DNA of 64,000 bases from the NCBI RefSeq assembly GCF_900113255.1, contig NZ_FOOR01000012.1, forward strand, positions 1 to 64,000, read 5' to 3'. Position 1 is the stretch's first letter. Every line of letters begins with the position of its first letter. This document shows positions 1-64,000 of this stretch, one piece after another. A model generated the notes under the pieces. The model worked only from the letters and a program-made list of their open reading frames with translations, was not told the DNA's origin and did not search any database. Source of the DNA: Novosphingobium sp. CF614 (lineage in GTDB: Bacteria; Pseudomonadota; Alphaproteobacteria; Sphingomonadales; Sphingomonadaceae). The position numbers and the translations under genes were made by a program.

Positions 1-529
1 TCCGTGTCGATCCAAGATCGTGCTCCCTTCGCCAGTCTTGAATCCGATCCGCGCGCAAAAGGGAAGCCCATAAATGTCCACACGCCTTAGTTTTGCTATA
101 GCACTGGCAGTGGTTCCGCCCCCCCTCACCAACTGGCCAGAGCGCCTGTCATGAGCACCGCGGCAAGGGCGACAGAGCCGATGTGCGCGGGCTCGATCTG
201 AGCGCTCCGTTATGCTCGCCAAGCGCAATAACCCGACCGTCATTCATCATGCCGAGACCCGGCGCGGCAATGACCCGTGTGTTGAACCCGCCGGGATGTC
301 TCCCTGCAGCAGAAATCATCAAAACGACGGTTCTATGGGACATGAATCGGATCGCAGGGGAAATTCGAGGTCAAGGATGATCGGAAGTGTGACTGGTCAT
401 GGTCGAGCAGTTTGGGTGACCATTACATTTTGGGTAACGATCAGCCTTTCTGCCTTTGTAACGTGCCTGCAGCCGCCGTCGCGCTCACACCGTCCGCACT
501 TGCTTCCAGCTTAAAAGGTGCGGAATTTC
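1..529. other. Non-coding left edge / autotransporter upstream region
   Basis: No convincing gene is seen here. The short open frames on both strands lack ribosome binding sites, family motifs and the strong GC third-position bias of the rest of the window, and the composition is more AT-rich than the genes to the right. It presumably contains the promoter of the autotransporter that begins at 530. No promoter could be assigned with confidence. Confidence 0.6.
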
Positions 530-2722
530 ATGAAAAATCTCTCTAGGTTACTTGGCGTCGGCGTTCTTGCATGCACGGCAGTTCCCTCATCGGTATTCGC
601 GCAGGACGCAGGCATCACAGGTGATGCCGATATTCCGGGCAAGCCCACGCCCAACGTCGGCATCGGCTTTTTCGACATTTCCGGTAATGGCAGCACCATA
701 GCGGGCGTCCTGCGTGTCGATGCCACGACATACAGAGCCTACCGGATCACGGCTTCAGGTTATGAGGCGCTGCCCGGCATCGATGGCGATGCCTATGTGC
801 TGGCAAACGGTGTCTCCGACGACGGAACCGTAATCGCCGGCCTCTCCGCCGCGACCTACATTTCCCGGTCGGCGGCGGTGGTCTGGGAAGGCACCAGCAT
901 GACCACGCTTGCGCATCTCAACCCTACGGCGGGCTACTCTCAGTCGAGCGCCGCCAATGGCGTTTCGGGTGATGGTGCCGTAATTGTCGGTAGCAGCGCC
1001 ACAAGCACGGGGGCGACACATGCCGTGCGCTGGGTGAACAAGGGAACGCCCGAAGATCTCAACGGCGACGACTTCGTCAGTTCCATCGCCCTGCGGGCCA
1101 GCCGCGATGGCCGTGTCGTCGCTGGCTATGGCGGCAATGCAACGTACACGAACGAAGCCTTCGTCTGGACCCAGAACGGCGGCATGGTGGGGCTGGGCGT
1201 ATTGCCGGCGGATGTCGGCACCACATATGCGAAGAGCCGTGCAACCGATGTTTCCGCCGACGGCAACGTGGTCGTCGGCTTTTCAGCGGGCCACGGCAAC
1301 GGGGACGATATGGAAGCGTTCCGCTGGACCAGTGGCGGCGGCATGACCGGTCTGGGCTTACTGTCGGGCGGGACACACAGCCGTGCCTATGCTGTCAATG
1401 CCGACGGTACGGTCATCGTTGGTTCCGCCACCCAGCCCGGCACCTATGTCGCACAGGAACTCGTGGCATTCCGCTGGACGCAGAGCGGCGGAATGCAGAC
1501 GGTGTCGGCATGGCTCACGGCCAATGGCGTCAGTGTTGGCAGCAACACCTTCACCGATGCCACCGGTGTCAGCGACGATGGCAACGTCGTCATCGGGACG
1601 GGCCAGATCAACGGAACCACCCAGCAGTACATCGCCCGAGTGGCCGCATCGACGGGCGGCGGCGACAATCCGGGCGACGGCGGCACTGGCGGCGGTGACA
1701 CTGGCGGTGGCGATACGGGCGGCGGTGACACCGGTGGCGGCGACAACGGTGGCGGGGACAACGGTGGCGGGGACAATGGCGGCTTGATCGGCCTTGTCGA
1801 TTATCTCTACACCGTTTCGAACAATGGCGGCGTCACCTTCCAGAACCTGATCAACGGGGCGAACGTCATCCTGTTCGGGGCCCACCACCGTCCGCTTCTG
1901 GACTACGCCGGCAACGGCCGCACCTGCGGCTGGATCACGGGCGACTATGCCGAATCGAACCGGAACAACCGCCGCAACGTGAGCGGTGAAGCCGGCATCT
2001 GTCATGACCTTGCGGAAGGCGTGCGCATCGGTTTCGGCGGCGGCGCGGACGGCATCGACCTCGATACGTCGTTCGGTGGCCAGTCGAAAGCCGACGGCTA
2101 TCACCTGGTGGGCGAACTCGATGTGCAGCCGCAGGGAATGCCGCTGATCTTCAGCCTCACCGGCTATTACGCGGACTGGAACGTATCGCTCGCCCGTGCC
2201 TACCAAAACGGAACCGGCATCGACGTTTCCAGGAGCAAGACTGATGCCCGCGCCTGGGCCCTGCGCGGCCGGGCCGACTGGCGCGACATGGTGCGGCTGG
2301 GCAAGGATGTGAGTCTGTCGAGCTACGCGGCCTTCTCGCACATCCATGTCGGCATGGATGGCTACACCGAAACCGGCGGCGCCTTCCCGCTGGCCATGAA
2401 CGCGATGAAGTCGAACACCGATGAAATGCGCCTTGGCGGCATCCTCGGCGCGAACCTCGCGGACAAGGTCAGGCTGCAGATCTCCGGCGAGTGGGTCCAC
2501 CGCTTCGATCCCACCGCGGCCCCGTTGACCGGCACGATCCTCGGTGTCGGCGGCTTCGCCGTGGCAGGAGCGGTGCCGGAGCAGGACTGGGGCCGCGCAG
2601 GGCTCGATCTGGACTTCGGCCTCAGCAGTCGGACGATGCTCTCGTTCTCCGGCCACGCGATGCTGGGCCATGGCGACGACGCCCGTCTGGGCGGCAGCGC
2701 CAGCCTGCGCTTCAACTTCTGA
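530..2722 (+). CDS. HAF-repeat autotransporter (type V secreted outer-membrane protein)
   Basis: Predicted 730-residue autotransporter. An N-terminal signal peptide (KNLSRLLGVGVLACTAVPSS, ending near VFA/QDAG) is followed by about 340 residues of HAF-type repeats. These are recurring blocks such as GVSDDGTVIAG, GVSGDGAVIVG, DVSADGNVVVG and AVNADGTVIVG alternating with AFRWT/AFVWT strands, which suggests a beta-propeller-like passenger. A Gly/Asp/Thr/Asn linker (about residues 377-418) leads to a C-terminal beta-barrel of roughly 280 residues ending in SLRFNF, with the terminal Phe expected of BAM substrates. The ATG at 530 was chosen because AAAAGG at 513-518 sits about 11 nt upstream; an in-frame GTG at 518 overlaps that site. 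It converges on the CHAT operon with only 33 bp between them, so both may be parts of one cell-surface system. The passenger's ligand or activity is unknown. Confidence 0.88.
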   Translation: MKNLSRLLGVGVLACTAVPSSVFAQDAGITGDADIPGKPTPNVGIGFFDISGNGSTIAGVLRVDATTYRAYRITASGYEALPGIDGDAYVLANGVSDDGTVIAGLSAATYISRSAAVVWEGTSMTTLAHLNPTAGYSQSSAANGVSGDGAVIVGSSATSTGATHAVRWVNKGTPEDLNGDDFVSSIALRASRDGRVVAGYGGNATYTNEAFVWTQNGGMVGLGVLPADVGTTYAKSRATDVSADGNVVVGFSAGHGNGDDMEAFRWTSGGGMTGLGLLSGGTHSRAYAVNADGTVIVGSATQPGTYVAQELVAFRWTQSGGMQTVSAWLTANGVSVGSNTFTDATGVSDDGNVVIGTGQINGTTQQYIARVAASTGGGDNPGDGGTGGGDTGGGDTGGGDTGGGDNGGGDNGGGDNGGLIGLVDYLYTVSNNGGVTFQNLINGANVILFGAHHRPLLDYAGNGRTCGWITGDYAESNRNNRRNVSGEAGICHDLAEGVRIGFGGGADGIDLDTSFGGQSKADGYHLVGELDVQPQGMPLIFSLTGYYADWNVSLARAYQNGTGIDVSRSKTDARAWALRGRADWRDMVRLGKDVSLSSYAAFSHIHVGMDGYTETGGAFPLAMNAMKSNTDEMRLGGILGANLADKVRLQISGEWVHRFDPTAAPLTGTILGVGGFAVAGAVPEQDWGRAGLDLDFGLSSRTMLSFSGHAMLGHGDDARLGGSASLRFNF
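1657..1785 (+). repeat. In-frame Gly-rich linker repeats in the autotransporter
   Basis: Degenerate 12-bp tandem units of the form GGCGGYGAYACY/AAC encode a run of GGGDT and GGGDN motifs between passenger and barrel. Being in frame and inside the gene, they read as a flexible linker and a likely site of length variation by slippage. Confidence 0.7.
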
Positions 2723-2755
2723 AGCCGCCGCCACTCGTCAGCGTCGGCGCGTCCC

Positions 2756-5665
2756 TCAGGGCGCGCCGACCAGCGAGAAGGCAGCCCAGACAGCCGGGTG
2801 GGAGGCATCGGGAATGGCAGGATCATCGGCCAGTGCCATCATCGCCCGGCGCAGGGCTTCGGGCCGGGCATGGCCCGCCGCACTTTCCCGCAGTGTCGCC
2901 ACCGTCAGCCGGGTGGCGGCATCATCGCGCAAGGGCCAGGAGGAAACCAGAAGGTTGCGCGCACCCGCCCTGACGAAGGCACTGGCAAGGCCGCTCAACT
3001 GCGGTGCGCCCGGTTCCGATCCCGCCGCGCTGTTGCAGGCGGACAGGACCACCCAGTCGGCATTGAGCTTCCACTGCGCGATCTCGCTCGCCGTCAGCAG
3101 GACTGAGGTGTCCCCATCCGGCGACAGCAGCAGTGCTGCCTCGCCCGCATTTCCGCTCTCGCTGGGAGCCAGGCCGTGGGTGGCAAAGGCAATGATCTGG
3201 AACCTGTCGAGCGGCTGTGCCATGATCTGCGCCCTGGTCGCGTCCGCTCCCGCCAGCAACACCGACCGTTCCTCGCCGAAGGCGGCCCCCATCTGGCGCA
3301 ATTCAACAGCGGCGCCGGGCAGCGGGGCAAAGGCAGGGGCACTGCCCAGTTCCACCCGTCCGCCCCTGACCGCGATCTTGCCCGGTGCGAGTTTCAGCGA
3401 CGGTCCCGTAACCGGATCGCCAATGCCGAGAAACGCAAGATCGGCCTTCGGCGCACCGGATGCGGCGGCGAACCGGGACGCTCCACCGGCCAGACCTGTC
3501 AGCAACGTCACGGCATGGGTGCGCGCCAGCCAGCCAGGCCTGCCGGGCGATCCGCCGGGCGCCTCCAGAAGGCTGAGCGGCAATTCCGCCAGAACGCCGC
3601 TGGGCGCGTACCGCAGATCGCGATGGCTGTTCAGGATGGGCCGCAGGGCGGGCGCAAACAGGGCATCGTAGAGACCGCGCGCCGCGGCATGGTCGAAATG
3701 GGCGGCCGAGCCCCTGGCGCGAAAATCATCTATCGATCCCCGGATACGGTGAACCAGTGCCGTGACCTTGGCGGACGGTGCGGCCGGAGCGGAAGCCATC
3801 CCGTCACGCGTGATCGCCATGGTCATGCCGCCACGCTGGGCCATCAGCGGCACGATCACCACCTGGTCCGGCCTCAGGCTGCTGCGGAAGGATGCCAGAT
3901 CGGTGACCTCCGGCCGGGTGCGGCGGGCAAAATCGGGCAGGACCGCGCTCAGTTCCCGCTCGCGCAGCGCTAGGGCCGCGTCGGCTTCGGCAATGGACGC
4001 ATTAATGGCGGGCAGTTCTGACGGGTTTTCCGCCTGCGCGACATTGCGTCTGCGGTCCAGCGACTGACGGACGGTCGCCGCCTGCTGATAGGCGAACAGC
4101 CGGTCCGCGACTCGCGGGTCGGCGGTAGCCCGGCGAGCGAACGACTGGGCTTCCGCCGTGGTGATCTCGCTGATCGAGATCAGCTGCATTACCCGGAAAG
4201 CGAGTTCGGTATCGCCCGCATCGATGGCCATGCGCGCCAGAGCAAGGAAACTGGACAGCACCAGCGAGCGATAGCGGATGCGCTGCCGGGCATTGGCATC
4301 GGTGGCGACCAACTTTTCAGCCATCCGTTCGAATACGGGCCGGGCAGCAGCCGTCCCGGCCACAGGTCCCTTGGCCGCGCCGACCACGCGCGAATAGGCC
4401 AGCTCCAGGCTCATGCGCCGCAAGCTGTCTTCGGGCAGGGTCGCCCTGACGGCAGCAACAGCCGCCTCTGAAAGCGCGAGCGCCTGTTCCGCACGTCCAT
4501 TCGCCGCCATGACGGCAGCAAGGTGGAGGCGTGCTTGCGGAATCGCCTGATTGTCGGGCTTCAGATGTCCCTCGGCATAACGCACTGCGGCCTGCGCACG
4601 CTCCACCGCCAGCTTGCCATCGCCCCGGTTGCTGGCCGATTCCGAGGCAAACCGCAGCGTATCGACAGGCGCGGTGAAACTGCCCTCGGGCGCCTGTTCA
4701 AACCATTTGAGCGCCTGCATCCAGAGCGCCTCTGCCTCAAGGCCACGCCCCATGTAATCAAGCGTGGTCGCAAGATTGGAAAGCGCGGTGGCTCGTTGGT
4801 TGAGATTGCCCGGCTGGTAACGCGCGAACAGGTCAACCGACTTGCGCAGCAGCACTTCCGCCTCGGCAAAGCGGCCCGAATTGCGCAAGTCCACACCGTA
4901 GTTGTTCAGCGCAACGAGAAAGGCGGGGCTTGCTTCTGGCGCATGTTCGACGCCCCATGCGACTGCCTTCTCCTGCACGGCGAGGCTTTCCTCCAGCCGT
5001 CCGGCGGCATCGAGCGCCGCGCCCAGGTTAGAGAGGGCGGTCAGGTTTCCCGTCGCACCTTCAGCGAGGCACGATCTTGCATTTTCGGCCATGCGCCTGC
5101 TCGCCGCAATCGCTCCGGGGCCGTCGCCCTTTTGCGAGGCGATGAAATTGCGAGCCATTGCGGACCAGTATGCCTGAACGCTAAGGTCGTCCCTTCCCCC
5201 GAACCGGGATGCCTCGGCGGCCGAAAGCAATCGCACCGCTTCTTCAGGCTTGCCGAAGATGGCCGCAAGCAGCGAACCGTTGGATAGCCGCACGCTGTCG
5301 AAATCCGGATCGGGAGCGGCAGGCGCCAGTGCCATGGCGCGCGCCTGAGCCGCCACAGAGGCATCATTGTCGTTCCCGCCCTGCGTGTAGGACAGCCAGA
5401 CCAGACCACGGACGATCATCTGGGGCGGCACGCCCGGGGTGCCTTCCGCCTCATCGAGAAACGCCTTCCAGTCGCGCACCAGCTCGGTCTGGTCCCCGTC
5501 GATGTCCTTTGCCGCAAGGCGGGCATACTGCGCCGTCATGGGCGCCTCCGCGGGCCAGGCAGGCGCGATGGGCTTGCGATCGCACTGGGCACGGACCGGG
5601 ACGGCTGCGATGGACACGAGGAATGATGTGGCAAGAAGCCACTGCGCGCATTTCATCAGTATCAT
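2756..5665 (-). CDS. Secreted TPR-CHAT domain protein (caspase-like peptidase family)
   Basis: 969-residue protein with a signal peptide (residues 1 to about 26, ending VPVRAQ), so probably periplasmic. A long alpha-helical middle section carries TPR-like repeats, for example ALSNLGAALDAAGRLEESLA and ALNNYGVDLRNSGRFAEAEV. The C-terminal third is a CHAT domain. The expected caspase-like dyad is visible as FATHG (His830) and VVLSACNSA (Cys877), followed by the conserved LLVSSWPL strand. CHAT proteins are clan CD cysteine peptidases (separase and gingipain relatives), usually activated through their TPR part. The gene is last in an operon with a response regulator, a histidine kinase and a small secreted protein; 18 bp separate it from the latter. 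The initiation codon is ATG at 5665, with ATG at 5656 as an alternative. Substrate unknown; the small secreted neighbour and the adjacent autotransporter are candidates by context only. Confidence 0.88.
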   Translation of the reverse strand: MILMKCAQWLLATSFLVSIAAVPVRAQCDRKPIAPAWPAEAPMTAQYARLAAKDIDGDQTELVRDWKAFLDEAEGTPGVPPQMIVRGLVWLSYTQGGNDNDASVAAQARAMALAPAAPDPDFDSVRLSNGSLLAAIFGKPEEAVRLLSAAEASRFGGRDDLSVQAYWSAMARNFIASQKGDGPGAIAASRRMAENARSCLAEGATGNLTALSNLGAALDAAGRLEESLAVQEKAVAWGVEHAPEASPAFLVALNNYGVDLRNSGRFAEAEVLLRKSVDLFARYQPGNLNQRATALSNLATTLDYMGRGLEAEALWMQALKWFEQAPEGSFTAPVDTLRFASESASNRGDGKLAVERAQAAVRYAEGHLKPDNQAIPQARLHLAAVMAANGRAEQALALSEAAVAAVRATLPEDSLRRMSLELAYSRVVGAAKGPVAGTAAARPVFERMAEKLVATDANARQRIRYRSLVLSSFLALARMAIDAGDTELAFRVMQLISISEITTAEAQSFARRATADPRVADRLFAYQQAATVRQSLDRRRNVAQAENPSELPAINASIAEADAALALRERELSAVLPDFARRTRPEVTDLASFRSSLRPDQVVIVPLMAQRGGMTMAITRDGMASAPAAPSAKVTALVHRIRGSIDDFRARGSAAHFDHAAARGLYDALFAPALRPILNSHRDLRYAPSGVLAELPLSLLEAPGGSPGRPGWLARTHAVTLLTGLAGGASRFAAASGAPKADLAFLGIGDPVTGPSLKLAPGKIAVRGGRVELGSAPAFAPLPGAAVELRQMGAAFGEERSVLLAGADATRAQIMAQPLDRFQIIAFATHGLAPSESGNAGEAALLLSPDGDTSVLLTASEIAQWKLNADWVVLSACNSAAGSEPGAPQLSGLASAFVRAGARNLLVSSWPLRDDAATRLTVATLRESAAGHARPEALRRAMMALADDPAIPDASHPAVWAAFSLVGAP

Positions 5666-5683
5666 GCCCCCCGGCTGGAACGC

Positions 5684-6205
5684 TTACTGCATCACGATAA
5701 CGAACTTTGCGGGCCTTTTGCCAGCGTTCATGAGTTTGACCCGGACGCGGCCGGTAAAGACCGGCACCCAGTCACAATTGGCGGTGCCTTCCCGCACGCT
5801 GCAACTGCGTTCCTGATCTCCATCGTTGACCTGCAACCGGAACCTGATCGGAATCGTCGGGAAGGCGGCAACACGGGCGCGTCGTCCGGCAAGGAACGAC
5901 TGTTCCAGCGCATAGCGGCCGCCTGGTTGCAGCGTGATGTTCAGATAGGCGGGGCCCAGCACGCGCTCGCGGTAGGCGGGGCTCGCCTCGCCACGCCACT
6001 GCGCCGCCAGATCAGCTGCACCCTCGACCGGATGGGCACCTAGCGCGGCCAGAGCGGAAGCTGCCGCCGCCGTCTGCTCCGCCTGGCCAGTGGCCTCGCC
6101 GCTCATACCTGCCCGAAGGGCGGCAACGGTCCGCGCAAAATCGTCCCGCGGTGCCGCCCCGGCCAGGAGCGCAAGAGCACCGGCGGCAAATACGATACGA
6201 ATCAC
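5684..6205 (-). CDS. Small secreted protein of the CHAT operon
   Basis: 173-residue protein not recognised as a named family. It has a signal peptide (residues 1 to about 18, IRIVFAAGALALLAGAA), an Ala-rich helical part, then a C-terminal beta-rich part of about 90 residues with one Cys pair (CSVREGTANC) that could form a disulfide in the periplasm. The final strand pattern (TGRVRVKLMNAGKRPAKFVI) resembles pre-peptidase C-terminal type beta-sandwiches, which is an inference. Translation starts at a GTG that overlaps the kinase stop codon (GTGA). An AAAGGAG about 6 nt upstream supports this start and indicates coupling. The position between sensor kinase and CHAT protein suggests a partner, inhibitor or substrate of the CHAT protein. 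Confidence 0.75.
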   Translation of the reverse strand: MIRIVFAAGALALLAGAAPRDDFARTVAALRAGMSGEATGQAEQTAAAASALAALGAHPVEGAADLAAQWRGEASPAYRERVLGPAYLNITLQPGGRYALEQSFLAGRRARVAAFPTIPIRFRLQVNDGDQERSCSVREGTANCDWVPVFTGRVRVKLMNAGKRPAKFVIVMQ

Positions 6206-7545
6206 GCCGTCTCCTTTCTCGAAATCACGAAGCGCGCGCCGGGACGGGCATCCTCGACCCGGATCGACAGGCCATGACGTGCGGCAATCACCCGCACCAG
6301 CGACAGACCAAGGCCATGCCCGGGGGGCGAGCCACCGTCGGCCGCGCGGGCGAAGCGTTGGAAGATGTGTTCCCGTTCAGCCTCGCGGATACCGGGTCCG
6401 TTGTCCTCCACCACCAGTTCCGGCCCCGGCGCCAGCGACATGCGCACGCTGCACCCGGCCGGCGCGAACTTCAGCGCGTTGTCGAGCAAGTTCGCGATCA
6501 TGCGGCTGATCTGCATGGGTTCGCCGAACAGCTCGATGCCGGGTGCGATGCGGGCGGTGAAGGCAAGCCCCGCCTCTTCGGCGCTGGCCGCGTACAGATC
6601 CGCGAGATCGCCGACGAGCTCGGACAAGTCGACCCGCTCGCTCTGCCTTTCCTCGACCGTCTCGGTCAGCGCGATGTCGAGGAGGACTTCGAACAGCGAA
6701 ACGATCTGCCGGATGTCCGCGCGCGCGCATTCCAGCTCCGCGGTGACGGCCGGATCGCCACCGGCCTGCTCGATCAGGTGCAGCAGGCGGGTGTCGAGAT
6801 GGACCAGCGGCGTGCGCAGTTCATGCGCGATGCCATCGCTGATCCGCCGCTGCGCCACCACGAACTCTGCATTGCGCTCGAGGTGCCGTGCCACGTGGCC
6901 GCCGAGCACGTCGAACTCGTCGTGCCCCGCTGCCTCGGGGGGGCGGGCTAGCAGATCGCCTGCCTCGAAACGGGCGAACGCATCGTTGAGAGCCGCGATC
7001 CGCGCGCGAAAGCGCCGCGCCATCACCAGCGCCACGCCCAACGCCGCGGCCATCAACAGTGCAGCCACCGCCAGCAGCCGCAAGGTCAGTGCCCTGGTAA
7101 TCTCCTGCAACGGCGCTTCGCTACGCCCGACGAAAAGGGCGTACTGCCCGCGCAGCAGCGTCGCCCGCACATGGATGGCATCGCCCCCGACATTCCACTC
7201 CCCCTGTGCCGACTGCGCGGGATCGAAGGGCGGGACGGCTGGCAGGTTGCCCGCAAGGCGGCGGCCACCCGGCGCGAGCAGCAGGTAGTAGGGTCGTGCG
7301 TTCCAGCCGGCGGAGATGTCCGCGCGATCACCGATGCGGCGCACGAGTTCATCGATTCCACCCTGCTCGGCCACGTCCACCAAGCCGGCGATGTCGGTAT
7401 CGACCATGTGCAGCAGGTCCGCCTGGACCGTATCGCGTACGGTCGCGATCGTGGCGAAAGCGAACGCGCTCAATCCGGTTAGCATCAGCCCGATCGTCAC
7501 CAGCGCCTGCCGGACGGCAACCGAATGGAACCCGCTGGCGCCCAC
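6202..7545 (-). CDS. Sensor histidine kinase (OmpR-partner type)
   Basis: 447-residue inner-membrane histidine kinase. TM1 is about residues 11-33 and TM2 about 155-177, enclosing a periplasmic sensor region of about 120 residues; a HAMP-like linker follows. The H-box is AHELRTPL with phospho-acceptor His241. The ATPase domain shows the N box (NLLDNALKFAP), G1 (DNGPGI), F box (FQRFAR) and G2 (GHGLGLSL). It starts at a GTG 3 nt after the stop of the response regulator and overlaps the downstream secreted-protein gene by 4 bp, so it is the second gene of the regulator-kinase-secreted protein-CHAT operon. The input signal is unknown but is presumably periplasmic. Confidence 0.93.
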   Translation of the reverse strand: MGASGFHSVAVRQALVTIGLMLTGLSAFAFATIATVRDTVQADLLHMVDTDIAGLVDVAEQGGIDELVRRIGDRADISAGWNARPYYLLLAPGGRRLAGNLPAVPPFDPAQSAQGEWNVGGDAIHVRATLLRGQYALFVGRSEAPLQEITRALTLRLLAVAALLMAAALGVALVMARRFRARIAALNDAFARFEAGDLLARPPEAAGHDEFDVLGGHVARHLERNAEFVVAQRRISDGIAHELRTPLVHLDTRLLHLIEQAGGDPAVTAELECARADIRQIVSLFEVLLDIALTETVEERQSERVDLSELVGDLADLYAASAEEAGLAFTARIAPGIELFGEPMQISRMIANLLDNALKFAPAGCSVRMSLAPGPELVVEDNGPGIREAEREHIFQRFARAADGGSPPGHGLGLSLVRVIAARHGLSIRVEDARPGARFVISRKETA

Positions 7546-7548
7546 GGA

Positions 7549-8232
7549 TCAGTTCGCGTGAGCCGGCCGCAGGCGATAGCCCTTGCCGCGAACGGTCTCG
7601 AGCCAAGGCTGGCCGAAACCCTCGTCCAGCTTACGCCGCAGACGCACAAGGTTGACGTCGATCACATTGGTCTGCGGGTCGAAATTGAGTTTCCACACGC
7701 GGAGCAACAACATCTGCCGCGTCACCACCTGGCCCGCATTTTCCATCAGCAGTTTCAGGACATCGAATTCCTTGGGACTGAGCTTGAGGTGCTGGCCTGC
7801 CCGATACGCGGTCCGCGCCTTCAGATGCATTTCGATGTCGCCATGGACAATCACCGGCTGGTTGGCCAGCGCCGCGCCGCGCCGGTGGAGGGCGCGCACG
7901 CGCGCAACAAGCTCAGTTGGCTCGAAAGGCTTGGCAAGATAGTCGTCGGCCCCGACATCGAGCCCTTCGACCCTGTGCTGCGCCCTACCAAGTGCGGAAA
8001 GCATGAGCACGGGCTTTCGAATACCCGATCCGCGAAGCTGCTCGATGGCGGCAATCCCATCCATGCCAGGCAGCATCCGGTCCATGATGATGACGTCGAA
8101 ATCGGCCGTCGCGGCATGGCGCAATCCCGCTTCCGCTTCCGCATCCCAAACACACTCGATCCCCTCGCGGACCAGCGTTTCCGAAATGGCCCGAGCTGTC
8201 AGCGCATCGTCTTCGATCAGCAACGTTCGCAA
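7549..8232 (-). CDS. OmpR/PhoB-family response regulator
   Basis: 227-residue response regulator: receiver domain (acidic pair in LLIEDD, phospho-acceptor Asp51 in IIMDRMLPGMDG, Lys in AKPFEP) and C-terminal winged helix (KLSPKEFDVLKLLMENAGQV ... VDVNLVRLRRKL-type end). The start chosen is a TTG at 8232. It gives the canonical receiver N-terminus (RTLLIEDDA) and has AAAGG 8 nt upstream. An in-frame ATG at 8292 would add 20 residues that do not match the family. First gene of the four-gene operon ending in the CHAT protein. It probably regulates this operon and possibly the convergent autotransporter gene (inference). Confidence 0.92.
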   Translation of the reverse strand: MRTLLIEDDALTARAISETLVREGIECVWDAEAEAGLRHAATADFDVIIMDRMLPGMDGIAAIEQLRGSGIRKPVLMLSALGRAQHRVEGLDVGADDYLAKPFEPTELVARVRALHRRGAALANQPVIVHGDIEMHLKARTAYRAGQHLKLSPKEFDVLKLLMENAGQVVTRQMLLLRVWKLNFDPQTNVIDVNLVRLRRKLDEGFGQPWLETVRGKGYRLRPAHAN

Positions 8233-8571
8233 CCAACACGCCTTTGCAGTTGTGAGCAGGTGTTCCGGTAGCTGCAGAATGGACCAGTCCACCAGTTATA
8301 TTCGCTGTAATTTACCCGCTCTCGATCCCACCGAAAAGGGTGTGCCTAGCTACCTTCTAGGATGGGCTTTCTGCAAGGTGTTCGCGAAATGCATCTTGAG
8401 AGCGCCATGTTTGCTGCACCTCGACGTTTACAGGACAACCATGCCCATCTTGAACCTTGTGCGATCACGGCCAAGCCATCCGGTCGAACAGCACCGAGAA
8501 TACGATTGCCCCTGGAAGAACGCACTCCCCTGTTGCACCGTGTGGCCCGCCGGAGTAAGGCCCCGCCCGCC
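8233..8571. other. Divergent intergenic region, regulator operon / aminotransferase
   Basis: 339 bp between the divergent regulator and aminotransferase genes. It is expected to hold both promoters. An AT-rich stretch at about 8293-8312 (TTATATTCGCTGTAATTTA) is the best promoter-like patch. No clear operator repeat was found. The aminotransferase frame stays open upstream into this region, but nothing in it resembles the family. Confidence 0.5.
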
Positions 8572-9765
8572 ATGCTTACCGACCTCCAGCAACAACCCGC
8601 CGACGCGCTCCTTGCGCTCATCAAGCTTCACAACACGGACCCGCGCGCCGACAAGATCGACCTTGGCGTGGGCGTGTATCGTACCGGCCAGGGGGACACC
8701 CCGGTGTTCGGGGCGATCAAGGCGGCGGAGAAGAAGCTTGTCGAGGAGCAGGACTCCAAGGCCTATCTCGGCCCCGAGGGTGACATGGGCTTCGTCGAGG
8801 CACTGATGCCTTACATCTTCGGCAAGGACAGCGCCGAGATGGCCAAAATCCTTGAAGCGGGCCGTATAGAGGGCATGCAGACCCCCGGCGGCACCGGCTC
8901 GCTGCGCCTGGCGCTCGGGATGGTGAAGCGTGCCGGCTGCAAGCGCATTATCGTCGGCAAGCCGAGCTGGCCCAACCACAACCAGATTTGCGCCGATCTT
9001 GGCCTCGGCGTCGTCGAGTTCAACCACGCCGCAGCTGACGGCACGATCGACATGGACGCGCTGCGCACCGCCATCGCGGCGAGCGAGGATGGCGACGCCA
9101 TCCTGCTGCACGGCTGCTGCCACAACCCGACCGGCATCGACTATTCGCACGCCGAGTGGGACGAGATCGCCAGTCTGCTGGCCGCCAGCAAGATCCTGCC
9201 GATCGTCGATCTTGCCTATCAGGGCCTGGGCGCGGGCATGGAGGAGGATGCCTACGGCCTTCGCCGCGTGCTCGTCTCCGTGCCCGAGGCGCTGATCTGC
9301 TATTCATGCGACAAGAATTTCGGTCTCTATCGTGACCGCGTCGGCGCGCTCTATGCGATGGTCGCCGATCCGGCTGACCTGCCCAAGGTCATGTCGAACG
9401 GCCATTCGCTGGCCCGTGCCAACTGGTCGCAGCCGCCGGACCATGGCGGCGCGGCGGTTCGCCTTGTCCTGGAGGACGAGAAGCTGACCGCGCAGTGGCT
9501 CGACGAGCTTGACCAGATGCGCGACCGCATGCGCCAGGTGCGCGCCAGGCTTGCCGCGGCGGGCAAGACCGGCGGCGTCGATCTCACGCCGATCGGCGGC
9601 CAGAACGGGCTCTTTTCGATCATTCCGTTCACGCCTGAGCAAGTGCAGGCGATGCGCACCAAGCATGGGATCTACTTCGCGGGATCGGGCCGCATCAACG
9701 TGGCCGGGTTGACGATGGGCAATATCGACCAGTTCATCGCCGCCGTCGCCGACGTGACCGGCTGA
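8572..9765 (+). CDS. Aspartate/aromatic-amino-acid aminotransferase (class I)
   Basis: 397-residue PLP enzyme of the AspC/TyrB group that transaminates aspartate, tyrosine or phenylalanine with 2-oxoglutarate. Visible features are LGVGVYRTGQGDTPV near the N-terminus, the substrate-site segment GCCHNPTGIDY, the cofactor Asp in PIVDLAYQGLG, and the Schiff-base lysine in SCDKNFGLYRDRVGAL. The ATG at 8572 was chosen because it begins at the family's usual N-terminus (LTDLQQQPADALLALI) and has GGAG/AAGG at 8552-8560 upstream. A longer frame from 8362 adds unconserved residues. Specificity between aspartate and aromatic substrates cannot be told from sequence; aromatic preference would fit the nearby trp genes only loosely. 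Confidence 0.92.
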   Translation: MLTDLQQQPADALLALIKLHNTDPRADKIDLGVGVYRTGQGDTPVFGAIKAAEKKLVEEQDSKAYLGPEGDMGFVEALMPYIFGKDSAEMAKILEAGRIEGMQTPGGTGSLRLALGMVKRAGCKRIIVGKPSWPNHNQICADLGLGVVEFNHAAADGTIDMDALRTAIAASEDGDAILLHGCCHNPTGIDYSHAEWDEIASLLAASKILPIVDLAYQGLGAGMEEDAYGLRRVLVSVPEALICYSCDKNFGLYRDRVGALYAMVADPADLPKVMSNGHSLARANWSQPPDHGGAAVRLVLEDEKLTAQWLDELDQMRDRMRQVRARLAAAGKTGGVDLTPIGGQNGLFSIIPFTPEQVQAMRTKHGIYFAGSGRINVAGLTMGNIDQFIAAVADVTG

Positions 9766-9785
9766 CACGGGATCGCGACTGACAT

Positions 9786-9818
9786 CGAAGTGGGATGAGC
9801 ATGGCTCGTTCCACTTCG
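9786..9818. terminator. Bidirectional hairpin between convergent genes
   Basis: A 15-bp stem (CGAAGTGGGATGAGC at 9786-9800 with GCTCGTTCCACTTCG at 9804-9818, including two G-U pairs) around a 3-nt loop lies exactly between the aminotransferase stop and the stop of the convergent membrane-protein gene. There is no clear T-tract on either side. Confidence 0.6.
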
Positions 9819-9819
9819 G

Positions 9820-11295
9820 TCAGGCGCCCATTCGCCCCCTGTCGGGAACGTAGACCACCACGCCGCCCAGCGCATAGATGCGCCGCCACCTGGGACTGCG
9901 GGCCAGTTCCCCGGCAAGCGGCGCGTTATGCCTCGCATCGAGCACGAACGCCGCCGGGCGCCATTTGCGCACCACGTCGACAAGCGGGACATAGCCGTTT
10001 TCGATCCCGCCGTTGTATTTCCACTCGTCGCTGGAATAGCGGTAGTACCGCCCGTCGTAGGCGACATGCCAGTCCGGCCAGCCGGTATCGATGATCGGCC
10101 CGCCGAACGGGAAGTCGCCATAGATCGTCCCCCGCACATGCTCCCGCTGGAGCCGGTCGAGCGCGGCCAGCGGCAGCGACGGATCGAAGCGCGCGGGCAC
10201 CAGCACGGGCGCCAGGGCCGCCACCAGCAGGACGGGAACCACGATCGCCGCCCGGCGCCGCGACGGGACTGTTCCGGCGCCCTCCGGCTCCGCCGACGCG
10301 CGCGCGATCACCGGCACGATCGCGACCGCCCAGAACAGCACGAAGCGATAGGCGGCAAGCGTCAACAGGAACAGGGCCAGCGCCACCGCCAGTTCCCCGG
10401 CATCCGCGCGGGCACGATTGCGCAGCACCAGCCATAGCACCAGCAGCCCGACCACGACCACACGGGCGGCATTGGCGCGGTTCGCCGGGAACCACAGCGG
10501 CAGCCACTCGCTGGCACTGATCGCCACGCTCGCCTCGGCATTTCGGGCGGAAATCGCCAGCACCGAAAAACCGTCCGGCGTCGCGAACATGGCAGCGCAG
10601 CCCAGCAGCGCGAGCGCGGTGCACGCCAGCGGAACCCGTCGCCGGCGGTGCCGCAGCCAGCCCTGCCAGTCGATCGCGGCGATCAGCCCCATGGCCATCA
10701 CCCCGACGCTGACCGACGGGTGGAGGTTCTGCCACGCCAGCAGCAACGGCGCCCCCAGCACGATGGTCAACGACGGTCGCAGATCGAGCCGCCGTAGCGC
10801 CAGCAGCAGGCCGAAACACAGTGCCGCGAAGCTTTGCGGCCGGATGCTCGCCGTCTGGAACGCGGCGGCGAAGGAAAGCACGAGCGCCAGCATCACCGCG
10901 TGGCGCGGTGCGCCGCGTGACCGGCAGGCGGCGCCCACTGCCCAGAAACCGCCCAGCCAGCACAGCGCGTCGAACACGCGCAGCAGGTCCCAGCCGCCGA
11001 GCAGGCGCACGCCGGCCATGATCGCTTGCCCCAGCCAGGCGACCGAGGGCAGCGGCTCGCCCAGGTGCAAGGCCGCGAAGGGTTCGCTACGGACCGGACC
11101 GTGCCGCGCGAGGGCCAGTTCGCCCAGCTTGAGCTGCCAGAAGATGTCGACGTCCCAGATCTTGCGCAGCAGCAACGCCAGCAGCATCGCCGCCGGCACC
11201 AGCGTGAGCACCGGCCCAGGCACCGACGCAGGCAACCAACCGGTCAAGCCCGGTTCACTGCTCTTGTCACGTTGCGGCAGCGCCACGTCCTGCAA
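9820..11295 (-). CDS. Polytopic inner-membrane protein, GT-C-like, unknown function
   Basis: 491-residue protein with about ten hydrophobic segments and a soluble C-terminal part (about residues 375-491). Early motifs KIWDVDIFWQLKLGELAL and RSEPFAALHLGEPLPS recall membrane glycosyltransferase-fold (GT-C) proteins, where acidic residues sit in the first periplasmic loop. The C-terminal part contains GTIYGDFPFGGPIIDTGWPD and VAYDGRYYRYSSDEW, a pattern seen in unnamed membrane proteins related to oligosaccharyl/mannosyl transferases. The frame starts at a TTG (11295) preceded by AAAGGGAA; a GTG at 11286 is an alternative. No partner genes suggest a substrate. Function is not assigned. Confidence 0.7.
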   Translation of the reverse strand: MQDVALPQRDKSSEPGLTGWLPASVPGPVLTLVPAAMLLALLLRKIWDVDIFWQLKLGELALARHGPVRSEPFAALHLGEPLPSVAWLGQAIMAGVRLLGGWDLLRVFDALCWLGGFWAVGAACRSRGAPRHAVMLALVLSFAAAFQTASIRPQSFAALCFGLLLALRRLDLRPSLTIVLGAPLLLAWQNLHPSVSVGVMAMGLIAAIDWQGWLRHRRRRVPLACTALALLGCAAMFATPDGFSVLAISARNAEASVAISASEWLPLWFPANRANAARVVVVGLLVLWLVLRNRARADAGELAVALALFLLTLAAYRFVLFWAVAIVPVIARASAEPEGAGTVPSRRRAAIVVPVLLVAALAPVLVPARFDPSLPLAALDRLQREHVRGTIYGDFPFGGPIIDTGWPDWHVAYDGRYYRYSSDEWKYNGGIENGYVPLVDVVRKWRPAAFVLDARHNAPLAGELARSPRWRRIYALGGVVVYVPDRGRMGA

Positions 11296-11403
11296 TCACG
11301 TTCCCTTTCCGCGCCGGGCCTTTCCGCGCTGGCGCCCGCACCAGGGCAGGCACCATGGATCGAAGGAAGCGCAGTTTTCGCACGGACTCGAGCGCCCGGG
11401 CAA

Positions 11404-11439
11404 CCGGCCCGGGGAAAACCGGCCCGGGGAAAACCGGCC
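11404..11439. repeat. 15-bp tandem repeat, 2.4 copies
   Basis: The unit CCGGCCCGGGGAAAA occurs at 11404-11418 and 11419-11433, with a partial third copy at 11434-11439, immediately downstream of the folE stop codon. The repeat is self-complementary in its CCGG-CCCGGG part and may form a small hairpin that helps transcription termination. Confidence 0.7.
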
Positions 11440-11442
11440 GCG

Positions 11443-12051
11443 TCAATAGCCCATCAGGCTGAGCACTTCCTTGCGGGAACGTTCGTCCGTCAGGAACGTG
11501 CCCATCATCCGGCTGGTAATCATGCCGACGCCGGGCGTGCGCACGCCGCGCGCGGTCATGCAGGCATGGCTCGCCTCGATCACCACCGCCACGCCGTGCG
11601 GCTGGAGGTTTTCCCAGATGCACTGAGCCACTTCTGCGGTCAGGCGCTCCTGGATCTGCAGCCGCCGGGCGAAGCCGTGCAGAACACGGGCGAGCTTGGA
11701 GATGCCGACCACGTGGTCGCGCGGCAGATAGGCGATCGCCGCCTTGCCGATGATCGGCGCCAGGTGATGCTCGCAGTGCGACTGGAACGGGATGTCCTTG
11801 AGCAGGACCACCTCGTCATAGCCGCCCACTTCCTCGAAAATGCGCGAAAGGTGGACCGCCGGGTCTTCCTGGTAGCCTTGGCAATATTCCTTCCAGGCCC
11901 GGGCGACGCGCTTGGGCGTATCGCGCAGCCCCTCGCGCGCCGGGTCGTCGCCGGTCCAGCGCAGCAGCGTGCGAATGGCTTCCTGCACCTCTTCGGGTAC
12001 GGCCGGCTTGCCGAGCGGGTTGTCTTCGTCGGGTCCGACCAGGCTGCTCAT
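11443..12051 (-). CDS. folE: GTP cyclohydrolase I
   Basis: 202-residue FolE, first enzyme of tetrahydrofolate synthesis (GTP to 7,8-dihydroneopterin triphosphate plus formate). Zinc and active-site signatures are present: FQSHCEHHLAPIIGKAAIAY (Cys and His ligands) and the second Cys in ASHACMTARG. QIQERLT and GVRTPG match the family, and length is normal. The ATG overlaps the stop codon of the upstream phospholipase D gene (ATGA at 12048-12051), so expression is probably coupled to it. folC, also needed for folate, lies nearby at 17758-19095 but in a different operon. Confidence 0.97.
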   Translation of the reverse strand: MSSLVGPDEDNPLGKPAVPEEVQEAIRTLLRWTGDDPAREGLRDTPKRVARAWKEYCQGYQEDPAVHLSRIFEEVGGYDEVVLLKDIPFQSHCEHHLAPIIGKAAIAYLPRDHVVGISKLARVLHGFARRLQIQERLTAEVAQCIWENLQPHGVAVVIEASHACMTARGVRTPGVGMITSRMMGTFLTDERSRKEVLSLMGY

Positions 12052-13586
12052 CCCTTTATACTCCTTCTCAATCTCTTCATCAGGCGCATGCGCATCAGTT
12101 GCCCCTTGCGCCGGAACAACCCGCGCCGCTCGATCGGTTCGAACATTTCTCCGGGGCGTTCCGGATCGAGCACGCCGCTGTCGCCCAGCGCTCTTTCAGC
12201 TTCCGAGAGAGATTTCAAGGGCAACGGCTTTAGGCACTTGCCAGTCACGGCCAGCGCATCGATCACGGCCGCCATCGATCCGCGGCGCGCAATCCCCTCG
12301 GCGATCACCTCCTCGCTTACGCCGCAATGTTCCGCCAGCAGCCGCACGCGCAGCCTGGCGATGGCCGGGCCGACGTGCGCGTTCGCGCGCCGCGCGGTGT
12401 CGATGAAGACATCGCATTCGCTATCCAGGCCCATCGAGCGGTTGTTCATGTTGGCCGATCCCACGCGCAGGATCTCGTCATCGACGATCGTCAGCTTGGC
12501 ATGGACGTAGATCGGCGTGCCGTCGGTGGCGAACGGGCTGTAGACGTGGAAGCGGCCCGCGTGGTCCGCATCCCGCAGCGTTTCGACCAGCGCGACCCGC
12601 GCCGTGTCCATCGCCACCTGCTCCAGCCAGCCATGAGCGCTGACCGGGCTGACGAGGATGAATTCGGGCGGATCGGGTTCGACCAGGCGCTCGCAGATCA
12701 CTTCGGCGATCGCGCGTGAGGCGAAGTATTGCGTTTCGGCATAGACGAAGCGCCTGGCCCGCCGGATCTGCTCGATGAAGAGCTGCTCGATCTCGGTGAT
12801 CTGGGGACTGTCGCCATATGCGGCGCTGGTGCGGGCGATGCCGATCTCGACGTTCTCGAATTCCGCTTCGAGGGTTTCGGGCCAGGGCGTGGTGTCCTGC
12901 TCTTCGCACGGAGCCAGCGCCCTGCCTCCCGCGATACGCCAGCGTTCCCGGCCGAGCGTACCCAGCGCGGCGGCGACTTCGCCTTCCATCACCATGGTAA
13001 CGTCGTGCCACGGGCCATAGGGGCGCCCGGTCGGACTGCGCCGGCGCCGGTCGCGCGGGAAGTGCCGGGGCGTGTCCCAGCGATTGGAGGTCATGTCGAT
13101 GCCCCCGCAGGCGGCGAACACATCGTCGATGACCACGATCTTCTGGTGATGGCTGCAGCCCACCGGGTGCGCCGAATCGAACTTGAAATCGATCCGCCTG
13201 CGCAGCGCCCAGCGCACGAGGTCGAACAGCATGGTGCCGCGAAACAGGTACTTCAGGAAGGCGAAGTTCCACTTGAGCAGCAATATCTCGAGCCGCGGAT
13301 TATGCTTGACCAGCCAGACGATGTAGGAGCCCAGCCGCGCCGGAAAGCGTACCTTGCGGCCGCGCTGCCACCAGCGCCGCCCGGACGGCAGCAGGATTCG
13401 CGAATCGAAATCCCAGCCGATCAGGAAAATGCGCTGGTTCGCCCGGTCCATGGCCACGCGAATGAGGCCGAAATAGTCGGCCGCGTCGATCACCAGGCGG
13501 GCGCGGCGCGCCATGGCGTATCGCCATACCGATGCCGAAGCCGCCGCGCCTACTTCGGCTTCATTGCCAGGCTCCTCGTTCATCAC
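12048..13586 (-). CDS. Phospholipase D-like protein (two HKD motifs)
   Basis: 512-residue protein with both catalytic HxKx4D motifs of the phospholipase D superfamily: HHQKIVVIDD near residue 145 and VHAKLTIVDD near residue 365, each followed by the expected Gly/Asn-rich strand (CGGIDM; GSANMNNRSM). There is no signal peptide or membrane anchor, so it may act on the inner face of the membrane. The C-terminus is strongly basic (RRKGQLMRMRLMKRLRRS), which could bind anionic lipid. PLD proteins of this size hydrolyse or transphosphatidylate phospholipids; cardiolipin synthase activity is possible but not shown. Overlaps folE by 4 bp, with no obvious functional link. Confidence 0.9.
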   Translation of the reverse strand: MMNEEPGNEAEVGAAASASVWRYAMARRARLVIDAADYFGLIRVAMDRANQRIFLIGWDFDSRILLPSGRRWWQRGRKVRFPARLGSYIVWLVKHNPRLEILLLKWNFAFLKYLFRGTMLFDLVRWALRRRIDFKFDSAHPVGCSHHQKIVVIDDVFAACGGIDMTSNRWDTPRHFPRDRRRRSPTGRPYGPWHDVTMVMEGEVAAALGTLGRERWRIAGGRALAPCEEQDTTPWPETLEAEFENVEIGIARTSAAYGDSPQITEIEQLFIEQIRRARRFVYAETQYFASRAIAEVICERLVEPDPPEFILVSPVSAHGWLEQVAMDTARVALVETLRDADHAGRFHVYSPFATDGTPIYVHAKLTIVDDEILRVGSANMNNRSMGLDSECDVFIDTARRANAHVGPAIARLRVRLLAEHCGVSEEVIAEGIARRGSMAAVIDALAVTGKCLKPLPLKSLSEAERALGDSGVLDPERPGEMFEPIERRGLFRRKGQLMRMRLMKRLRRSIKG

Positions 13587-13682
13587 CCGCCTTGCTGGAT
13601 CAGCGACCTCTTCGGATCAAGTCCCTGATGACAACGCACAAACACGCGGCTTGATGCCTCGGGCCCAATAATCCCCCGGACC

Positions 13683-14117
13683 TCAATTCAGCATCATCTC
13701 GCGCGATTCGATATTGTAGCCAACCAGCGTGAGCTTGTTGCCCTCTCCCTTGCGGTAGACGAACTGTTCGGCGCCGCTGCCTTTCTCGAACCTGGTCTGC
13801 ATGGTCAGCGTCAGGAAGGTGCCGCCGGTGGTGGCGTTGGCGTTCCAGCCGGTCTGCTCGCTGGATTTCACCTTGCCAAGCTTGCGGTGCACCGCTTCGA
13901 GCAGCTGGCCGAACTGCTCGGCGCCGGTGGCCTTGCGCAGTTCGGGATCGGCCTGCGCCCACAGGCGTTGCCACTGCCCGGCATCCAGCGCGGCATGAAA
14001 CCGGTCGACTTCGACCGAGGCTTCCTTGAACGATTCCTGCACCCCGCAGCCGGCAAGCATCGCGCCGGACATTGCGAGAGCGGCAAATGCGACTAGATAG
14101 CGCGCGAACGTCCTCAT
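13683..14117 (-). CDS. Putative lipoprotein, about 144 residues, unknown function
   Basis: The signal peptide ends in a lipobox (SGAMLAGCGVQ), so the mature protein is probably lipid-anchored at Cys. The rest (about 115 residues) alternates helices and strands, FHAALDAGQWQRLWAQADPELR then TFLTLTMQTRFEKGSG and EQFVYRKGEGNKLTLVGYNI. This pattern resembles small DUF4019/DUF3887-like, NTF2-fold lipoproteins; the domain name is a guess. The ATG at 14117 is preferred over an upstream in-frame start that would overlap the divergent trpF start and spoil the signal peptide. Divergent from trpF, 41 bp apart. Confidence 0.75.
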   Translation of the reverse strand: MRTFARYLVAFAALAMSGAMLAGCGVQESFKEASVEVDRFHAALDAGQWQRLWAQADPELRKATGAEQFGQLLEAVHRKLGKVKSSEQTGWNANATTGGTFLTLTMQTRFEKGSGAEQFVYRKGEGNKLTLVGYNIESREMMLN

Positions 14118-14158
14118 CGGCGCCAGACTAGCCGGAAGCGGAAAGAACACAAGAAAGC

Positions 14159-14800
14159 ATGACCACCCCAGCAATCAAGATCTGCGGCCTGACCACGCCC
14201 GACGCGGTCGACGCGGTGGTCAAGGCGCGCGCGGATTTTGCCGGCCTGGTGTTCCATCCGCCCAGCCCGCGCCATCTCAAGCTTGACGCAGCGGCGGCGC
14301 TGGCGGCCAGGGCACAGGGCCATGTCCGCCGTGTCGGGCTGTTCGTCGATGCCGACGATGCCGTGCTGGGCGAAACGATCGCGGCGACCGGCATCGATCT
14401 TCTGCAATTACAGGGCAGCGAAACGCCGGCGCGAGTGGCGCAAGTCAAGGCGCGCTTCGGGTTGCCGGTATGGAAGGCGCTGCCGATCGCCGCGCGCGCC
14501 GACCTGGATCGGGCCGCGGCCTATGCCGAAGTCGCGGACATGGTGCTGCTCGACGCCAAGACACCCAAGGGCGCGCTGCCCGGCGGCCTCGGGCTGTCGT
14601 TCGACTGGTCGCTGCTGGTCGGATGGAAAGCGCCTTGCCCATGGGGACTTGCGGGCGGCCTCGCCCCCGGCAACGTCGCCGAAGCGATCCGCTTGACGGG
14701 CGCCCCGCTCGTCGATGTCTCATCGGGCGTGCAAAGCTCGCCGGCGGTCAAGGACCCCGCCAAGATTGCCGCCTTCTGTGCGGCCGTGCGGGGAGCATAG
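14159..14800 (+). CDS. trpF: Phosphoribosylanthranilate isomerase
   Basis: 213-residue TrpF, the (beta/alpha)8 enzyme converting N-(5'-phosphoribosyl)anthranilate to CdRP in tryptophan synthesis. Family marks are KICGLTTPDAV (catalytic Cys) at the N-terminus, LLQLQGSETP, the catalytic Asp in VLLDAKTP, the phosphate-binding LAGGLAPGNV and the terminal DVSSGVQSS. Usual length. The trpB-trpA pair follows about 870 bp downstream, separated by an opposing outer-membrane protein gene, so the classical trpFBA operon is interrupted here. Confidence 0.96.
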   Translation: MTTPAIKICGLTTPDAVDAVVKARADFAGLVFHPPSPRHLKLDAAAALAARAQGHVRRVGLFVDADDAVLGETIAATGIDLLQLQGSETPARVAQVKARFGLPVWKALPIAARADLDRAAAYAEVADMVLLDAKTPKGALPGGLGLSFDWSLLVGWKAPCPWGLAGGLAPGNVAEAIRLTGAPLVDVSSGVQSSPAVKDPAKIAAFCAAVRGA

Positions 14801-14804
14801 GAAA

Positions 14805-14833
14805 AGGGCGGCCCGCATGACGCGGACCGCCCT
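14805..14833 (-). terminator. Rho-independent terminator for the outer-membrane barrel gene
   Basis: The stem AGGGCGG/CCGCCCT continues into CCGC/GCGG with one mismatch. Read on the minus strand it is followed by TTTTCC, the expected U-tract, and lies about 25 bp beyond the stop of the 14859-15326 gene. It may also serve trpF from the other side. Confidence 0.75.
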
Positions 14834-14858
14834 CCTGCTCCGAACTCGGTGTATCGGA

Positions 14859-15326
14859 TCAGAACTTGAGACCGACGCCGGCCAGCACGCCGTCCGCATC
14901 GGGCGTATTGTCGCCCACCACGTAATGGCGGTATTCGAGCTTGCCGTAGAGCTTCTGGCCGATATCCTGCTGAAAGCCGCCGCCGACGGCGACCGACTCG
15001 TTGCAGGTCGAACAGAACTTGGTCTGATAGTCGGACAAGGCGTAGAGCTTGCCGCCGGTGCCGGTCTTGACGCCGACGCGGCCGCCGAGGCCCCAGGAAA
15101 CGCGCGTGTCGGAAGTCAGCAGCTTGTCCGCCGACACGTCGACACCGGCGAACAGCTTGTCGCCCAGGTCGAAGTCATAGCCGCCGGCAACGCCCGCGAT
15201 CGCTTCGGTATCGCCGTGGTTCCAGACGACACCGCCGCGAGTCTCCACGCGAACCTCATTGGCTAGCGCCGGGGTAGCAAGCACGGCCCCGGCGGCCGCC
15301 GCGAGCGAAAGGATGGCAATACGCAT
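14859..15326 (-). CDS. Small outer-membrane beta-barrel protein
   Basis: 155-residue protein with a signal peptide (ILSLAAAAGAVLATPALA, cut before NEVRVE) and alternating amphipathic strands (GGVVWNHGDTEAIAGVAGGYDF, YGKLEYRHYVV) ending in LAGVGLKF with terminal Phe. This is consistent with a porin/opacity-like 8-strand barrel. Two Cys lie close together in FCSTCNES. The ATG at 15326 is chosen for its signal peptide and GGAG about 10 nt upstream; a longer frame from 15479 is not supported. It opposes trpF and has its own terminator. Specific function unknown. Confidence 0.85.
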   Translation of the reverse strand: MRIAILSLAAAAGAVLATPALANEVRVETRGGVVWNHGDTEAIAGVAGGYDFDLGDKLFAGVDVSADKLLTSDTRVSWGLGGRVGVKTGTGGKLYALSDYQTKFCSTCNESVAVGGGFQQDIGQKLYGKLEYRHYVVGDNTPDADGVLAGVGLKF

Positions 15327-15670
15327 AATCGATACTCCAGATAATCTCCCGGCTGACCGGGGAAGCTTCCGGCTAGAACCGCCGCGCTTGCCGATGGATG
15401 AACCAATCAGGGCATTTTCGGGGCAATTGGTCGCAAGGTGACGCAGACTTGCAACAATCGCGATACAATTAAAACTCAACGATATTTTTCAACAGTTCGG
15501 CGTATTTTCCCGGCTCGTTCAGCGGCTGGCAAGCTACCTCCTTCCCGCCGCTCCGATCGGCCACAGACGGGCCGGCTGCGGGCGCCGGACGGGATGGATC
15601 CGATCGCCCGGGCCGGCCGGCCAATGCCGCTCTGGACAAGCGCCGGAGCCTCTGCCAAGCGCCGCGGATC

Positions 15671-16975
15671 ATGACTGCCCAACCGCCCCTGAACAGCCCC
15701 CTGAACAGCCCCACGAGCAGCCCCACGAACAGGCCCGCAAACTCGTTGCGCATGCTGCCCGACGAAACCGGCCACTTCGGCCGGTTCGGCGGACGCTATG
15801 TCGCGGAAACGCTGATGCCGCTGATCCTCGATCTTGAGGCGGAATATCGCAAGGCAAGGCAGGACCCGGCATTCCAGGCAGAGTTCGACGATCTGCTCAA
15901 GCACTTCGTCGGCCGGCCCAGCCCGCTCTACCATGCCCCCCGCATGACCGAGCACTTCCGGGCGCTGGCGCCGGCGGGCCCCAATGGAGAAAAGCGGGGC
16001 CCGAAGATCTACTTCAAGCGCGAGGATCTCAACCACACCGGCGCGCACAAGATCAACAACTGCATCGGGCAGATCCTGCTCGCCATGCGCATGGGCAAGA
16101 CGCGGATCATAGCCGAAACCGGCGCCGGCCAGCACGGCGTCGCCACCGCCACCGTCGCGGCGCGCTTCGGCCTGCCCTGCGTGATCTTCATGGGCGCCAA
16201 GGACGTCGAGCGGCAGAAGCCCAACGTCTTTCGCATGAAGTTGCTGGGCGCCGAGGTGGTGCCCGTGACGAGCGGCGCCGAAACGCTCAAGGACGCGATG
16301 AACGAGGCGCTGCGCGACTGGGTCGCCAATGTGCATGACACCTTCTACATCATCGGCACGGCGGCAGGCCCCCATCCCTATCCCGAGCTGGTGCGCGATT
16401 TCCAGAGCGTGATCGGCACCGAGACCCGCGAACAGATCATGGAACTTGAAGGCCGCCTGCCCGACATGCTGGTGGCGGCGGTGGGCGGCGGCTCGAACGC
16501 GATCGGCATGTTCCACCCCTTCCTGGACGATCCCGAAGTGGCGATGGTCGGCATCGAAGCGGCAGGCCACGGCATCGAAAGCGGCCAGCACGCGGCCAGC
16601 CTCACCGGCGGGCGGCCCGGCATCCTCCACGGCAACAAGACCTATCTCTTGCAGGACGAGGACGGCCAGATCACCGAAGCGCATTCGATCTCGGCGGGGC
16701 TGGACTATCCCGGCCTCGGCCCGGAGCATTCCTGGCTGCATGAAAGCGGCCGCGTCCGCTACGTGCCGATCACCGATGACGAGGCGCTCGAAGCCTTCCA
16801 GCTCTGCTGCGCGCTGGAGGGCATCATCCCGGCCCTGGAAAGTGCCCACGCACTGGCCGCCCTGCCCCGGCTGACCGCCGAGCTGGACAAGGACAGCATC
16901 CTCGTCGTCAACGTTTCGGGGCGCGGGGACAAGGACATCTTCACCGTGGCGGATGCGCTGGGGGTGGAGCTTTGA
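15671..16975 (+). CDS. trpB: Tryptophan synthase beta chain
   Basis: 434-residue TrpB, the PLP subunit joining indole and serine to tryptophan. The PLP lysine lies in [10 protein letters not shown], with [10 protein letters not shown], the phosphate loop VGGGSNAIG and the C-terminal SGRGDKD all present. It forms the alpha2-beta2 complex with TrpA, encoded 1 nt downstream. The N-terminus carries an unusual four-unit repeat ([16 protein letters not shown]) before the family start at about [19 protein letters not shown], and an extra loop ([12 protein letters not shown]) lies near residue 100. An internal ATG at 15752 would remove the repeat segment. Confidence 0.96.
15689..15736 (+). repeat. 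12-bp minisatellite in the trpB 5' end
   Basis: Four in-frame 12-bp units: CTGAACAGCCCC twice exactly (15689-15700 and 15701-15712), then ACGAGCAGCCCC and the diverged ACGAACAGGCCC. It encodes an [12 protein letters not shown] stretch outside the conserved TrpB fold. Confidence 0.85.
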
Positions 16976-16976
16976 A

Positions 16977-17753
16977 ATGACCCGCTTCGAAACCGCCTTC
17001 GCCAAAGGCCCCGCGCTCGTCTGCTTCATCACCGCCGGTGACGGCGACACCGCCGCCAACCTCGACGCGCTGGTCGAGGGCGGCGCCGACGTGATCGAGC
17101 TGGGCATGCCCTTCACCGATCCCATGGCCGATGGCCCGGCGATCCAGGAAGCCAACTTGCGCAGCCTTGCCAAGGGCACCCGCACCGCCGACATCTTCCG
17201 CATTGCCGCCGCTTTCCGCGCGCGCCACCCGCATGTGCCGCTGGTGCTGATGGGCTATGCCAACCCGATGACGATCCGCGGCCCCGAATGGTTCGCCGCC
17301 GAATGCGCCAAGGCCGGGGTAGACGGCGTGATCTGCGTCGACATCCCGCCCGAGGAAGACGCCGAACTCGGTCCGGCGCTGCGCGGCAAGGGTGTCTCGC
17401 TGATCCGCCTTGCCACCCCCACCACCGATGCTGCCCGGCTGCCCGCGGTTCTCCGTGGCTCCTCGGGCTTCCTCTATTACGTCTCCGTCGCGGGCATCAC
17501 CGGCATGCAGCAGGCCGTGCAGACCTCGATTGAAGAGGCGGTGGCGAAGCTCAAGGCGGCGTCGGCCATTCCCGTGGCGGTCGGCTTCGGCGTGCGCACG
17601 CCCGAACAGGCAAGCGCCATCGCCAGGGTCGCGGACGGCGTGGTCGTCGGCTCGGCGTTGGTCGATCTCGTCAAGCAGCACGGGGACGAGGCTGCCGGCC
17701 CCTTGCGCGAACTGACCTCGGCACTCGCCGAAGCGGTGCACTCGGCCCGCTGA
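16977..17753 (+). CDS. trpA: Tryptophan synthase alpha chain
   Basis: 258-residue TrpA, the TIM-barrel subunit that cleaves indole-3-glycerol phosphate to indole and G3P. Signatures are the catalytic Glu in DVIELGMPFTDPMADGP, the catalytic Asp in GVICVDIPPEE, YYVSVAGITG, and the phosphate-binding VGFGVRTPEQ and GVVVGSALVD. The ATG is 1 nt after the trpB stop and GGTGGAG lies within the trpB end, so the pair is translationally linked. The longer frame starting at 16953 is ruled out by this spacing. Confidence 0.97.
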   Translation: MTRFETAFAKGPALVCFITAGDGDTAANLDALVEGGADVIELGMPFTDPMADGPAIQEANLRSLAKGTRTADIFRIAAAFRARHPHVPLVLMGYANPMTIRGPEWFAAECAKAGVDGVICVDIPPEEDAELGPALRGKGVSLIRLATPTTDAARLPAVLRGSSGFLYYVSVAGITGMQQAVQTSIEEAVAKLKAASAIPVAVGFGVRTPEQASAIARVADGVVVGSALVDLVKQHGDEAAGPLRELTSALAEAVHSAR

Positions 17754-17757
17754 CGCG

Positions 17758-19095
17758 ATGCGCGACTTCGCGGTTTCGGAGTCGCCGGCGGTCCAGGCCC
17801 AGCTTGACCGCCTCGGCGCGCTTTCGGTGCCGCAAGGGCGGCTTGGCCTCGAGACGATCCGCGCCCTGCTCGACCGGCTCGGCAACCCGCAGCACGCGAT
17901 GCCGCCGGTATTCCATGTCGCCGGAACCAACGGCAAGGGTTCGACCTGCGCCTTCCTGCGCGCCGCGCTGGAAGCGGCGGGCAAGAGCGTTCACGTCTTC
18001 ACCAGCCCCCACCTCGTGCGCTTCAACGAACGCATCCGCATCGCCGGCAGGCTGATCGAGGATGGGATGCTGGCAAGCCTGCTCGCCGAAGTGCTCGATG
18101 TCGCCGAGGAGGCCGGCATCGGCGCCAGCTTCTTCGAAGTATCGACCGCCGCCGCCTTCCTCGCCTTCGCGCGCGTGCCCGCCGATGCCTGCGTGATCGA
18201 AGTGGGCCTGGGCGGCCGTTTCGATGCCACCAACGTCATCGAACGCCCGGCGATCTGCGGCATCGCCTCGCTCGGCATCGATCACGAAGCCTTCCTGCTT
18301 GCGCCTGACGAAGACGTTCCGGCCGACGCCTTCGCCCGCATCGCCTTCGAGAAAGCCGGCATCGCCAAGGCAGGCGTTCCGCTGGTGGCGATGGACTACG
18401 CGCCGGCGATGAACCGGGCCGTTGAAGCGCAGGCGGCCAGGGCCGGCGCGGCCGTTTTCAGGCTCGCGCGCGACTGGTCGGTCGAACCGGGGCCGAACGG
18501 CTTTGCTTATCGCGACGATGGCGGCCGGCTGGACCTGCCTCGGCCCCGCTTGCCGGGCATCCACCAGACATGGAACGCCGGGCTCGCCATCGCCATGCTG
18601 CGCCACCAGGCCATTGTCGAAGTTCCCGGCGCGGCGCTTGCGGAGGCCATGAACCGCGCCAGCTGGCCGGCGCGCCTGCAACGCCTGCGGGCAGGCCCGC
18701 TGACCGCCTTGCTCCCGCCCGGCACGCCCTGCTGGCTCGACGGCGGACACAATCCCGACGCCGGCCAGGCGCTCGCGCGGCATTTCCGCGACCAGGGTGG
18801 GAGGATCCACCTCGCCATCGGCATGCTGGCGAACAAGGACCCGGCGGCCTTGCTTGGCCCTCTGCATGGCCGGCTGGCCAGCGTGACGGTGATTCCGGTG
18901 CCGGGCCACGATTGCCATGGCCTGTCGGCCTTCGCCGGGATTCCGTCGATCCCGCGACCATCCGAAGCGGACGACGTAGCTTCTGCGCTGCGACGCTTCG
19001 AAGTCGATCCGGAAGCCGGAGAGATCGCGCTGATCGCGGGTTCGCTCTACCTGGCGGGTGCCGTGCTGCGGGAGAACGGCGAGCTTCCGGATTAG
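17758..19095 (+). CDS. folC: Dihydrofolate/folylpolyglutamate synthase
   Basis: 445-residue Mur-ligase-family enzyme that adds glutamate to dihydropteroate (forming dihydrofolate) and extends polyglutamate tails. The ATP-binding loop is HVAGTNGKGST, followed by TSPHLVRFNERI. The metal-binding region is IEVGLGGRFDATNVI and the C-domain shows LDGGHNPD and IAGSLYLAGAV. It begins 4 nt after trpA. In many alphaproteobacteria accD lies between trpA and folC; it is absent here. The stop codon overlaps the stop of the convergent permease gene. Confidence 0.96.
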   Translation: MRDFAVSESPAVQAQLDRLGALSVPQGRLGLETIRALLDRLGNPQHAMPPVFHVAGTNGKGSTCAFLRAALEAAGKSVHVFTSPHLVRFNERIRIAGRLIEDGMLASLLAEVLDVAEEAGIGASFFEVSTAAAFLAFARVPADACVIEVGLGGRFDATNVIERPAICGIASLGIDHEAFLLAPDEDVPADAFARIAFEKAGIAKAGVPLVAMDYAPAMNRAVEAQAARAGAAVFRLARDWSVEPGPNGFAYRDDGGRLDLPRPRLPGIHQTWNAGLAIAMLRHQAIVEVPGAALAEAMNRASWPARLQRLRAGPLTALLPPGTPCWLDGGHNPDAGQALARHFRDQGGRIHLAIGMLANKDPAALLGPLHGRLASVTVIPVPGHDCHGLSAFAGIPSIPRPSEADDVASALRRFEVDPEAGEIALIAGSLYLAGAVLRENGELPD

Positions 19096-20411
19096 GGCTG
19101 TGGATCGTCCTCGCCCACAGTGCCCATCGCATCGTCGACAAGGCCGGTGCGCATCATCCACCAGAACAGCACGATACCCGGCACCGCTGCAAGGGTGGTG
19201 AGCAGGTAGAAGTTCACGTAGCCCATGGTTTCGATCAGCGCGCCCGCCGTGGTGCCGGTGAGCAAACGGCCGACCACGCTCGCGCCCGCCGAAATCAAGG
19301 CATATTGCGAAGCGGTGAAGCGCAGATCGCACAGCGCTGAGAAGTACGCGATGACGACGACGCCGCCATAGCCCGACGCGATGTTCTCGAACCCGATCGC
19401 GCCCGCCATGCCCCAGTTGCTGTGTCCCGCCGCCGCCAGCGCGGCGAAGCTGACGTTGGAAACGCCCATCAGCACCAGCGAAAGCATGACCGAGCGCTTC
19501 AATCCCATCTTCGCGAAGGCGACGCCGCCGATGAACACGCCGATCATGTAAGCCCAGAACCCCAGGCCAACGTCATAAAGCGCAATTTCGTCGTTGCTGA
19601 AATGAAGGTCATCGAACAGCAGGCGGAAAGTCAGGTTCGCCAGGGTATCGCCGATCTTGTGGACAAGGATGAACAGCAGCACCAGGAACGCGCCATTGCG
19701 CCGGAAGAATTCTCCGAATGGCCCCACGATCGAGTTCCAGATTTCACCGATGCCGCGCTTCTGAAGCACCACCTTGCGCCGCTCCGGCTCGCCCAGGAAC
19801 AGCGCGGTGAGCATCGCCGGCAGCGCGAAGACCGCGCAGGCCGCGTAGCCGACGCCCCACCCGTGCCGGGCCGAGAGCACCAGCGCCAGCGCGCCGGCGC
19901 CGGTCGAACCGATGCGCCAGCCGTACTGGCTCATGCCCGAGCCCGTACCGAGCTGGTAGGGCTTGAGTGTCTCGATCCGGTAGGCATCGATGACGATATC
20001 AAAGCTGGCGCCGGCCGCGCCCACCAGCACGGCCGCGATCACCGTGGCGCCGATGTCCGCCCCGGGATCGACCAGCGCAAGATTGAGTACCGCGGCAATG
20101 ACCAGCACGCCGCACACCAGCATCCACGACACCCGCTGGCCCATTCCGCCCAGCACCGGCAACCGCACGCCATCGATGATCCACGCCCAGAAGACCTTGA
20201 GATTGTAGACCATGAAGGCAAGCGTAAAGGCGGTGACGGTCTTCTTGTCGATCCCGTCCTGCGCCAGCCGCGTGGTCAGCGTCGCGCCGATCATCGCATA
20301 AGGAAAGCCGGAGGACAGGCCCAGCAGGAAGGCAGCGAGCGATTCCCTTTCGAGATAGGGCTTGACCGAATCCCACGCCCCGCGACGCTGCTCGATGGTT
20401 GGGGCGTCCAC
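19092..20411 (-). CDS. AmpG-like major facilitator permease
   Basis: 439-residue MFS transporter with 12 predicted membrane segments. LLGLSSGFPYAMIGATLTTRL at the start and GASFDIVIDAYRIETLK in the middle are characteristic of the AmpG (anhydromuropeptide) permease family, which imports cell-wall turnover products for recycling. A GTG start at 20411 is chosen because AAGGAG lies 6 nt upstream; the longer frame starts in an Arg-rich, non-family stretch overlapping the divergent pseudouridine synthase gene. Substrate assignment is by family. An LD-carboxypeptidase and a MurC/Mpl-like ligase for the same recycling route are encoded at 44536-47266. Confidence 0.87.
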   Translation of the reverse strand: MDAPTIEQRRGAWDSVKPYLERESLAAFLLGLSSGFPYAMIGATLTTRLAQDGIDKKTVTAFTLAFMVYNLKVFWAWIIDGVRLPVLGGMGQRVSWMLVCGVLVIAAVLNLALVDPGADIGATVIAAVLVGAAGASFDIVIDAYRIETLKPYQLGTGSGMSQYGWRIGSTGAGALALVLSARHGWGVGYAACAVFALPAMLTALFLGEPERRKVVLQKRGIGEIWNSIVGPFGEFFRRNGAFLVLLFILVHKIGDTLANLTFRLLFDDLHFSNDEIALYDVGLGFWAYMIGVFIGGVAFAKMGLKRSVMLSLVLMGVSNVSFAALAAAGHSNWGMAGAIGFENIASGYGGVVVIAYFSALCDLRFTASQYALISAGASVVGRLLTGTTAGALIETMGYVNFYLLTTLAAVPGIVLFWWMMRTGLVDDAMGTVGEDDPQP

Positions 20412-20476
20412 GCCTTGCTCCTTAGAATGCCGAACCCGCGCCAACCTAGCGCAGCCTGGGCTGAAGGGAAGGCTGG

Positions 20477-21487
20477 ATGAAGCGACGATCAACAGGTATG
20501 GGCGCTCGCATGTCCAAACCACCTCACAAGTCCGGCGCACCGGGACGCGGTTCCGTTCGCGGCGCTTCTTCGCGCGGCGGCGGCCCGAATGGCGGCGCAC
20601 CGTCTGGAAATCGCCGCTTCGGCAAGAACGCGGGCGCCAGTTCGGTCGACGGAAGGCCAGCCCCGCGCAAGCCGCGTCCGGCGCCCCGCGCCGCCGCGCC
20701 GACGCCGCGCGACCCCTCGCTGCCGCCGCGAGAGGGCGAGCGCATCGCCAAGCTGCTCGCCCGCGCCGGGGTCGCCAGCCGGCGCGAGGCGGAGCGGATG
20801 ATCGCCGAGGGGCGGGTCAAGCTGGGCGAGGGTGTGATCGACACGCCCTCGACCGTGCTGACCAGCCTCAAGGGCGTTACTGTCGACGGCAAGCCGGTCA
20901 AGGCGCCCGAGGCGACGCGGCTGTTCGTGTTCCACAAGCCGGCCGGCCTCATCACCGCCGAGCGCGATCCGGCGGACCGGCCGACGATCTACACCGCGCT
21001 GAGGAACGCGCTGCCGCCCGATACCGGCCGGGTGATGCCGATCGGCCGGCTCGACTTCAACACCGAGGGCCTGCTGCTGCTGACCAACGACGGCGCGTTC
21101 AAGCGCCAGCTCGAACTGCCGGCGACGGGCGTGCCGCGCACTTATCGCGCCCGCGCCTTCGGCCCTGTGACCCAGGCCCAGCTCGAAGAGCTGATCGAGG
21201 GCATCGAGATCGACGGCATGCGCTATGGCAAGATCGACGCCAACATGGAACGCAGCACCGGGCGCAATCAGTGGATCGAACTGACGCTGACCGAAGGCAA
21301 GAACCGCGAGGTGCGCCGGGTGCTCGAACATCTCGGGCTGGAAGTCAGCCGCCTGATCCGCACCGCCTACGGCCCGTTCCGACTGCTGGACCTGCCCAAG
21401 GGCGCGGCGATCGAAATCGATTCGAAGACGCTTGAAAAGTTCCGCAAGACCCTGCCGGAACCGCGGCCGGAACCGCGTTCGTCGTGA
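20477..21487 (+). CDS. rluB: rRNA pseudouridine synthase, RluB/RsuA family
   Basis: 336-residue protein: a basic, low-complexity N-terminal tail of about 85 residues rich in Arg, Gly and Pro, then an S4 RNA-binding domain (ERIAKLLARAGVASRREAER) and the pseudouridine synthase domain. The catalytic Asp is in IGRLDFNTEGLLLLTNDG, and EGKNREVRRVLEHLG is the C-terminal family motif. RluB modifies 23S rRNA near position 2605 in E. coli; the exact target here is inferred. Start at 20477 follows GGAAGG with short spacing; ATG codons at 20498 and 20510 are possible. Followed by rsmD after 10 bp. Confidence 0.9.
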   Translation: MKRRSTGMGARMSKPPHKSGAPGRGSVRGASSRGGGPNGGAPSGNRRFGKNAGASSVDGRPAPRKPRPAPRAAAPTPRDPSLPPREGERIAKLLARAGVASRREAERMIAEGRVKLGEGVIDTPSTVLTSLKGVTVDGKPVKAPEATRLFVFHKPAGLITAERDPADRPTIYTALRNALPPDTGRVMPIGRLDFNTEGLLLLTNDGAFKRQLELPATGVPRTYRARAFGPVTQAQLEELIEGIEIDGMRYGKIDANMERSTGRNQWIELTLTEGKNREVRRVLEHLGLEVSRLIRTAYGPFRLLDLPKGAAIEIDSKTLEKFRKTLPEPRPEPRSS

Positions 21488-21497
21488 GATTCCCAGC

Positions 21498-22043
21498 ATG
21501 AGGATCATCGCCGGCGAATGGCGCGGACGCAAGCTGGTCGCGCCCGCGGGCGACACCACGCGCCCGACGGCCGATCGCACTCGCGAGACGCTGTTTTCGA
21601 TGCTCACCAGCCGGCTGGGCTCGTTCGAGGGACTGAAAGTGGCCGATCTTTTCGCCGGATCGGGCGCGCTGGGCCTCGAAGCGCTGTCACGCGGGGCGGC
21701 GCATTGCCTCTTCGTCGATCAGGACCCCGCCGCGATCCGGTCGATCCGCCAGAACATCGCGAACCTGCACGCCCAGTCGCGGAGCGACGTGCGCGCGGGT
21801 TCGGTGCTGTCGCTGGGACCGGTCAAGGAACGGGTCGACCTCATCCTGCTCGATCCGCCTTACGATACCGGCGCCGGCGCGGTCGCGATCGACAAGCTGG
21901 CCCGGCTGGGATGGATCGGCGAGACGGCGTGGGTCAGCCTCGAAACCTCCAGGGGCGAAAGCATCGCCATCAAGGGATTCGAAACCGAAGCCGTGCGCGA
22001 CGTCGGCAAGGCGCGGCTTCACATCCTGCGACGCGAAAGCTGA
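21498..22043 (+). CDS. rsmD: 16S rRNA (guanine966-N2)-methyltransferase
   Basis: 181-residue SAM-dependent methyltransferase. The start motif RIIAGEWRGRKL and TRPTADRTRETLF are typical of RsmD. The SAM site is ADLFAGSGALGLEALSRGA and the catalytic motif is LILLDPPYDTG. The ATG at 21498 gives the family N-terminus; the longer frame from 21432 lies inside rluB. It forms a two-gene rRNA-modification operon with rluB. Confidence 0.95.
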   Translation: MRIIAGEWRGRKLVAPAGDTTRPTADRTRETLFSMLTSRLGSFEGLKVADLFAGSGALGLEALSRGAAHCLFVDQDPAAIRSIRQNIANLHAQSRSDVRAGSVLSLGPVKERVDLILLDPPYDTGAGAVAIDKLARLGWIGETAWVSLETSRGESIAIKGFETEAVRDVGKARLHILRRES

Positions 22044-22083
22044 GCTTTCGGGCCTTGCGCGCGGCGTAGCCGCCCGGCCACCT

Positions 22084-22120
22084 GGAAACCGGGCGCAGAT
22101 GTCGCGGACGCCCGGTTTCC
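22084..22120. terminator. Bidirectional hairpin after rsmD
   Basis: Perfect 12-bp inverted repeat (GGAAACCGGGCG at 22084-22095, CGCCCGGTTTCC at 22109-22120) with a 13-nt loop between the convergent rsmD and secreted-protein genes. There is no long T-tract, so it may work weakly or stabilise 3' ends. Confidence 0.55.
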
Positions 22121-22149
22121 CAGGGTTTCCCATGGAATGCGATCCGGGG

Positions 22150-22833
22150 TCAGACACCTCCGCGATTTCGGCAACTGTCCTGGATTTTCTTGGTGCAGAC
22201 GGGATAGTCCTTGTTCATCGCGGCCGCCGGCGGCGCGGTCATGGCACCCTTGTACGGGCCACCCTGATAGCTCTCGTCGGCCGGCATCGCCGGGCTGACG
22301 TCCTGACTGGCGACCTGGGGATCGGGAGCGCCGGCCGCCGGCGCGCCCTCGCCCGCCGGGTTGGCCTGGCTCATGGGCGGCGGCGCCTGACCCTTGAGTT
22401 GCTGCAGCACCGAGTTCCACGCCAGCTCCTGCTGCGCCGGGCTCATCTTGGAGATCTGGCCGCGCTGGTCGGCCGTAAGCGCCCAGTAACCTTCCTGCCG
22501 CTCGGGAGTCAGCGTCCAGAAGTAGACTTTGTACTCATTGGGCCAGGCCTCGTAATCGGCCTGACGGGCCGCGGGCCAGGCGTCGTGGATTGCCTGCTGG
22601 TTGGGGCTCAGCATCGGCTTGTCGGCCGGAGCGGGCGCCTGCTGCGCGGTGCCGGGCTGCGCGGTTTGCGAGCTGTCGGTGGAGGGCGGGCCGTTCTGGT
22701 CGGTCGATGGGGTCGAGGTTTCCGGTTGCATCGCCATGTCGCCCCCCGTGCCGGCGGCGTCCTGGGCAACCAGCGCGGCAGGCATGGAACACAGGGCAAG
22801 CACGGCCGCGCCCGCGAGCATCATATTGCGCAT
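22150..22833 (-). CDS. Secreted Pro/Ala/Gln-rich protein, unknown function
   Basis: 227-residue protein with a signal peptide (MLAGAAVLALCSMPAALVAQ). Low-complexity Ser/Thr/Pro/Gln segments flank a compact central region (PNQQAIHDAWPAARQADYEA, WTLTPERQEGYWALTADQR, ISKMSPAQQELAWNSVLQQL) in which Trp-containing helices repeat roughly every 20 residues. Two Cys near the C-terminus (PVCTKKIQDSCRNRGG) may pair. A good ribosome site (GGAGAGAG) precedes the ATG. I do not recognise a named domain. Divergent from uvrD. Confidence 0.75.
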   Translation of the reverse strand: MRNMMLAGAAVLALCSMPAALVAQDAAGTGGDMAMQPETSTPSTDQNGPPSTDSSQTAQPGTAQQAPAPADKPMLSPNQQAIHDAWPAARQADYEAWPNEYKVYFWTLTPERQEGYWALTADQRGQISKMSPAQQELAWNSVLQQLKGQAPPPMSQANPAGEGAPAAGAPDPQVASQDVSPAMPADESYQGGPYKGAMTAPPAAAMNKDYPVCTKKIQDSCRNRGGV

Positions 22834-22970
22834 ATTCTCTCTCCGTCACGAAATTCTTCATCGAAGGGACGAACGGCGCCGCGCATTGTTTCCGCGCTTG
22901 CGACGAAGCGGCCTTGCGTCGCGATGCGCCGTTCCCTAGTTGTTCGCGGGTGAACAATCCGCAAGCCCCC

Positions 22971-25262
22971 ATGCAAATGCTCTGGTCCGCCGGTGCCGAG
23001 GATGCCCTGATCGCAGGCCTCAACGCGCCGCAGCGCGAAGCCGTACTGACGACCGAGGGCCCGGTGCTGATGCTGGCGGGCGCCGGCACCGGCAAGACCG
23101 CCGCGCTCACCGCGCGGCTCGCCCACCTGATCCGCAGCCGTCTCGCGTGGCCGAGCGAGATCCTGTGCGTCACTTTCACCAACAGGGCCGCGCGCGAAAT
23201 GCGCGAGCGGGTCGGCCAGCTGATCGGCCCGGCGGTGGAAGGCATGCCCTGGCTCGGCACCTTCCATTCCGTCGCCGCGAAGATGCTCAGGCGCCACGCG
23301 GAACTCGTCGGCCTGCAATCGAACTACACGATCATCGATACCGACGATCAGCTGCGCCTGCTCAAGCAGCTGATCCAGGCCGAGGGCCTTGACGAGAAGC
23401 GCTGGCCCGCCCGCCAGCTGGCCGGCTGCATCGATCGCTGGAAGAACCGCGGCCTCAATCCGGACAACCTCGACGCCGGGGAGAACGAGGCTTATGCCAA
23501 CGGCCAGGGGCGCAAGTTCTACCAGCTGTACCAGGATCGGTTGAAGGCCCTCAACGCCTGCGATTTCGGCGATTTGCTGCTCCACATGCTCAACGTGCTG
23601 CGCACCGATCGCGACGTGCTCGATCACTACCAGCAGCGCTTCAAGTACGTCATGGTGGACGAGTATCAGGACACCAACCAGGTCCAGTACCTGTGGCTGC
23701 GGCTGATCGCGCAAAAGCGCCAGAACATCTGCGTGGTGGGAGACGACGATCAGTCGATCTATTCATGGCGCGGTGCGGAAGTCGCCAATATCCTGCGGTT
23801 CGAAAAGGATTTTCCGGGCGCCCGGGTAATCAGGCTGGAACAGAACTACCGCTCCACGCCGCAGATCCTCGCCGCCGCCTCGGGGCTCATCAGCGAGAAC
23901 AGCCAGCGCCTCGGCAAGACGCTCTGGACCGAACGCCATCCCGGCGACAAAGTGCGCGTCATCGGCGTCTGGGATGCGACCGAGGAGGCACGGCGCGTCG
24001 GCGACGAGATCGAGCGGCTCGAGCGCGAAGGCGCCCCGCTCGACCAGATGGCCATCCTGGTGCGCGCCCAGTACCAGACCCGCGAATTCGAAGACCGGTT
24101 CATCAGTATCGGCCTCAAGTATCGGATTATCGGCGGTTTCCGCTTCTACGAACGTGCCGAGGTGCGCGATGCCCTGGCCTACCTGCGGGTCATTGCCCAG
24201 CCCGCCGACGATCTTGCCTTCGAGCGGATCTACAACGCACCCAAGCGCGGCCTGGGGGCCAAGGCGCTGGAGAAGCTGCACCAGCTCGCCCGGCGCCAGT
24301 CGATCCCGCTGGCGGCGGCGGCGATCGAGATCGCCGACAGCGACGAACTGCCGGCCCGCGCGCGCAACACCTTCCTGGCGCTGATGCGCGACTTCGCCCG
24401 CTGGCGCGATCTGGAGAAGAACGAAAGCCCGGCGAACCTGCTGCGCACGGTTCTCGACGAAAGCGGCTACACCGATGCCTTGCAGGCGGAAAAGACCGCC
24501 GAGGCCGCCGGGCGCCTGGAGAACCTCGCCGAACTGGCGCGCGCCATGGAGGAATACGAAAGCCTCGGCGATTTCCTGGAACACGTCAGCCTGGTCATGG
24601 ACAACGACGCGGCCGCCAATGAGGAAAAAGTCACCATCATGACGATGCACGCGGCCAAGGGGCTGGAATTCGACCATGTGTTCCTCCCCGGTTGGGAGGA
24701 AGGCGTATTCCCCTCGCAGCGCTCGCTCGACGAGGGTGGGCTCGCCAGCCTTGAGGAGGAGCGGCGCCTTGCCTACGTCGCCATCACCCGTGCGCGGCGC
24801 AAGTGCACGATCCTGCATGCGGCGAACCGGCGGATCTACGGCCAATGGACGAGTTCGATCCCATCGCGCTTCACCGCCGAACTGCCCGGCGATCACGTGG
24901 AGAGCGAAACCACGCTGTCAGGCGGCGCCTCGCTGTGGCGCGCACAGTGGTCTGAACATGCCGATCCCTTCGCCGAAGTCGCCCGCGCCCAGCCCGCCCG
25001 CACGATGACGCGCGGCCCGGGCTGGCAGCGCGCGGCGGCAAGGGAATATGACCCGGCCCCGCGCCGCATCGCCGAAACCACCCGCAGCGCGGCCAGCTTC
25101 GCCGCTAAACCACGGCCGGACGTCGCCGTGGGCGCGCGCGTGTTCCACGAGAAGTTCGGCTATGGCACCATCGCCGCGCAGGAAGGCAACAAGCTGGAGA
25201 TCGACTTCGAAATTTCCGGGCGCAAGCGGGTGATCGACAGCTTCGTGAAAGTGGCGGACTGA
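22971..25262 (+). CDS. uvrD: ATP-dependent DNA helicase, UvrD/PcrA type
   Basis: 763-residue superfamily 1A 3'-5' helicase. All motifs are readable in order: Q motif LNAPQREAV, Walker A GAGTGKTA, Ia TFTNRAAREMRERV, II VDEYQDTN, III VGDDDQSIYSWRGA, IV RLEQNYRST, V TIMTMHAAKGLEFDHVF and VI LAYVAITRARR. The C-terminal tail ends in the PcrA/UvrD Tudor-like motif VGARVFHEKFGYGTIAAQEG. Roles are nucleotide excision and mismatch repair and clearing replication or transcription conflicts. The ATG at 22971 is preferred; GTG at 22950 is possible. Much longer open frames upstream overlap the divergent gene. Confidence 0.96.
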   Translation: MQMLWSAGAEDALIAGLNAPQREAVLTTEGPVLMLAGAGTGKTAALTARLAHLIRSRLAWPSEILCVTFTNRAAREMRERVGQLIGPAVEGMPWLGTFHSVAAKMLRRHAELVGLQSNYTIIDTDDQLRLLKQLIQAEGLDEKRWPARQLAGCIDRWKNRGLNPDNLDAGENEAYANGQGRKFYQLYQDRLKALNACDFGDLLLHMLNVLRTDRDVLDHYQQRFKYVMVDEYQDTNQVQYLWLRLIAQKRQNICVVGDDDQSIYSWRGAEVANILRFEKDFPGARVIRLEQNYRSTPQILAAASGLISENSQRLGKTLWTERHPGDKVRVIGVWDATEEARRVGDEIERLEREGAPLDQMAILVRAQYQTREFEDRFISIGLKYRIIGGFRFYERAEVRDALAYLRVIAQPADDLAFERIYNAPKRGLGAKALEKLHQLARRQSIPLAAAAIEIADSDELPARARNTFLALMRDFARWRDLEKNESPANLLRTVLDESGYTDALQAEKTAEAAGRLENLAELARAMEEYESLGDFLEHVSLVMDNDAAANEEKVTIMTMHAAKGLEFDHVFLPGWEEGVFPSQRSLDEGGLASLEEERRLAYVAITRARRKCTILHAANRRIYGQWTSSIPSRFTAELPGDHVESETTLSGGASLWRAQWSEHADPFAEVARAQPARTMTRGPGWQRAAAREYDPAPRRIAETTRSAASFAAKPRPDVAVGARVFHEKFGYGTIAAQEGNKLEIDFEISGRKRVIDSFVKVAD

Positions 25263-25299
25263 ACCGCAGCCGCCCCCCAGGACGATCAAGATCAAGCGA

Positions 25300-25896
25300 T
25301 CAGATCAGGCCGGGCACCAGCCGTGAGCGCACGCTGTCCGCATAGCGGCGGTAGGCGGGATCCTTGAGCAGGACCTTCTCCTCCTCGTCGGTACGCATCC
25401 ACAGCAGGATCCAGCACAGCGCGATCACCGCTACGTTCCAGGGCGAGCAGAACAGCAGCAGATAGCCGATGTGATTGACGATGTAGCCGGAATACATCGG
25501 ATGACGCACGAAGCGGTAAAGGCCGCTGCTCTTCACCCCCCGGTTCGCGGCCACCAGGCCGAAACTGCGCCGCAGCGACAGCTTGGCAAGGATGGACAGC
25601 GCCACGCCGCCGGTTATCAGGGCGGTCGAAACCAGGTCCGGCGCCAGTTGCTGGCCGATCGGCAGAACCAGGAGCGAAGAGCTGGTCCCGGCAAAGCCCA
25701 GCAGCACCGGGCGCAGTTCAGTCGCCACGTCGCCCGGGCGTTGCAGGACGATCAGCACCACGCCCAGCAGTTCCGCCGTCAGGAAGACGATGACTTGCGG
25801 GTGCTGCGGAATGACCGGCACCATGCGGCTGACGATCAGCCAGGCCAGAACCACCAGGAACGTGCATTCGGTATAGTGAATAAGACGTTGAGCCAT
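25300..25896 (-). CDS. ICMT/PEMT-like integral membrane methyltransferase
   Basis: 198-residue membrane protein with about five hydrophobic segments. The C-terminal SAM-binding signature of the isoprenylcysteine carboxyl methyltransferase / phospholipid methyltransferase group is clear: GLYRFVRHPMYSGYIVNHIGY, then DEEEKVLLKDPAYRRYADSVRSRLVPG. Such enzymes methylate lipids or small hydrophobic acceptors in the membrane; the substrate here is unknown. The ATG at 25896 with GGCGGGA upstream is chosen over a frame extended 51 codons into non-family sequence. Divergent from the cobalamin riboswitch. Confidence 0.85.
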   Translation of the reverse strand: MAQRLIHYTECTFLVVLAWLIVSRMVPVIPQHPQVIVFLTAELLGVVLIVLQRPGDVATELRPVLLGFAGTSSSLLVLPIGQQLAPDLVSTALITGGVALSILAKLSLRRSFGLVAANRGVKSSGLYRFVRHPMYSGYIVNHIGYLLLFCSPWNVAVIALCWILLWMRTDEEEKVLLKDPAYRRYADSVRSRLVPGLI

Positions 25897-26070
25897 CGTT
25901 GTCCCGCCCAAAAGTGCTCGCGGTCGCCCGAACGGCAACGCTCTGCTTCCACTACGCGGCGGCGGTAAACATGATGTTAGCGCATCCTCGCCCCGTGCGC
26001 GTTCAGGCCGCCTGCTGGGCCCCGAAGGCATATTGCACTTGCGCCGCATCCAGGCGCGCGATAGTCGCCA

Positions 26071-26247
26071 CGTCGCGACAGGTTCCCCGCAAGGGGATCA
26101 AAAGGGAACCCGGGTGAAAGCCCCGGGGCTGCCCCTGCAACTGTAAGCGGCGAGCCATCCGGCCATTTCGCCATTGGAACCCCATCGGGTTCCGAGAAGG
26201 CGGCCGGACCGGCATTGACCCGCGAGCCAGGAGACCTGCCTGACGCG
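26071..26247 (+). ncRNA. Cobalamin (adenosylcobalamin) riboswitch
   Basis: The leader contains the ordered conserved pieces of the B12 riboswitch: AAAAGGGAACCCGGGTGAAA around 26098-26119, then GGGGCTGCCCCTGCAACTGTAAGC (26125-26148; core GCCCCTGCAACTGTAAGC) and the B12-box region GCGAGCCAGGAGACCTGCCT at 26222-26241. Outer strands CGTCGCGACAGGT and ACCTGCCTGACG can form P1. It sits 200 bp upstream of a seven-gene cobalamin synthesis operon, the expected target for feedback repression by cobalamin. Confidence 0.95.
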
Positions 26248-26282
26248 GTCGTTCTTCATCCGGGCAGGGTGCACCGGGTGTT

Positions 26283-26315
26283 CGAGGGCCCTGCCTCAAG
26301 CAGGGTCATCCCTCG
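26283..26315 (+). promoter_or_regulatory. Candidate riboswitch expression-platform hairpin
   Basis: A long hairpin (CGAGGG at 26283-26288 with CCCTCG at 26310-26315, inner stem CCTGC/GCAGG around CTCAA) lies between the aptamer and the cobT start. Its position suits an expression platform. It is not followed by a U-tract, so it would act through folding rather than classical termination. Assignment is by position only. Confidence 0.4.
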
Positions 26316-26451
26316 CGCAACGACAGCCACGCCTTGCCGGAAAACCCGTGCGAGGGGCGTCATGTCGTGCCCGGCCACCGGCGTGCGGATGCGTTCCTTC
26401 GGTGCGGGCAACCGGCGGGCATTACGCCGTTTGCCCGAAGGGACAGCATCA

Positions 26452-27528
26452 GTGCCCCGTACCGCCCATTTCGCCGGCGCCATCCCCGAAACTGCCTCCC
26501 GCGATGAGGGCGTGATCCGGTTCGCGGATCGCGCCGCGTTCGCAGCCGCGCTCGCCGCCCTGCCCCTGCCCGACGAAGCCGCCATCGCCACGGCCCGCGC
26601 GCGTCAGGCCGCGCTGACGAAACCCGCCGGCTCGCTGGGCAGGCTGGAGGACATCGCCGTGTTCATGGCCGGCTGGCAGCGCACGCCCCGGCCCCGCATC
26701 GAGCGGGTCCGCGCGGCGATCTTCGCCGGAAAACACGGCGTTGCCGCGCGCGGCGTCAGTGCCTTTCCCGTCGAGGTGACGGCCCAGATGGTCGCCAACT
26801 TCCGATCCGGCGGCGCGGCGATCAATGCGCTGGCGCGTTGCTGCGGGGCCGAGCTGTCGATAGTCCCGCTCGATCTGGATCGCCCCACCGGCGACATCGC
26901 CGAGGCACCCGCCATGCGAGAAGAGGACTGCCTCGCCGCGCTGAACGCGGGGGCGGCCGCGGTCGCCGCCGATACGCAGTTGCTGTTCGTCGGCGAAATG
27001 GGGATCGGCAACACCACGCCGGCCGCGGCGCTATGCGCCGCCGCGTTCGGCGGCGATGCCGCGGCGTGGTGCGGCAAGGGCAGCGGGATCGACGCGGAAG
27101 GCGCGGCGCGCAAGGTGCTGGCGGTGGAACAGGCGCTCGCCCTGCACGGCCCGTTCCGCCACGATGCCTTCGAGACCCTGCGACGCCTGGGCGGGCGCGA
27201 GATCGCGGCGACGGCGGGGGCGATCCTGGCCGCGCGGCAGATGCGCGTTCCGGTCCTGCTCGATGGCTTCATCGTCTGCGCCGCGATCGCCCCGCTGGTG
27301 GCGGCAAGCCCCGGCTTCACGGATCACTGCCTGGCCGCCCATTGCTCCGCCGAAGCCGGGCATGCGCGGCTGCTGGCCCGCTTCGGACTGGAGCCCCTGC
27401 TGCGGCTGGACATGCGCCTGGGCGAAGGGTCGGGGGCGGCTGTGGCGGTCCATCTCGTGCGCGCCGCCCTTGCCGCGCACGACGAAATGGCGACTTTCGC
27501 CGAAGCGGCGGTGGCGGGAGCGCTGTGA
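26452..27528 (+). CDS. cobT: Nicotinate-nucleotide--dimethylbenzimidazole phosphoribosyltransferase
   Basis: 358-residue CobT, which makes alpha-ribazole phosphate from dimethylbenzimidazole and nicotinate mononucleotide for the lower ligand of cobalamin. Typical motifs are LTKPAGSLGRLEDIAVFMAG, the active-site loop FAGKHGVAARGVSAFP, VGEMGIGNTTPAAAL, LDGFIVCAAI and the C-terminal DMRLGEGSGAAVAV. The start is taken as GTG at 26452, with AAGGGA 7 nt upstream. Frames extending further upstream run into the riboswitch leader and are rejected. First gene of the riboswitch-controlled operon. Confidence 0.94.
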   Translation: MPRTAHFAGAIPETASRDEGVIRFADRAAFAAALAALPLPDEAAIATARARQAALTKPAGSLGRLEDIAVFMAGWQRTPRPRIERVRAAIFAGKHGVAARGVSAFPVEVTAQMVANFRSGGAAINALARCCGAELSIVPLDLDRPTGDIAEAPAMREEDCLAALNAGAAAVAADTQLLFVGEMGIGNTTPAAALCAAAFGGDAAAWCGKGSGIDAEGAARKVLAVEQALALHGPFRHDAFETLRRLGGREIAATAGAILAARQMRVPVLLDGFIVCAAIAPLVAASPGFTDHCLAAHCSAEAGHARLLARFGLEPLLRLDMRLGEGSGAAVAVHLVRAALAAHDEMATFAEAAVAGAL

Positions 27529-28103
27529 CCGGGTTCATCATCCACCTCCTGCGCCATGGCCCGCCGCTGCGGAGCGGCCTGATGCTCGGCCATACCGACC
27601 TGCCGCCGCTCGACGCGCGGTGCCTGGCCCTGTCGGCCCGTGTCCGCTCGCTCGCGGTGGAGCGGATCGTGACTTCCGACCTGAGCCGGGCAGCGCATTC
27701 CGGCGAGTACCTCGCCCGGGAAACCCGGCTGCCGCTCCGCCGCGATCCACGCTGGCGCGAACTGGACTTCGGCGCGTGGGACGGCCTTGCCCCGGAAGCG
27801 CTCGACAAAGGCGCGCTGTCCCGCTTCTGGGCCGATCCCGACGCCAATCCGCCGCCGGACGGCGAGAGCTGGACCGGCCTGCGCGCACGCATCGCAGAGG
27901 CGCTGGCCGACCTGACCGGGCCCGTTCTGGTGGTCACGCATGCCGGAGCGATGCGCGCGGCGCTGTCCGTGCTCACCGGGCTCGATCACCGGGGCGTCTG
28001 GGCGCTGGACTTGCCCTATCACGCCTTGCTGAGCCTGCGGGTCTGGCCGGGATCGCCGATGACGGGGCAAGTCGTCGGCCTCGCTGCCGGGGCGCCGGGA
28101 TGA
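27525..28103 (+). CDS. Histidine phosphatase, probable alpha-ribazole phosphatase
   Basis: 192-residue phosphoglycerate-mutase-type phosphatase: catalytic His in IHLLRHGPP, then SDLSRAAHSGEYLA and the second catalytic His in VLVVTHAGAMRA. In the cobalamin operon the natural role is dephosphorylation of alpha-ribazole 5'-phosphate (CobC of Salmonella), between the CobT and CobS reactions. It starts at GTG overlapping the cobT stop (GTGA). The symbol is left blank because cobC also names the Thr-P decarboxylase in other organisms. Confidence 0.88.
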   Translation: MTGFIIHLLRHGPPLRSGLMLGHTDLPPLDARCLALSARVRSLAVERIVTSDLSRAAHSGEYLARETRLPLRRDPRWRELDFGAWDGLAPEALDKGALSRFWADPDANPPPDGESWTGLRARIAEALADLTGPVLVVTHAGAMRAALSVLTGLDHRGVWALDLPYHALLSLRVWPGSPMTGQVVGLAAGAPG

Positions 28104-28813
28104 AGGCGTTGCTGCTCGCCTTGGGTTTCATGACCCGGCTGCCGCTTCCCCCGGTCGCGGCGGACGCGCGGGACTTCGCGCGCGCCATCCGCTGGTTTCC
28201 GGCGGCGGGAGCCGTGGTGGGCCTGGGCGTGGCGGGAGCGGCCTGGGCGGGGTTCCGCCACGATCCCTGGGCGGGTGCCCTCCTGGGCCTGGCGACCTGG
28301 ACCCGGATCACCGGCGCCCTGCACCTCGACGGACTGGGCGACGTCGCCGACGCGGCGGGAGCGGCCCATGGCGACCCGCAGCGCCTGTCGTCGGTACTGG
28401 CGGACCCGCATATCGGCAGCTTCGGAGTGACGGCGATCGGCCTGCAACTGATCGCCAAGCTGGTCCTGCTGCGCCTCGCGCTCGATGCCATTCCGATCGC
28501 GGTGCTGATCGCGGTGCCGGTGGCGGCGAGAATCGGACCGCTGGTCTGGACCCTTACGCTGCCGCCGCTGCACCAGGGCATGGGCAGCACCTTTGGCGCC
28601 GGGGCGAACTGGCCGGTGAGCGGAGCCTGGCTGCTCGTGCTGGGCGCCCTGGCATGGGCCCTCGATCCAGCGATCCTGCTCGCCGTTCCGGCCATCGCCT
28701 TGTGGAGCCTGTGGCTGCGCCGGCGGATCGGGGGCATTTCGGGCGACGGGCACGGCGCGGGCATAGAATTGGTCGAAACCGCCATGCTCGCCGCGCTGGT
28801 GTTTGCCCGATGA
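28100..28813 (+). CDS. cobS: Adenosylcobinamide-GDP ribazoletransferase (cobalamin synthase)
   Basis: 237-residue polytopic inner-membrane enzyme joining adenosylcobinamide-GDP to alpha-ribazole (phosphate). The N-terminal FMTRLPLPP, the acidic signature TGALHLDGLGDVADAAGA (divalent-metal site) and the C-terminal IGGISGDGHGAGIELVE are those of CobS; about six hydrophobic segments follow the family layout. The ATG overlaps the preceding stop by 4 bp, and its own stop overlaps the next ATG. Confidence 0.95.
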   Translation: MKALLLALGFMTRLPLPPVAADARDFARAIRWFPAAGAVVGLGVAGAAWAGFRHDPWAGALLGLATWTRITGALHLDGLGDVADAAGAAHGDPQRLSSVLADPHIGSFGVTAIGLQLIAKLVLLRLALDAIPIAVLIAVPVAARIGPLVWTLTLPPLHQGMGSTFGAGANWPVSGAWLLVLGALAWALDPAILLAVPAIALWSLWLRRRIGGISGDGHGAGIELVETAMLAALVFAR

Positions 28814-29808
28814 ACGGCGATCTCGCCTTTCACGGCGGCCGTCTCAGCGATGCCCGTGCCCGGTTCGGTGGCCGCTGCGTCGACTGGCTGGATCTCTCCA
28901 CCGGCATCAATCCGAACCCGTGGCCCCGCGCCGAAACGATCCGTCCGGACTGGCGCGCGCTGCCCGATCCGCGCGCGCTGCGGAGCCTGGAAGAAACGGC
29001 GGCGGCGTTCTTCGGCGGCGATCCGGCGCGGTGCTGCGCGGTTCCCGGAAGCGAATCGGGCCTGCGCGCGCTCGCCCGCATCCTGGACCTGCCGGGCCGC
29101 CATCCCGTGCTCTGCTACGGCACGCACGCGGGGGCCTTCCTGCATGCGGAGGCGGTTTCGGGGTCGCTGGACGGGCCTGCGACCCCATCGGTACTGGTCC
29201 TTGCCAGCCCCAGCAACCCGGACGGCCGCCTGACCTCCCGCGACGACCTCCTGGCCGCGCTCGACCGGCAAGAGAGCAGCGGCGGCTGGCTGATCGTCGA
29301 CGAAGCCTTTGCCGACTGCCACGCCGGGTGGAGCATTGCCGACCAGGTCGCGGACGACCGGCGGCTCATCGTCACGCGATCCTTCGGCAAGTTCTTCGGG
29401 CTGGCGGGGGTCCGGCTCGGCTTCGTGCTGGCGCCCCGGTCGCTGCTGGCCGATCTGCGGAAATTGCAGGGCGAGTGGCCCGTCTGTTCAGCCGCCCTGG
29501 CGTTCGCGGCCGCCGCTTATGCCGACACGGAATGGATCGCGGCGACCCGGGCCGCCCTGCCGGCAGCGGCGGCGCATCTCGATGCGGTGCTGATCCGGCA
29601 CGGATTGCGGCCGGAAGGGGCCTGCCCGCTGTTCCGGCTGGTCGAAACGGACACGGCGCCCCGCCTGTTCGCCGCGCTGGCACGGCAACACGTCCTCACT
29701 CGCCCCTTCGCCGATCACCCACGGCTGCTGCGCTTCGGGCTTCCCGCCGACGCGCAACAGCTGACGCGACTGGACGCGGCACTCGGCCAGGCGATGCGCC
29801 ATGGTTGA
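28810..29808 (+). CDS. L-threonine-O-3-phosphate decarboxylase-type aminotransferase fold enzyme
   Basis: 332-residue class I/II PLP enzyme. The PLP-lysine motif is RSFGKFFGLAGVRLGF, with the substrate Asn segment LASPSNPDGRL and the cofactor Asp in LIVDEAFADC. The N-terminus FHGGRLSDARARFG and DLSTGINPNPWP is typical of CobD (Salmonella) / CobC (Pseudomonas), which makes (R)-1-amino-2-propanol phosphate, the linker for the nucleotide loop. It is placed directly before cbiB, whose substrate it provides. Symbol omitted because naming conflicts between organisms. Confidence 0.9.
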   Translation: MNGDLAFHGGRLSDARARFGGRCVDWLDLSTGINPNPWPRAETIRPDWRALPDPRALRSLEETAAAFFGGDPARCCAVPGSESGLRALARILDLPGRHPVLCYGTHAGAFLHAEAVSGSLDGPATPSVLVLASPSNPDGRLTSRDDLLAALDRQESSGGWLIVDEAFADCHAGWSIADQVADDRRLIVTRSFGKFFGLAGVRLGFVLAPRSLLADLRKLQGEWPVCSAALAFAAAAYADTEWIAATRAALPAAAAHLDAVLIRHGLRPEGACPLFRLVETDTAPRLFAALARQHVLTRPFADHPRLLRFGLPADAQQLTRLDAALGQAMRHG

Positions 29809-30736
29809 ACCGATCGGTCTCGCCGCCCTGGCGCTGGACGCGGCGGCGGGTTGGCCAAGCTGGCTCCACCGCCGGATCGGCCACCCCGTCGGCACCTTCG
29901 CGAGGATCATCGGCGCTTGCGAGACCGGCTGGAATCGACCGACACGGCCGGCCGCATGCCGCCGGTTACTGGGCGCGGCGACGGTGGCCTTGCTGGTGCT
30001 GGCAAGTGGCGGCATGGCACTGATCGCCGAACTCGTCATTCGCGCGCTCGCGGGGCAATGGGCATGGCCATTCCTCGCCATCGCTGCATGGCCCGCGCTC
30101 GCCCAGCGGAGTCTCTACCAGCATTACATGCCCGTCATGGACGCTCTCGAGCGCGGCGACCTGACGGCCGCCCGCGAAGCGGTGGGCCTGATCGTGGGCC
30201 GCGACACCGCCGATCTCGACGAGCGCGGCATCGCCCGGGCGGCCATCGAAAGCCTGGCCGAGAGCTTTTGCGACGGCATCGTCGCCCCGCTCTTCTGGCT
30301 GCTCGTGCTCGGATTGCCCGGGGCGTGGATCTACAAGGCGATCAATACCGCCGACAGCCTGATCGGCCATCCCGAAGAGCCGCTGCGCGCCTTCGGCTGG
30401 GCGGCTGCCCGCAGCGACGACGTGCTGAACCTGATCCCGGCGCGATCGAGCGCGGTCCTGATCTGCCTGGCCGGCGCGGGCGGATGGCGCGCCATGCTGC
30501 GCGACCACGCCCGCCATGCCTCGCCCAATGCCGGCTGGCCCGAGGCGGCGATGGCGGGAGCCCTCGGCGTCCGCCTCGCCGGGCCGGCCAGCTACGACGG
30601 TCTCCTCGTCGACAAGCCGTGGATCGGCGATGGGCCCGACGCAGACCTGGCCGCGATGCGCCGCGCCGCCGGGGTCTATTTGCGGGCTTGCGCTTTGGCC
30701 TGGATGCTGGCTGGACGATGGGCATGGCTGGCGTGA
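29801..30736 (+). CDS. cbiB: Adenosylcobinamide-phosphate synthase
   Basis: 311-residue membrane protein of the CbiB/CobD family, which attaches aminopropanol (phosphate) to adenosylcobyric acid. Family marks are [23 protein letters not shown] at the N-terminus, [24 protein letters not shown] in the middle, [13 protein letters not shown], and [23 protein letters not shown] with [12 protein letters not shown] near the C-terminus. It overlaps the upstream gene by 8 bp and the cobQ start by several bases. Confidence 0.95.
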
Positions 30737-32184
30737 TGCTGCAAGGAACCGGTTCGGATGTCGGCAAGTCGGTGCTGGTGGCCGGGCTGTGCCGGGCGCT
30801 TGCCGATCGCGGCCTTCGCGTGCTGCCGTTCAAGCCGCAAAACATGTCGAACAACGCGGCCGTCACCGTGGACGGCGGCGAGATCGGGCGCGCCCAGGCG
30901 CTCCAGGCCCTGGCCGCGCGTGCCGAGCCGCATACCGACATGAACCCGGTGCTGCTCAAGCCGCAGGCGGACCATACATCGCAGCTCATCGTGCATGGCA
31001 GGGTGCGCGGCACGCTGGGCTCCGCGAACTTTCGCGAGGGCCGCCGGGGCCTGATGCCCGAAGTGCTGGAAAGCTGGCATCGCCTGTCCGCCCGGTGCGA
31101 TCTCGTAATCGTCGAGGGCGCGGGTTCCCCGGCGGAGATCAACTTGCGCGAAGGCGATATCGCCAACATGGGCTTTGCCTGCGCCGCGCAAGTGCCGGTC
31201 GTGCTGGTCGGCGATATCGACCGGGGCGGTGTGATCGCCTCGCTGGTGGGGACCCGCGCGGTGATCGATCCGGCCGACGCGGCGATGATCCGGGGGTTCA
31301 TCGTCAACAAGTTCCGCGGCGATCCGGCGCTGTTCGCCGATGGCTACGTGGCCATCGAAGCACGAACCGGATGGCGCGGCTTCGGGCTCGTCCCGTGGCT
31401 GGGTGCGGTCGCCCGCCTGCCCAGCGAAGACGCGGTGATCCTCGAACGCGGGCCCGGCACCGACACCGGCAGGACGCTGGTCGCCTGTCCGATGCTGCCG
31501 CGCATCGCCAATTTCGACGATCTCGATCCGCTGAAGGCGGAACCCGGCGTGCAGGTCGTCATGGTTCCGCCGGGCCGGCCGATACCGGTCGAGGCCGCTT
31601 TGGTGGTCCTGCCCGGATCGAAGGCGACGATCGCCGACCTGGCCTTTTTGCGCGAGCAGGGCTGGGACATCGACATCCTGGCCCATCACCGGCGCGGCGG
31701 CGCGATCCTGGGCATCTGCGGGGGCTACCAGATGCTGGGCCGAACGATCGCCGATCCGCTGGGAATCGAAGGTCCGCCGGGCGAAGTCGCCGGGCTCGGT
31801 CTTCTCGATGGCGAAACCGTGCTGGGCCCGGACAAAGCCTTGCGCCGGGTTCGCGGAACGGCGCTGAACGCATCCTTCGATGGCTACGAAATGCACATGG
31901 GCGAAACCCGGCACGCATCGGGCACCGGGCCGTTCGCCGTCCTCGACGGCGGCAGGCCGGACGGCGCCGTTGCCGCCGACGGACGCCTGATGGGAACTTA
32001 TTGCCACGGCCTGCTGGCATCGGGCGACCTGCGCCGCGCGCTACTGGCCAGGATCGGCGTGCAAAGCGACGCGGGCGATCACGGCGCCATCGTCGATGCG
32101 GCGCTGGACGAACTGGCGGCCGGGCTGGAGCGCCATCTCGATATCGACGCGCTGCTGGCGCTTGCCTCCGGGGTATGCGCGTGA
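30724..32184 (+). CDS. cobQ: Cobyric acid synthase
   Basis: 486-residue glutamine-dependent amidotransferase that amidates adenosylcobyrinic acid a,c-diamide at four carboxyls. An N-terminal P-loop-type domain ([34 protein letters not shown]) is followed by a GATase domain with the characteristic [12 protein letters not shown] and a C-terminal catalytic His in GTYCHGLL. Start candidates are ATG 30718, ATG 30724, GTG 30733 and ATG 30736. 30724 was chosen because it gives MAGVMLQG, the usual family N-terminus; no ribosome site decides between them. Confidence 0.94.
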
Positions 32185-32723
32185 GCGCGCTGTTCGTCAT
32201 CGGCGGGGCGCGATCGGGCAAGAGCCGTCATGCGCAGGATCGCATGGAGGCGCTGCCCGGCAAGCTGGCGTTCGTTGCCACCGCCCAGGCCTTCGACGCG
32301 GAAATGGCTGACCGCATCGCCCGCCACCGGGCGGACCGCGGTGCACGATGGAAAACGTTCGAGGCCCCGATCGAACTGCCCGCCATGATCGACCGGGCCG
32401 CGCGCGGTGCCGACGCCGTGCTGGTGGACTGCCTTACGCTTTGGCTATCGAACCTGATGCTGGCCGGCTGCGACGTGGCGGCCGCGACTCGGGCGCTGAT
32501 CGAAGCCCTGGGGCGATGTCCCGTGCCGCTGGTCCTGGTCGCGAATGAAGTCGGCATGGGGATCGTGCCCGAAAACGCCCTCGCCCGCAGGTTTCGCGAC
32601 GAAGCCGGGCGCCTCAATCAACGCATCGCGGCGATCGCCGCGGAAGTGGTGTTCGTCGCCGCTGGCCTGCCGCTGGCGCTGAAACACCCCTCTGCTCAGG
32701 GTTCGCCCGTGCCCCATAGCTGA
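32181..32723 (+). CDS. cobU: Adenosylcobinamide kinase/adenosylcobinamide-phosphate guanylyltransferase
   Basis: 180-residue CobU/CobP: phosphorylates adenosylcobinamide and transfers GMP. The P-loop is at the very start ([16 protein letters not shown]), followed by [20 protein letters not shown], the [12 protein letters not shown] motif, and [29 protein letters not shown] at 32181 overlaps the cobQ stop (GTGA) with GGGG about 7 nt upstream, matching the coupling seen elsewhere in the operon; ATG at 32175 is an alternative. Its last 28 bp overlap the end of the convergent SH3 gene. Confidence 0.94.
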
Positions 32724-33169
32724 TTCTCGGCCACGAAGCCCTTGTGACCGTCGGCGTCGAACTGGCACCAGCCCGTCTGGCAATCCCCCAGCAGACCCAC
32801 GACGCCGGGTTCCAGCCGCCACAGCAGGCGCGACGATTCGCTGCCCTGGGCGTGCATTTCGACCAGTTCACCGCCTTTCACGATCGCCGAGCGCTGGCGT
32901 GAGAGGAGCAAGTCGCGCATCCAGCCCTTGTCGCCGTCCGGATCCTCGATCTGCCGCCACGGTCCCTCGCGGCGGAGCACTTTCACCGGCAGGTGCATGC
33001 GGCGATAGACCCAGTCGATCCTGTACGATTCGTCCGGCCCCACGCGCATGTTGGCGACCTCCGCATCGATCGAGGCCCAATAGGGAACCTTTTCGTCATC
33101 GGCGGCCCTGGCCGGCGCGGCAAGCGCGCAGAGGGCGAGCAACGGCAGCATAAACGCAGTGCGGTTCAT
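32696..33169 (-). CDS. Secreted SH3-like domain protein
   Basis: 157-residue protein with a signal peptide (MLPLLALCALAAPARA, cut before ADDEK). Two bacterial SH3-like repeats follow: VANMRVGPDESYRIDWVYRRMHLPVKVLRREGPWRQIEDPDG, then VEMHAQGSESSRLLWRLEPGVVGLLGDCQTGWCQFDADGHKGFV. Such periplasmic SH3 proteins commonly bind peptidoglycan peptides; here the role is inferred. Two Cys (DCQTGWC) lie close together. Divergent from the 2-hydroxyacid dehydrogenase and convergent with cobU. Confidence 0.85.
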   Translation of the reverse strand: MNRTAFMLPLLALCALAAPARAADDEKVPYWASIDAEVANMRVGPDESYRIDWVYRRMHLPVKVLRREGPWRQIEDPDGDKGWMRDLLLSRQRSAIVKGGELVEMHAQGSESSRLLWRLEPGVVGLLGDCQTGWCQFDADGHKGFVAENQLWGTGEP

Positions 33170-33247
33170 GCCCGATCCTTACCGCGCCGTGCGCAAAGGC
33201 ATCAAGGCTCCTTGACCCGGACCCTGTGGACGGCATAGCCGAAGATC

Positions 33248-34267
33248 ATGATGGCCCCGCCAAGCGACACTTCCTCCCTTCCGCACCCTCCCCGGCCCCG
33301 TGTGGTGGTCACGCGCCGCCTGCTGCCCGGGATCGAGGCGCGCATGACGGAACTGTTCGACACGACGCTCAATCCCGCCGACACGCCGATGACGCGCGAA
33401 CAGCTGCTTGCCGCGATGCGCGAATGCGACGTGCTGGTGCCGACGGTGACCGACGCGATCGACGCCGAAATGCTGGCACAGGCCGGCGAGCGGCTTGGCC
33501 TGATCGCCAGTTTCGGCGCGGGGACGGAACATATCGACGTGGCCGCGGCCCGCGCGCGGCGCATCATCGTCACCAACACGCCGGGAGTCTTCACCGACGA
33601 TACCGCGGACCTGACCCTGGCGCTCATCATCCTGGTCTCGCGCCGTTTCAGCGAGAACGCCAGGATCCTGCACGAAGGCAAATGGCAAGGCTGGGCGCCG
33701 TCGGCCATGCTGGGCCATTCGCTGATGGGCAAGACGCTGGGCATCGTGGGCATGGGGCGCATCGGCCAGGCGGTGGCGCACCGGGCCAAGGCCTTCGGCA
33801 TGGAGATCCGCTACCACAACCGCCATCGCCTGCCCGGCGCGCTCGAGAACATGTTTTCCGCCCGCTACGAGCCGGACCTCGATGTGCTGGCGGCCGAGGC
33901 CGACATCCTGACGCTGCACTGCCCGGCCGGGCCCGCCACCGTGCACCTTGTCGACGCGCGGCGCCTGTCGCTGATGAAGCCCAGTGCCTGCGTGGTGAAC
34001 ACCGGGCGCGGCCAATTGATCGACGAGCAGGCGCTGATCGCCGCGCTGTCCGAAGGGCGGATCGCCGGCGCCGGGCTCGATGTATTCATGAACGAGCCGC
34101 GCATCGATCCGCGGCTGCTGGCGCTGCCGGGCCTCGTCGCGATGCCGCACCTGGGCAGCGCGACTTACGAGGGGCGCGGCGCCGCCGGCGAACGGATCAT
34201 CACCAATATCCGCTTCTGGGTTGACGGTCACCGCCCGCCGGACCAGGTGCTGCCCGACTTGCCCTGA
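33248..34267 (+). CDS. D-2-hydroxyacid dehydrogenase (glyoxylate/hydroxypyruvate reductase type)
   Basis: 339-residue NAD(P)-dependent enzyme. Rossmann motif GIVGMGRIGQAVAHRA, catalytic Arg in VVNTGRGQLIDEQAL, Glu in GLDVFMNEP, and the catalytic His in MPHLGSAT are all in place. The best resemblance is to glyoxylate reductase / D-glycerate dehydrogenase. The substrate-binding N-domain begins RPRVVVTRRLLPGIEARM. There is no helpful operon context. Start at 33248 or 33251. Confidence 0.9.
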   Translation: MMAPPSDTSSLPHPPRPRVVVTRRLLPGIEARMTELFDTTLNPADTPMTREQLLAAMRECDVLVPTVTDAIDAEMLAQAGERLGLIASFGAGTEHIDVAAARARRIIVTNTPGVFTDDTADLTLALIILVSRRFSENARILHEGKWQGWAPSAMLGHSLMGKTLGIVGMGRIGQAVAHRAKAFGMEIRYHNRHRLPGALENMFSARYEPDLDVLAAEADILTLHCPAGPATVHLVDARRLSLMKPSACVVNTGRGQLIDEQALIAALSEGRIAGAGLDVFMNEPRIDPRLLALPGLVAMPHLGSATYEGRGAAGERIITNIRFWVDGHRPPDQVLPDLP

Positions 34268-34404
34268 TCTTCCCGCCGCGTTTCCTGGCGTCGGCGCCGA
34301 TGCGGGTAAGTTCAGGCAACCGCTTGTCTAGAGGCGATTTCCTGCTCTAAGTCGATCCCAGGAGGATCGCGGCGCCAGGCGCGGCCCGAAGGGGGATTGA
34401 GTCG

Positions 34405-35709
34405 ATGACCAAGCAGCTCCTGCTGCCGATCGCCGCCATGCTCGCGCTGCTCCCGGGAACGGCGCTGGCGCAGGACGGCCGGGTCGACGTGGCCAATAGC
34501 GGCGACACCGCATGGTTGCTGGCCGCATCGGCGCTGGTCACGCTGGTTGCCCTGCCCGGCCTGTCGTTGTTCCAGGGCGGCATGGTGCGCGCCAGGAACT
34601 TTCTTTCGGTTCTGGTCCAGTGCGGCGCGATCGTGGCGGCGGCCTCGATCGCGTGGGTCATCGTCGGCTACACCGTGAGCTTCGGCGATGTCGGCAATGG
34701 CTGGCTGGGCAGCGGCAATGCCTGGATGCTGATTACGCTGGGCAACGTGCGGGAAGGCACGGCGATTCCCGAAAGCGCCTTCGTGCTGTTCCAGATGGCT
34801 TTCGCCGTGGCCGCGCCCGCGCTGATGGCCGGCGCCTGGGCCGAACGGGCACGGTTCGGCTGGGTCATCACTTTTTGCATGCTATGGAGCCTGGTCGTCT
34901 ACGCGCCGGTGGCCCACTGGATCTGGGGCGGCGGCTGGCTTGCCGCCAGCGTCGGCACGGTCGACTGGGCCGGCGGCATCGTCGTTCACGCCACGGCCGG
35001 CGTCTCGGCGCTGGTCGCCGCGATCATGCTGGGCGAGCGCAAGGGCTTTCTCCAGACGCCGATGCCGCCGCACAGTCCCGCACTGACGATGGCGGGCGCC
35101 GCGCTGCTGTGGGTCGGCTGGTTCGGCTTCAGCGGTGGTTCGGCGCTGGCCGCCAACGACGATGCCGCCGCCGCGATCATCGCCACGCACGTGGCGGCGG
35201 CGGCGGCCGCGTTGACCTGGCTGGCGATCGAGCGCCTGACGGCCGGCAAGCCCACCGGCATGGGTTTCGCCAGGGGCGCGATCGCGGGCCTTGTCATCGT
35301 GACCCCGGCGGCCGGCTTCATCTCGCCCGGCTCCGCGATCCTGTTCGGCGCGGCCGGCGCGGCGGCCTGCTTCTTCGCGATCCGGCTGGTGAAACGCAAA
35401 CTGCGCATCGACGATTCGCTCGATGTCTTCGCCGTCCACGGCGTGGGCGGCATGCTCGGCGCGGTGCTGACCGGGATCTTCATGTCCGAAAGCCTGGGCG
35501 GCACCGGTTACGGCGAACGCATGAACATGGTGGCGCAGATCGTCGCGCAGATCATCGGCGTGGGCGTGGTCGCGGTATGGTCGGTGATCGCCACGGCGAT
35601 CCTGGCCCTGATGGCCTCGATACTCTTCCCCATGCGCGTTTCCGAGGATGCCGAGCGCGAGGGCCTCGACATCACCAGCCATGGCGGGCGCGCCGGGGAA
35701 TTCGATTGA
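34405..35709 (+). CDS. amtB: Ammonium transporter
   Basis: 434-residue Amt protein with a cleavable signal segment (LLLPIAAMLALLPGTALAQ) and 11 membrane segments. Amt marks are TAWLLAASALVTLVALPGLSLFQGGMVR, the pore region FQMAFAVAAPALMAGAWAERARF, IVVHATAGVSALVAA (first pore His), WVGWFGFSGGSALAAND and DVFAVHGVGGMLGAVLTGIF (second pore His). The usual glnK partner is not adjacent; nitrogen control cannot be inferred from the local sequence. Confidence 0.95.
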   Translation: MTKQLLLPIAAMLALLPGTALAQDGRVDVANSGDTAWLLAASALVTLVALPGLSLFQGGMVRARNFLSVLVQCGAIVAAASIAWVIVGYTVSFGDVGNGWLGSGNAWMLITLGNVREGTAIPESAFVLFQMAFAVAAPALMAGAWAERARFGWVITFCMLWSLVVYAPVAHWIWGGGWLAASVGTVDWAGGIVVHATAGVSALVAAIMLGERKGFLQTPMPPHSPALTMAGAALLWVGWFGFSGGSALAANDDAAAAIIATHVAAAAAALTWLAIERLTAGKPTGMGFARGAIAGLVIVTPAAGFISPGSAILFGAAGAAACFFAIRLVKRKLRIDDSLDVFAVHGVGGMLGAVLTGIFMSESLGGTGYGERMNMVAQIVAQIIGVGVVAVWSVIATAILALMASILFPMRVSEDAEREGLDITSHGGRAGEFD

Positions 35710-35740
35710 CAGGAAACCCGCGGCGGCGGGAAATGGGGCG

Positions 35741-36316
35741 ATGAAGGACTATTCCCGGCTGTTCGCGCGCACCATCCGCCACACCTTCGACTTCACCGGC
35801 CGCTCGGCGCGCAGCGAATTCCTGGTCTACATCGTGCTGTCGCAGGTCATGGTCGTGCTGGTGGGCTGGCCGGTGGGCTGGTTCGCGCCGGAGGAGACCG
35901 AGGGCTGGGTTCGCTTCGCGATCCAGTTCGCGACGGTAATTCCGGCCTTTGCGCTGGTGGTGCGGCGACTTCACGATTTCGGCCGCGACGGGCGATGGAG
36001 CCTGATCCTGCTGGCGGTGGCGCTGCGCACGTTCGCGCTCGACCTGCTAGGCCTCATTGCCGGCTGGAGTGCACGCAGCATGGTCGAAAGCCCGCTCGCC
36101 TACGTGGACTGGCTGCTGTTTCCGCCTTTCCTGCTGCTTTACCTGCTCCTGCTGGCGGCACCGGGAACGAAGGGCGGCAATCGCTATGGCTCCGATCCGC
36201 GCGAGGCGCCGGCTTCGGACGGCAAGACGGCGGGCCCGGACGGTTCCGGGCCGGCCGCTCAGGACATCGGCGGGTTCATACCAAATCTCTTTGAGCGCGA
36301 CTCCATCTCCCCCTAG
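35741..36316 (+). CDS. DUF805 family membrane protein
   Basis: 191-residue inner-membrane protein with four hydrophobic segments. The start region DFTGRSARSEFLVYIVL and RRLHDFGRDGRWSLILL are the hallmark motifs of DUF805. The ATG at 35741 lies 31 bp after amtB, so the two may be cotranscribed. The C-terminal 40 residues are polar and low-complexity. Function unknown. Confidence 0.85.
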   Translation: MKDYSRLFARTIRHTFDFTGRSARSEFLVYIVLSQVMVVLVGWPVGWFAPEETEGWVRFAIQFATVIPAFALVVRRLHDFGRDGRWSLILLAVALRTFALDLLGLIAGWSARSMVESPLAYVDWLLFPPFLLLYLLLLAAPGTKGGNRYGSDPREAPASDGKTAGPDGSGPAAQDIGGFIPNLFERDSISP

Positions 36317-36343
36317 CCTTCGTCGCCCGCGAGGCGGCGAAGG
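36317..36343. terminator. REP-like hairpin between convergent genes
   Basis: An 11-bp stem CCTTCGTCGCC/GGCGGCGAAGG with a CGCGA loop directly after the DUF805 stop. Its core is shared with the larger palindrome at 48597-48641, so it is probably a member of the same repeat family doubling as a terminator. Confidence 0.55.
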
Positions 36344-36379
36344 GAAAGGAACAGGAATTCCGATCCGCGAAACCTGGTA

Positions 36380-37786
36380 TCAATCCCCCGTCAGAATCCG
36401 GTCGACCAGTTCCTTCACCGTCGGCGTGAAGCCGTTGGAATAGAACGGGTCCTGCTTGAACTGGAAAGCCGCGTGGCCGGCGAACATCAGGTTGTTCTCC
36501 ACCGAGCCGCCATGGGCGATGTCCTGCAAGGTCTTCTGGATGCAGAAGCTGCGCGGATCGGCGAGGCGGCCGGTGGTGTAGTCGTCATGGTCCTTCCATG
36601 ACGAGAAACCGCAGTGAGACAGGCAGCCCATGCAATCGGCCTGGTCCTGGCGGATGAGGTCGCGCTCTTCGGGGGAGACGAAGATGATCGTGTCGTCCGG
36701 GGTGCGCAGGCCATCGGTGAAGCCCTGCCCCGACCATGAGCGCGCGCGCTCCAGATCCTTGGGCGTGACCCAGAAGTTCTTGCCCTTGATGCCGACATCG
36801 AGCCGCACGGTATGCTCGCCGGCTTCGACCTTGGAATAAGGAATCTGGCGCTCCGAACGGGCCTCCAGGTTGCCCAGGAACGGATTGCGCACGGCCGAGG
36901 AATAGAAACCCGTCGGCGAAAAGCGATGGAGCAGCACGTCGCCCGGCTCGAGCGTTCGCAGCCTGTCCTTCCATTGCTGCGGGATCGGGCTTTCATGCGT
37001 GAGCAGCGGACGCGTGCCGAACTGGAAGGCGATCGCGCCCAGTTCCGCATTGTCGATCCAGTCGTTCCAGTCGCGCAGATACCATACGCCGCCGGCCATG
37101 ATGATCGGCACCGCGTCCGATATGCCCTCCTTGCGCATGGTGTCGCGCAGCGCCTTGACGCGCGGATAGGGGTCTTCGGGCTTGAGCGGGTCTTCCGCGT
37201 TCGACAGGCCGTTATGCCCGCCCGCCAGCCAGGGGTCCTCATAGACCACGGCCGCCATCAGTTCCGAAACCTTGTGATAGGCGCGCTTCCACAAGGCGCG
37301 GAAGGCGCGCGCGGAGCTGACAATCGGCAGGTAATTGACGTTGAAGCGGGCCGCGATCTCCGAAAGCTTATAGGGCATGCCCGCGCCGCAGGTGACGCCG
37401 GTGACGAGACCCCGGGTCTTTTCCAGCACGCCTTCGAGCACCGCCTGCGCCCCGCCCATCTCCCACAGCACGTTGATGTTGATCGCGCCCTTGCCGCTGG
37501 CGATGTCATAGGCGCGGCGCACCTGCTCGACAGCGCCGTCGACCGCGTAGCGGATCAGTTCCTCGTGCCGTTCCTTGCGGGTCAGCGCGTTGTAGATCTG
37601 CGGGATGATCTTGCCTTCCGAGTCGTAGCTGTCGGCATTGACCGCGCTCACGGTGCCGATCCCGCCCGCCGCCGCCCAGGCGCCCGAACTCATGTGGTTC
37701 GTGGCGGATACACCCTTGCCACCCTCGATCAGCGGCCAGACTTCGCGACCGCCGTAGACTATCGGCTTGAGACCCTTGAAAACCAT
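36380..37786 (-). CDS. Nitronate monooxygenase-like FMN enzyme with C-terminal Cys motif
   Basis: 468-residue protein of the 2-nitropropane dioxygenase / nitronate monooxygenase fold. GVTCGAGMPYKLSEIA, AGGHNGLSNAEDP (family HGG-like loop) and IIMAGGVWYLRDW ... GAIAFQFGTRPLLTHES (FMN phosphate site) follow the family order. It is longer than the usual 320-360 residues. The extra C-terminal part holds a Cys cluster (CMGCLSHC at residues 385-392, plus Cys415) that may bind iron-sulfur or zinc. The ATG at 37786 with a GAAAGAGAA leader is chosen; the longer frame is Arg-rich noise. True substrate unknown. Confidence 0.8.
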   Translation of the reverse strand: MVFKGLKPIVYGGREVWPLIEGGKGVSATNHMSSGAWAAAGGIGTVSAVNADSYDSEGKIIPQIYNALTRKERHEELIRYAVDGAVEQVRRAYDIASGKGAININVLWEMGGAQAVLEGVLEKTRGLVTGVTCGAGMPYKLSEIAARFNVNYLPIVSSARAFRALWKRAYHKVSELMAAVVYEDPWLAGGHNGLSNAEDPLKPEDPYPRVKALRDTMRKEGISDAVPIIMAGGVWYLRDWNDWIDNAELGAIAFQFGTRPLLTHESPIPQQWKDRLRTLEPGDVLLHRFSPTGFYSSAVRNPFLGNLEARSERQIPYSKVEAGEHTVRLDVGIKGKNFWVTPKDLERARSWSGQGFTDGLRTPDDTIIFVSPEERDLIRQDQADCMGCLSHCGFSSWKDHDDYTTGRLADPRSFCIQKTLQDIAHGGSVENNLMFAGHAAFQFKQDPFYSNGFTPTVKELVDRILTGD

Positions 37787-37829
37787 ATTCTCTTTCGTCT
37801 TTCCCTTGGCGTTACGCGCGGCCCCGCGA

Positions 37830-38582
37830 TCAATCGTTCCTTTTCGGCGTATCGCCCGACATGCGACAAGGAGTGATGCTCGCTGGCGCCGGCCGCACCC
37901 CTGTGGCCTCGAACTGCGCATAATACCCCTGCAGTTCCGGCTTACGAACAAATTCCGTCAAACGAAAGCCCACCGCGCCCAATTCGCAGAAGAGAAGTGC
38001 CGGCGGAATGCCGTGCATGTCGGTCGGACGATCGACGTCCACCACGATCACCCGTCCGCCCGGGCGCAGCGCCGGACGCAGGCGCCACAGGAACGCATAG
38101 GGTTCCGACACTTCGTGATACATGTGGACCAGGAAGATGCGATCGAAACTGGCGGGCGGCAGGCTCGGATCGTCCTCGGTGCCGAGCTTGATCGAAACGT
38201 TCTCAAGCTGCTCGCGCATGATCCGCGTGCCCAGGCGCTCGGTGGCGGCCGGATTGATGTCCTCGGCCAGCACCCGGCCCTTGGCGCCGACGCGCTGCGC
38301 CAGCCGGACCGTGTAGTAGCCCTCGCCCGCGCCGATATCGGCCACGCTCATCCCGGGTTCGATACGCGCGAGGTCCATCACGACATTCGCTTCGTTCATG
38401 CTGTCGCGCTGAGATTCGGAAGAAATGGTGTTTTCGGCGGCCCGGGAAACCGGCCGGTCCGCCGTCGGGAAATCGCGGGCGGTTTCGGGTCGCCCGTCGC
38501 CGGCGGGCCGCTGCTGGCAGCCGCAGAGCAGCAGGGTCACGGCAGCGGGAATGGCCAGGACGGGGCGGCGGGACGCAAGCAT
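37830..38582 (-). CDS. Lipoprotein SAM-dependent methyltransferase
   Basis: 250-residue class I methyltransferase preceded by a lipoprotein signal peptide (ASRRPVLAIPAAVTLLLCGCQ, lipobox LCGC). The SAM fold shows VADIGAGEGYYTVRLAQRVG (motif I), GRVLAEDINPAA (acidic loop end), DRIFLVHMYHEV and LRPGGRVIVVD. It is predicted to be lipid-anchored facing the periplasm, which is odd for a SAM enzyme because SAM is cytoplasmic. Start ATG 38582 has AAGGGG 5 nt upstream. Related secreted predicted methyltransferases exist in Proteobacteria (COG4798-like, from memory). Confidence 0.8.
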   Translation of the reverse strand: MLASRRPVLAIPAAVTLLLCGCQQRPAGDGRPETARDFPTADRPVSRAAENTISSESQRDSMNEANVVMDLARIEPGMSVADIGAGEGYYTVRLAQRVGAKGRVLAEDINPAATERLGTRIMREQLENVSIKLGTEDDPSLPPASFDRIFLVHMYHEVSEPYAFLWRLRPALRPGGRVIVVDVDRPTDMHGIPPALLFCELGAVGFRLTEFVRKPELQGYYAQFEATGVRPAPASITPCRMSGDTPKRND

Positions 38583-38648
38583 GCGGCCCCTTAGCGCCTT
38601 GCCGGGCTCTTGGCAAAATCCAGGCTTCCTCACGGCGCCCGGGCCGCC

Positions 38649-39776
38649 TCAGTCGACGTCCTCGACCTCCACCTTCTCGCCCGTCACCCGCTGCGAGAGC
38701 GCGGCGGCCATGAAGGGATCGAGTTCGCCGTCCAGCACGTCGTCGGGCGAGGTCGACACCACGCCGGTGCGCAGATCCTTCACCTGCTGGTAGGGCTGCA
38801 GCACATAGGAGCGGATCTGGTGGCCCCAGCCGATGTCGGACTTCGACGCATGCTCGGCACTCGCCGCTTCCTCGCGCTTGCGCATCTCTTCCTCGAACAG
38901 CCGGGCCTTGAGCATGCCCATCGCGATTTCGCGGTTCTTGTGCTGCGAACGGTCGATCTGGCTGGCGACGACGATGCCGCTGGGCTGGTGCGTGATGCGC
39001 ACCGCCGAATCGGTGGTGTTGACGTGCTGTCCGCCGGCCCCGGAAGCCCGGTAGGTATCGATCTTGAGGTCGGCCGGATTGATGTCGATCTCGAAGCTGT
39101 CGTCGATCACCGGGTAGACCCAGACGCTGGAGAAGCTGGTGTGCCGGCGTGCCGAGCTGTCGTAGGGGCTGATGCGGACCAGGCGGTGCACGCCGCTTTC
39201 GGTCTTGGCGTAGCCGTAAGCGTTCTCTCCCTTGATAAGGAGAGTGCAGCTCTTGATGCCGGCGGCCTCGCCCGCGTGGTAGTCGACCATTTCGACTTTG
39301 TAGCCCTTGCGCTCGGCCCAGCGGGTATACATGCGCTGGAGCATCTCGGCCCAGTCCTGGCTTTCGGTGCCGCCGGCCCCGGCATGGACTTCAAGGTAGG
39401 TGTCGTTGGCGTCGGCCTCGCCGGCGAGCAGCGCCTGGACCTTGTCGGCATCGGCCCGGTCGGCAAGCGCGGCGAGCGTGGCCAGCCCCTCGTTGACGGT
39501 GTCCTCGTCCCCTTCCATCTCGCCCAGTTCGACGAACTCGACGGCGTCCGCCATTTCCTGGCTGATCGAATTGACCGCGCCGATCGAGGCCTCGAGCCGG
39601 CGGCGTTCCTTCATGACCGCTTCGGCTTCCTTGGGTTTCTCCCACAGTGTGGGGTCTTCGACGCGCGCGTTCAGTTCGTCGAACCGGCGCAACGCGCGGT
39701 CCCAGTCGAGGAACTTGCGGACCAGCGCAAGGGCCTTTTCGATACGCACGATGTGGGCCTGCCCTTCGGCACGCAT
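38649..39776 (-). CDS. prfB: Peptide chain release factor 2
   Basis: 375-residue RF2, which reads UGA and UAA stop codons and triggers peptidyl-tRNA hydrolysis. The catalytic GGQ is in RASGAGGQHVNTTDSAVR. The stop-codon recognition site, SPF in E. coli RF2, reads SPY here (RISPYDSSARRHTSF). Unlike many bacterial prfB genes there is no programmed +1 frameshift: one uninterrupted frame runs from ATG 39776 (GGAG 8 nt upstream) to the end, so autoregulation by frameshifting is absent. Confidence 0.96.
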   Translation of the reverse strand: MRAEGQAHIVRIEKALALVRKFLDWDRALRRFDELNARVEDPTLWEKPKEAEAVMKERRRLEASIGAVNSISQEMADAVEFVELGEMEGDEDTVNEGLATLAALADRADADKVQALLAGEADANDTYLEVHAGAGGTESQDWAEMLQRMYTRWAERKGYKVEMVDYHAGEAAGIKSCTLLIKGENAYGYAKTESGVHRLVRISPYDSSARRHTSFSSVWVYPVIDDSFEIDINPADLKIDTYRASGAGGQHVNTTDSAVRITHQPSGIVVASQIDRSQHKNREIAMGMLKARLFEEEMRKREEAASAEHASKSDIGWGHQIRSYVLQPYQQVKDLRTGVVSTSPDDVLDGELDPFMAAALSQRVTGEKVEVEDVD

Positions 39777-39915
39777 GACGAAAACTCCAACGAAACAGCG
39801 GCCGCATCGATTAACGCGGCGACCTCGATTGTAAAGGGACCAGGCGAAATGGACTTCGCGCGGGAAACGACGCCCTTACCCGGCAAGGCCAGGAAGATTC
39901 AAGGGCGGCGTGACG

Positions 39916-40461
39916 TCAGCGCTTGGTCGCGAGTTTCCTCACCGCCGCCAGCGTCAGCTTCACGTGGTCACGGTAATCGAGGTCGGAATGGACCATGGTG
40001 ATGATCCCGTCCCGCCCGATCACGTAGCTGGTGCGGTCGGTGAAACCCGAAGGCATCCCCGGACGACTGAGCGCGACGTCATAGCCCTTGATGATGACCG
40101 GCGAGGCCACGCCGACGGCGAACTTGCTGCGGCAGGCCTCGGTCGAGAATTTCTGAAGCGTCGGCAGGTCGTCCGCCGACATGCCGATCACCGTGGCGCC
40201 CAGCGCGGCGAATTCGTCCGCCGCGTCGGCAAACGCGTGCGCCTCAAGCGTGCAGCCCTGGGTAAAGGCCTTGGGATAGAAATAAAGCACCACCGGGCCG
40301 CGCCGCAGGGCCCGCTGCAAGCTGAAACGCATCGCCTTGCCGCCGAGCGCCACCGACGTGCGAAACATCGGCGCCTTGGTTCCCACCGGCAGTTCGGCGA
40401 AACCCGCCGTCGGCAGCGACAGCGCGACCAGCGCGATCATCGGGGCAAGCAGCTTGTGCAT
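39916..40461 (-). CDS. Secreted BCP/PrxQ-type peroxiredoxin
   Basis: 181-residue thiol peroxidase with a signal peptide (MIALVALSLPTAGFA, cut before ELPVG). The peroxidatic Cys is in YFYPKAFTQGCTLEAHAFAD, with a second Cys in STEACRSKFAVGVAS as a possible resolving residue. RTSYVIGRDGIITMVHSDLD is the terminal family motif. Export points to a role against peroxides in the periplasm. Single gene, 139 bp from prfB. Confidence 0.9.
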   Translation of the reverse strand: MHKLLAPMIALVALSLPTAGFAELPVGTKAPMFRTSVALGGKAMRFSLQRALRRGPVVLYFYPKAFTQGCTLEAHAFADAADEFAALGATVIGMSADDLPTLQKFSTEACRSKFAVGVASPVIIKGYDVALSRPGMPSGFTDRTSYVIGRDGIITMVHSDLDYRDHVKLTLAAVRKLATKR

Positions 40462-40524
40462 CAGCGCTGTCTGGACCGGCCGAAAACGATTGTCCAGCCG
40501 GGACGGACACTTACCCGCCGAACG

Positions 40525-40755
40525 CTACTCGATGTAGCCGAGCACCGTGCCGACTTCATAGGTTTCGCCGGTTTTCGCGACGATCTTGAGCGTCCCGCTG
40601 GCGGGCGCTTCCACTTCGTTGGTCGACTTGTCGGCCTCGAGCGAGAACAGCGGCTGGCCCTCCGTCACTTGCTCGCCGTCCTTGGCGAGCCACTCGGCGA
40701 CCTGGCCCTCGTTCATCGAGAAGCCGATTTTCGGGAGCAGGATTTCAACGGCCAT
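40525..40755 (-). CDS. Stand-alone lipoyl/biotinyl attachment domain protein
   Basis: 76-residue protein consisting only of a biotinyl/lipoyl carrier domain: EILLPKIGFSMNEGQVAEWL, then the hairpin PLFSLEADKSTNEVEAPASG with the acceptor lysine in ADKS, and VGTVLGYIE at the C-terminus. The pattern resembles E2 lipoyl domains of 2-oxoacid dehydrogenases more than BCCP (no MKM). No dehydrogenase, lipoyl ligase or catalytic E2 is adjacent. ATG 40755 has GGAGG 12 nt upstream. It lies between dnaN and the peroxiredoxin gene. Confidence 0.88.
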   Translation of the reverse strand: MAVEILLPKIGFSMNEGQVAEWLAKDGEQVTEGQPLFSLEADKSTNEVEAPASGTLKIVAKTGETYEVGTVLGYIE

Positions 40756-40969
40756 GGTTCTTAGAATCCTCCAATGATCGCCCGGCGCCATGGCTGGAAA
40801 CAGCGGCGCCGCGGTTCGAAAGCCCTTGCTGACTAGCGCATACGCAGCGCCTGACAAGCCCCATGCGCGAGGATTCCGATGGAGCGCAGCGCATCGGCCT
40901 AGGCCGTCGTCACCTGAGCATCCGGACCGCCGTTCCGCGCGCGGCGCAATCTCCGGATCGTTCGCCCCG

Positions 40970-42088
40970 TCACACCCGCATCGGCATCAGCACGTAGAGC
41001 GCGGGGCTCTTCTCATCCTGGCGGATGAGCGTGGGCGCGCCGGCGTCGGCCAGGTGCATTTCCACCGTATCGCCATCGATCTGGCCGAGAATGTCCTTGA
41101 GATAGTTCGCGTTGAAGCCGATCTCGAAACCTTCCGAGCCATATTGCGCCGGCACTTCCTCCGCCGCGGTGCCGTTGTCGGGCGAGGTGACCGAGAGCGT
41201 CACCTTGTCGTTTTCCAGCGACATCTTCACCGCCCGGGTCTTTTCGGTGGCGATCGTCGCCACGCGGTCCACGCCCTGGAAGAACGTGCGCGGATCGACC
41301 TTGAGCAGCTTGTCGTTGCCGGTGGGAATGACGCGGGTGTAGTCCGGGAACGTGCCGTCGATCAGCTTGCTGGTGAGCACGACGCCGTTCTCCCCGCCCA
41401 GCGTGAAGCGGATCTTGCTCGCCGAAAGATCGACCAGCACGTTGGTGTCGAGCGCTTCTTCCAGCAGCTTGCGCAGTTCGGCGACGCACTTCCTCGGCAC
41501 GATCACGTCGGGCATGCCCTGCGCGCCTTCGGGACGCGGCAGGGTGAACCGCGCGAGGCGGTGCCCGTCGGTGGCCGCCGCCTTCAGCTCGTCGTCCGAG
41601 ACGTGCAGGAAGATGCCGTTGAGATAATAGCGCGTCTCCTCGGTCGAGATCGCGAAGCGGGTACGGTCGATCAACTGGGCCAGCGTGGCGGCCGGAATCT
41701 CGAACGAGGTCGGCAGTTCGCCTTCGGCGATCACGGGAAAATCGTCACGCGGCAGGGTCGGCAGCTGGAAGCGGCTGCGGCCCGCCTTCACCACCATGCG
41801 GTTGTCGGCGGAATCGAAGCTGACCTGGCTGCCTTCGGGCAGCTTGCGGGCAATGTCGAACAGCAGGTGCGCCGATACCGTGATCGCGCCGGCCTGGTCG
41901 ACCGAGACCGCGCTCATCTTCTCCACGACCTGCAAGTCCAGGTCGGTCGCCATGATCCTTACGGAACCGCCGGCCGACGCTTCGATCAGCACGTTCGAGA
42001 GAATGGGAATGGTATTGCGCCGCTCGACCACGGACTGCACGTGGGACAGGCACCGCAGCAGCGTTGAACGTTCGATGGTGGCCTTCAT
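40970..42088 (-). CDS. dnaN: DNA polymerase III subunit beta (sliding clamp)
   Basis: 372-residue beta clamp that encircles DNA and tethers polymerase III. Three repeated domains are readable; starts MKATIERSTLLRCLSHVQSVVERRNTIPILSNVLIEA and ends SPALYVLMPMRV, the hydrophobic C-terminal peptide that lines the protein-binding pocket. Other marks: FAISTEETRYYLNGIFLH and DGTFPDYTRVIP. It is not next to dnaA or recF, so this is not a classical origin cluster. Strong match in length and motifs. Confidence 0.97.
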   Translation of the reverse strand: MKATIERSTLLRCLSHVQSVVERRNTIPILSNVLIEASAGGSVRIMATDLDLQVVEKMSAVSVDQAGAITVSAHLLFDIARKLPEGSQVSFDSADNRMVVKAGRSRFQLPTLPRDDFPVIAEGELPTSFEIPAATLAQLIDRTRFAISTEETRYYLNGIFLHVSDDELKAAATDGHRLARFTLPRPEGAQGMPDVIVPRKCVAELRKLLEEALDTNVLVDLSASKIRFTLGGENGVVLTSKLIDGTFPDYTRVIPTGNDKLLKVDPRTFFQGVDRVATIATEKTRAVKMSLENDKVTLSVTSPDNGTAAEEVPAQYGSEGFEIGFNANYLKDILGQIDGDTVEMHLADAGAPTLIRQDEKSPALYVLMPMRV

Positions 42089-42277
42089 GACAGCCTCAGG
42101 TCCCCCTTGATAGGCCTAGGGATATACACGATCCCGAATTTCAGGACGAATATCTCTAGCGTGCGAAAGGCATGCGGCAAGCGCGTTGTGCGCGGAAATC
42201 CGCGAATCTGGGGATAACACCGGGTTTGGTGCATTGTCCCAAGCAGCCGCCGCCGGGGTCTCGCGCCGAGTCCCGCC

Positions 42278-43042
42278 TCAGACCATCACCATGCCGCCAT
42301 TGACGTGGATCGTCTGGCCGGTGACATAGCCGGCTTCCTTGCTCGCCAGGAACACGGCGGCAGCGGCGATGTCCTCTCCCTCGCCCATGCGGCCCATGGG
42401 AATCCTGGCGTTGAGCGCCTCTTTCTGCGCATCGGGGAGCCCGTCGGTCATCGCGGTGCGGATGAAGCCGGGGGCGACGCAGTTGACGGTCACGCCCCGG
42501 CTGGCGAGTTCCTGCGCCAGGCTCTTGCTCATCGCGGTGATCCCGCCCTTGGCCGCGCAGTAGTTCACCTGCCCCGGATTGCCGGTGGTCCCGACGATCG
42601 AGGTGACGTTGATGATGCGGCCGAAGCGCGCCTTCATCATCGGCTTGGTCGCCGCGCGCATCAGGCGGAAAGTGGATTCCAGGTTCACCCGGATCACCGC
42701 GTCCCACTCCTCGTCCTTCATGCGCATCGCCAGGTTGTCGCGCGTGATGCCGGCGTTGTTGACGAGGATATCGAGCTTGCCGAGCGATTCGAGCGCGGCC
42801 GGCACCAGCTTTTCCACCTGCCCGGCGTCCGCAAGATCGCAGGCGATGGCGACGTGATCGACTTCCTGGAGATGCTGCGGGGTATGTTCGTCCAGTTCGT
42901 CCCGGAACACGCGCAGCTTGTCCCCATTCGAACCCGAAATCGCCAACCGCGCGCCCCGCGCCGCCAGAGCGCGGGCGATCGCGGAGCCGATCCCCCCGCT
43001 GGCGCCGGTCACCAGGGCAGTCATTCCGTGCAGGTCGAACAT
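42278..43042 (-). CDS. fabG: 3-oxoacyl-[ACP] reductase
   Basis: 254-residue short-chain dehydrogenase of fatty-acid synthesis. The cofactor loop is LVTGASGGIGSAIARALAAR, NNAGITRDNLAMRM is diagnostic of FabG, the catalytic residues lie in NVTSIVGTTGNPGQVNYCAAKGG (Ser, Tyr, Lys), and the end is VTGQTIHVNGGM. ATG 43042 has GGAG 8 nt upstream. Its natural partner fabD is upstream on the same strand, but a GxxExxY gene bounded by inverted repeats lies between them. No fabH or acpP is within the window. Confidence 0.96.
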   Translation of the reverse strand: MFDLHGMTALVTGASGGIGSAIARALAARGARLAISGSNGDKLRVFRDELDEHTPQHLQEVDHVAIACDLADAGQVEKLVPAALESLGKLDILVNNAGITRDNLAMRMKDEEWDAVIRVNLESTFRLMRAATKPMMKARFGRIINVTSIVGTTGNPGQVNYCAAKGGITAMSKSLAQELASRGVTVNCVAPGFIRTAMTDGLPDAQKEALNARIPMGRMGEGEDIAAAAVFLASKEAGYVTGQTIHVNGGMVMV

Positions 43043-43066
43043 CTGTTTACTCCGTAATTTCGGGAT

Positions 43067-43091
43067 CACGCAGAGACGCAGAGACGCGGAG
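43067..43091 (+). repeat. Left inverted repeat of the GxxExxY cassette
   Basis: 25-bp copy beginning CACGCAGAGACGCAGAGACG and ending CGGAG, between fabG and the GxxExxY stop. It is the perfect reverse complement of the copy at 43495-43519. Confidence 0.9.
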
Positions 43092-43093
43092 AG

Positions 43094-43486
43094 TCAATCC
43101 GGAGAGCGATAGTCATTCACGACTCGCCGGATGCCTTCCTTCATTGTAGCGCCAGCAAAATTGAGGAGCAGCCCCACCGGTTGACGGGTCAAACGCAAGT
43201 AAGTCAGCAATTGCTTGCCATGGGCCTTGCTCAATTGCTCGACGGACTTGATTTCGACGATTAGCCGATCATCGACAAGCACATCGATCCGAAATGCGCC
43301 CGGGAACCGCATACCATCGAAATCGATGTCGATCGGCTTCTGCCGATCGACCTTGTAGCCCATGCGCTGCAAACTGGCCGCCAGGACGAGTTCATAGACG
43401 CTTTCCAGCAAGCCTGGTCCCAGTTCGCGATGAATGCGAATGGATGCATCGACGACATCGGCACTGACATGATCTATCGGTTTCAC
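43094..43486 (-). CDS. GxxExxY protein (PDDEXK nuclease-like)
   Basis: 130-residue protein of the GxxExxY family. The naming motif is visible as GLLESVYELVL. A PDDEXK-like core follows: DVLVDDRLIVEIKSVEQL, with Asp and EIK at metal-binding positions, then KQLLTYLRLTRQPVGLLLNF. Such proteins occur in many copies in some genomes and their function is unsettled. GTG start at 43486 has GGAGGTGAT immediately upstream, and the GGAG is formed by the inner end of the flanking inverted repeat. The upstream in-frame codons reading the repeat are probably untranslated. Confidence 0.88.
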   Translation of the reverse strand: MKPIDHVSADVVDASIRIHRELGPGLLESVYELVLAASLQRMGYKVDRQKPIDIDFDGMRFPGAFRIDVLVDDRLIVEIKSVEQLSKAHGKQLLTYLRLTRQPVGLLLNFAGATMKEGIRRVVNDYRSPD

Positions 43487-43494
43487 GGGATCAC

Positions 43495-43519
43495 CTCCGC
43501 GTCTCTGCGTCTCTGCGTG
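43495..43519 (+). repeat. Right inverted repeat of the GxxExxY cassette
   Basis: 25-bp copy starting CTCCGCGTCTCTGCGTCTCT and ending GCGTG, 10 bp beyond the fabD stop codon. Its inner edge supplies the ribosome binding site of the GxxExxY gene. Confidence 0.9.
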
Positions 43520-43529
43520 CAAATCTTTC

Positions 43530-44465
43530 CTAAAGCCCCTTCGCCAGTTCCTCGATCTCGGCCATGGTCGCGGCGGAGGTTACTTCCACCTCGCTTACCG
43601 AGCGCTTTATCATCGGGCCGACGACCTTGCCGCCCAGTTCCACGAAGCGCTCCACGCCCGCCTCGTGCATGGCGATCGCGCTTTCGCGCCAGCGCACGCG
43701 GCCGGTGACTTGTTCCACCAGCAGGCGCCGCACTTCGGCCGGATCGGAAACCGCGCCGGCCGTCACGTTCGCGAAGAGCGTCACGCGCAGGGTCCCCGGG
43801 CCGGTCCTGTCCAGCGCCTCCGCCATGGCGTCGGCGGCGGGCTGCATCAGCGGGCAGTGGAACGGCGCGGAGACCGGCAGCAGCATGCCGCGCTTGATGC
43901 CGTGCTCCTTGACCAGGGCGACGGCGCGCTCGATCGCCTCCCGGTGGCCGGAGAGGACCACCTGGCCGGGATCGTTGTCGTTGGCGACGGTGCAGACCTG
44001 CCCTTGCGCGGCCGCTGCGGCCAGCGCGGCGGCCTTCTCGATATCGGCGCCCAGCAGCGCGGCCATGGCGCCCACGCCCACCGGCACGGCGGCCTGCATG
44101 GACTGGCCGCGCAGCTTGAGCAGACGCGCGGTATCGGCAAGGCTGAAGGCGCCGGCGGCGCACAGCGCGGTATATTCGCCCAGCGAATGCCCGGCGACGA
44201 AGTCCGCCTTGTCGGCAAGCGCAATGCCGCCTTCCCTTTCCAGCACGCGCAGCACCGCGATGGCATTGGCCATGATCGCGGGCTGGGCATTCTCTGTAAG
44301 GGTAAGCTGGTCTTCGGGCCCTTCGGCCATGATCCGGAACAGGTTCTGGCCGAGAGCCTCGTCGACTTCCTGGAACACCTCGCGGGCGATGGGGCTGGCG
44401 GCGGCCAGGTCCGCGCCCATGCCGACCTTCTGGCTGCCCTGCCCGGGAAAAACGAATGCACGCAT
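43530..44465 (-). CDS. fabD: Malonyl CoA-acyl carrier protein transacylase
   Basis: 311-residue FabD, which loads malonate onto ACP for fatty-acid elongation. The N-terminus AFVFPGQGSQKVGMG and the nucleophile elbow GHSLGEYTAL (catalytic Ser) are diagnostic; the catalytic His is in SAPFHCPLM. The C-terminal FVELGGKVVGPMIKRS is standard. ATG 44465 has GGAG 11 nt upstream; the longer frame overlaps the next gene. Upstream of the GxxExxY cassette and fabG, probably one transcript. Confidence 0.96.
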   Translation of the reverse strand: MRAFVFPGQGSQKVGMGADLAAASPIAREVFQEVDEALGQNLFRIMAEGPEDQLTLTENAQPAIMANAIAVLRVLEREGGIALADKADFVAGHSLGEYTALCAAGAFSLADTARLLKLRGQSMQAAVPVGVGAMAALLGADIEKAAALAAAAAQGQVCTVANDNDPGQVVLSGHREAIERAVALVKEHGIKRGMLLPVSAPFHCPLMQPAADAMAEALDRTGPGTLRVTLFANVTAGAVSDPAEVRRLLVEQVTGRVRWRESAIAMHEAGVERFVELGGKVVGPMIKRSVSEVEVTSAATMAEIEELAKGL

Positions 44466-44535
44466 TAGGCGACCGCTCCATGTTGTCCGGCAGACTGTTG
44501 CGCTGCCGCTTGCGAATCGGGTGTGGCGCGGCGGG

Positions 44536-45369
44536 TTATTGCCCTTGGTGCGCCTCCGCAAGCCCGAAAGGCACAATCCTGTTGGCGGCGTCGTGCCCGA
44601 TATCCGCTTCGCCCAGGAAGGGAATGGCGTGGCGTTCGCACCAGTAGCGGGCGATTTCCACCGCCGTCGCGCCGAAGGGACGGTCGTTCTCGGGCACGTC
44701 GCTGACGCGGCCGAGCCGCAGGCCGGCGATGCCGCCCAGGTGCGCGGTGACGTGGAAGAACAGCCGATCGACCGCGTAGAGGTATTCCGAGACTTCCTCC
44801 ACCATGACCACGTGGCCGGCCAGGCCCGGCATCAGCCGCGTGCCGCACAGCATGGCGAGCGTCATCAGGTTGAAGGCGGCGACCGGGTGGCGTTCGGCGG
44901 CAAGCGAGGGTTCCAGGCCGGATCGCCCGCCGGTGAGATAGGCCAGCGTGCGGCGCACCGCGTCCTCCCCGCCCTCGCGGCGGATATCGGCGAGCATGGG
45001 CGCGTGGACCTGCCTGCCGATGCGTTCGCGGTAAAGGCCGCCGAGCAGGTAGCCGCCATCGGAGTAGCCGATAAAGGTCTTGCCCTGCGCCGCGTGCGTG
45101 AAGCGCGCCAGCGCGGCCTCGGCGATGCGGCAGGCGCCATAGCCGCCGCGCGCGAACCACACCGCGTCGAACGCGGGATCGTTGGCGCATTCGGCCAGGG
45201 CATCGGCCCGCATCGCGTCGCTGCCGGCGAAGTGGCCTGCCACCGCGAAGCACTGTTCGTGGATCACAAGCTCGATCCCGGGGAATTCGGCGGCGGCGAG
45301 CGCCAGCACCCGGTCCGCGTCCGCGCGGACGATCGAGGTCGAAGGGGCACAGACGGCGATACGCTTCAT
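44536..45369 (-). CDS. LD-carboxypeptidase (peptidase family S66)
   Basis: 277-residue cytoplasmic serine peptidase of the LdcA/MccF family. AVCAPSTSI begins the protein, WFARGGYGACRIAE is the conserved loop, the nucleophile is in FIGYSDGGYLLGGLY (GYSD), and the catalytic Glu region is VMVEEVSEYLYAVDRL. LdcA removes the terminal D-Ala from murein tetrapeptides during recycling. The divergent neighbour at 45851 is a MurC/Mpl-like ligase, a natural next step. Start at ATG 45369; GTG 45378 is possible. Confidence 0.85.
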   Translation of the reverse strand: MKRIAVCAPSTSIVRADADRVLALAAAEFPGIELVIHEQCFAVAGHFAGSDAMRADALAECANDPAFDAVWFARGGYGACRIAEAALARFTHAAQGKTFIGYSDGGYLLGGLYRERIGRQVHAPMLADIRREGGEDAVRRTLAYLTGGRSGLEPSLAAERHPVAAFNLMTLAMLCGTRLMPGLAGHVVMVEEVSEYLYAVDRLFFHVTAHLGGIAGLRLGRVSDVPENDRPFGATAVEIARYWCERHAIPFLGEADIGHDAANRIVPFGLAEAHQGQ

Positions 45370-45549
45370 CCCTTTCACCTACCCCCACTCGTCCTTCCCG
45401 CGAAAGCGCGGAATTCGCTTATCCACGGCGGATGGAACCGCGGCGATCCCGACCGAGCCGAAACGCGGCGTCGAGGAATCCGTAAATTGGTTATTGGCCA
45501 ACGATGAGAAAGAACCCTCGCCCCTCCGGAACACGGCGAGTTCCCTGTA

Positions 45550-45568
45550 TATAACCTAAATGGTTATA
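45550..45568. promoter_or_regulatory. Operator-like palindrome
   Basis: Perfect inverted repeat TATAACC-TAAAT-GGTTATA in an AT-rich patch, followed by TTGTCA (45570-45575). The size and symmetry suit a small dimeric repressor such as an ArsR- or MarR-type protein, but no regulator gene is adjacent. Confidence 0.4.
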
Positions 45569-45630
45569 ATTGTCAATAGACATGTCCGTATTGGACAGGG
45601 CAAGCGCCGATGCGCCGATCTTGTCCTTCA

Positions 45631-45661
45631 TCGTCACCCTGAACTTGTTTCAGGGTGACGA
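45631..45661. repeat. REP-like palindrome (CACCCTGAA family)
   Basis: 13-bp perfect stem TCGTCACCCTGAA/TTCAGGGTGACGA with loop CTTGT. The motif CACCCTGAACTTGTTTCAGGGT is, from memory, a common dispersed palindrome of Sphingomonadales genomes. Confidence 0.7.
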
Positions 45662-45850
45662 GCTTGGAGAGAATCGCCATCTGCGATTGCCCTACCGGAC
45701 TGGGTCAGCCTCTCAGCGATGCGTGAGAACGCCTCTGCGTGATTCCACCGCCGCCCTGCCGCAGCCACACGAAATCCACAGGCGATTGCCTGGACCATCG
45801 CGGCCGTGACGGTTGTATTTGGCCAAGACCGCGCATACCCATCGATCGCC

Positions 45851-47266
45851 ATGACCGACGCCCCCGCCCTCACCGCCCATCCCTGGTTCTTCTGCGGCAT
45901 CGGCGGTTCCGGCATGCTGCCGCTGGCGCTGATCCTCAAGGGACAGGGCGCCGAGGTCGCGGGGTCGGACCGCAGCCGCGACCAGGGCCGCACGCCCGGG
46001 AAGTTCGCCTGGCTGGAAAGCCTGGGCTTCGGCCTGTTCCCGCAGGACGGCAGCGGCATCGTCTCGGCCGGGCAGACGCTGGTCGCCTCGGCGGCGGTGG
46101 AGGATAGCGTGCCCGAAGTGGTGCGCGCCGGGGAACTGGGCTGCCCGCGCATGAGCCGGGCGGAACTGCTCGCCGCGCTGTTCAACGCCGCGCCGTTCGG
46201 CATCGCCATCGGCGGCACTTCCGGCAAGTCGACCGTCACCGGCATGACCGGCTGGATCATGACCAGCACCGGCCGCGATCCCACGATCATGAACGGCGCG
46301 GTGATGAAGAACTTCGCCACGCCCGACGCGCCTTTCGCCAGCGCGCGGGTGGGCCGGGGCCAGGCCTTCGTTTCCGAGGTGGACGAAAGCGACGGGTCGA
46401 TCGCGCTCTATCGGCCCAAGGTGGCGGTGCTCGGCAATGTCAGCCTCGATCACAAGAGCCTGGAGGAATTGCGCCAGCTTTTCGGCGACTTCCTGGAACG
46501 GGCGGAAGTGAGCGCGATCAATCTGGACGATGCCGAATCCGCCGCCCTGGCATCGCGGGCGCGCGCGCTGGTGACGTTCGGCATCACGTCGCCCGGCGCG
46601 CGGATCGGCGCGGTGGATATCGCCGAAGGCCCGGCTTCGCTCACCGCCACGATCCTCGACCGGCGCGACGGCACCGCCCATCGCCTCGCGCTCAAAGTGC
46701 CGGGGCGCCATAACCTCTACAATGCGCTTGCCGCGATCGCCGCCGCCAGCGCGGCGGGCGTGCCGGTGACGGAGGCGGTCGCCGCGCTCGGCGGCTTTGA
46801 GGGGCTGGCACGGCGCTTCGACATCGTCGGCACCAGCCCGTCCGGGGTCACGGTGATCGACGATTTCGGCCATAACCCCGACAAAGTCTCCGCAACCCTA
46901 TCCACGCTCAAGGCGCATCCCGGCCGGGTGATCGCCTTCTTCCAGCCGCACGGCTACGGCCCCTTGCGGCAGATGGGCGCGGAGCTGGCCGAAGTCTTCG
47001 CGCGGCTGCTCGGCCCCGACGACGTGACGATCCTGTGCGATCCGGTCTATTTCGGCGGGACCGTGGATCGCAGCGAGGGCAGCGAGCGGATCGTGCGGCT
47101 GATCCGCGAGGCGGGCGGCAAGGCCGAATACATCCCCTTGCGCGAGGATTGCGCGGCGCGGATCGCCGCGATCGCCCGCCCCGGCGACCGCATCGTGGTG
47201 ATGGGCGCGCGCGACGATACGCTGAGCGCGTTCGCCTGCGAACTGCTCGCACTCGCATCGTGCTGA
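45851..47266 (+). CDS. Mur ligase, MurC/Mpl-like
   Basis: 471-residue Mur ligase. N-domain FFCGIGGSGMLPLALILKGQG resembles MurC/Mpl; the ATP loop is IGGTSGKSTVTGMTGWIM and the third domain has DDFGHNPDKVSATLSTLKAHPGR and VVMGARDDTLSAF. MurC normally sits in the division/cell-wall cluster, absent here. Pairing with an LD-carboxypeptidase argues for an Mpl-like recycling ligase that attaches peptide to UDP-MurNAc; true MurC activity is not excluded. ATG 45851 gives the family N-terminus, though no strong ribosome site is seen; an upstream start at 45806 exists. Confidence 0.82.
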   Translation: MTDAPALTAHPWFFCGIGGSGMLPLALILKGQGAEVAGSDRSRDQGRTPGKFAWLESLGFGLFPQDGSGIVSAGQTLVASAAVEDSVPEVVRAGELGCPRMSRAELLAALFNAAPFGIAIGGTSGKSTVTGMTGWIMTSTGRDPTIMNGAVMKNFATPDAPFASARVGRGQAFVSEVDESDGSIALYRPKVAVLGNVSLDHKSLEELRQLFGDFLERAEVSAINLDDAESAALASRARALVTFGITSPGARIGAVDIAEGPASLTATILDRRDGTAHRLALKVPGRHNLYNALAAIAAASAAGVPVTEAVAALGGFEGLARRFDIVGTSPSGVTVIDDFGHNPDKVSATLSTLKAHPGRVIAFFQPHGYGPLRQMGAELAEVFARLLGPDDVTILCDPVYFGGTVDRSEGSERIVRLIREAGGKAEYIPLREDCAARIAAIARPGDRIVVMGARDDTLSAFACELLALASC

Positions 47267-47372
47267 CCATCCGCTTTCCATAGACCCCGCAAAGGTCCCC
47301 AGTCGGCAACGAACCCCGCCTTAGCGGGCGGTGGGATATTGGCCATCCAGCAACCTCAATCAGGAAGCGGAT

Positions 47373-47588
47373 ATGTCGATACCTGCGCCAAGCTCGCCGG
47401 TCTGGACCCGGCTTGCAAGCGGCGGTCTTTCCCGAATCCAGACAAGTCACCTGGGCACCCAGATGCTTATCAAGCGCCTGGAACTCAGCCCCGCGCCGCC
47501 GGCCGCGAAGGCCGCGGAGATCTATAACTATTTCGCAAAATGGGAGCGGTCCCTTGCAAATGAAGTCGCCCAGCTCGCTCGCCTCTGA
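47373..47588 (+). CDS. Small conserved-looking protein, unknown
   Basis: 71-residue ORF starting at ATG 47373 with AGGAAG 5 nt upstream. It is soluble and helical (GTQMLIKRLELSPAPPAAKA, EIYNYFAKWERSLANEVAQL) with no signal peptide. It overlaps the following gene by 29 bp in another frame, suggesting translational coupling. The good ribosome site and helix-forming composition support a real gene. No family recognised. Confidence 0.6.
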   Translation: MSIPAPSSPVWTRLASGGLSRIQTSHLGTQMLIKRLELSPAPPAAKAAEIYNYFAKWERSLANEVAQLARL

Positions 47589-48579
47589 CGGCACGCCCGT
47601 CAATGGCCTGATGCCCGTCGATGCCGTCGCCGACCTGATCCGCGCCGGCGCCTGCCTCAGCCTCGCCGGACGCAAGGAAGCTCTCGACGCGCTGCCCGCC
47701 GGGCGGTGGATCGGCGGCACCTCGCCCTATTTCATGACCGCCGAGGGCGGCCGCATCGTGACCGGCCAGGAAGTCTTCGTTACCGATCTCGGTGCGATCG
47801 GCGACGTCTCGATCGGCATTTACGGCGCCGACGAACTGGAGCAGATCTCCGGCGAGGCGCCCGACCAGGGTTTCGCCCTGGCGGTGATCCCCGCCGGCTC
47901 GCGCTGCCATGCCGAATTCGCCAAGAACGCCGCGACCTATCCGATGGCGTTCATGCGTCCGACCGTGGGCTGGATTTCGGGCTATGACCTTGGCGAGCCG
48001 GGCGCCTCCGCCTGGGTCTATGACGGGCGCAGCGGCGCGGCCTTCGCCGATCGCGTCGTCGTCGCCCACGTCGCTTTCGGCGACGATGCCGACGCGCTGA
48101 TCGAAATCGTCAACATCTTCGCCCCCGAGGGCGAGGACGTGATCCGTTTCGACGAAACCGGGTTCACGCCCCGATGGTGCACGGTAAACGGCGAACGCCG
48201 CCGCTTTGCCGATTACGTCATGGCGCGCGGCCGCCAGGCCGGCGACCTGCCGCTCGTCGGCGATTTCGCCGGGGCCCACGTCAACGCCTCGCTCAAGTCG
48301 ATCGACGCCGCGGCCGGAACGGTGGAACTCTACGCTCCGGTGTTCCCGGGCGTCGACTATGCCTTCGCGGCCCCGGTCGGCGACTATGCCGGAAGCTTCC
48401 GCGAAGCGCTTTCGACCCGCTCGTTCGACGGCGCGGCATGGTCGTGCAACTGCATCCTCAACTTCCTGTTCGGCAAGCTGGAAGGTGTTGCCATCGGCGG
48501 GCTCGCCGGTCCGGTGACGTTCGGCGAAATCGCCTATCAGCTGCTCAACCAGACCATGGTGGTGGTCCGCAAGGCCTGA
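47560..48579 (+). CDS. Conserved hypothetical protein upstream of chemoreceptor
   Basis: 339-residue soluble protein; no catalytic motif recognised. It begins with a short unconserved stretch, then MPVDAVADLIRAGACLSLAG, GGTSPYFMTAEGGRIVTGQE, and ends in SCNCILNFLFGKLEGVAIGG and GPVTFGEIAYQLLNQTMVVV. That end may correspond to DUF6976 (from memory, unsure). The Cys pair CNC is embedded in a hydrophobic helix. ATG 47560 or 47611 (M-PVDAV) are both possible. Context with the globin-coupled chemoreceptor downstream suggests, but does not prove, a sensory role. Confidence 0.75.
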   Translation: MKSPSSLASDGTPVNGLMPVDAVADLIRAGACLSLAGRKEALDALPAGRWIGGTSPYFMTAEGGRIVTGQEVFVTDLGAIGDVSIGIYGADELEQISGEAPDQGFALAVIPAGSRCHAEFAKNAATYPMAFMRPTVGWISGYDLGEPGASAWVYDGRSGAAFADRVVVAHVAFGDDADALIEIVNIFAPEGEDVIRFDETGFTPRWCTVNGERRRFADYVMARGRQAGDLPLVGDFAGAHVNASLKSIDAAAGTVELYAPVFPGVDYAFAAPVGDYAGSFREALSTRSFDGAAWSCNCILNFLFGKLEGVAIGGLAGPVTFGEIAYQLLNQTMVVVRKA

Positions 48580-48596
48580 CCCTCGCTCCCGCTCCC

Positions 48597-48641
48597 GTTC
48601 CCTCCCCTTCGCCGCCTCGCGGGCGGCGAAGGGGAGGGAAC
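48597..48641. repeat. Long REP-like palindrome / terminator
   Basis: A perfect 20-bp stem (GTTCCCTCCCCTTCGCCGCC at 48597-48616 with its complement at 48622-48641) and a 5-nt loop TCGCG. It ends the transcript of the upstream gene and shares its CTTCGCCGCC/GGCGGCGAAG core with 36317-36343. Confidence 0.75.
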
Positions 48642-48804
48642 CGGCCTCGTTCCAAGCGGCTTCGCACTACCCGGCGGAACCACCGCGGCCGGCGATGAGA
48701 ACCAACGGTTGCCGCCGACATGGTGACGATACGTAACTGAAGGCTCACGCAAAATACGCGATGTCACGCCTACAGACACGATGAAAATCAACCAAGGGAA
48801 CGGC

Positions 48805-50376
48805 ATGTCTCAAACGGCTTCTCACGACGACATCGGAGCGAAGCTCCAGTCCTTTTCGCTGGACAATGCCGACCTCGCGCGCTTCCCGGCGATCGCCCGG
48901 ACGATCGCCCGGTTCGCTCCGAAGATTCTCGACAAGTTCTACGCCGGCGTCCGTGCCGACCCCGCGCGCGCGCGGTATTTCCCCTCGCGCCAGACCATGG
49001 ACAGCGCCCGTTCGCGGCAGTTGAAGCACTGGACCGACTTGTTCTCCGGCTCCGTCGATCGCAGCTATCTGGACCGGGCCGAGCGCATCGGCCAGGTCCA
49101 TGCCCGGATCGGCCTGGAGCCCAGTTTCTACATCGGCGCCTATGCCAGCATCCTCGCCGAGCTGATCGAGGCGGAATTGCGCGGCTCGATCGGCGGCGTG
49201 CTGGGCCAGGCGAAGGCGCGCAAGATCGGCACGCTCGTCAAGATGGCGCTGCTCGACATGGAGCTTGCCACTTCCGCCTACCTCAAGGCGCAGGATCACG
49301 GCCGGGAAGTGACGCTGGACAGCCTTTCGAAAGCGCTGGAAACCGTCGCCCAGGGCGATCTTACCGTGCAGATCGATGGCCTGCCCAAGGAATTCGAGCA
49401 GGTTCAGTTCGACTTTTCCGCCATGTGCGAATGCATCGCCCAGACGCTGGGCGCGGTCGCGCTGTCCTCCGACCAGATTCATGTCGGGGCCTCGGAAATC
49501 CGCGCCGCCAGCGACGATCTCTCGCGGCGGACCGAAAGCCAGGCCGCCGCGCTCGAGGAATCGGCCGCCGCGCTGGATCAATTGACCGCCGGCGTGCACT
49601 CCGCCGCGCAGGGCGCCGGCGAGGTGAACCGCTCGGTCGTCCAGGCCGAGGCCGAGGCGCGCGAGGGCGGCCAGGTGGTCAAGGAAGCGGTCGAGGCGAT
49701 GGACGCCATCCAGAAGTCCGCGCACGATATCGGCGCCTTCGTCAACGTGATCGATGCGATCGCCTTCCAGACCAACCTGCTGGCGCTCAATGCCGGCGTC
49801 GAAGCCGCCCGCGCGGGTGACGCGGGCAAGGGCTTCGCGGTGGTCGCCAACGAAGTGCGCGCGCTCGCGCAGCGTTCGGCGGAAGCGGCGCAGAACATCA
49901 AGAACCTGATCGGCGGTTCGGTGGAGCAAGTCGAACGCGGCGTCAGCCTGGTCGGCCGGACCGGCGAAGTCTTTCGCCGCATCGTCGAGAAGGTGAGCGG
50001 GATCACCGGCCTCGCCGCCCAGATCTCCGACCTGTCGCAGACCCAGGCGGGCCAGCTCAGCCAGGTCAACGCGGCGGTGGGCGACATGGACCGCATGACG
50101 CAGCAGAACGCGGCGATGGTGGAGGAAACGACCGCCGCCGCGCGCAACCTGGCGCAGCAGGCGGAGGAACTCGCCAAGCTGGTCAAGATGTTCAGGCTCA
50201 ACGGGCAACCGGAGAGCCCGGCGCTGACGGCCCGGCCGATGCCGGTTGCCGCCGCGCCCACGCGTTCGTATCAGCCCCCGGCCCGGCCCCCGGCCGCGCC
50301 GCCGCGCACCGCGGGCGCGCTCGCGCTCAAGTCCGAGCCGGTCGGGGATCCCGACAGCGACTGGTCGGAATTCTGA
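48805..50376 (+). CDS. Globin-coupled methyl-accepting chemotaxis protein
   Basis: 523-residue soluble chemoreceptor. The N-terminal about 150 residues match the globin-coupled sensor fold; His99 (ERIGQVHARIGLEPSFYIGAY) fits the heme-ligating proximal His, so it probably senses oxygen. No membrane segments. After a HAMP-like stretch comes the MCP signalling domain with the hairpin tip VIDAIAFQTNLLALNAGVEAARAG. A Pro/Ala-rich tail (about residues 470-510) ends in DSDWSEF, matching the xWxxF C-terminal pentapeptide that binds CheR/CheB. ATG 48805 follows AAGGGA; ATG 48781 is weaker. No other che genes are near. Confidence 0.9.
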   Translation: MSQTASHDDIGAKLQSFSLDNADLARFPAIARTIARFAPKILDKFYAGVRADPARARYFPSRQTMDSARSRQLKHWTDLFSGSVDRSYLDRAERIGQVHARIGLEPSFYIGAYASILAELIEAELRGSIGGVLGQAKARKIGTLVKMALLDMELATSAYLKAQDHGREVTLDSLSKALETVAQGDLTVQIDGLPKEFEQVQFDFSAMCECIAQTLGAVALSSDQIHVGASEIRAASDDLSRRTESQAAALEESAAALDQLTAGVHSAAQGAGEVNRSVVQAEAEAREGGQVVKEAVEAMDAIQKSAHDIGAFVNVIDAIAFQTNLLALNAGVEAARAGDAGKGFAVVANEVRALAQRSAEAAQNIKNLIGGSVEQVERGVSLVGRTGEVFRRIVEKVSGITGLAAQISDLSQTQAGQLSQVNAAVGDMDRMTQQNAAMVEETTAAARNLAQQAEELAKLVKMFRLNGQPESPALTARPMPVAAAPTRSYQPPARPPAAPPRTAGALALKSEPVGDPDSDWSEF

Positions 50377-50388
50377 CGCCGGCGCCCG

Positions 50389-51360
50389 TCAGGGCCGGCC
50401 GGGCTTCGCGCGCTTCATCTGGGCGCGCTTCATCTGGTTGCCGATCACATGGACGATGACGGCGATCACCGCGCCGATCGCCAGCCCGGCCAGCGCCGAA
50501 GCCAGCGCATAGCCAAGCCAGCCGGCGACGGCGCCGAGCGGCCCGGCCGCCTCGGCCAGGGCATGCTCGATGCCGTGCGCGAGGCGCGCGGGTTGTGGGA
50601 GGCCGAGTTCATCGAGACCGTGCAGGACGATCCCGCCGCCCACCCATAGCATCGCCAGCGTCCCGACGCTGCCCAGCGCCGCGAGCACCAGCGGCATCGC
50701 GCGCAGCAGCGCCCGGCCGGTTGCCTGCGCGCCGGCGCCGGGCTTGCGCGCAAGGTGCAGCCCCACGTCGTCCATCTTCACGATCAGCGCCACCGCGCCG
50801 TAGACGCCCACGGTGATGAGCACGCCGACCAATGCCAGCGCCGCCGCCCGCGTCAGCAGCGTGGCCTCCTCCACTTGCGCGAGCGCGATGGCCATGATCT
50901 CGGCGGAGAGGATCAGGTCGGTACGGATCGCGCCGGAAACGCGGCCGGCCTCGAAGCTGGCGGCATCCTCGATCGGATCCTCCAGGGTCTTCCCGTGCTT
51001 TTCGCCGCCGAATTTCTCGATGACTTTCTCCGCGCCTTCGAAGCAGAGATAGCAGCCGCCCAGCATCAGCACCGGAATGATCGCGGCGGGCAGCAGCGCG
51101 CTCAGCAGCAGCGCGATCGGCAGCAGGATGAGCAGCTTGTTGCGCAGGCTGCCCTTGGCGATCTTCCAGATGATCGGCAGCTCGCGGTCCGGCGTGAAGC
51201 CGGTGACGTAGCCCGGAGTCACCGCGGCATCGTCGATCACCACCCCGGCAGCCTTGGTTCCGGCCTTGGCGACGCCGGCCCCCACATCGTCGATCGAAGC
51301 GGCCGCGGCGCGGGCGATGACGGAGATATCGTCGAGAAGGGCGACAAGGCCGGAAGGCAT
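50389..51360 (-). CDS. DUF808 family membrane protein
   Basis: 323-residue inner-membrane protein with about six hydrophobic segments. PSGLVALLDDISVIARAAAASIDDV at the start and DDAAVTPGYVTGFTPDRELPIIWKIAKGSLRNKLLI are diagnostic of DUF808 (YedI in E. coli). The ATG at 51360 begins at the family start; a frame 7 codons longer exists. A conserved charged patch (EDPIEDAASFEAGRVSGAIRTD) lies in a cytoplasmic loop. Function unknown. Convergent with the chemoreceptor. Confidence 0.9.
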   Translation of the reverse strand: MPSGLVALLDDISVIARAAAASIDDVGAGVAKAGTKAAGVVIDDAAVTPGYVTGFTPDRELPIIWKIAKGSLRNKLLILLPIALLLSALLPAAIIPVLMLGGCYLCFEGAEKVIEKFGGEKHGKTLEDPIEDAASFEAGRVSGAIRTDLILSAEIMAIALAQVEEATLLTRAAALALVGVLITVGVYGAVALIVKMDDVGLHLARKPGAGAQATGRALLRAMPLVLAALGSVGTLAMLWVGGGIVLHGLDELGLPQPARLAHGIEHALAEAAGPLGAVAGWLGYALASALAGLAIGAVIAVIVHVIGNQMKRAQMKRAKPGRP

Positions 51361-51611
51361 GAAACGGCGATTCCCTGGCAAGGATGGCGGTGCGGCAGGG
51401 CATGCGGGGGAATTTTCCGGCGATCAAGCGAAAGCGCGTGAAACCAGCGGGATAGTACCCTGCACCGGCGCCGTTCCGGCCTGCCCGGATCCCGGAAATC
51501 CGCCGGATTTCGCGCATACCCTTAAACACCCCTTACCTTGGTCGTTCTCCTTCTTGTCCGAAGGGCGCCCCGATTGGCGCTCACAAGCGACTGAAAACTG
51601 GGGAATTAAGC

Positions 51612-52436
51612 ATGTCCGTTATCAACACCAATATCAGCGCCATACGCGCTTCGAACGCCTCAATCGCCGCCAACAAGATGCTCGGTACTTCGATGGAGCG
51701 CCTGTCCACCGGCAAGCGCATCAACTCGGCCAAGGACGATGCCGCCGGCCTCGCCATCGCCACCTCGATGACCTCGCAGATCAAGGGCATGAGCCAGGGC
51801 ATCCGCAACGCCAACGACGGCATCTCACTGGCCCAGACCGCCGACGGCGCGCTCTCGGAAGTCAGCAACATGCTCCAGCGCGTCCGCGAACTGGCCGTCC
51901 AGTCCTCCTCGGCCACCTACCAGGATACCGACCGCAGTGCGATGCAGTCGGAAGTCACCGCGCTGACCGAGCAGATCGACGACGTCCTCACGCAGACCAA
52001 GTTCAACGGCAACACGCTGTTCTCGACCACCTCGGGCACCGACGTCACTTTCGACATCCAGACCGGCGCCAACTCGGGCGAGACGATCACGCTGACCTCG
52101 ACCGCGATCGTCGGCACCAACATCGACGCCAGCGCGCTCGACGTGTCCTCGGCCTCGACCGCTTCGACCACGATCGACAACGTCGACCTCGCCCTGGCCG
52201 ACGTCAACACCGCCCGCGCTTCGCTCGGTGCCGGCCAGAACCGCCTCGAATCGGCGGTCACCAACCTGACCAGCAACGTGACGAACCTGTCGGACGCGCG
52301 TTCGCGGATCGAGGATGCCGACTACTCGCTCGAGAGCACGACGATGGCCAAGGCGCAGATCCTCTCGCAGGCTTCGACCGCGATGATCGCCCAGGCCAAC
52401 CAGGCCCAGCAGAACGTGATGAGCCTGCTGAAGTAA
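51612..52436 (+). CDS. fliC: Flagellin
   Basis: 274-residue flagellin. The N-terminal D0/D1 helix ([40 protein letters not shown]) and C-terminal helix ([41 protein letters not shown]) assemble the filament core. The variable centre is short, so this is a compact alphaproteobacterial-type flagellin. Secreted without a signal peptide through the flagellar type III system. No other flagellar genes are in the window. No sigma-28 or sigma-54 promoter could be assigned. A terminator hairpin follows. Confidence 0.96.
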
Positions 52437-52467
52437 TCCCCAGCGAGACCAACCAGGTCCCGAAAGC

Positions 52468-52494
52468 ACCCGGCGGGCATCCAGCCCGCCGGGT
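52468..52494. terminator. Terminator hairpin between flagellin and GST
   Basis: Perfect 11-bp stem ACCCGGCGGGC/GCCCGCCGGGT with loop ATCCA between two convergent genes. No T-run follows on the plus strand; on the minus strand GCTTTCG follows. Confidence 0.65.
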
Positions 52495-52505
52495 CAACTG
52501 CATGT

Positions 52506-53174
52506 TCAGAACTCGACGTCGAGTTCCTCCATCTCCTCCGGCTCGGCCTTCGCGGCGGCGATCCACTCGCGCATCGGCGCCCATTCGGCGATCGTCCGGC
52601 AATAGGCTTCGCAGGGGGCCGAAAGCGCCACCGCATAAGTGACGAAGCGAGTCGTGACCGGCGCGTACATCGCATCGGCCACCGTCGGCCTGGCGCCGAA
52701 CAGGAACGGGCCGCCATACCGTTCGAGACAATCGGCCCAGATCGTTTCGATCCGCTCGATATCGGGCCGCGCGCCGGAGAAGACCGGGAACTTCTCGTGC
52801 CTGACCTTCAGGTTCATCGGCAGCGCCGAGCGCAAGTTGCTGAAGCCCGAGTGGATCTCACCCGAAATCGAACGGCTGTGGGCCCGCGCGATCGGGTCGG
52901 CCGGGAGCATCTGCGCCTCCGGAAACTGTTCGTTGAGGAACTCGGCGATGGCCAGCGTGTCCCACACGCTGGCGCCCCGGCAGGTGAGGCGCGGCACCAG
53001 CACCGAGGGCGAAAGCAGCAGCAGTTCGGCCCGGTTGGCGGCATCGTTGGGCACCTGCTGCTCGATCACGTCGAGCCCGGCCAGCTTGCACAGCAGCCAG
53101 CCCCGGAGCGACCACGCCGAATAGGTCTTGCTCGAAATCGTAAGCTGCGCCTCGACAGGGGTCTTCGCGTTCAT
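52506..53174 (-). CDS. Glutathione S-transferase family protein
   Basis: 222-residue GST-fold protein: thioredoxin-like N-domain (LTISSKTYSAWSLRGWLLCKLAG, with Ser positions suited to glutathione activation; LVPRLTCRGASVWDTLAIAEFL containing the cis-Pro) and a helical C-domain (PFLFGARPTVADAMYAPVTTRF). The ATG is preceded by GGAGG 9 nt away. Substrate unknown. Divergent from the PHB depolymerase gene. Confidence 0.9.
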   Translation of the reverse strand: MNAKTPVEAQLTISSKTYSAWSLRGWLLCKLAGLDVIEQQVPNDAANRAELLLLSPSVLVPRLTCRGASVWDTLAIAEFLNEQFPEAQMLPADPIARAHSRSISGEIHSGFSNLRSALPMNLKVRHEKFPVFSGARPDIERIETIWADCLERYGGPFLFGARPTVADAMYAPVTTRFVTYAVALSAPCEAYCRTIAEWAPMREWIAAAKAEPEEMEELDVEF

Positions 53175-53298
53175 CCACTTTTCCTCCGGCGCAGTGTTTT
53201 GCTTGCATCAGCTTATGATGCAGCGCAGCATGAATCCAGAGCCGATAGCGGACGGTGGTCGAATCGCGGTGCCGTGGCCGACGGGGAAATTGTTGCGC

Positions 53299-54534
53299 AT
53301 GCTCTATCAGGCCTATCAGACGTACTGCGACATGATGGCGCCGGCGCGGTTCGTCGCCCGCAGCGCGACCGCCTTTCGCGATCGCTTCATGGGCGGGGCG
53401 GAAAAGATGCCGGCCGCGCGCCGCCTGTTCGCCTTGTCCGAAGTCTTCGCCAACGCGGCCGTGACGCACCGCCGCCCGCCCTATGGCATCGCCAGGGTCC
53501 TTTCCGGCAACGCCCTGGTCCCGGTGCGCGAGGAAGTGACGCTCACCCTGCCGTTCGCCGACCTGCTGCACTTCGCCAAGCCCGAAGTCACCGCGCCGCA
53601 GCCGAAGATCCTGGTCGTCGCGCCCCTTTCCGGCCACTTCGCGACGCTGCTGCGCAACACCGTCGAGACGCTGCTGCGCGACCATGACGTCTACATCACC
53701 GACTGGAAGAACGCGCGTGACATCCCGCTGCGCGCCGGCAAGTTCGGTTTCGATGAATATATCGACTATGTCATTCGTTTCTTGCAGGAAATCAGCGATC
53801 CCGAAGCTGATAGAGGCGCCCACGTGCTCGCCGTGTGCCAGCCCTGCGTGCCGGTCCTCGCCGCCGTCGCGGTCATGGCGCAGAACGACGATCCGTGCCA
53901 GCCGCGCACGATGTCCCTGCTCGGCGGCCCGATCGACACCCGCGAATCGCCCACCGTGGTCAACGAACTGGCGACCGGCCAGTCCTTTGCGTGGTTCGAG
54001 GACAACCTGATCCACGCCGTGCCCTGGCGCTACAAGGGCGCGGGGCGCAAGGTCTATCCGGGCTTCGTCCAGCTCAGCGCCTTCATGGCGATGAACGCCG
54101 GCCGCCACTTCGGCCAGTTCCGCAAGCTCTACCAGCACATCGCCGATCACGAGCAGGCGGAAGTCGCCAAGATCAAGGGCTTCTACGACGAATACCTCGC
54201 GGTGCTCGACCTCACCGCCGAGTTCTATCTCGAAACCATCGACAGGGTCTTCCAGCGCGCGCTGCTGGCCAAGGGCGAACTCGAACACAAGGGCCGGCGC
54301 GTCGATTGCTCGGCGATCCGCAAGACCGCGCTGCTGACGGTCGAGGGAGAGCGCGACGATATCTGCGCGGTCGGCCAGACGGCGGCGGCGCACCTGCTGT
54401 GCACAAGCCTGCGCCCCCACCTCAAGCGCCACCACCTGCAACCCGGCGTGGGGCACTACGGCGTGTTCGCGGGATCGAAGTGGGAAACCCAGGTCTATCC
54501 GCAAGTGCGCAACATGGTCCTGGCGATGAGCTGA
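53299..54534 (+). CDS. phaZ: Intracellular polyhydroxyalkanoate depolymerase
   Basis: 411-residue PHB depolymerase of the Cys-nucleophile intracellular type. The nucleophile motif is VLAVCQPCVPVLAAV (lipase-box-like, Cys for Ser), with APLSGHFATLLRNTVETLL, VYITDWKNARDIPLRAGKF and the catalytic His region HHLQPGVGHYGVFAG. It mobilises stored polyester granules to hydroxybutyrate units. ATG 53299 gives the usual length and start (LYQAYQTYCDMMAP); upstream ATGs at 53215 and 53230 would add residues of unclear origin. Confidence 0.92.
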   Translation: MLYQAYQTYCDMMAPARFVARSATAFRDRFMGGAEKMPAARRLFALSEVFANAAVTHRRPPYGIARVLSGNALVPVREEVTLTLPFADLLHFAKPEVTAPQPKILVVAPLSGHFATLLRNTVETLLRDHDVYITDWKNARDIPLRAGKFGFDEYIDYVIRFLQEISDPEADRGAHVLAVCQPCVPVLAAVAVMAQNDDPCQPRTMSLLGGPIDTRESPTVVNELATGQSFAWFEDNLIHAVPWRYKGAGRKVYPGFVQLSAFMAMNAGRHFGQFRKLYQHIADHEQAEVAKIKGFYDEYLAVLDLTAEFYLETIDRVFQRALLAKGELEHKGRRVDCSAIRKTALLTVEGERDDICAVGQTAAAHLLCTSLRPHLKRHHLQPGVGHYGVFAGSKWETQVYPQVRNMVLAMS

Positions 54535-54588
54535 CGCGGCAACACGCGCGTCCTCCCGCGGGGGGCCAGGCCCCGACGGACCAAGGGC

Positions 54589-55530
54589 TCAGACGAACCA
54601 GGCCAGCACGGTCTCGAAGCCGTCCCCGCCGGGGATGGGGAAAGCCACCATCGACACCAGACCGGTAGCGACCGCCGATGCGGCCACCGGCCCCCCGCGC
54701 GAAGCGAGGTCCTGGACCACTTGCGGAACGCCCGTGGCGCTTGCCCGGGCGATGGCTCCGGTATCAGGTGGCAGCAGGACGTCCGCATAAGTCGCGGCCA
54801 GATCGGCGGCGCTTTCGCAATAGCCCTGCTCGAAGCGAAAACCGCCGCTCGCCCCGTCCCTGGACCATATCTCGAAACGCCCGGCGATCGGCGAGTTGCG
54901 CGCCGAAAGGAACGTCAGCACCCACGGCGCCTCGTCCAGCGGCGCGCAAGGTATGCCGACGGCGCGATTGATCCCCACCTGCCGGGCGGCATCGCCCCGC
55001 AGGAACACATCGACGCGGCCCAGGTCCGCGACCACTTCCGGCCTGCCGCTGCCCCACACCCTTCCGGGCAGGCCCGCCCCGCGCGCGAAGCGAGCCCCGC
55101 GCGAGACGATTTCGAAACTTTCCGCGCGGCCGAAATAGCCATCGATCAACCCGAGTTCCTCTTCGCCCGCCGGCAGGCTCCAGAGTTCGAGCGCCCCCAC
55201 CCGGAAGCGATCGTCGCCGCAGAAGAACACGATGACCGACTTCAACCGGCCGGCGACGAAGGTCGGCACCGCCACGGCGCACGACAAGCCCTCCGTCATC
55301 GCGGCATCGCCGCGCTGGAAATAGGAATTGCGCAAATCCGTGAGCACGACCGGATGGCCAACCTTCCAGGTCCGGCCGGGCAGCCCCTCGCCATGGGCGA
55401 AGCGCATGCCCCGGCTGACCGCCGCGAAATAGTCGAGATCGCCGTAAAGTCCGCCCTCCAGGTCGATATGCCTGCCATCGGCGGTGGGCACCCACACTTC
55501 GGTCGCCCGGATGAACGGTTCCTTGCGCAT
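54589..55530 (-). CDS. Tandem GAF-domain sensory protein
   Basis: 313-residue soluble protein made of two GAF-like repeats. Each has the motif order aromatic strand, GEGLPGRTW (first) or GAGLPGRVW (second), then a strand ending in VVLTDLRNSYFQRGDAA or VVADLGRVDVFLRGDAA, and SCAVAVPTF or NRAVGIPCA. This matches sensory GAF domains attached to kinases or cyclases, but no output domain is present. ATG 55530 follows AAAGGTGG. It lies next to an acyl-CoA synthetase gene. Confidence 0.8.
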   Translation of the reverse strand: MRKEPFIRATEVWVPTADGRHIDLEGGLYGDLDYFAAVSRGMRFAHGEGLPGRTWKVGHPVVLTDLRNSYFQRGDAAMTEGLSCAVAVPTFVAGRLKSVIVFFCGDDRFRVGALELWSLPAGEEELGLIDGYFGRAESFEIVSRGARFARGAGLPGRVWGSGRPEVVADLGRVDVFLRGDAARQVGINRAVGIPCAPLDEAPWVLTFLSARNSPIAGRFEIWSRDGASGGFRFEQGYCESAADLAATYADVLLPPDTGAIARASATGVPQVVQDLASRGGPVAASAVATGLVSMVAFPIPGGDGFETVLAWFV

Positions 55531-55679
55531 CGGCCACCTTTCGCTCGCGATTCCCGCCGGTTCGCGAGGATAGGGTCGGTTTCGTCCGCCGCGCCAGCGC
55601 AAAATGAACGGCATGCCGGAAGAACGCCGGCGGCGGCCGATTCAGGCCCCCGTCCGGGAAACCGGACTCATGCCAAGGA

Positions 55680-57269
55680 TCACGCCCGCCCCAGTCGCTC
55701 GGCCACCATGCGGGTCAGGTCGCGGCGGGCGAGCTTGTTGGAATGGAGCAGCGGCACTTCCTCGCGCGTCAGTTGGACAAAGGCGCGCGGGACCTTGTAG
55801 CTCGACAGGCGCCGGCGCAGTTCGCCCTGGATGGATTCGAAATCCAGCGCCGCGCCGTCCCGCGGCACCACCGCCGCGACCAGCAGCGCGCCGCGTTCCT
55901 TGTCCGGCAGACCGACCACATAGGCCCTGTGCACCGCGTCCAGCGACTGCATCTCCATCTCGACTTCGGCCGGCGAGACATTGGAACCGGAGACCTTTAT
56001 CATGTCGCCGTCGCGACCCACGAAATGGATGCGGCGGCCCTGCGGCCGGTCCTCCACCAGGCACAAGTCGCCCGTGCGATAATAGCCATCGGCGGTGTAG
56101 TGGTCGGCATGCTCCGTCTTGTGCAATCCCATCGCGACCGGATAGCCGCGCACCTGCATCTCGCCCACCGCGCCATCGGCGACCGGCTGGTCATCCTTGC
56201 CGGCGACGCGGACTTCGAAACCGGGGCCGAAGTGATCCATCGGCGCGCAGACCGGGCGACCCGGCAGGCGGAATTCGTCGCCCCAGGAATAGGGCCCCAG
56301 CGTCTCGCTCATGCCCAGGCCCCACCAGGGTCCTGGTCCTTTCAGCGCCGCGAGTTCCTCCTCGGCGAGCACCCCGCCCATGGCGAGGCGGCCGTTGTTG
56401 AGCGTGCGTTCGCTGCACACGACAACCGAACCGGCCTCCAGCGCGGGCATCAGGAATACCATCAAGCCGCCGACCCAGAACATCGGCAGCGTGCACGATA
56501 TCCGCTCGCCCGGCACGTAGCCCATCATTTCGCGCATGGTATGGCAGCGGAACAGGACCGCGCCGTGATTGTGCCGCACGCCCTTGGGCAAGGCCATCGA
56601 TCCCGAGGTATATATCTCCACCATCTGGTCGGCGGTGTGCACTTCGGCCTCGATCTCGCGCAGCAGGTCGTCGTCCACCGAGGCGGCGGCGTCGGTCAGG
56701 AACGTCATCGGCGCCACGCAAGACGGCAGGTCTTCGCCGGTCGAAACGATCCAGCGCAAGTACGGCGCGCGCGCGACGCGAAGCGAGCCGCTTTCCTGCC
56801 CTTGCAGTTCGGGCAGCGCCTCCAGGATGCGCTCGACATAGTCCTTGCCCAGCATCGAGCGGTTCATCACCAGCCCGTGCACGTCCGACTGGCGCAGCAC
56901 GCGCACCATCTCGCCCGCGCGGATCATCGTGCTGATCGGCACCGCCACCGCGCCGATCCGGCTGATCGCCGCCAGCATCACCACGAAGCCCGGGCCGTTG
57001 CCGTGAATGAAGCCGATCCGCGCGCCCTTCCCGATCCCGCGCGCGAGAAGGCCGCGCGCGATCAGCGCCGAGCGTTCGTCCCATTCGCGGAAGGTGATCG
57101 ATTCGACCGCGCGCTCGCCATCCTCCAGCAGCACCGCGACCGCATCGCCATATGCCGTGGCGGCGGCGCGCACGAACCGCGGAAATGTCCTGGCCGAGCC
57201 CGGTATGCCCTGCCCCGCCGTATCGCTGGCCCCCGCCATGCCGCTAGCCCCCGCCATACCGCTACCCAA
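55680..57269 (-). CDS. AMP-dependent acyl-CoA synthetase/ligase
   Basis: 529-residue ANL-superfamily enzyme that activates a carboxylic acid as acyl-AMP and then acyl-CoA. The ATP-binding loop is YTSGSMALPKGVRHNHG, an unusual form of the common SGTTGxPKG. Other motifs are GMSETLGPYSWG, YYRTGDLCLVE, FVGRDGDMIKVSGSNVSPAEVE, and the catalytic lysine in LLHSNKLARRDL. The start is uncertain: TTG 57269 has AGAGGA upstream; ATG 57257 begins a repetitive Met-Ala-Gly-Ala-Ser segment. Substrate unknown, no pathway partner adjacent. Confidence 0.88.
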   Translation of the reverse strand: MGSGMAGASGMAGASDTAGQGIPGSARTFPRFVRAAATAYGDAVAVLLEDGERAVESITFREWDERSALIARGLLARGIGKGARIGFIHGNGPGFVVMLAAISRIGAVAVPISTMIRAGEMVRVLRQSDVHGLVMNRSMLGKDYVERILEALPELQGQESGSLRVARAPYLRWIVSTGEDLPSCVAPMTFLTDAAASVDDDLLREIEAEVHTADQMVEIYTSGSMALPKGVRHNHGAVLFRCHTMREMMGYVPGERISCTLPMFWVGGLMVFLMPALEAGSVVVCSERTLNNGRLAMGGVLAEEELAALKGPGPWWGLGMSETLGPYSWGDEFRLPGRPVCAPMDHFGPGFEVRVAGKDDQPVADGAVGEMQVRGYPVAMGLHKTEHADHYTADGYYRTGDLCLVEDRPQGRRIHFVGRDGDMIKVSGSNVSPAEVEMEMQSLDAVHRAYVVGLPDKERGALLVAAVVPRDGAALDFESIQGELRRRLSSYKVPRAFVQLTREEVPLLHSNKLARRDLTRMVAERLGRA

Positions 57270-57560
57270 TGTCCGTCATCCTCTGTGTCGGGCGGCCAAC
57301 CGAGGTGAAGCGCCCGTGTTTCTCCGCGATCCTGCAATGCGCGGACGGACAGGACAAGTGTCGATCGACAGGGCAAGCCCATGCGTGATCGCTGTGAATG
57401 ATGTTTCGCGGCGTTGGGTAGCCTGGGGGTAGCCTGGGGGTAGCCCGGCCTATCCGGGTTTCGACGGCATGCGCGGACCCAGGGCAGCCCGAGGGAGCAT
57501 CGCCGGCCTACCGGCTCCCATGCTCCCTTCCACGGCTGGCCTGCCCCGCCTGTGAAGCGA
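57270..57560. other. Intergenic region with an 11-bp tandem repeat
   Basis: 291 bp between the acyl-CoA synthetase start and the sciP stop, no gene seen. An 11-bp unit TAGCCTGGGGG repeats at 57419-57429 and 57430-57440, with a partial third copy. The region is expected to hold the promoter of the synthetase gene. Confidence 0.55.
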
Positions 57561-57863
57561 TCAGGCGTGCCGCCCCTGGCGTTCGTACATCTGCCGATAG
57601 TGCTGGACCCGCGTCGCCCGCAAGCCTGCCATCCCCTCGCGTTCGACGGCACGCTGCCATGATGCGAGTTCCTCCAGCGTCAGGCCATACCGTTCGCAGG
57701 CCTCCGCGATTGTCAGCAGTCCGCCGTTGACGGCCGCGACGACTTCGGCCTTGCGCCGCACGACCCAGCGCGAAGTGTTGGGCGGCGGCAGGCTTTCGCT
57801 GCTCAGCGCCTCGCCCAGAGGACCGATGACCGCCTTCGAGCGGCTGCGATCAGATTGAAGCAT
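57561..57863 (-). CDS. sciP: CtrA inhibitor SciP-type protein (DUF1153)
   Basis: 100-residue helix-turn-helix protein. VIGPLGEALSSESLPPPNTSRWVVRRKAEVVAAVNGGLLTIAEACERYGLT is the near-invariant DUF1153 core, followed by LEELASWQRAVEREGMAGLRATRVQHYRQ. In Caulobacter SciP binds CtrA and blocks transcription of CtrA targets, including flagellar and cell-cycle genes, during G1. Good match in length and order. Divergent from a PilZ-like gene across an AT-rich control region with a CtrA-like box. Confidence 0.93.
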   Translation of the reverse strand: MLQSDRSRSKAVIGPLGEALSSESLPPPNTSRWVVRRKAEVVAAVNGGLLTIAEACERYGLTLEELASWQRAVEREGMAGLRATRVQHYRQMYERQGRHA

Positions 57864-58062
57864 GGTTGGCCTTTCAAATTGTCGATACCAACCCCCCTTG
57901 CCGCCGGATTCTTGTCTGAAATCGTTAACGTCGGATCACTCGCAATGGTTAATTCGAAATTATGTAACTCTCCATAAGATGCTGAAAAATCTGTGTAAAA
58001 ATCAGTAAGAAAAGTTTCAGATTCGTTTACGAGCGGTTTACCCTTCTTAATTACCTTCCCGG
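57864..58062. promoter_or_regulatory. Divergent sciP/PilZ control region with CtrA-like and GANTC sites
   Basis: 199 bp, markedly AT-rich for this genome. TTAA-N7-TTAT at 57949-57963 is one base from the Caulobacter CtrA box TTAA-N7-TTAA. GATTC (a GANTC site for CcrM methylation) occurs at 57907-57911 and 58020-58024. These agree with cell-cycle control, but short motifs in AT-rich DNA arise easily. Confidence 0.45.
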
Positions 58063-58371
58063 ATGAACAAGTTGAGAGTCTCGGACAAGGAAATGGTTTC
58101 GGTAAGGCCGAAGGATTCTGCTTATGCGGCAGCCATGGCCCGGCATATATCCGCCGATGGCTGCCAGTTCGTCCTCGCGCGGGACAAGGTGGCGCCGGGC
58201 CAGCGCTTCCGCTTCAAGCTCGAGGGCCATGAACCGGTTGTCGGCACCGTGCGATGGGTCGTCGCGGACCGTGTCGGCTTTGCCTTCGATCGGCCGCTGG
58301 GCAGGGACAGCCAGCAGGCGTTGACCGATCACTGCCGCGTGATGCACGGGCTGGAACTGTTCCTGGCCTGA
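58063..58371 (+). CDS. PilZ-like domain protein
   Basis: 102-residue protein with the beta-barrel pattern of PilZ: MARHISADGCQFVLARDKVAPGQRFRFKLEGHEP, then VGTVRWVVADRVGFAFDRPL. The second c-di-GMP motif (D/NxSxxG) appears as SADGCQF in altered form and the N-terminal RxxxR is not evident, so ligand binding is doubtful. It starts 199 bp from sciP in the opposite direction. Confidence 0.7.
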   Translation: MNKLRVSDKEMVSVRPKDSAYAAAMARHISADGCQFVLARDKVAPGQRFRFKLEGHEPVVGTVRWVVADRVGFAFDRPLGRDSQQALTDHCRVMHGLELFLA

Positions 58372-58409
58372 TGCCAGGTTTCCCGGGAGCGAGGTTAATC
58401 TTCGCCCTT

Positions 58410-58452
58410 CGTCATTGCTTGCGAGGCGGCGAAGCCGTCGAAGCAATCCAGG
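58410..58452. repeat. REP-like repeat (GCAATCCAGG family)
   Basis: CGTCATTGCTTGCGAGGCGG ... GAAGCAATCCAGG, an imperfect palindrome of the common alphaproteobacterial type. Relatives are at 62013-62110. Confidence 0.65.
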
Positions 58453-58476
58453 GCGATTCGCTCCGCCTTGTTGGCG

Positions 58477-59874
58477 TCAGGTCTCGGTGAACGCGTAAGG
58501 CTGGGTCGTGCGCAGATAGTCGTCGGCCAGCACGTCGCGGCCGATCGGCGGCACGGCCCGCGCGGTGCAGGCGGTGCGGTGGCACAGGCGGCAGGTTACG
58601 CCGATCGGCGTCGTCGGCGCCGAAGCGGGATCGACCTTGCCCGCGTAGACAAGCCGGCCGGCCTCCTCGGCGGCGCAGGCCAGCGCCACCGCGCGAACGA
58701 CTTGCGGCCGGCCGTAGCCCGTCCCGCCCCCGGTAACGGTGCGTGCGATCGAGAAGTAGCGCTCACCGCCAGGCAGTTCCAGCCACTGCGTCACGATCTC
58801 GCCAGGCCGGCGGAAAACCTGGTGGACGCTCCACAAGGGGCAGCCGCCGCCATGCGCGGCGAAGGGAAAGCCGGCGCCGTCGAGCCGCTTGGAAACATTG
58901 CCGGCCTCGTCGAGGCGGATGAAGAAGAACCCCACTCCCTCCTCGCCGGGGCGTTGCAGCGTGGTGAGGCGGTGCGCGACTTGCTCGAAGCTGGCGCCGA
59001 ACAGGCTGCACAGCGCATCGATATCGTAGGCGCGCTGCTCCGCGGCCCGCGCGAACCTGCCATAAGGCATGACAATGGCCGCCGCCACATAGCCGGCGAG
59101 CGCGCGCAGCAGCAGCGTGGCGGTGGTCCGGCTTGAAAAGCTTTCGGTGCGCAAGGCCTGCTTGATCTCGGCGCGCATCGCGGTGTGCGCGATGTGCGTG
59201 GCGATCTGGAACGCGCGGCTTGCGGCATCGAGGGTATCGGCGATCAGCAGCTGCTGGTTGTGCCGGTCGAAGCGGCGCAGCGAATCGACCAGCACCTCGG
59301 GCGGCAGGAAGCGCACCCGCACGCCCCTGGCGGCCAGCCATGCCACCGCGCCGCCGCCGCCCTCGATCTCGGCGGCGAGATCCTCGGCGCGGATGTCGAG
59401 CGCGTGGAAGTAATTGCGCTGGCGGGCGAGAAAGCGCTGCGCCTCGCCCACCGGCTCGTTCTCGTCGGCGCCAGGCCCCGCCGCGCGCTGTTCGGCCAGT
59501 GCCTGCTGTTCGCGCGTATAGGCCCCGTGCAGGCGCAGCAGCGCTTCGGAGATGCCGGGAAAGCTGGTCGCCAGATCCGCGACTTCGAGCGGGGGCAGGT
59601 CGATATCGGCGAAGATCGGATCCCGCAGCATCTCGGCGAGGCGGCGGGCGTAATCCTCCCCATCGTCACCGGCGATGTCGGCGATGTCGAGCCGGTAGGT
59701 GCGCGCGAGACGCAGCAGCATGTCGGCAGTGACCGGCCGCTGGTTACGCTCCAGCAGGGCCACGTAGCTGGGCGAGATTTCCAGGTCGTCCGCCATCGCC
59801 TGCTGGGTCAGGCCCAGTTCGCGGCGCAGCCGGCGCAGGCGGGGACCGAGGTAGAGAGGGCGGTTTTCTGCCAT
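58477..59874 (-). CDS. XRE-family regulator, RamB/ScfR (short-chain fatty acid) type
   Basis: 465-residue regulator: N-terminal HTH (LGPRLRRLRRELGLTQQAMADDLEISPSYVALLERNQRPV), a middle IrrE/peptidase-like domain (about residues 150-280, with QIATHIAHTAMRAEI) and a C-terminal DUF2083-type domain (HGGGCPLWSVHQVFRRPGEI, VTCRLCHRTACTARAVPPIG). This layout is that of RamB/ScfR regulators of acetate and glyoxylate metabolism. It is divergent from isocitrate lyase, a classical target. ATG 59874 is preferred to an upstream TTG. Confidence 0.9.
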   Translation of the reverse strand: MAENRPLYLGPRLRRLRRELGLTQQAMADDLEISPSYVALLERNQRPVTADMLLRLARTYRLDIADIAGDDGEDYARRLAEMLRDPIFADIDLPPLEVADLATSFPGISEALLRLHGAYTREQQALAEQRAAGPGADENEPVGEAQRFLARQRNYFHALDIRAEDLAAEIEGGGGAVAWLAARGVRVRFLPPEVLVDSLRRFDRHNQQLLIADTLDAASRAFQIATHIAHTAMRAEIKQALRTESFSSRTTATLLLRALAGYVAAAIVMPYGRFARAAEQRAYDIDALCSLFGASFEQVAHRLTTLQRPGEEGVGFFFIRLDEAGNVSKRLDGAGFPFAAHGGGCPLWSVHQVFRRPGEIVTQWLELPGGERYFSIARTVTGGGTGYGRPQVVRAVALACAAEEAGRLVYAGKVDPASAPTTPIGVTCRLCHRTACTARAVPPIGRDVLADDYLRTTQPYAFTET

Positions 59875-59884
59875 GGCGCGCAAT

Positions 59885-59927
59885 CTTGTCAGGACAAGAC
59901 AACTTTACAAGGAAAATCTGTAAAGTT
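59885..59927. promoter_or_regulatory. Two palindromes in the regulator/isocitrate-lyase gap
   Basis: CTTGTC-AG-GACAAG (59885-59898), and a perfect 9-bp inverted repeat AACTTTACA-N9-TGTAAAGTT (59901-59909 and 59919-59927), immediately upstream of the regulator gene and 110-150 bp upstream of aceA. Good candidate operators for the divergent regulator. Confidence 0.6.
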
Positions 59928-60035
59928 TGACAACGCGACTTCGCGGACGGTTTTGGACCGCGAAATTTTCCACTACCCCCAAGTCATCCAACAGCAATCT
60001 TCTTCCTCGCAATCTTCGTCAAGGAAACCCGAATC

Positions 60036-61628
60036 GTGACCTACCAGAGCACTATCATCGAAGCCGGCAAGACGATCGGCACCGAGCCCAACTGGAACGG
60101 TATCGAGCCCGAATCGGTCGCCCGCATGCGGCTGCAGAACCGCTTCCGCACCGGCCTCGACATCGCCCGCTACACGGCGCGGATCATGCGCGAAGACATG
60201 GCCGCCTACGATGCCGATCCCGCCCGGTACACCCAGTCGCTGGGTTGCTGGCACGGGTTCATCGGCCAGCAGAAGATCATCAGCATCAAGAAGCACTTCG
60301 GGTCGACGAAGGGCCGTTACCTCTATCTTTCCGGCTGGATGGTCGCCGCCCTGCGCAGCGAGTTCGGGCCCCTGCCCGACCAGTCGATGCACGAGAAGAC
60401 CAGCGTTCCCGCGCTGGTCGAGGAACTCTACACGTTCCTGCGCCAGGCCGACGCCCGCGAATTGGGCATGATGTTCCGCGATCTCGACAAGGCCCGCGCG
60501 GCCGGGGACGAGATGGAGTCCCGGCGCATCGAAAACGCGATCGACACTTACGAAACCCACGTGGTGCCGATCATCGCCGATATCGACGCGGGCTTCGGCA
60601 ATGCCGAGGCGACCTACCTCCTCGCCAAGAAGTTCATCGAGGCGGGCGCCTGCTGCATCCAGATCGAGAACCAGGTCTCGGACGAAAAGCAGTGCGGCCA
60701 CCAGGACGGCAAGGTCACCGTTCCGCATGAGGACTTCATCGCCAAGATCCGCGCGGTGCGTTATGCCTTCATGGAACTCGGCGTCGACGAAGGCCTGATC
60801 GTGGCCCGCACCGACTCGCTGGGCGCCGGCCTCACCAAGCAGATCGCCTATACCCGCGAAGCCGGTGACATCGGCGACCAGTACAACGCGTTCCTCGATT
60901 GCGAGGAAGTCGATACCGGCCGGATCGGGCACGGCGACGTGCTCATCACGCGCGGCGGCAAGCTGATGAAGCCCAGGCGCCTGCCTTCGAACCTCTACCA
61001 GTTCCGTCCGGGAACCGGCGAGGATCGCTGCGTGCTCGATTGCATCCAGTCGCTCCAGAACGGCGCCGACCTGCTGTGGATCGAGACCGAGAAGCCGCAC
61101 ATCGGCCAGATCGGCGGGATGGTCAGCCGCATCCGCGAGGTGATCCCGAACGCCAAGCTGGTGTACAACAACTCGCCCAGCTTCAACTGGACGCTCAACT
61201 TCCGCCAGCAGGTCTACGATGCCTGGACCGCGGAAGGGCGCGCCATGGACCAGTACGACCGGGCGAAGCTGATGAGCGTGGATTACGACGGCACCGACCT
61301 GGCGGCCGAGGCCGACGAGCGCATCCGCACTTTCCAGAAGGACGCGGCGCGCGAGGCGGGCATCTTCCACCATCTCATCACCCTGCCGACCTATCACACC
61401 GCGGCGCTTTCGACCGACAACCTGGCGAAGGAATACTTCGGCGCGGCCGGCATGCTCGGCTACGTCAAGAACGTCCAGCGCCAGGAAATCCGCCAGGGCA
61501 TCGCCTGCGTCAAGCACCAGAACATGGCCGGCTCCGACGTCGGGGACGACCACAAGGAATACTTCGCCGGCGAAGCCGCGCTCAAGGCGGGCGGCGCCCA
61601 CAACACGATGAACCAATTCGCCGCATGA
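60036..61628 (+). CDS. aceA: Isocitrate lyase
   Basis: 530-residue isocitrate lyase, first enzyme of the glyoxylate shunt (isocitrate to succinate plus glyoxylate). The catalytic loop is DEKQCGHQDGK (KQCGH, the variant of the long bacterial type) with the preceding metal site PIIADIDAGFGNAEATY. The start is GTG at 60036 with AAGGAA 9 nt upstream. It is long compared with E. coli AceA (434) because of added loops typical of this subclass. Probably regulated by the divergent RamB-like protein. Confidence 0.96.
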   Translation: MTYQSTIIEAGKTIGTEPNWNGIEPESVARMRLQNRFRTGLDIARYTARIMREDMAAYDADPARYTQSLGCWHGFIGQQKIISIKKHFGSTKGRYLYLSGWMVAALRSEFGPLPDQSMHEKTSVPALVEELYTFLRQADARELGMMFRDLDKARAAGDEMESRRIENAIDTYETHVVPIIADIDAGFGNAEATYLLAKKFIEAGACCIQIENQVSDEKQCGHQDGKVTVPHEDFIAKIRAVRYAFMELGVDEGLIVARTDSLGAGLTKQIAYTREAGDIGDQYNAFLDCEEVDTGRIGHGDVLITRGGKLMKPRRLPSNLYQFRPGTGEDRCVLDCIQSLQNGADLLWIETEKPHIGQIGGMVSRIREVIPNAKLVYNNSPSFNWTLNFRQQVYDAWTAEGRAMDQYDRAKLMSVDYDGTDLAAEADERIRTFQKDAAREAGIFHHLITLPTYHTAALSTDNLAKEYFGAAGMLGYVKNVQRQEIRQGIACVKHQNMAGSDVGDDHKEYFAGEAALKAGGAHNTMNQFAA

Positions 61629-61704
61629 AGCGTTGAAGGAACGCCCGGGGACCGGACCCGGGCGCATAGGGAAGCAACCGGCAGGCAAGGAAAGGAAAGG
61701 TAAC

Positions 61705-61875
61705 ATGACCACGATGACCGCAGAACCGGCCCGCGCGCGCGCGGTGCTCTCGAACGAGGACTTCAAGCTCCTGCAGGAAGCCGTCCTGTTCTACCTCAAG
61801 GCGCACGAGGACGATCCGATCTCGTCGAAGTACTCGAACCTCTATCACCGTCTCGGCAGCGCCGTGAGACGCTGA
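61705..61875 (+). CDS. Small protein downstream of aceA
   Basis: 56-residue ORF with GGAAAGG 4 nt before the ATG. Predominantly helical and charged (SNEDFKLLQEAVLFYLKAHE, SSKYSNLYHRLGSAVRR). Sits 76 bp after aceA and is followed by a strong terminator, so it probably belongs to the aceA transcript. No named family recognised. Confidence 0.65.
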   Translation: MTTMTAEPARARAVLSNEDFKLLQEAVLFYLKAHEDDPISSKYSNLYHRLGSAVRR

Positions 61876-61927
61876 CAGGATCGGCCAGGAGGCCGCCGCC
61901 GCAGGGAATTTCCTGGGGAGGAAAGCT

Positions 61928-61960
61928 TGGCCCGCCGCACATCGGTGCGGCGGGCCATTT
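61928..61960 (+). terminator. Rho-independent terminator after aceA and the small ORF
   Basis: Perfect 13-bp GC-rich stem TGGCCCGCCGCAC/GTGCGGCGGGCCA with a tetraloop ATCG, followed by TTT. Confidence 0.85.
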
Positions 61961-62012
61961 GCGCCTGAAGTGCTTTTCCACCAAGTCTCTCGAAGCAAGG
62001 CTCATACCCCAC

Positions 62013-62110
62013 CTCGTCCTTGCGAGCCGCCGAAGGCGGCGCGGCAATCCAGGGCAGTCCAAAACCGCCCAGGCCGACACTCTGGATTGCTACGGCGGCT
62101 CGAAATGACG
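62013..62110. repeat. Inverted pair of REP-like repeats
   Basis: The first copy at 62013-62053 (CTCGTCCTTGCGAGCCGCCG ... GGCAATCCAGG) and an inverted copy at 62080-62110 (CTCTGGATTGCTACGGCGGC ... AATGACG) face each other. The surrounding 61876-62246 (371 bp) otherwise holds only the terminator at 61928-61960 and no gene. Confidence 0.7.
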
Positions 62111-62246
62111 AAAGCAAGGAGAACAAGGGTTCCGATCGATGGGATCGGGTCTTCCGTCCGTTTACCTTCCGGCACCATCGCCCCCCGGGAAACTGCGCAG
62201 AAATCGATTATTCCGGCGGCAATCCCGAACGGTTAGTTCGGTTCTC

Positions 62247-64000
62247 ATGGGGGACTTGCACGCCAATCCATTCGTCGACCTCTATTCGTGTGTCGCCAAC
62301 CAGCACCGGCCGGACATGATCCTGCTGGCGCTGGCGGCCACCATCCTGGCGGGCGCGACGACCGTTCTCGCGCTTCGCCGCGCCCGCCGGGAGCGAGGCG
62401 TCAACCGATACGTCTGGGGCTCGTTCGCGGGTACGGCACTGGGCGCGGGCGCCTGGGCGGCCCACCATGTCGCCTTGCTGGGCTACCTCGCGGGCGCGCC
62501 GGCAACCTTCATTTTCGACCTCACCCTGATCTCGTTGATACAGATCATTCTCTCGGGGGTGACCGCCACCACGCTGCTGCTTCGCTTTCCCACGCGCGGG
62601 GGGCTGGCCACCGCCAGCCTGTTCTACGGCGGCGGCCTTGCGGTGATGCATTACACGGGCATGGCGGCGATCGGCGTTCCGGCGACGATGCATTGGATTC
62701 CGGCATTCGTCGCCGCGTCGGTCGTCATCGCCATCGTCCTGAGCTATCCCATGCTGGCCCTGGCCTTCTTCCCACGCCGCCGGATCGCGCGGATAGGCGC
62801 GATCGGCTGCTTCAGCCTGCTGGTCATCCTCACCCACATGACCGGCATGACCGCCCTGGAACTCGTGCCCGGCAGGACGATGGCGCGCGGCCTGGTCATT
62901 TCGCCCGGCAATCTCGCCGCCTGGATCGGGGTGGTCAAGCTGGGGCTGTTCTCCACCGGGCTGCTCGTGCTGCTGGCGAACCGCCAGACCCGCGCGGCGC
63001 TGGAGCGGAGCGAACGGCAGTTCTCGATCCTGGTGAAGAACACGTCCGACTACGCCATCTGCATGCTCGACCGCGAAGGCCGCATCTCGCAGTGGAACGC
63101 CGGCGCCAGGCAACTCACCGGCTACGAGGCAGGGCAGGTGATCGGAATGTCGATGGCCTGCCTCTTCACCGTGGAGGATCGCGCCGAGGGACTGCCCGCG
63201 CAGGCGCTCGACACCGCCGCGATCAAGGGCATCTGCAAGGGCCTGTGGATCTGCCGCCGCCGCGACGGCACGCATTTCTGGGCGGACAGCACCATGGAAA
63301 AGGTCTGCGACGAACAGGGCGTGCACACCGGTTTTTCGCTGATTACCCATGACGTCACCCAGATCCGCGAAGCCCAGACCCTCGTCGCCGAGACCTCGCA
63401 GCGCCTGGATACCGCGCTGGAGAACATGCACGAGGGCCTGTGCCTGTTCGACGACGATGACCGCGTGGTCCTGTGCAACTGGCGTTTTCGCGAACTGTGG
63501 AACCTCGATGCATCCAATTGCGCCCCGGGCACCGCGCTCGGCCAGTTGATCGTGGCCGGTTTCATGAACCCGGACGGCCCCGCCTGCGCCGACGGGCATC
63601 TCCGGCAGTTCCGGCATATCCTGGACAACACGCTGGCCGAACAGAACAGCGCCCCGGTCGTCGTGGAACTGGGTGAAAACCGCGTGGTCTCGATCGCCAA
63701 CAGCCCCCTGCCCGAAGGCGGCTGGGTGACGACTTGCACCGACATCACCGAACAGCGCCGCTCCGAAGCCAAGATCGAATACATGGCGCTGCACGATTCG
63801 CTCACCGGATTGCCCAATCGCACCGGCTACTACCGGCGGCTCGACCACGAGATCGAGCAAGCCGCGCAGCACGGCGCGCAAGTGGCCGTGATCGCGATCG
63901 ATCTCGACCGGTTCAAGGAAATCAACGACACCTATGGCCATGCCGCGGGCGACGGGGTGCTCCAGACCATCGCGGAACGCCTCATGGCGAGCAACCGCGA
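62247..64000 (+). CDS. MHYT-PAS-GGDEF signalling protein (3' end outside window)
   Basis: Truncated at the right edge; 584 residues visible from ATG 62247. The N-terminal MHYT membrane sensor has about seven hydrophobic segments, with the His motifs AAHHVALLGY, VMHYTGMAAI and LTHMTGMTAL. Two PAS-like domains follow (about residues 255-375 and 385-500). The last visible part, YMALHDSLTGLPNRTGYYRR then VIAIDLDRFKEINDTYGHAAGDGVL, is the start of a GGDEF domain, so this is probably a diguanylate cyclase, and possibly GGDEF-EAL. The catalytic GGDEF motif lies beyond the window. Confidence 0.92.
   Translation, partial: MGDLHANPFVDLYSCVANQHRPDMILLALAATILAGATTVLALRRARRERGVNRYVWGSFAGTALGAGAWAAHHVALLGYLAGAPATFIFDLTLISLIQIILSGVTATTLLLRFPTRGGLATASLFYGGGLAVMHYTGMAAIGVPATMHWIPAFVAASVVIAIVLSYPMLALAFFPRRRIARIGAIGCFSLLVILTHMTGMTALELVPGRTMARGLVISPGNLAAWIGVVKLGLFSTGLLVLLANRQTRAALERSERQFSILVKNTSDYAICMLDREGRISQWNAGARQLTGYEAGQVIGMSMACLFTVEDRAEGLPAQALDTAAIKGICKGLWICRRRDGTHFWADSTMEKVCDEQGVHTGFSLITHDVTQIREAQTLVAETSQRLDTALENMHEGLCLFDDDDRVVLCNWRFRELWNLDASNCAPGTALGQLIVAGFMNPDGPACADGHLRQFRHILDNTLAEQNSAPVVVELGENRVVSIANSPLPEGGWVTTCTDITEQRRSEAKIEYMALHDSLTGLPNRTGYYRRLDHEIEQAAQHGAQVAVIAIDLDRFKEINDTYGHAAGDGVLQTIAERLMASNR

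Follow-up and report, generated by a model that had tools for sequence, protein, structure and literature searches.

What kind of element lies between fabD and fabG in Novosphingobium sp. CF614, and what ties its one small gene to the repeats that frame it? In the window (the whole 64,000-nt stretch of DNA that was analysed), fabD and fabG are 487 bp apart, separated by a 453-bp segment (43067–43519) that encloses one GxxExxY (PF13366) gene. The segment ends in perfect 25-nt inverted arms (43067–43091 and 43495–43519) with a spacing of 403 nt. Each arm is built of three octamers in the order ACGCAGAG-ACGCAGAG-ACGCGGAG; at this locus the octamer takes the form RCGCRRAG, and the arms contain no GTAG. 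The fabD, GxxExxY, and fabG genes all lie on the minus strand, and we infer that fabD and fabG are co-transcribed here. The features of the locus are:

43530..44465, minus strand: fabD, the upstream neighbour; the insertion starts right after its stop codon
43495..43519, minus strand: 5′ arm (in the sense of the gene), CACGCAGAGACGCAGAGACGCGGAG, three inward-reading octamer units
43491..43498, minus strand: Shine-Dalgarno sequence GGAGGTGA, read from the sequence; it overlaps the 5′ arm at its inner end
43094..43486, minus strand: GxxExxY / PDDEXK_3 gene, 130 aa from GTG 43486, a start picked by the Shine-Dalgarno sequence and homologues
43067..43091, plus strand: 3′ arm, identical to the 5′ arm in inverted orientation, with inward-reading units
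42278..43042, minus strand: fabG, the downstream neighbour; the insertion stops right before its start codon

GTG 43486 is a likelier start codon than the listed TTG 43522: the TTG precedes the arm, and both the Shine-Dalgarno sequence and the homologues favour the GTG. Part of this Shine-Dalgarno sequence is contributed by the innermost unit of the 5′ arm. With equal base frequencies, ∼6 × 10⁻⁸ perfect inverted repeats of 25 bp, their copies no more than 1 kb apart, would be expected by chance in 64 kb of sequence (64000 × 1000 × 4⁻²⁵). A chance origin of the arms is ruled out by this perfect match and by the far-flank controls described below, none of which has arms. The open reading frame list and a Pfam search found no transposase in the segment, only the PDDEXK_3 gene. 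The first-pass annotation had described perfect 25-bp arms of octamers around a single GxxExxY gene between co-oriented fabD and fabG, and this description is confirmed.

The GxxExxY protein

Profile searches identify the product as a member of the GxxExxY / PDDEXK_3 family (PF13366, E = 4.3e-36; TIGR04256, E = 3.9e-36). It passes both curated cut-offs along the whole domain (124.3 bits against 22 and 123.9 against 35), and PDDEXK_3 is the only Pfam profile whose cut-off it passes. E28, D68, E78-x-K80, and Q92-x3-Y96 are invariant in 12 of 12 aligned GxxExxY sequences. The conserved D and E-x-K, together with a restriction-endonuclease-like fold, place the protein in the PD-(D/E)XK nuclease superfamily, and the gene product is likely a DNA-cutting enzyme. 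The gene evolves under purifying selection (dN/dS 0.04–0.30 in the 12 closest pairs listed).

The five AF2 models have pLDDT values of 91.9, 91.8, 71.1, 57.9, and 56.9, three of them only 57–71. The best of these has as its top structural match SSO0001 (Z 9.5, rmsd 3.7, 99 residues), which we take to be Cas4-like. The archaeal Holliday-junction resolvase Hjc (1gef; Z 7.0, rmsd 3.3, 86 residues) and other matches at Z ∼6–7 fall in the range where the tool warns of a mere common arrangement. A search of solved structures by sequence returned two weak matches (E = 0.04 and 0.1), which we take as chance. In its active-site pattern and modelled fold, the GxxExxY protein thus resembles Cas4 and RecB-type PD-(D/E)XK nucleases. 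Cas4 has a four-cysteine cluster, whereas the window's protein is a single domain of 130 aa with no cysteine and therefore lacks such a cluster. It is also not a Cas4 by the Pfam profile Cas_Cas4 (15.7 bits, below the cut-off of 22.7), and its PADLOC matches are weak (RT-associated PDDEXK, E = 0.0004; Cas4, E = 0.003 or worse).

Insertion sites and descent

A search of 59 genomes of the genus yielded 51 fabD loci and 50 fabD-fabG junctions, which we measured to the codon matching the window's fabG start. Nine of the 50 junctions are filled with a GxxExxY gene (485–546 bp). The other 41 are without it, and 25 of those are at most 17 bp long, so the empty junctions that the first-pass annotation proposed to look for in relatives do exist. 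The sister pair G013 (filled) and G041 (empty) aligns across 891 bp of the fabD flank (91% identity) and 415 bp of the fabG flank (90%), and the entire difference is confined between the fabD stop and the fabG start. From the filled and empty junctions and from this pair, we conclude that the segment is a discrete insertion. No target-site duplication is visible at the filled and empty pairs, whose flanks have diverged too far to fix the boundaries exactly, and no excision product was seen.

Three gene-free junctions (G036, G027, and G015) hold arrays and appear by eye to be decayed cassette relics; the apparent relic in G036 (L115) retains the gene's 3′ end and remnants of each arm. Four other fabD-fabG junctions (L101, L102, L107, and L118, in G044, G031, G006, and G002) are gene-free and 630–760 bp long. 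Those of G044 and G031 hold what we take to be a methyltransferase-type gene.

A wider sample of 87 GxxExxY loci was drawn from the genus, named genomes, 398 genomes of the phylum, and plasmids. Its make-up is non-random (17, being all genus matches, + 12 + 30 listed + 20 chosen among ∼100 matches + 8 plasmid), and it includes a few gene fragments (L048, L049, L066, and L184). Seventeen of the 87 loci, from several genera, sit at fabD-fabG (site A) and nine at one second junction (site B), whose neighbours are presumably carboxynorspermidine dehydrogenase and decarboxylase genes. Among 30 loci listed for site B, both junction ends were located by script in 24. Here the filled gaps measure 511–533 bp (G011, G028, and G043), five of the 24 junctions have a gap of zero, and others hold unrelated sequence. 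The presence of 26 of the 87 loci at two junctions, in a sample weighted to this genus, argues against free hopping. The earlier suggestion of a mobile cassette without its own transposase therefore holds as far as the discrete insertion and the missing transposase go, but not as free movement. The case that would have undone it, a GxxExxY gene at the same position in all relatives without the repeats, did not arise: the gene is not in all of them, and arms are present at 17 of 17 fabD-fabG copies.

The GxxExxY tree joins G025 and G037 as sisters (99/94), and the FabD tree places G025 in a clade with G000 that excludes G037 (99/95). On these sequences, the conflict implies some horizontal exchange of GxxExxY, and we reject strictly vertical descent as the full account of the fabD-fabG copy. 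Eight gene carriers need eight changes on the FabD tree, against a shuffled mean of 7.6 (G056, with FabD cut short, was left out). The site B clade joins L046 and L047 of site A, the deciding forks having modest support. With one query protein, tblastn found the gene in 8 of 72,556 plasmid records and in 0 of 50,697 phages; in viral contigs, 28 stretches fit a pattern and none was confirmed. Overall, the gene has a patchy distribution and mostly stays in place. One record labelled as a plasmid (L157; NZ_CP155749.1, Sphingomonas parapaucimobilis) contains fabD, fabG, and ribosomal protein genes and so looks like a chromosome or chromid.

Arms around GxxExxY genes and two comparison families

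To score arms, the flanks on either side of the gene were compared for their best inverted match without gaps, with a cut-off of 13 that was fixed after a far-flank maximum of 11 had been seen. Arms (score at least 13) are present at 68 of the 87 GxxExxY loci; 81 control pairs taken 670–900 bp out peak at 11. Counted by distinct insertion site, arms are found in one or more members at 29 of 42. Below the threshold are 19 of the 87 loci, including four of the seven plasmid loci outside Pseudomonadota; the three above it are from Gemmatirosa, Bacteroides, and Bernardetia. A Pirellula locus is also above the threshold with a different unit, and a Puniceicoccales fragment is below it. A Gemmatirosa locus (L158), on a record with three GxxExxY places, has a 32-bp perfect repeat pair whose units read outward, not inward.

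The best tandem period in the 68 armed loci is 8 bp in 27, 9 bp in 23, and 10 bp in 16, and the arms of 57 of the 68 contain at least two CRCRRAK units. For comparison we used the unrelated S23 four-helix family (PF05635; 26 loci used of 30 among ∼90 matches, four truncated genes being omitted) and ParE toxin genes (30 loci listed, 23 in the arm count and 22 in the CRCRRAK unit count). At least two inward CRCRRAK units on both sides are found at 58 of 86 GxxExxY loci (L127, at a contig end, is absent from this count), at 0 of 79 far flanks, at 0 of 26 S23 loci, and at 0 of 22 ParE loci. Outward units on both sides occur at 2 of the 86 GxxExxY loci.

Free-standing S23 genes have inverted tandem arms at 17 of 26 loci. 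Fourteen of these 17 have 7 as their best period, the units resemble TAGGCAG or GTGAGTA, and none of the 17 has CRCRRAK arms. No arms were found at the ParE genes (0 of 23 loci). Two genomes, G351 and G431, contain both GxxExxY and S23, each family with its own arm type. With CRCRRAK in GxxExxY arms, another unit in S23 arms, and none at ParE, the unit type in the sequences compared follows the protein family. Examples of S23 loci with inverted tandem arrays, with units such as TAGGCAG, are L286, L289, L293, L308, and L312.

No known RNA families were found in the five loci scanned. The open-access PMC literature yielded no paper devoted to these repeats or to GxxExxY, a family that the accessible parts of that literature name merely in passing.

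Matching of the two arms within a locus

Arms vary among orthologous fabD-fabG loci but mostly agree within a locus, odd letters recurring in both. Mean scores of own against swapped arm pairs are 24.4 and 12.5 at site A, and 29.2 and 17.9 at site B. The own pair scores above every swapped partner at 12 of 17 loci (site A) and 5 of 9 loci (site B); at the others it fails to do so because some loci share arms. Synonymous sites in the coding sequences between the arms are near saturation (mean pS 0.77 and 0.78). Mismatches between arms number 164 in 2054 positions, 47 in the class that G-U pairing would tolerate and 55 in the mirror A-C class. Arms that are matched despite the divergence of their loci, with no G-U excess, point to copying or constraint at the level of DNA rather than RNA.

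Dispersed non-coding arrays

The window's genome contains more inverted array pairs elsewhere, usually ∼110–140 bp apart and some of them nested; at C51:307609, one dispersed arm is an identical 24-mer to the GxxExxY arms. The array pairs of G000 and G007 are mostly without a gene. Across 24 dispersed pairs from these two genomes, arms differ by 1.5 mismatches within pairs against 4.0 (0 of 10000 shuffles; 47 of 10000 for G000 alone). The cores of the non-coding elements show by eye no resemblance to the GxxExxY gene, and we rejected the idea that they are deletion derivatives of it.

Within the genus, 11 of 12 genomes with a PF13366 match are array-rich (at least six array 16-mers), against 9 of 47 without one (Fisher p 6e-6, uncorrected for phylogeny and with counts that include the arrays at the gene itself). 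The first-pass annotation had named repeats found everywhere, independent of GxxExxY genes, as a result that would speak against it. These counts go half of the way there: array-rich genomes without the gene exist, but array richness goes with the gene. In G037, 18 of 52 other array 16-mers are those of its GxxExxY arms, and 1 of 48 in G009 equals those G037 16-mers. G009 has the gene, yet its commonest dispersed units differ from its own GxxExxY arm units. In another family, f38, exact period-9 arrays are present in 10 of the 14 genomes that have the gene and in one of the three that lack a listed match; some of these arrays form facing pairs. Reversed patterns gave 3 and 4 hits against 3 and 4 for the real ones, and 15 and 10 against 17 and 15 in another search; this control is not independent, a reversed octamer array being a phase-shifted array.

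G007 stands out from this association: 187 array hits were counted there but no PF13366 match, and its elements are missing from relatives at the three places read. About 7 of the 16 G007 clusters listed lie at CGTC-type palindromes, a type described in the accessible part of PMC3733652, so another system may carry the arrays in this genome. At L082, L206, L230, L249, L250, and L253 in G007, short octamer hairpins lie between CGTC-type palindromes, as if one family rides within another. Around 5129 in L248, the nesting of hairpin and palindrome appears reversed.

Comparison with known systems

RAYT/REPIN (REPtron) and TIRYT systems, as far as the accessible parts of PMC8049555 and PMC3733652 describe them, resemble the GxxExxY system in having a stationary nuclease gene with flanking repeats that are also dispersed as non-autonomous inverted pairs. 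They are alike too in that plasmids seldom or never carry the gene, and in that the repeats, although also found without the gene, are more frequent in its presence. The same part of PMC8049555 has the RAYT gene as single-copy and not seen on plasmids, and REPIN repeats as commoner where it is present. Here, too, the repeats at the gene's flanks recur around the genome in inverted pairs. The GxxExxY system is nonetheless no REPtron on two counts: it encodes a PD-(D/E)XK nuclease and no HUH tyrosine transposase, and its arms are tandem 8–10 bp units, not GTAG-tagged palindromes.

The closest known cassette is the 23S rRNA intervening sequence with S23 (PF05635), which is similar in size, open reading frame, and arms. 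The accessible part of PMC4990558 describes it as a ∼430-nt insertion with one small ORF between 25–28 bp inverted repeats in a co-transcribed unit. By contrast, the GxxExxY insertion lies between protein genes, encodes a nuclease, and has tandem-array arms; the segment encodes PDDEXK_3, and G000 has no PF05635 match. An arm architecture common to GxxExxY and the free-standing genes of the S23 intervening-sequence protein is worth pursuing. MITEs and insertion sequences with terminal inverted repeats (TIRs) share with the segment such repeats, patchy insertion, and short non-coding relatives. They differ from it in that it contains no transposase, shows no target-site duplication (in diverged flanks), and occupies few fixed sites.

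Proposed explanation and alternatives

We read the locus as a REPtron-like unit, in which a gene for a small Cas4-like nuclease of the PD-(D/E)XK type lies between inverted arrays that its protein would recognise, and give this reading a probability of about 0.5. The main reason for thinking that the GxxExxY protein would act on its arms is that the unit is family-specific; transposition would presumably occur as well. The tie of arms to GxxExxY and of unit type to family fits a protein that may act on its own repeats. The protein would bind the arrays, perhaps extruded as a hairpin or cruciform, and would then cut at them. Repair or template switching would copy one arm from the other and might now and then start array pairs at other places, which would be the short non-coding elements. 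Cutting followed by such repair or template switching would account for both the matched arms and the new array pairs. The gene itself would move rarely and would be retained where it had landed in the gap between one operon gene's stop codon and the start codon of the gene that follows.

The recurring arrangement of a gene between arms suggests an undescribed kind of repeat-spreading element. If the reading is true, the uncharacterised GxxExxY family gains a substrate and a role, and the tandem-octamer palindromes scattered in these genomes gain a suggested origin. Alongside HUH transposases, there would also be a second way for a stationary gene to maintain a repeat population. Because the units are specific to each family, the claim lends itself to direct testing. 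We extend it tentatively, at somewhat less than even odds, to free-standing S23 genes. GxxExxY and S23, though not related, would then both belong to a single class of small elements that is so far undescribed. In each such element, a very small protein would recognise the tandem units of its own arms and cause one arm to be copied, as DNA, from the other and also to new locations. Such a class would be an independent, transposase-free counterpart of RAYT/REPIN, with a Cas4-like nuclease in the case of GxxExxY.

It is unlikely that GxxExxY is a passenger in a TIR element, that is, cargo (e.g., a defence or addiction nuclease) between arms that serve a transposase or RAYT encoded elsewhere. Such cargo would need no unit type of its own; yet GxxExxY has CRCRRAK, S23 another unit, and ParE none, and in G351 and G431 the two families keep separate arm types. 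The absence of a transposase from the segment, the array-rich genomes without GxxExxY, and the G007 array hairpins that often sit at CGTC-type palindromes all speak for the passenger. Less probable still is an element that acts as RNA, comparable to the 23S rRNA intervening sequences; its arms would pair in the mRNA to hide the Shine-Dalgarno sequence and/or to form an RNase III site that frees the neighbours' messages, with selection acting on the stem. The 5′ arm does overlap the Shine-Dalgarno sequence, and neighbours are mostly co-directional (upstream at 37 of 41 and downstream at 44 of 48 callable loci of the 87). S23, the protein of rRNA elements, has the same arm architecture; according to the accessible part of PMC4990558, RNase III cleaves elements of this kind, and the one in Coxiella ends in a 28-bp stem. 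Pairing in RNA would, however, need no tandem units of family-wide sequence, G-U mismatches do not exceed A-C mismatches in the arms, and the array pairs of G000 and G007 are mostly gene-free.

It is very improbable that the arrays were there beforehand, as ordinary hairpins scattered in the genome, and received the gene later, even though gene-free hairpins with the same arms occur elsewhere in these genomes. An array is present at only 3 of the 41 gene-free fabD-fabG junctions, each of them one of the relics noted above, and the gene and arms of site B nest together within site A lineages, with modest support.
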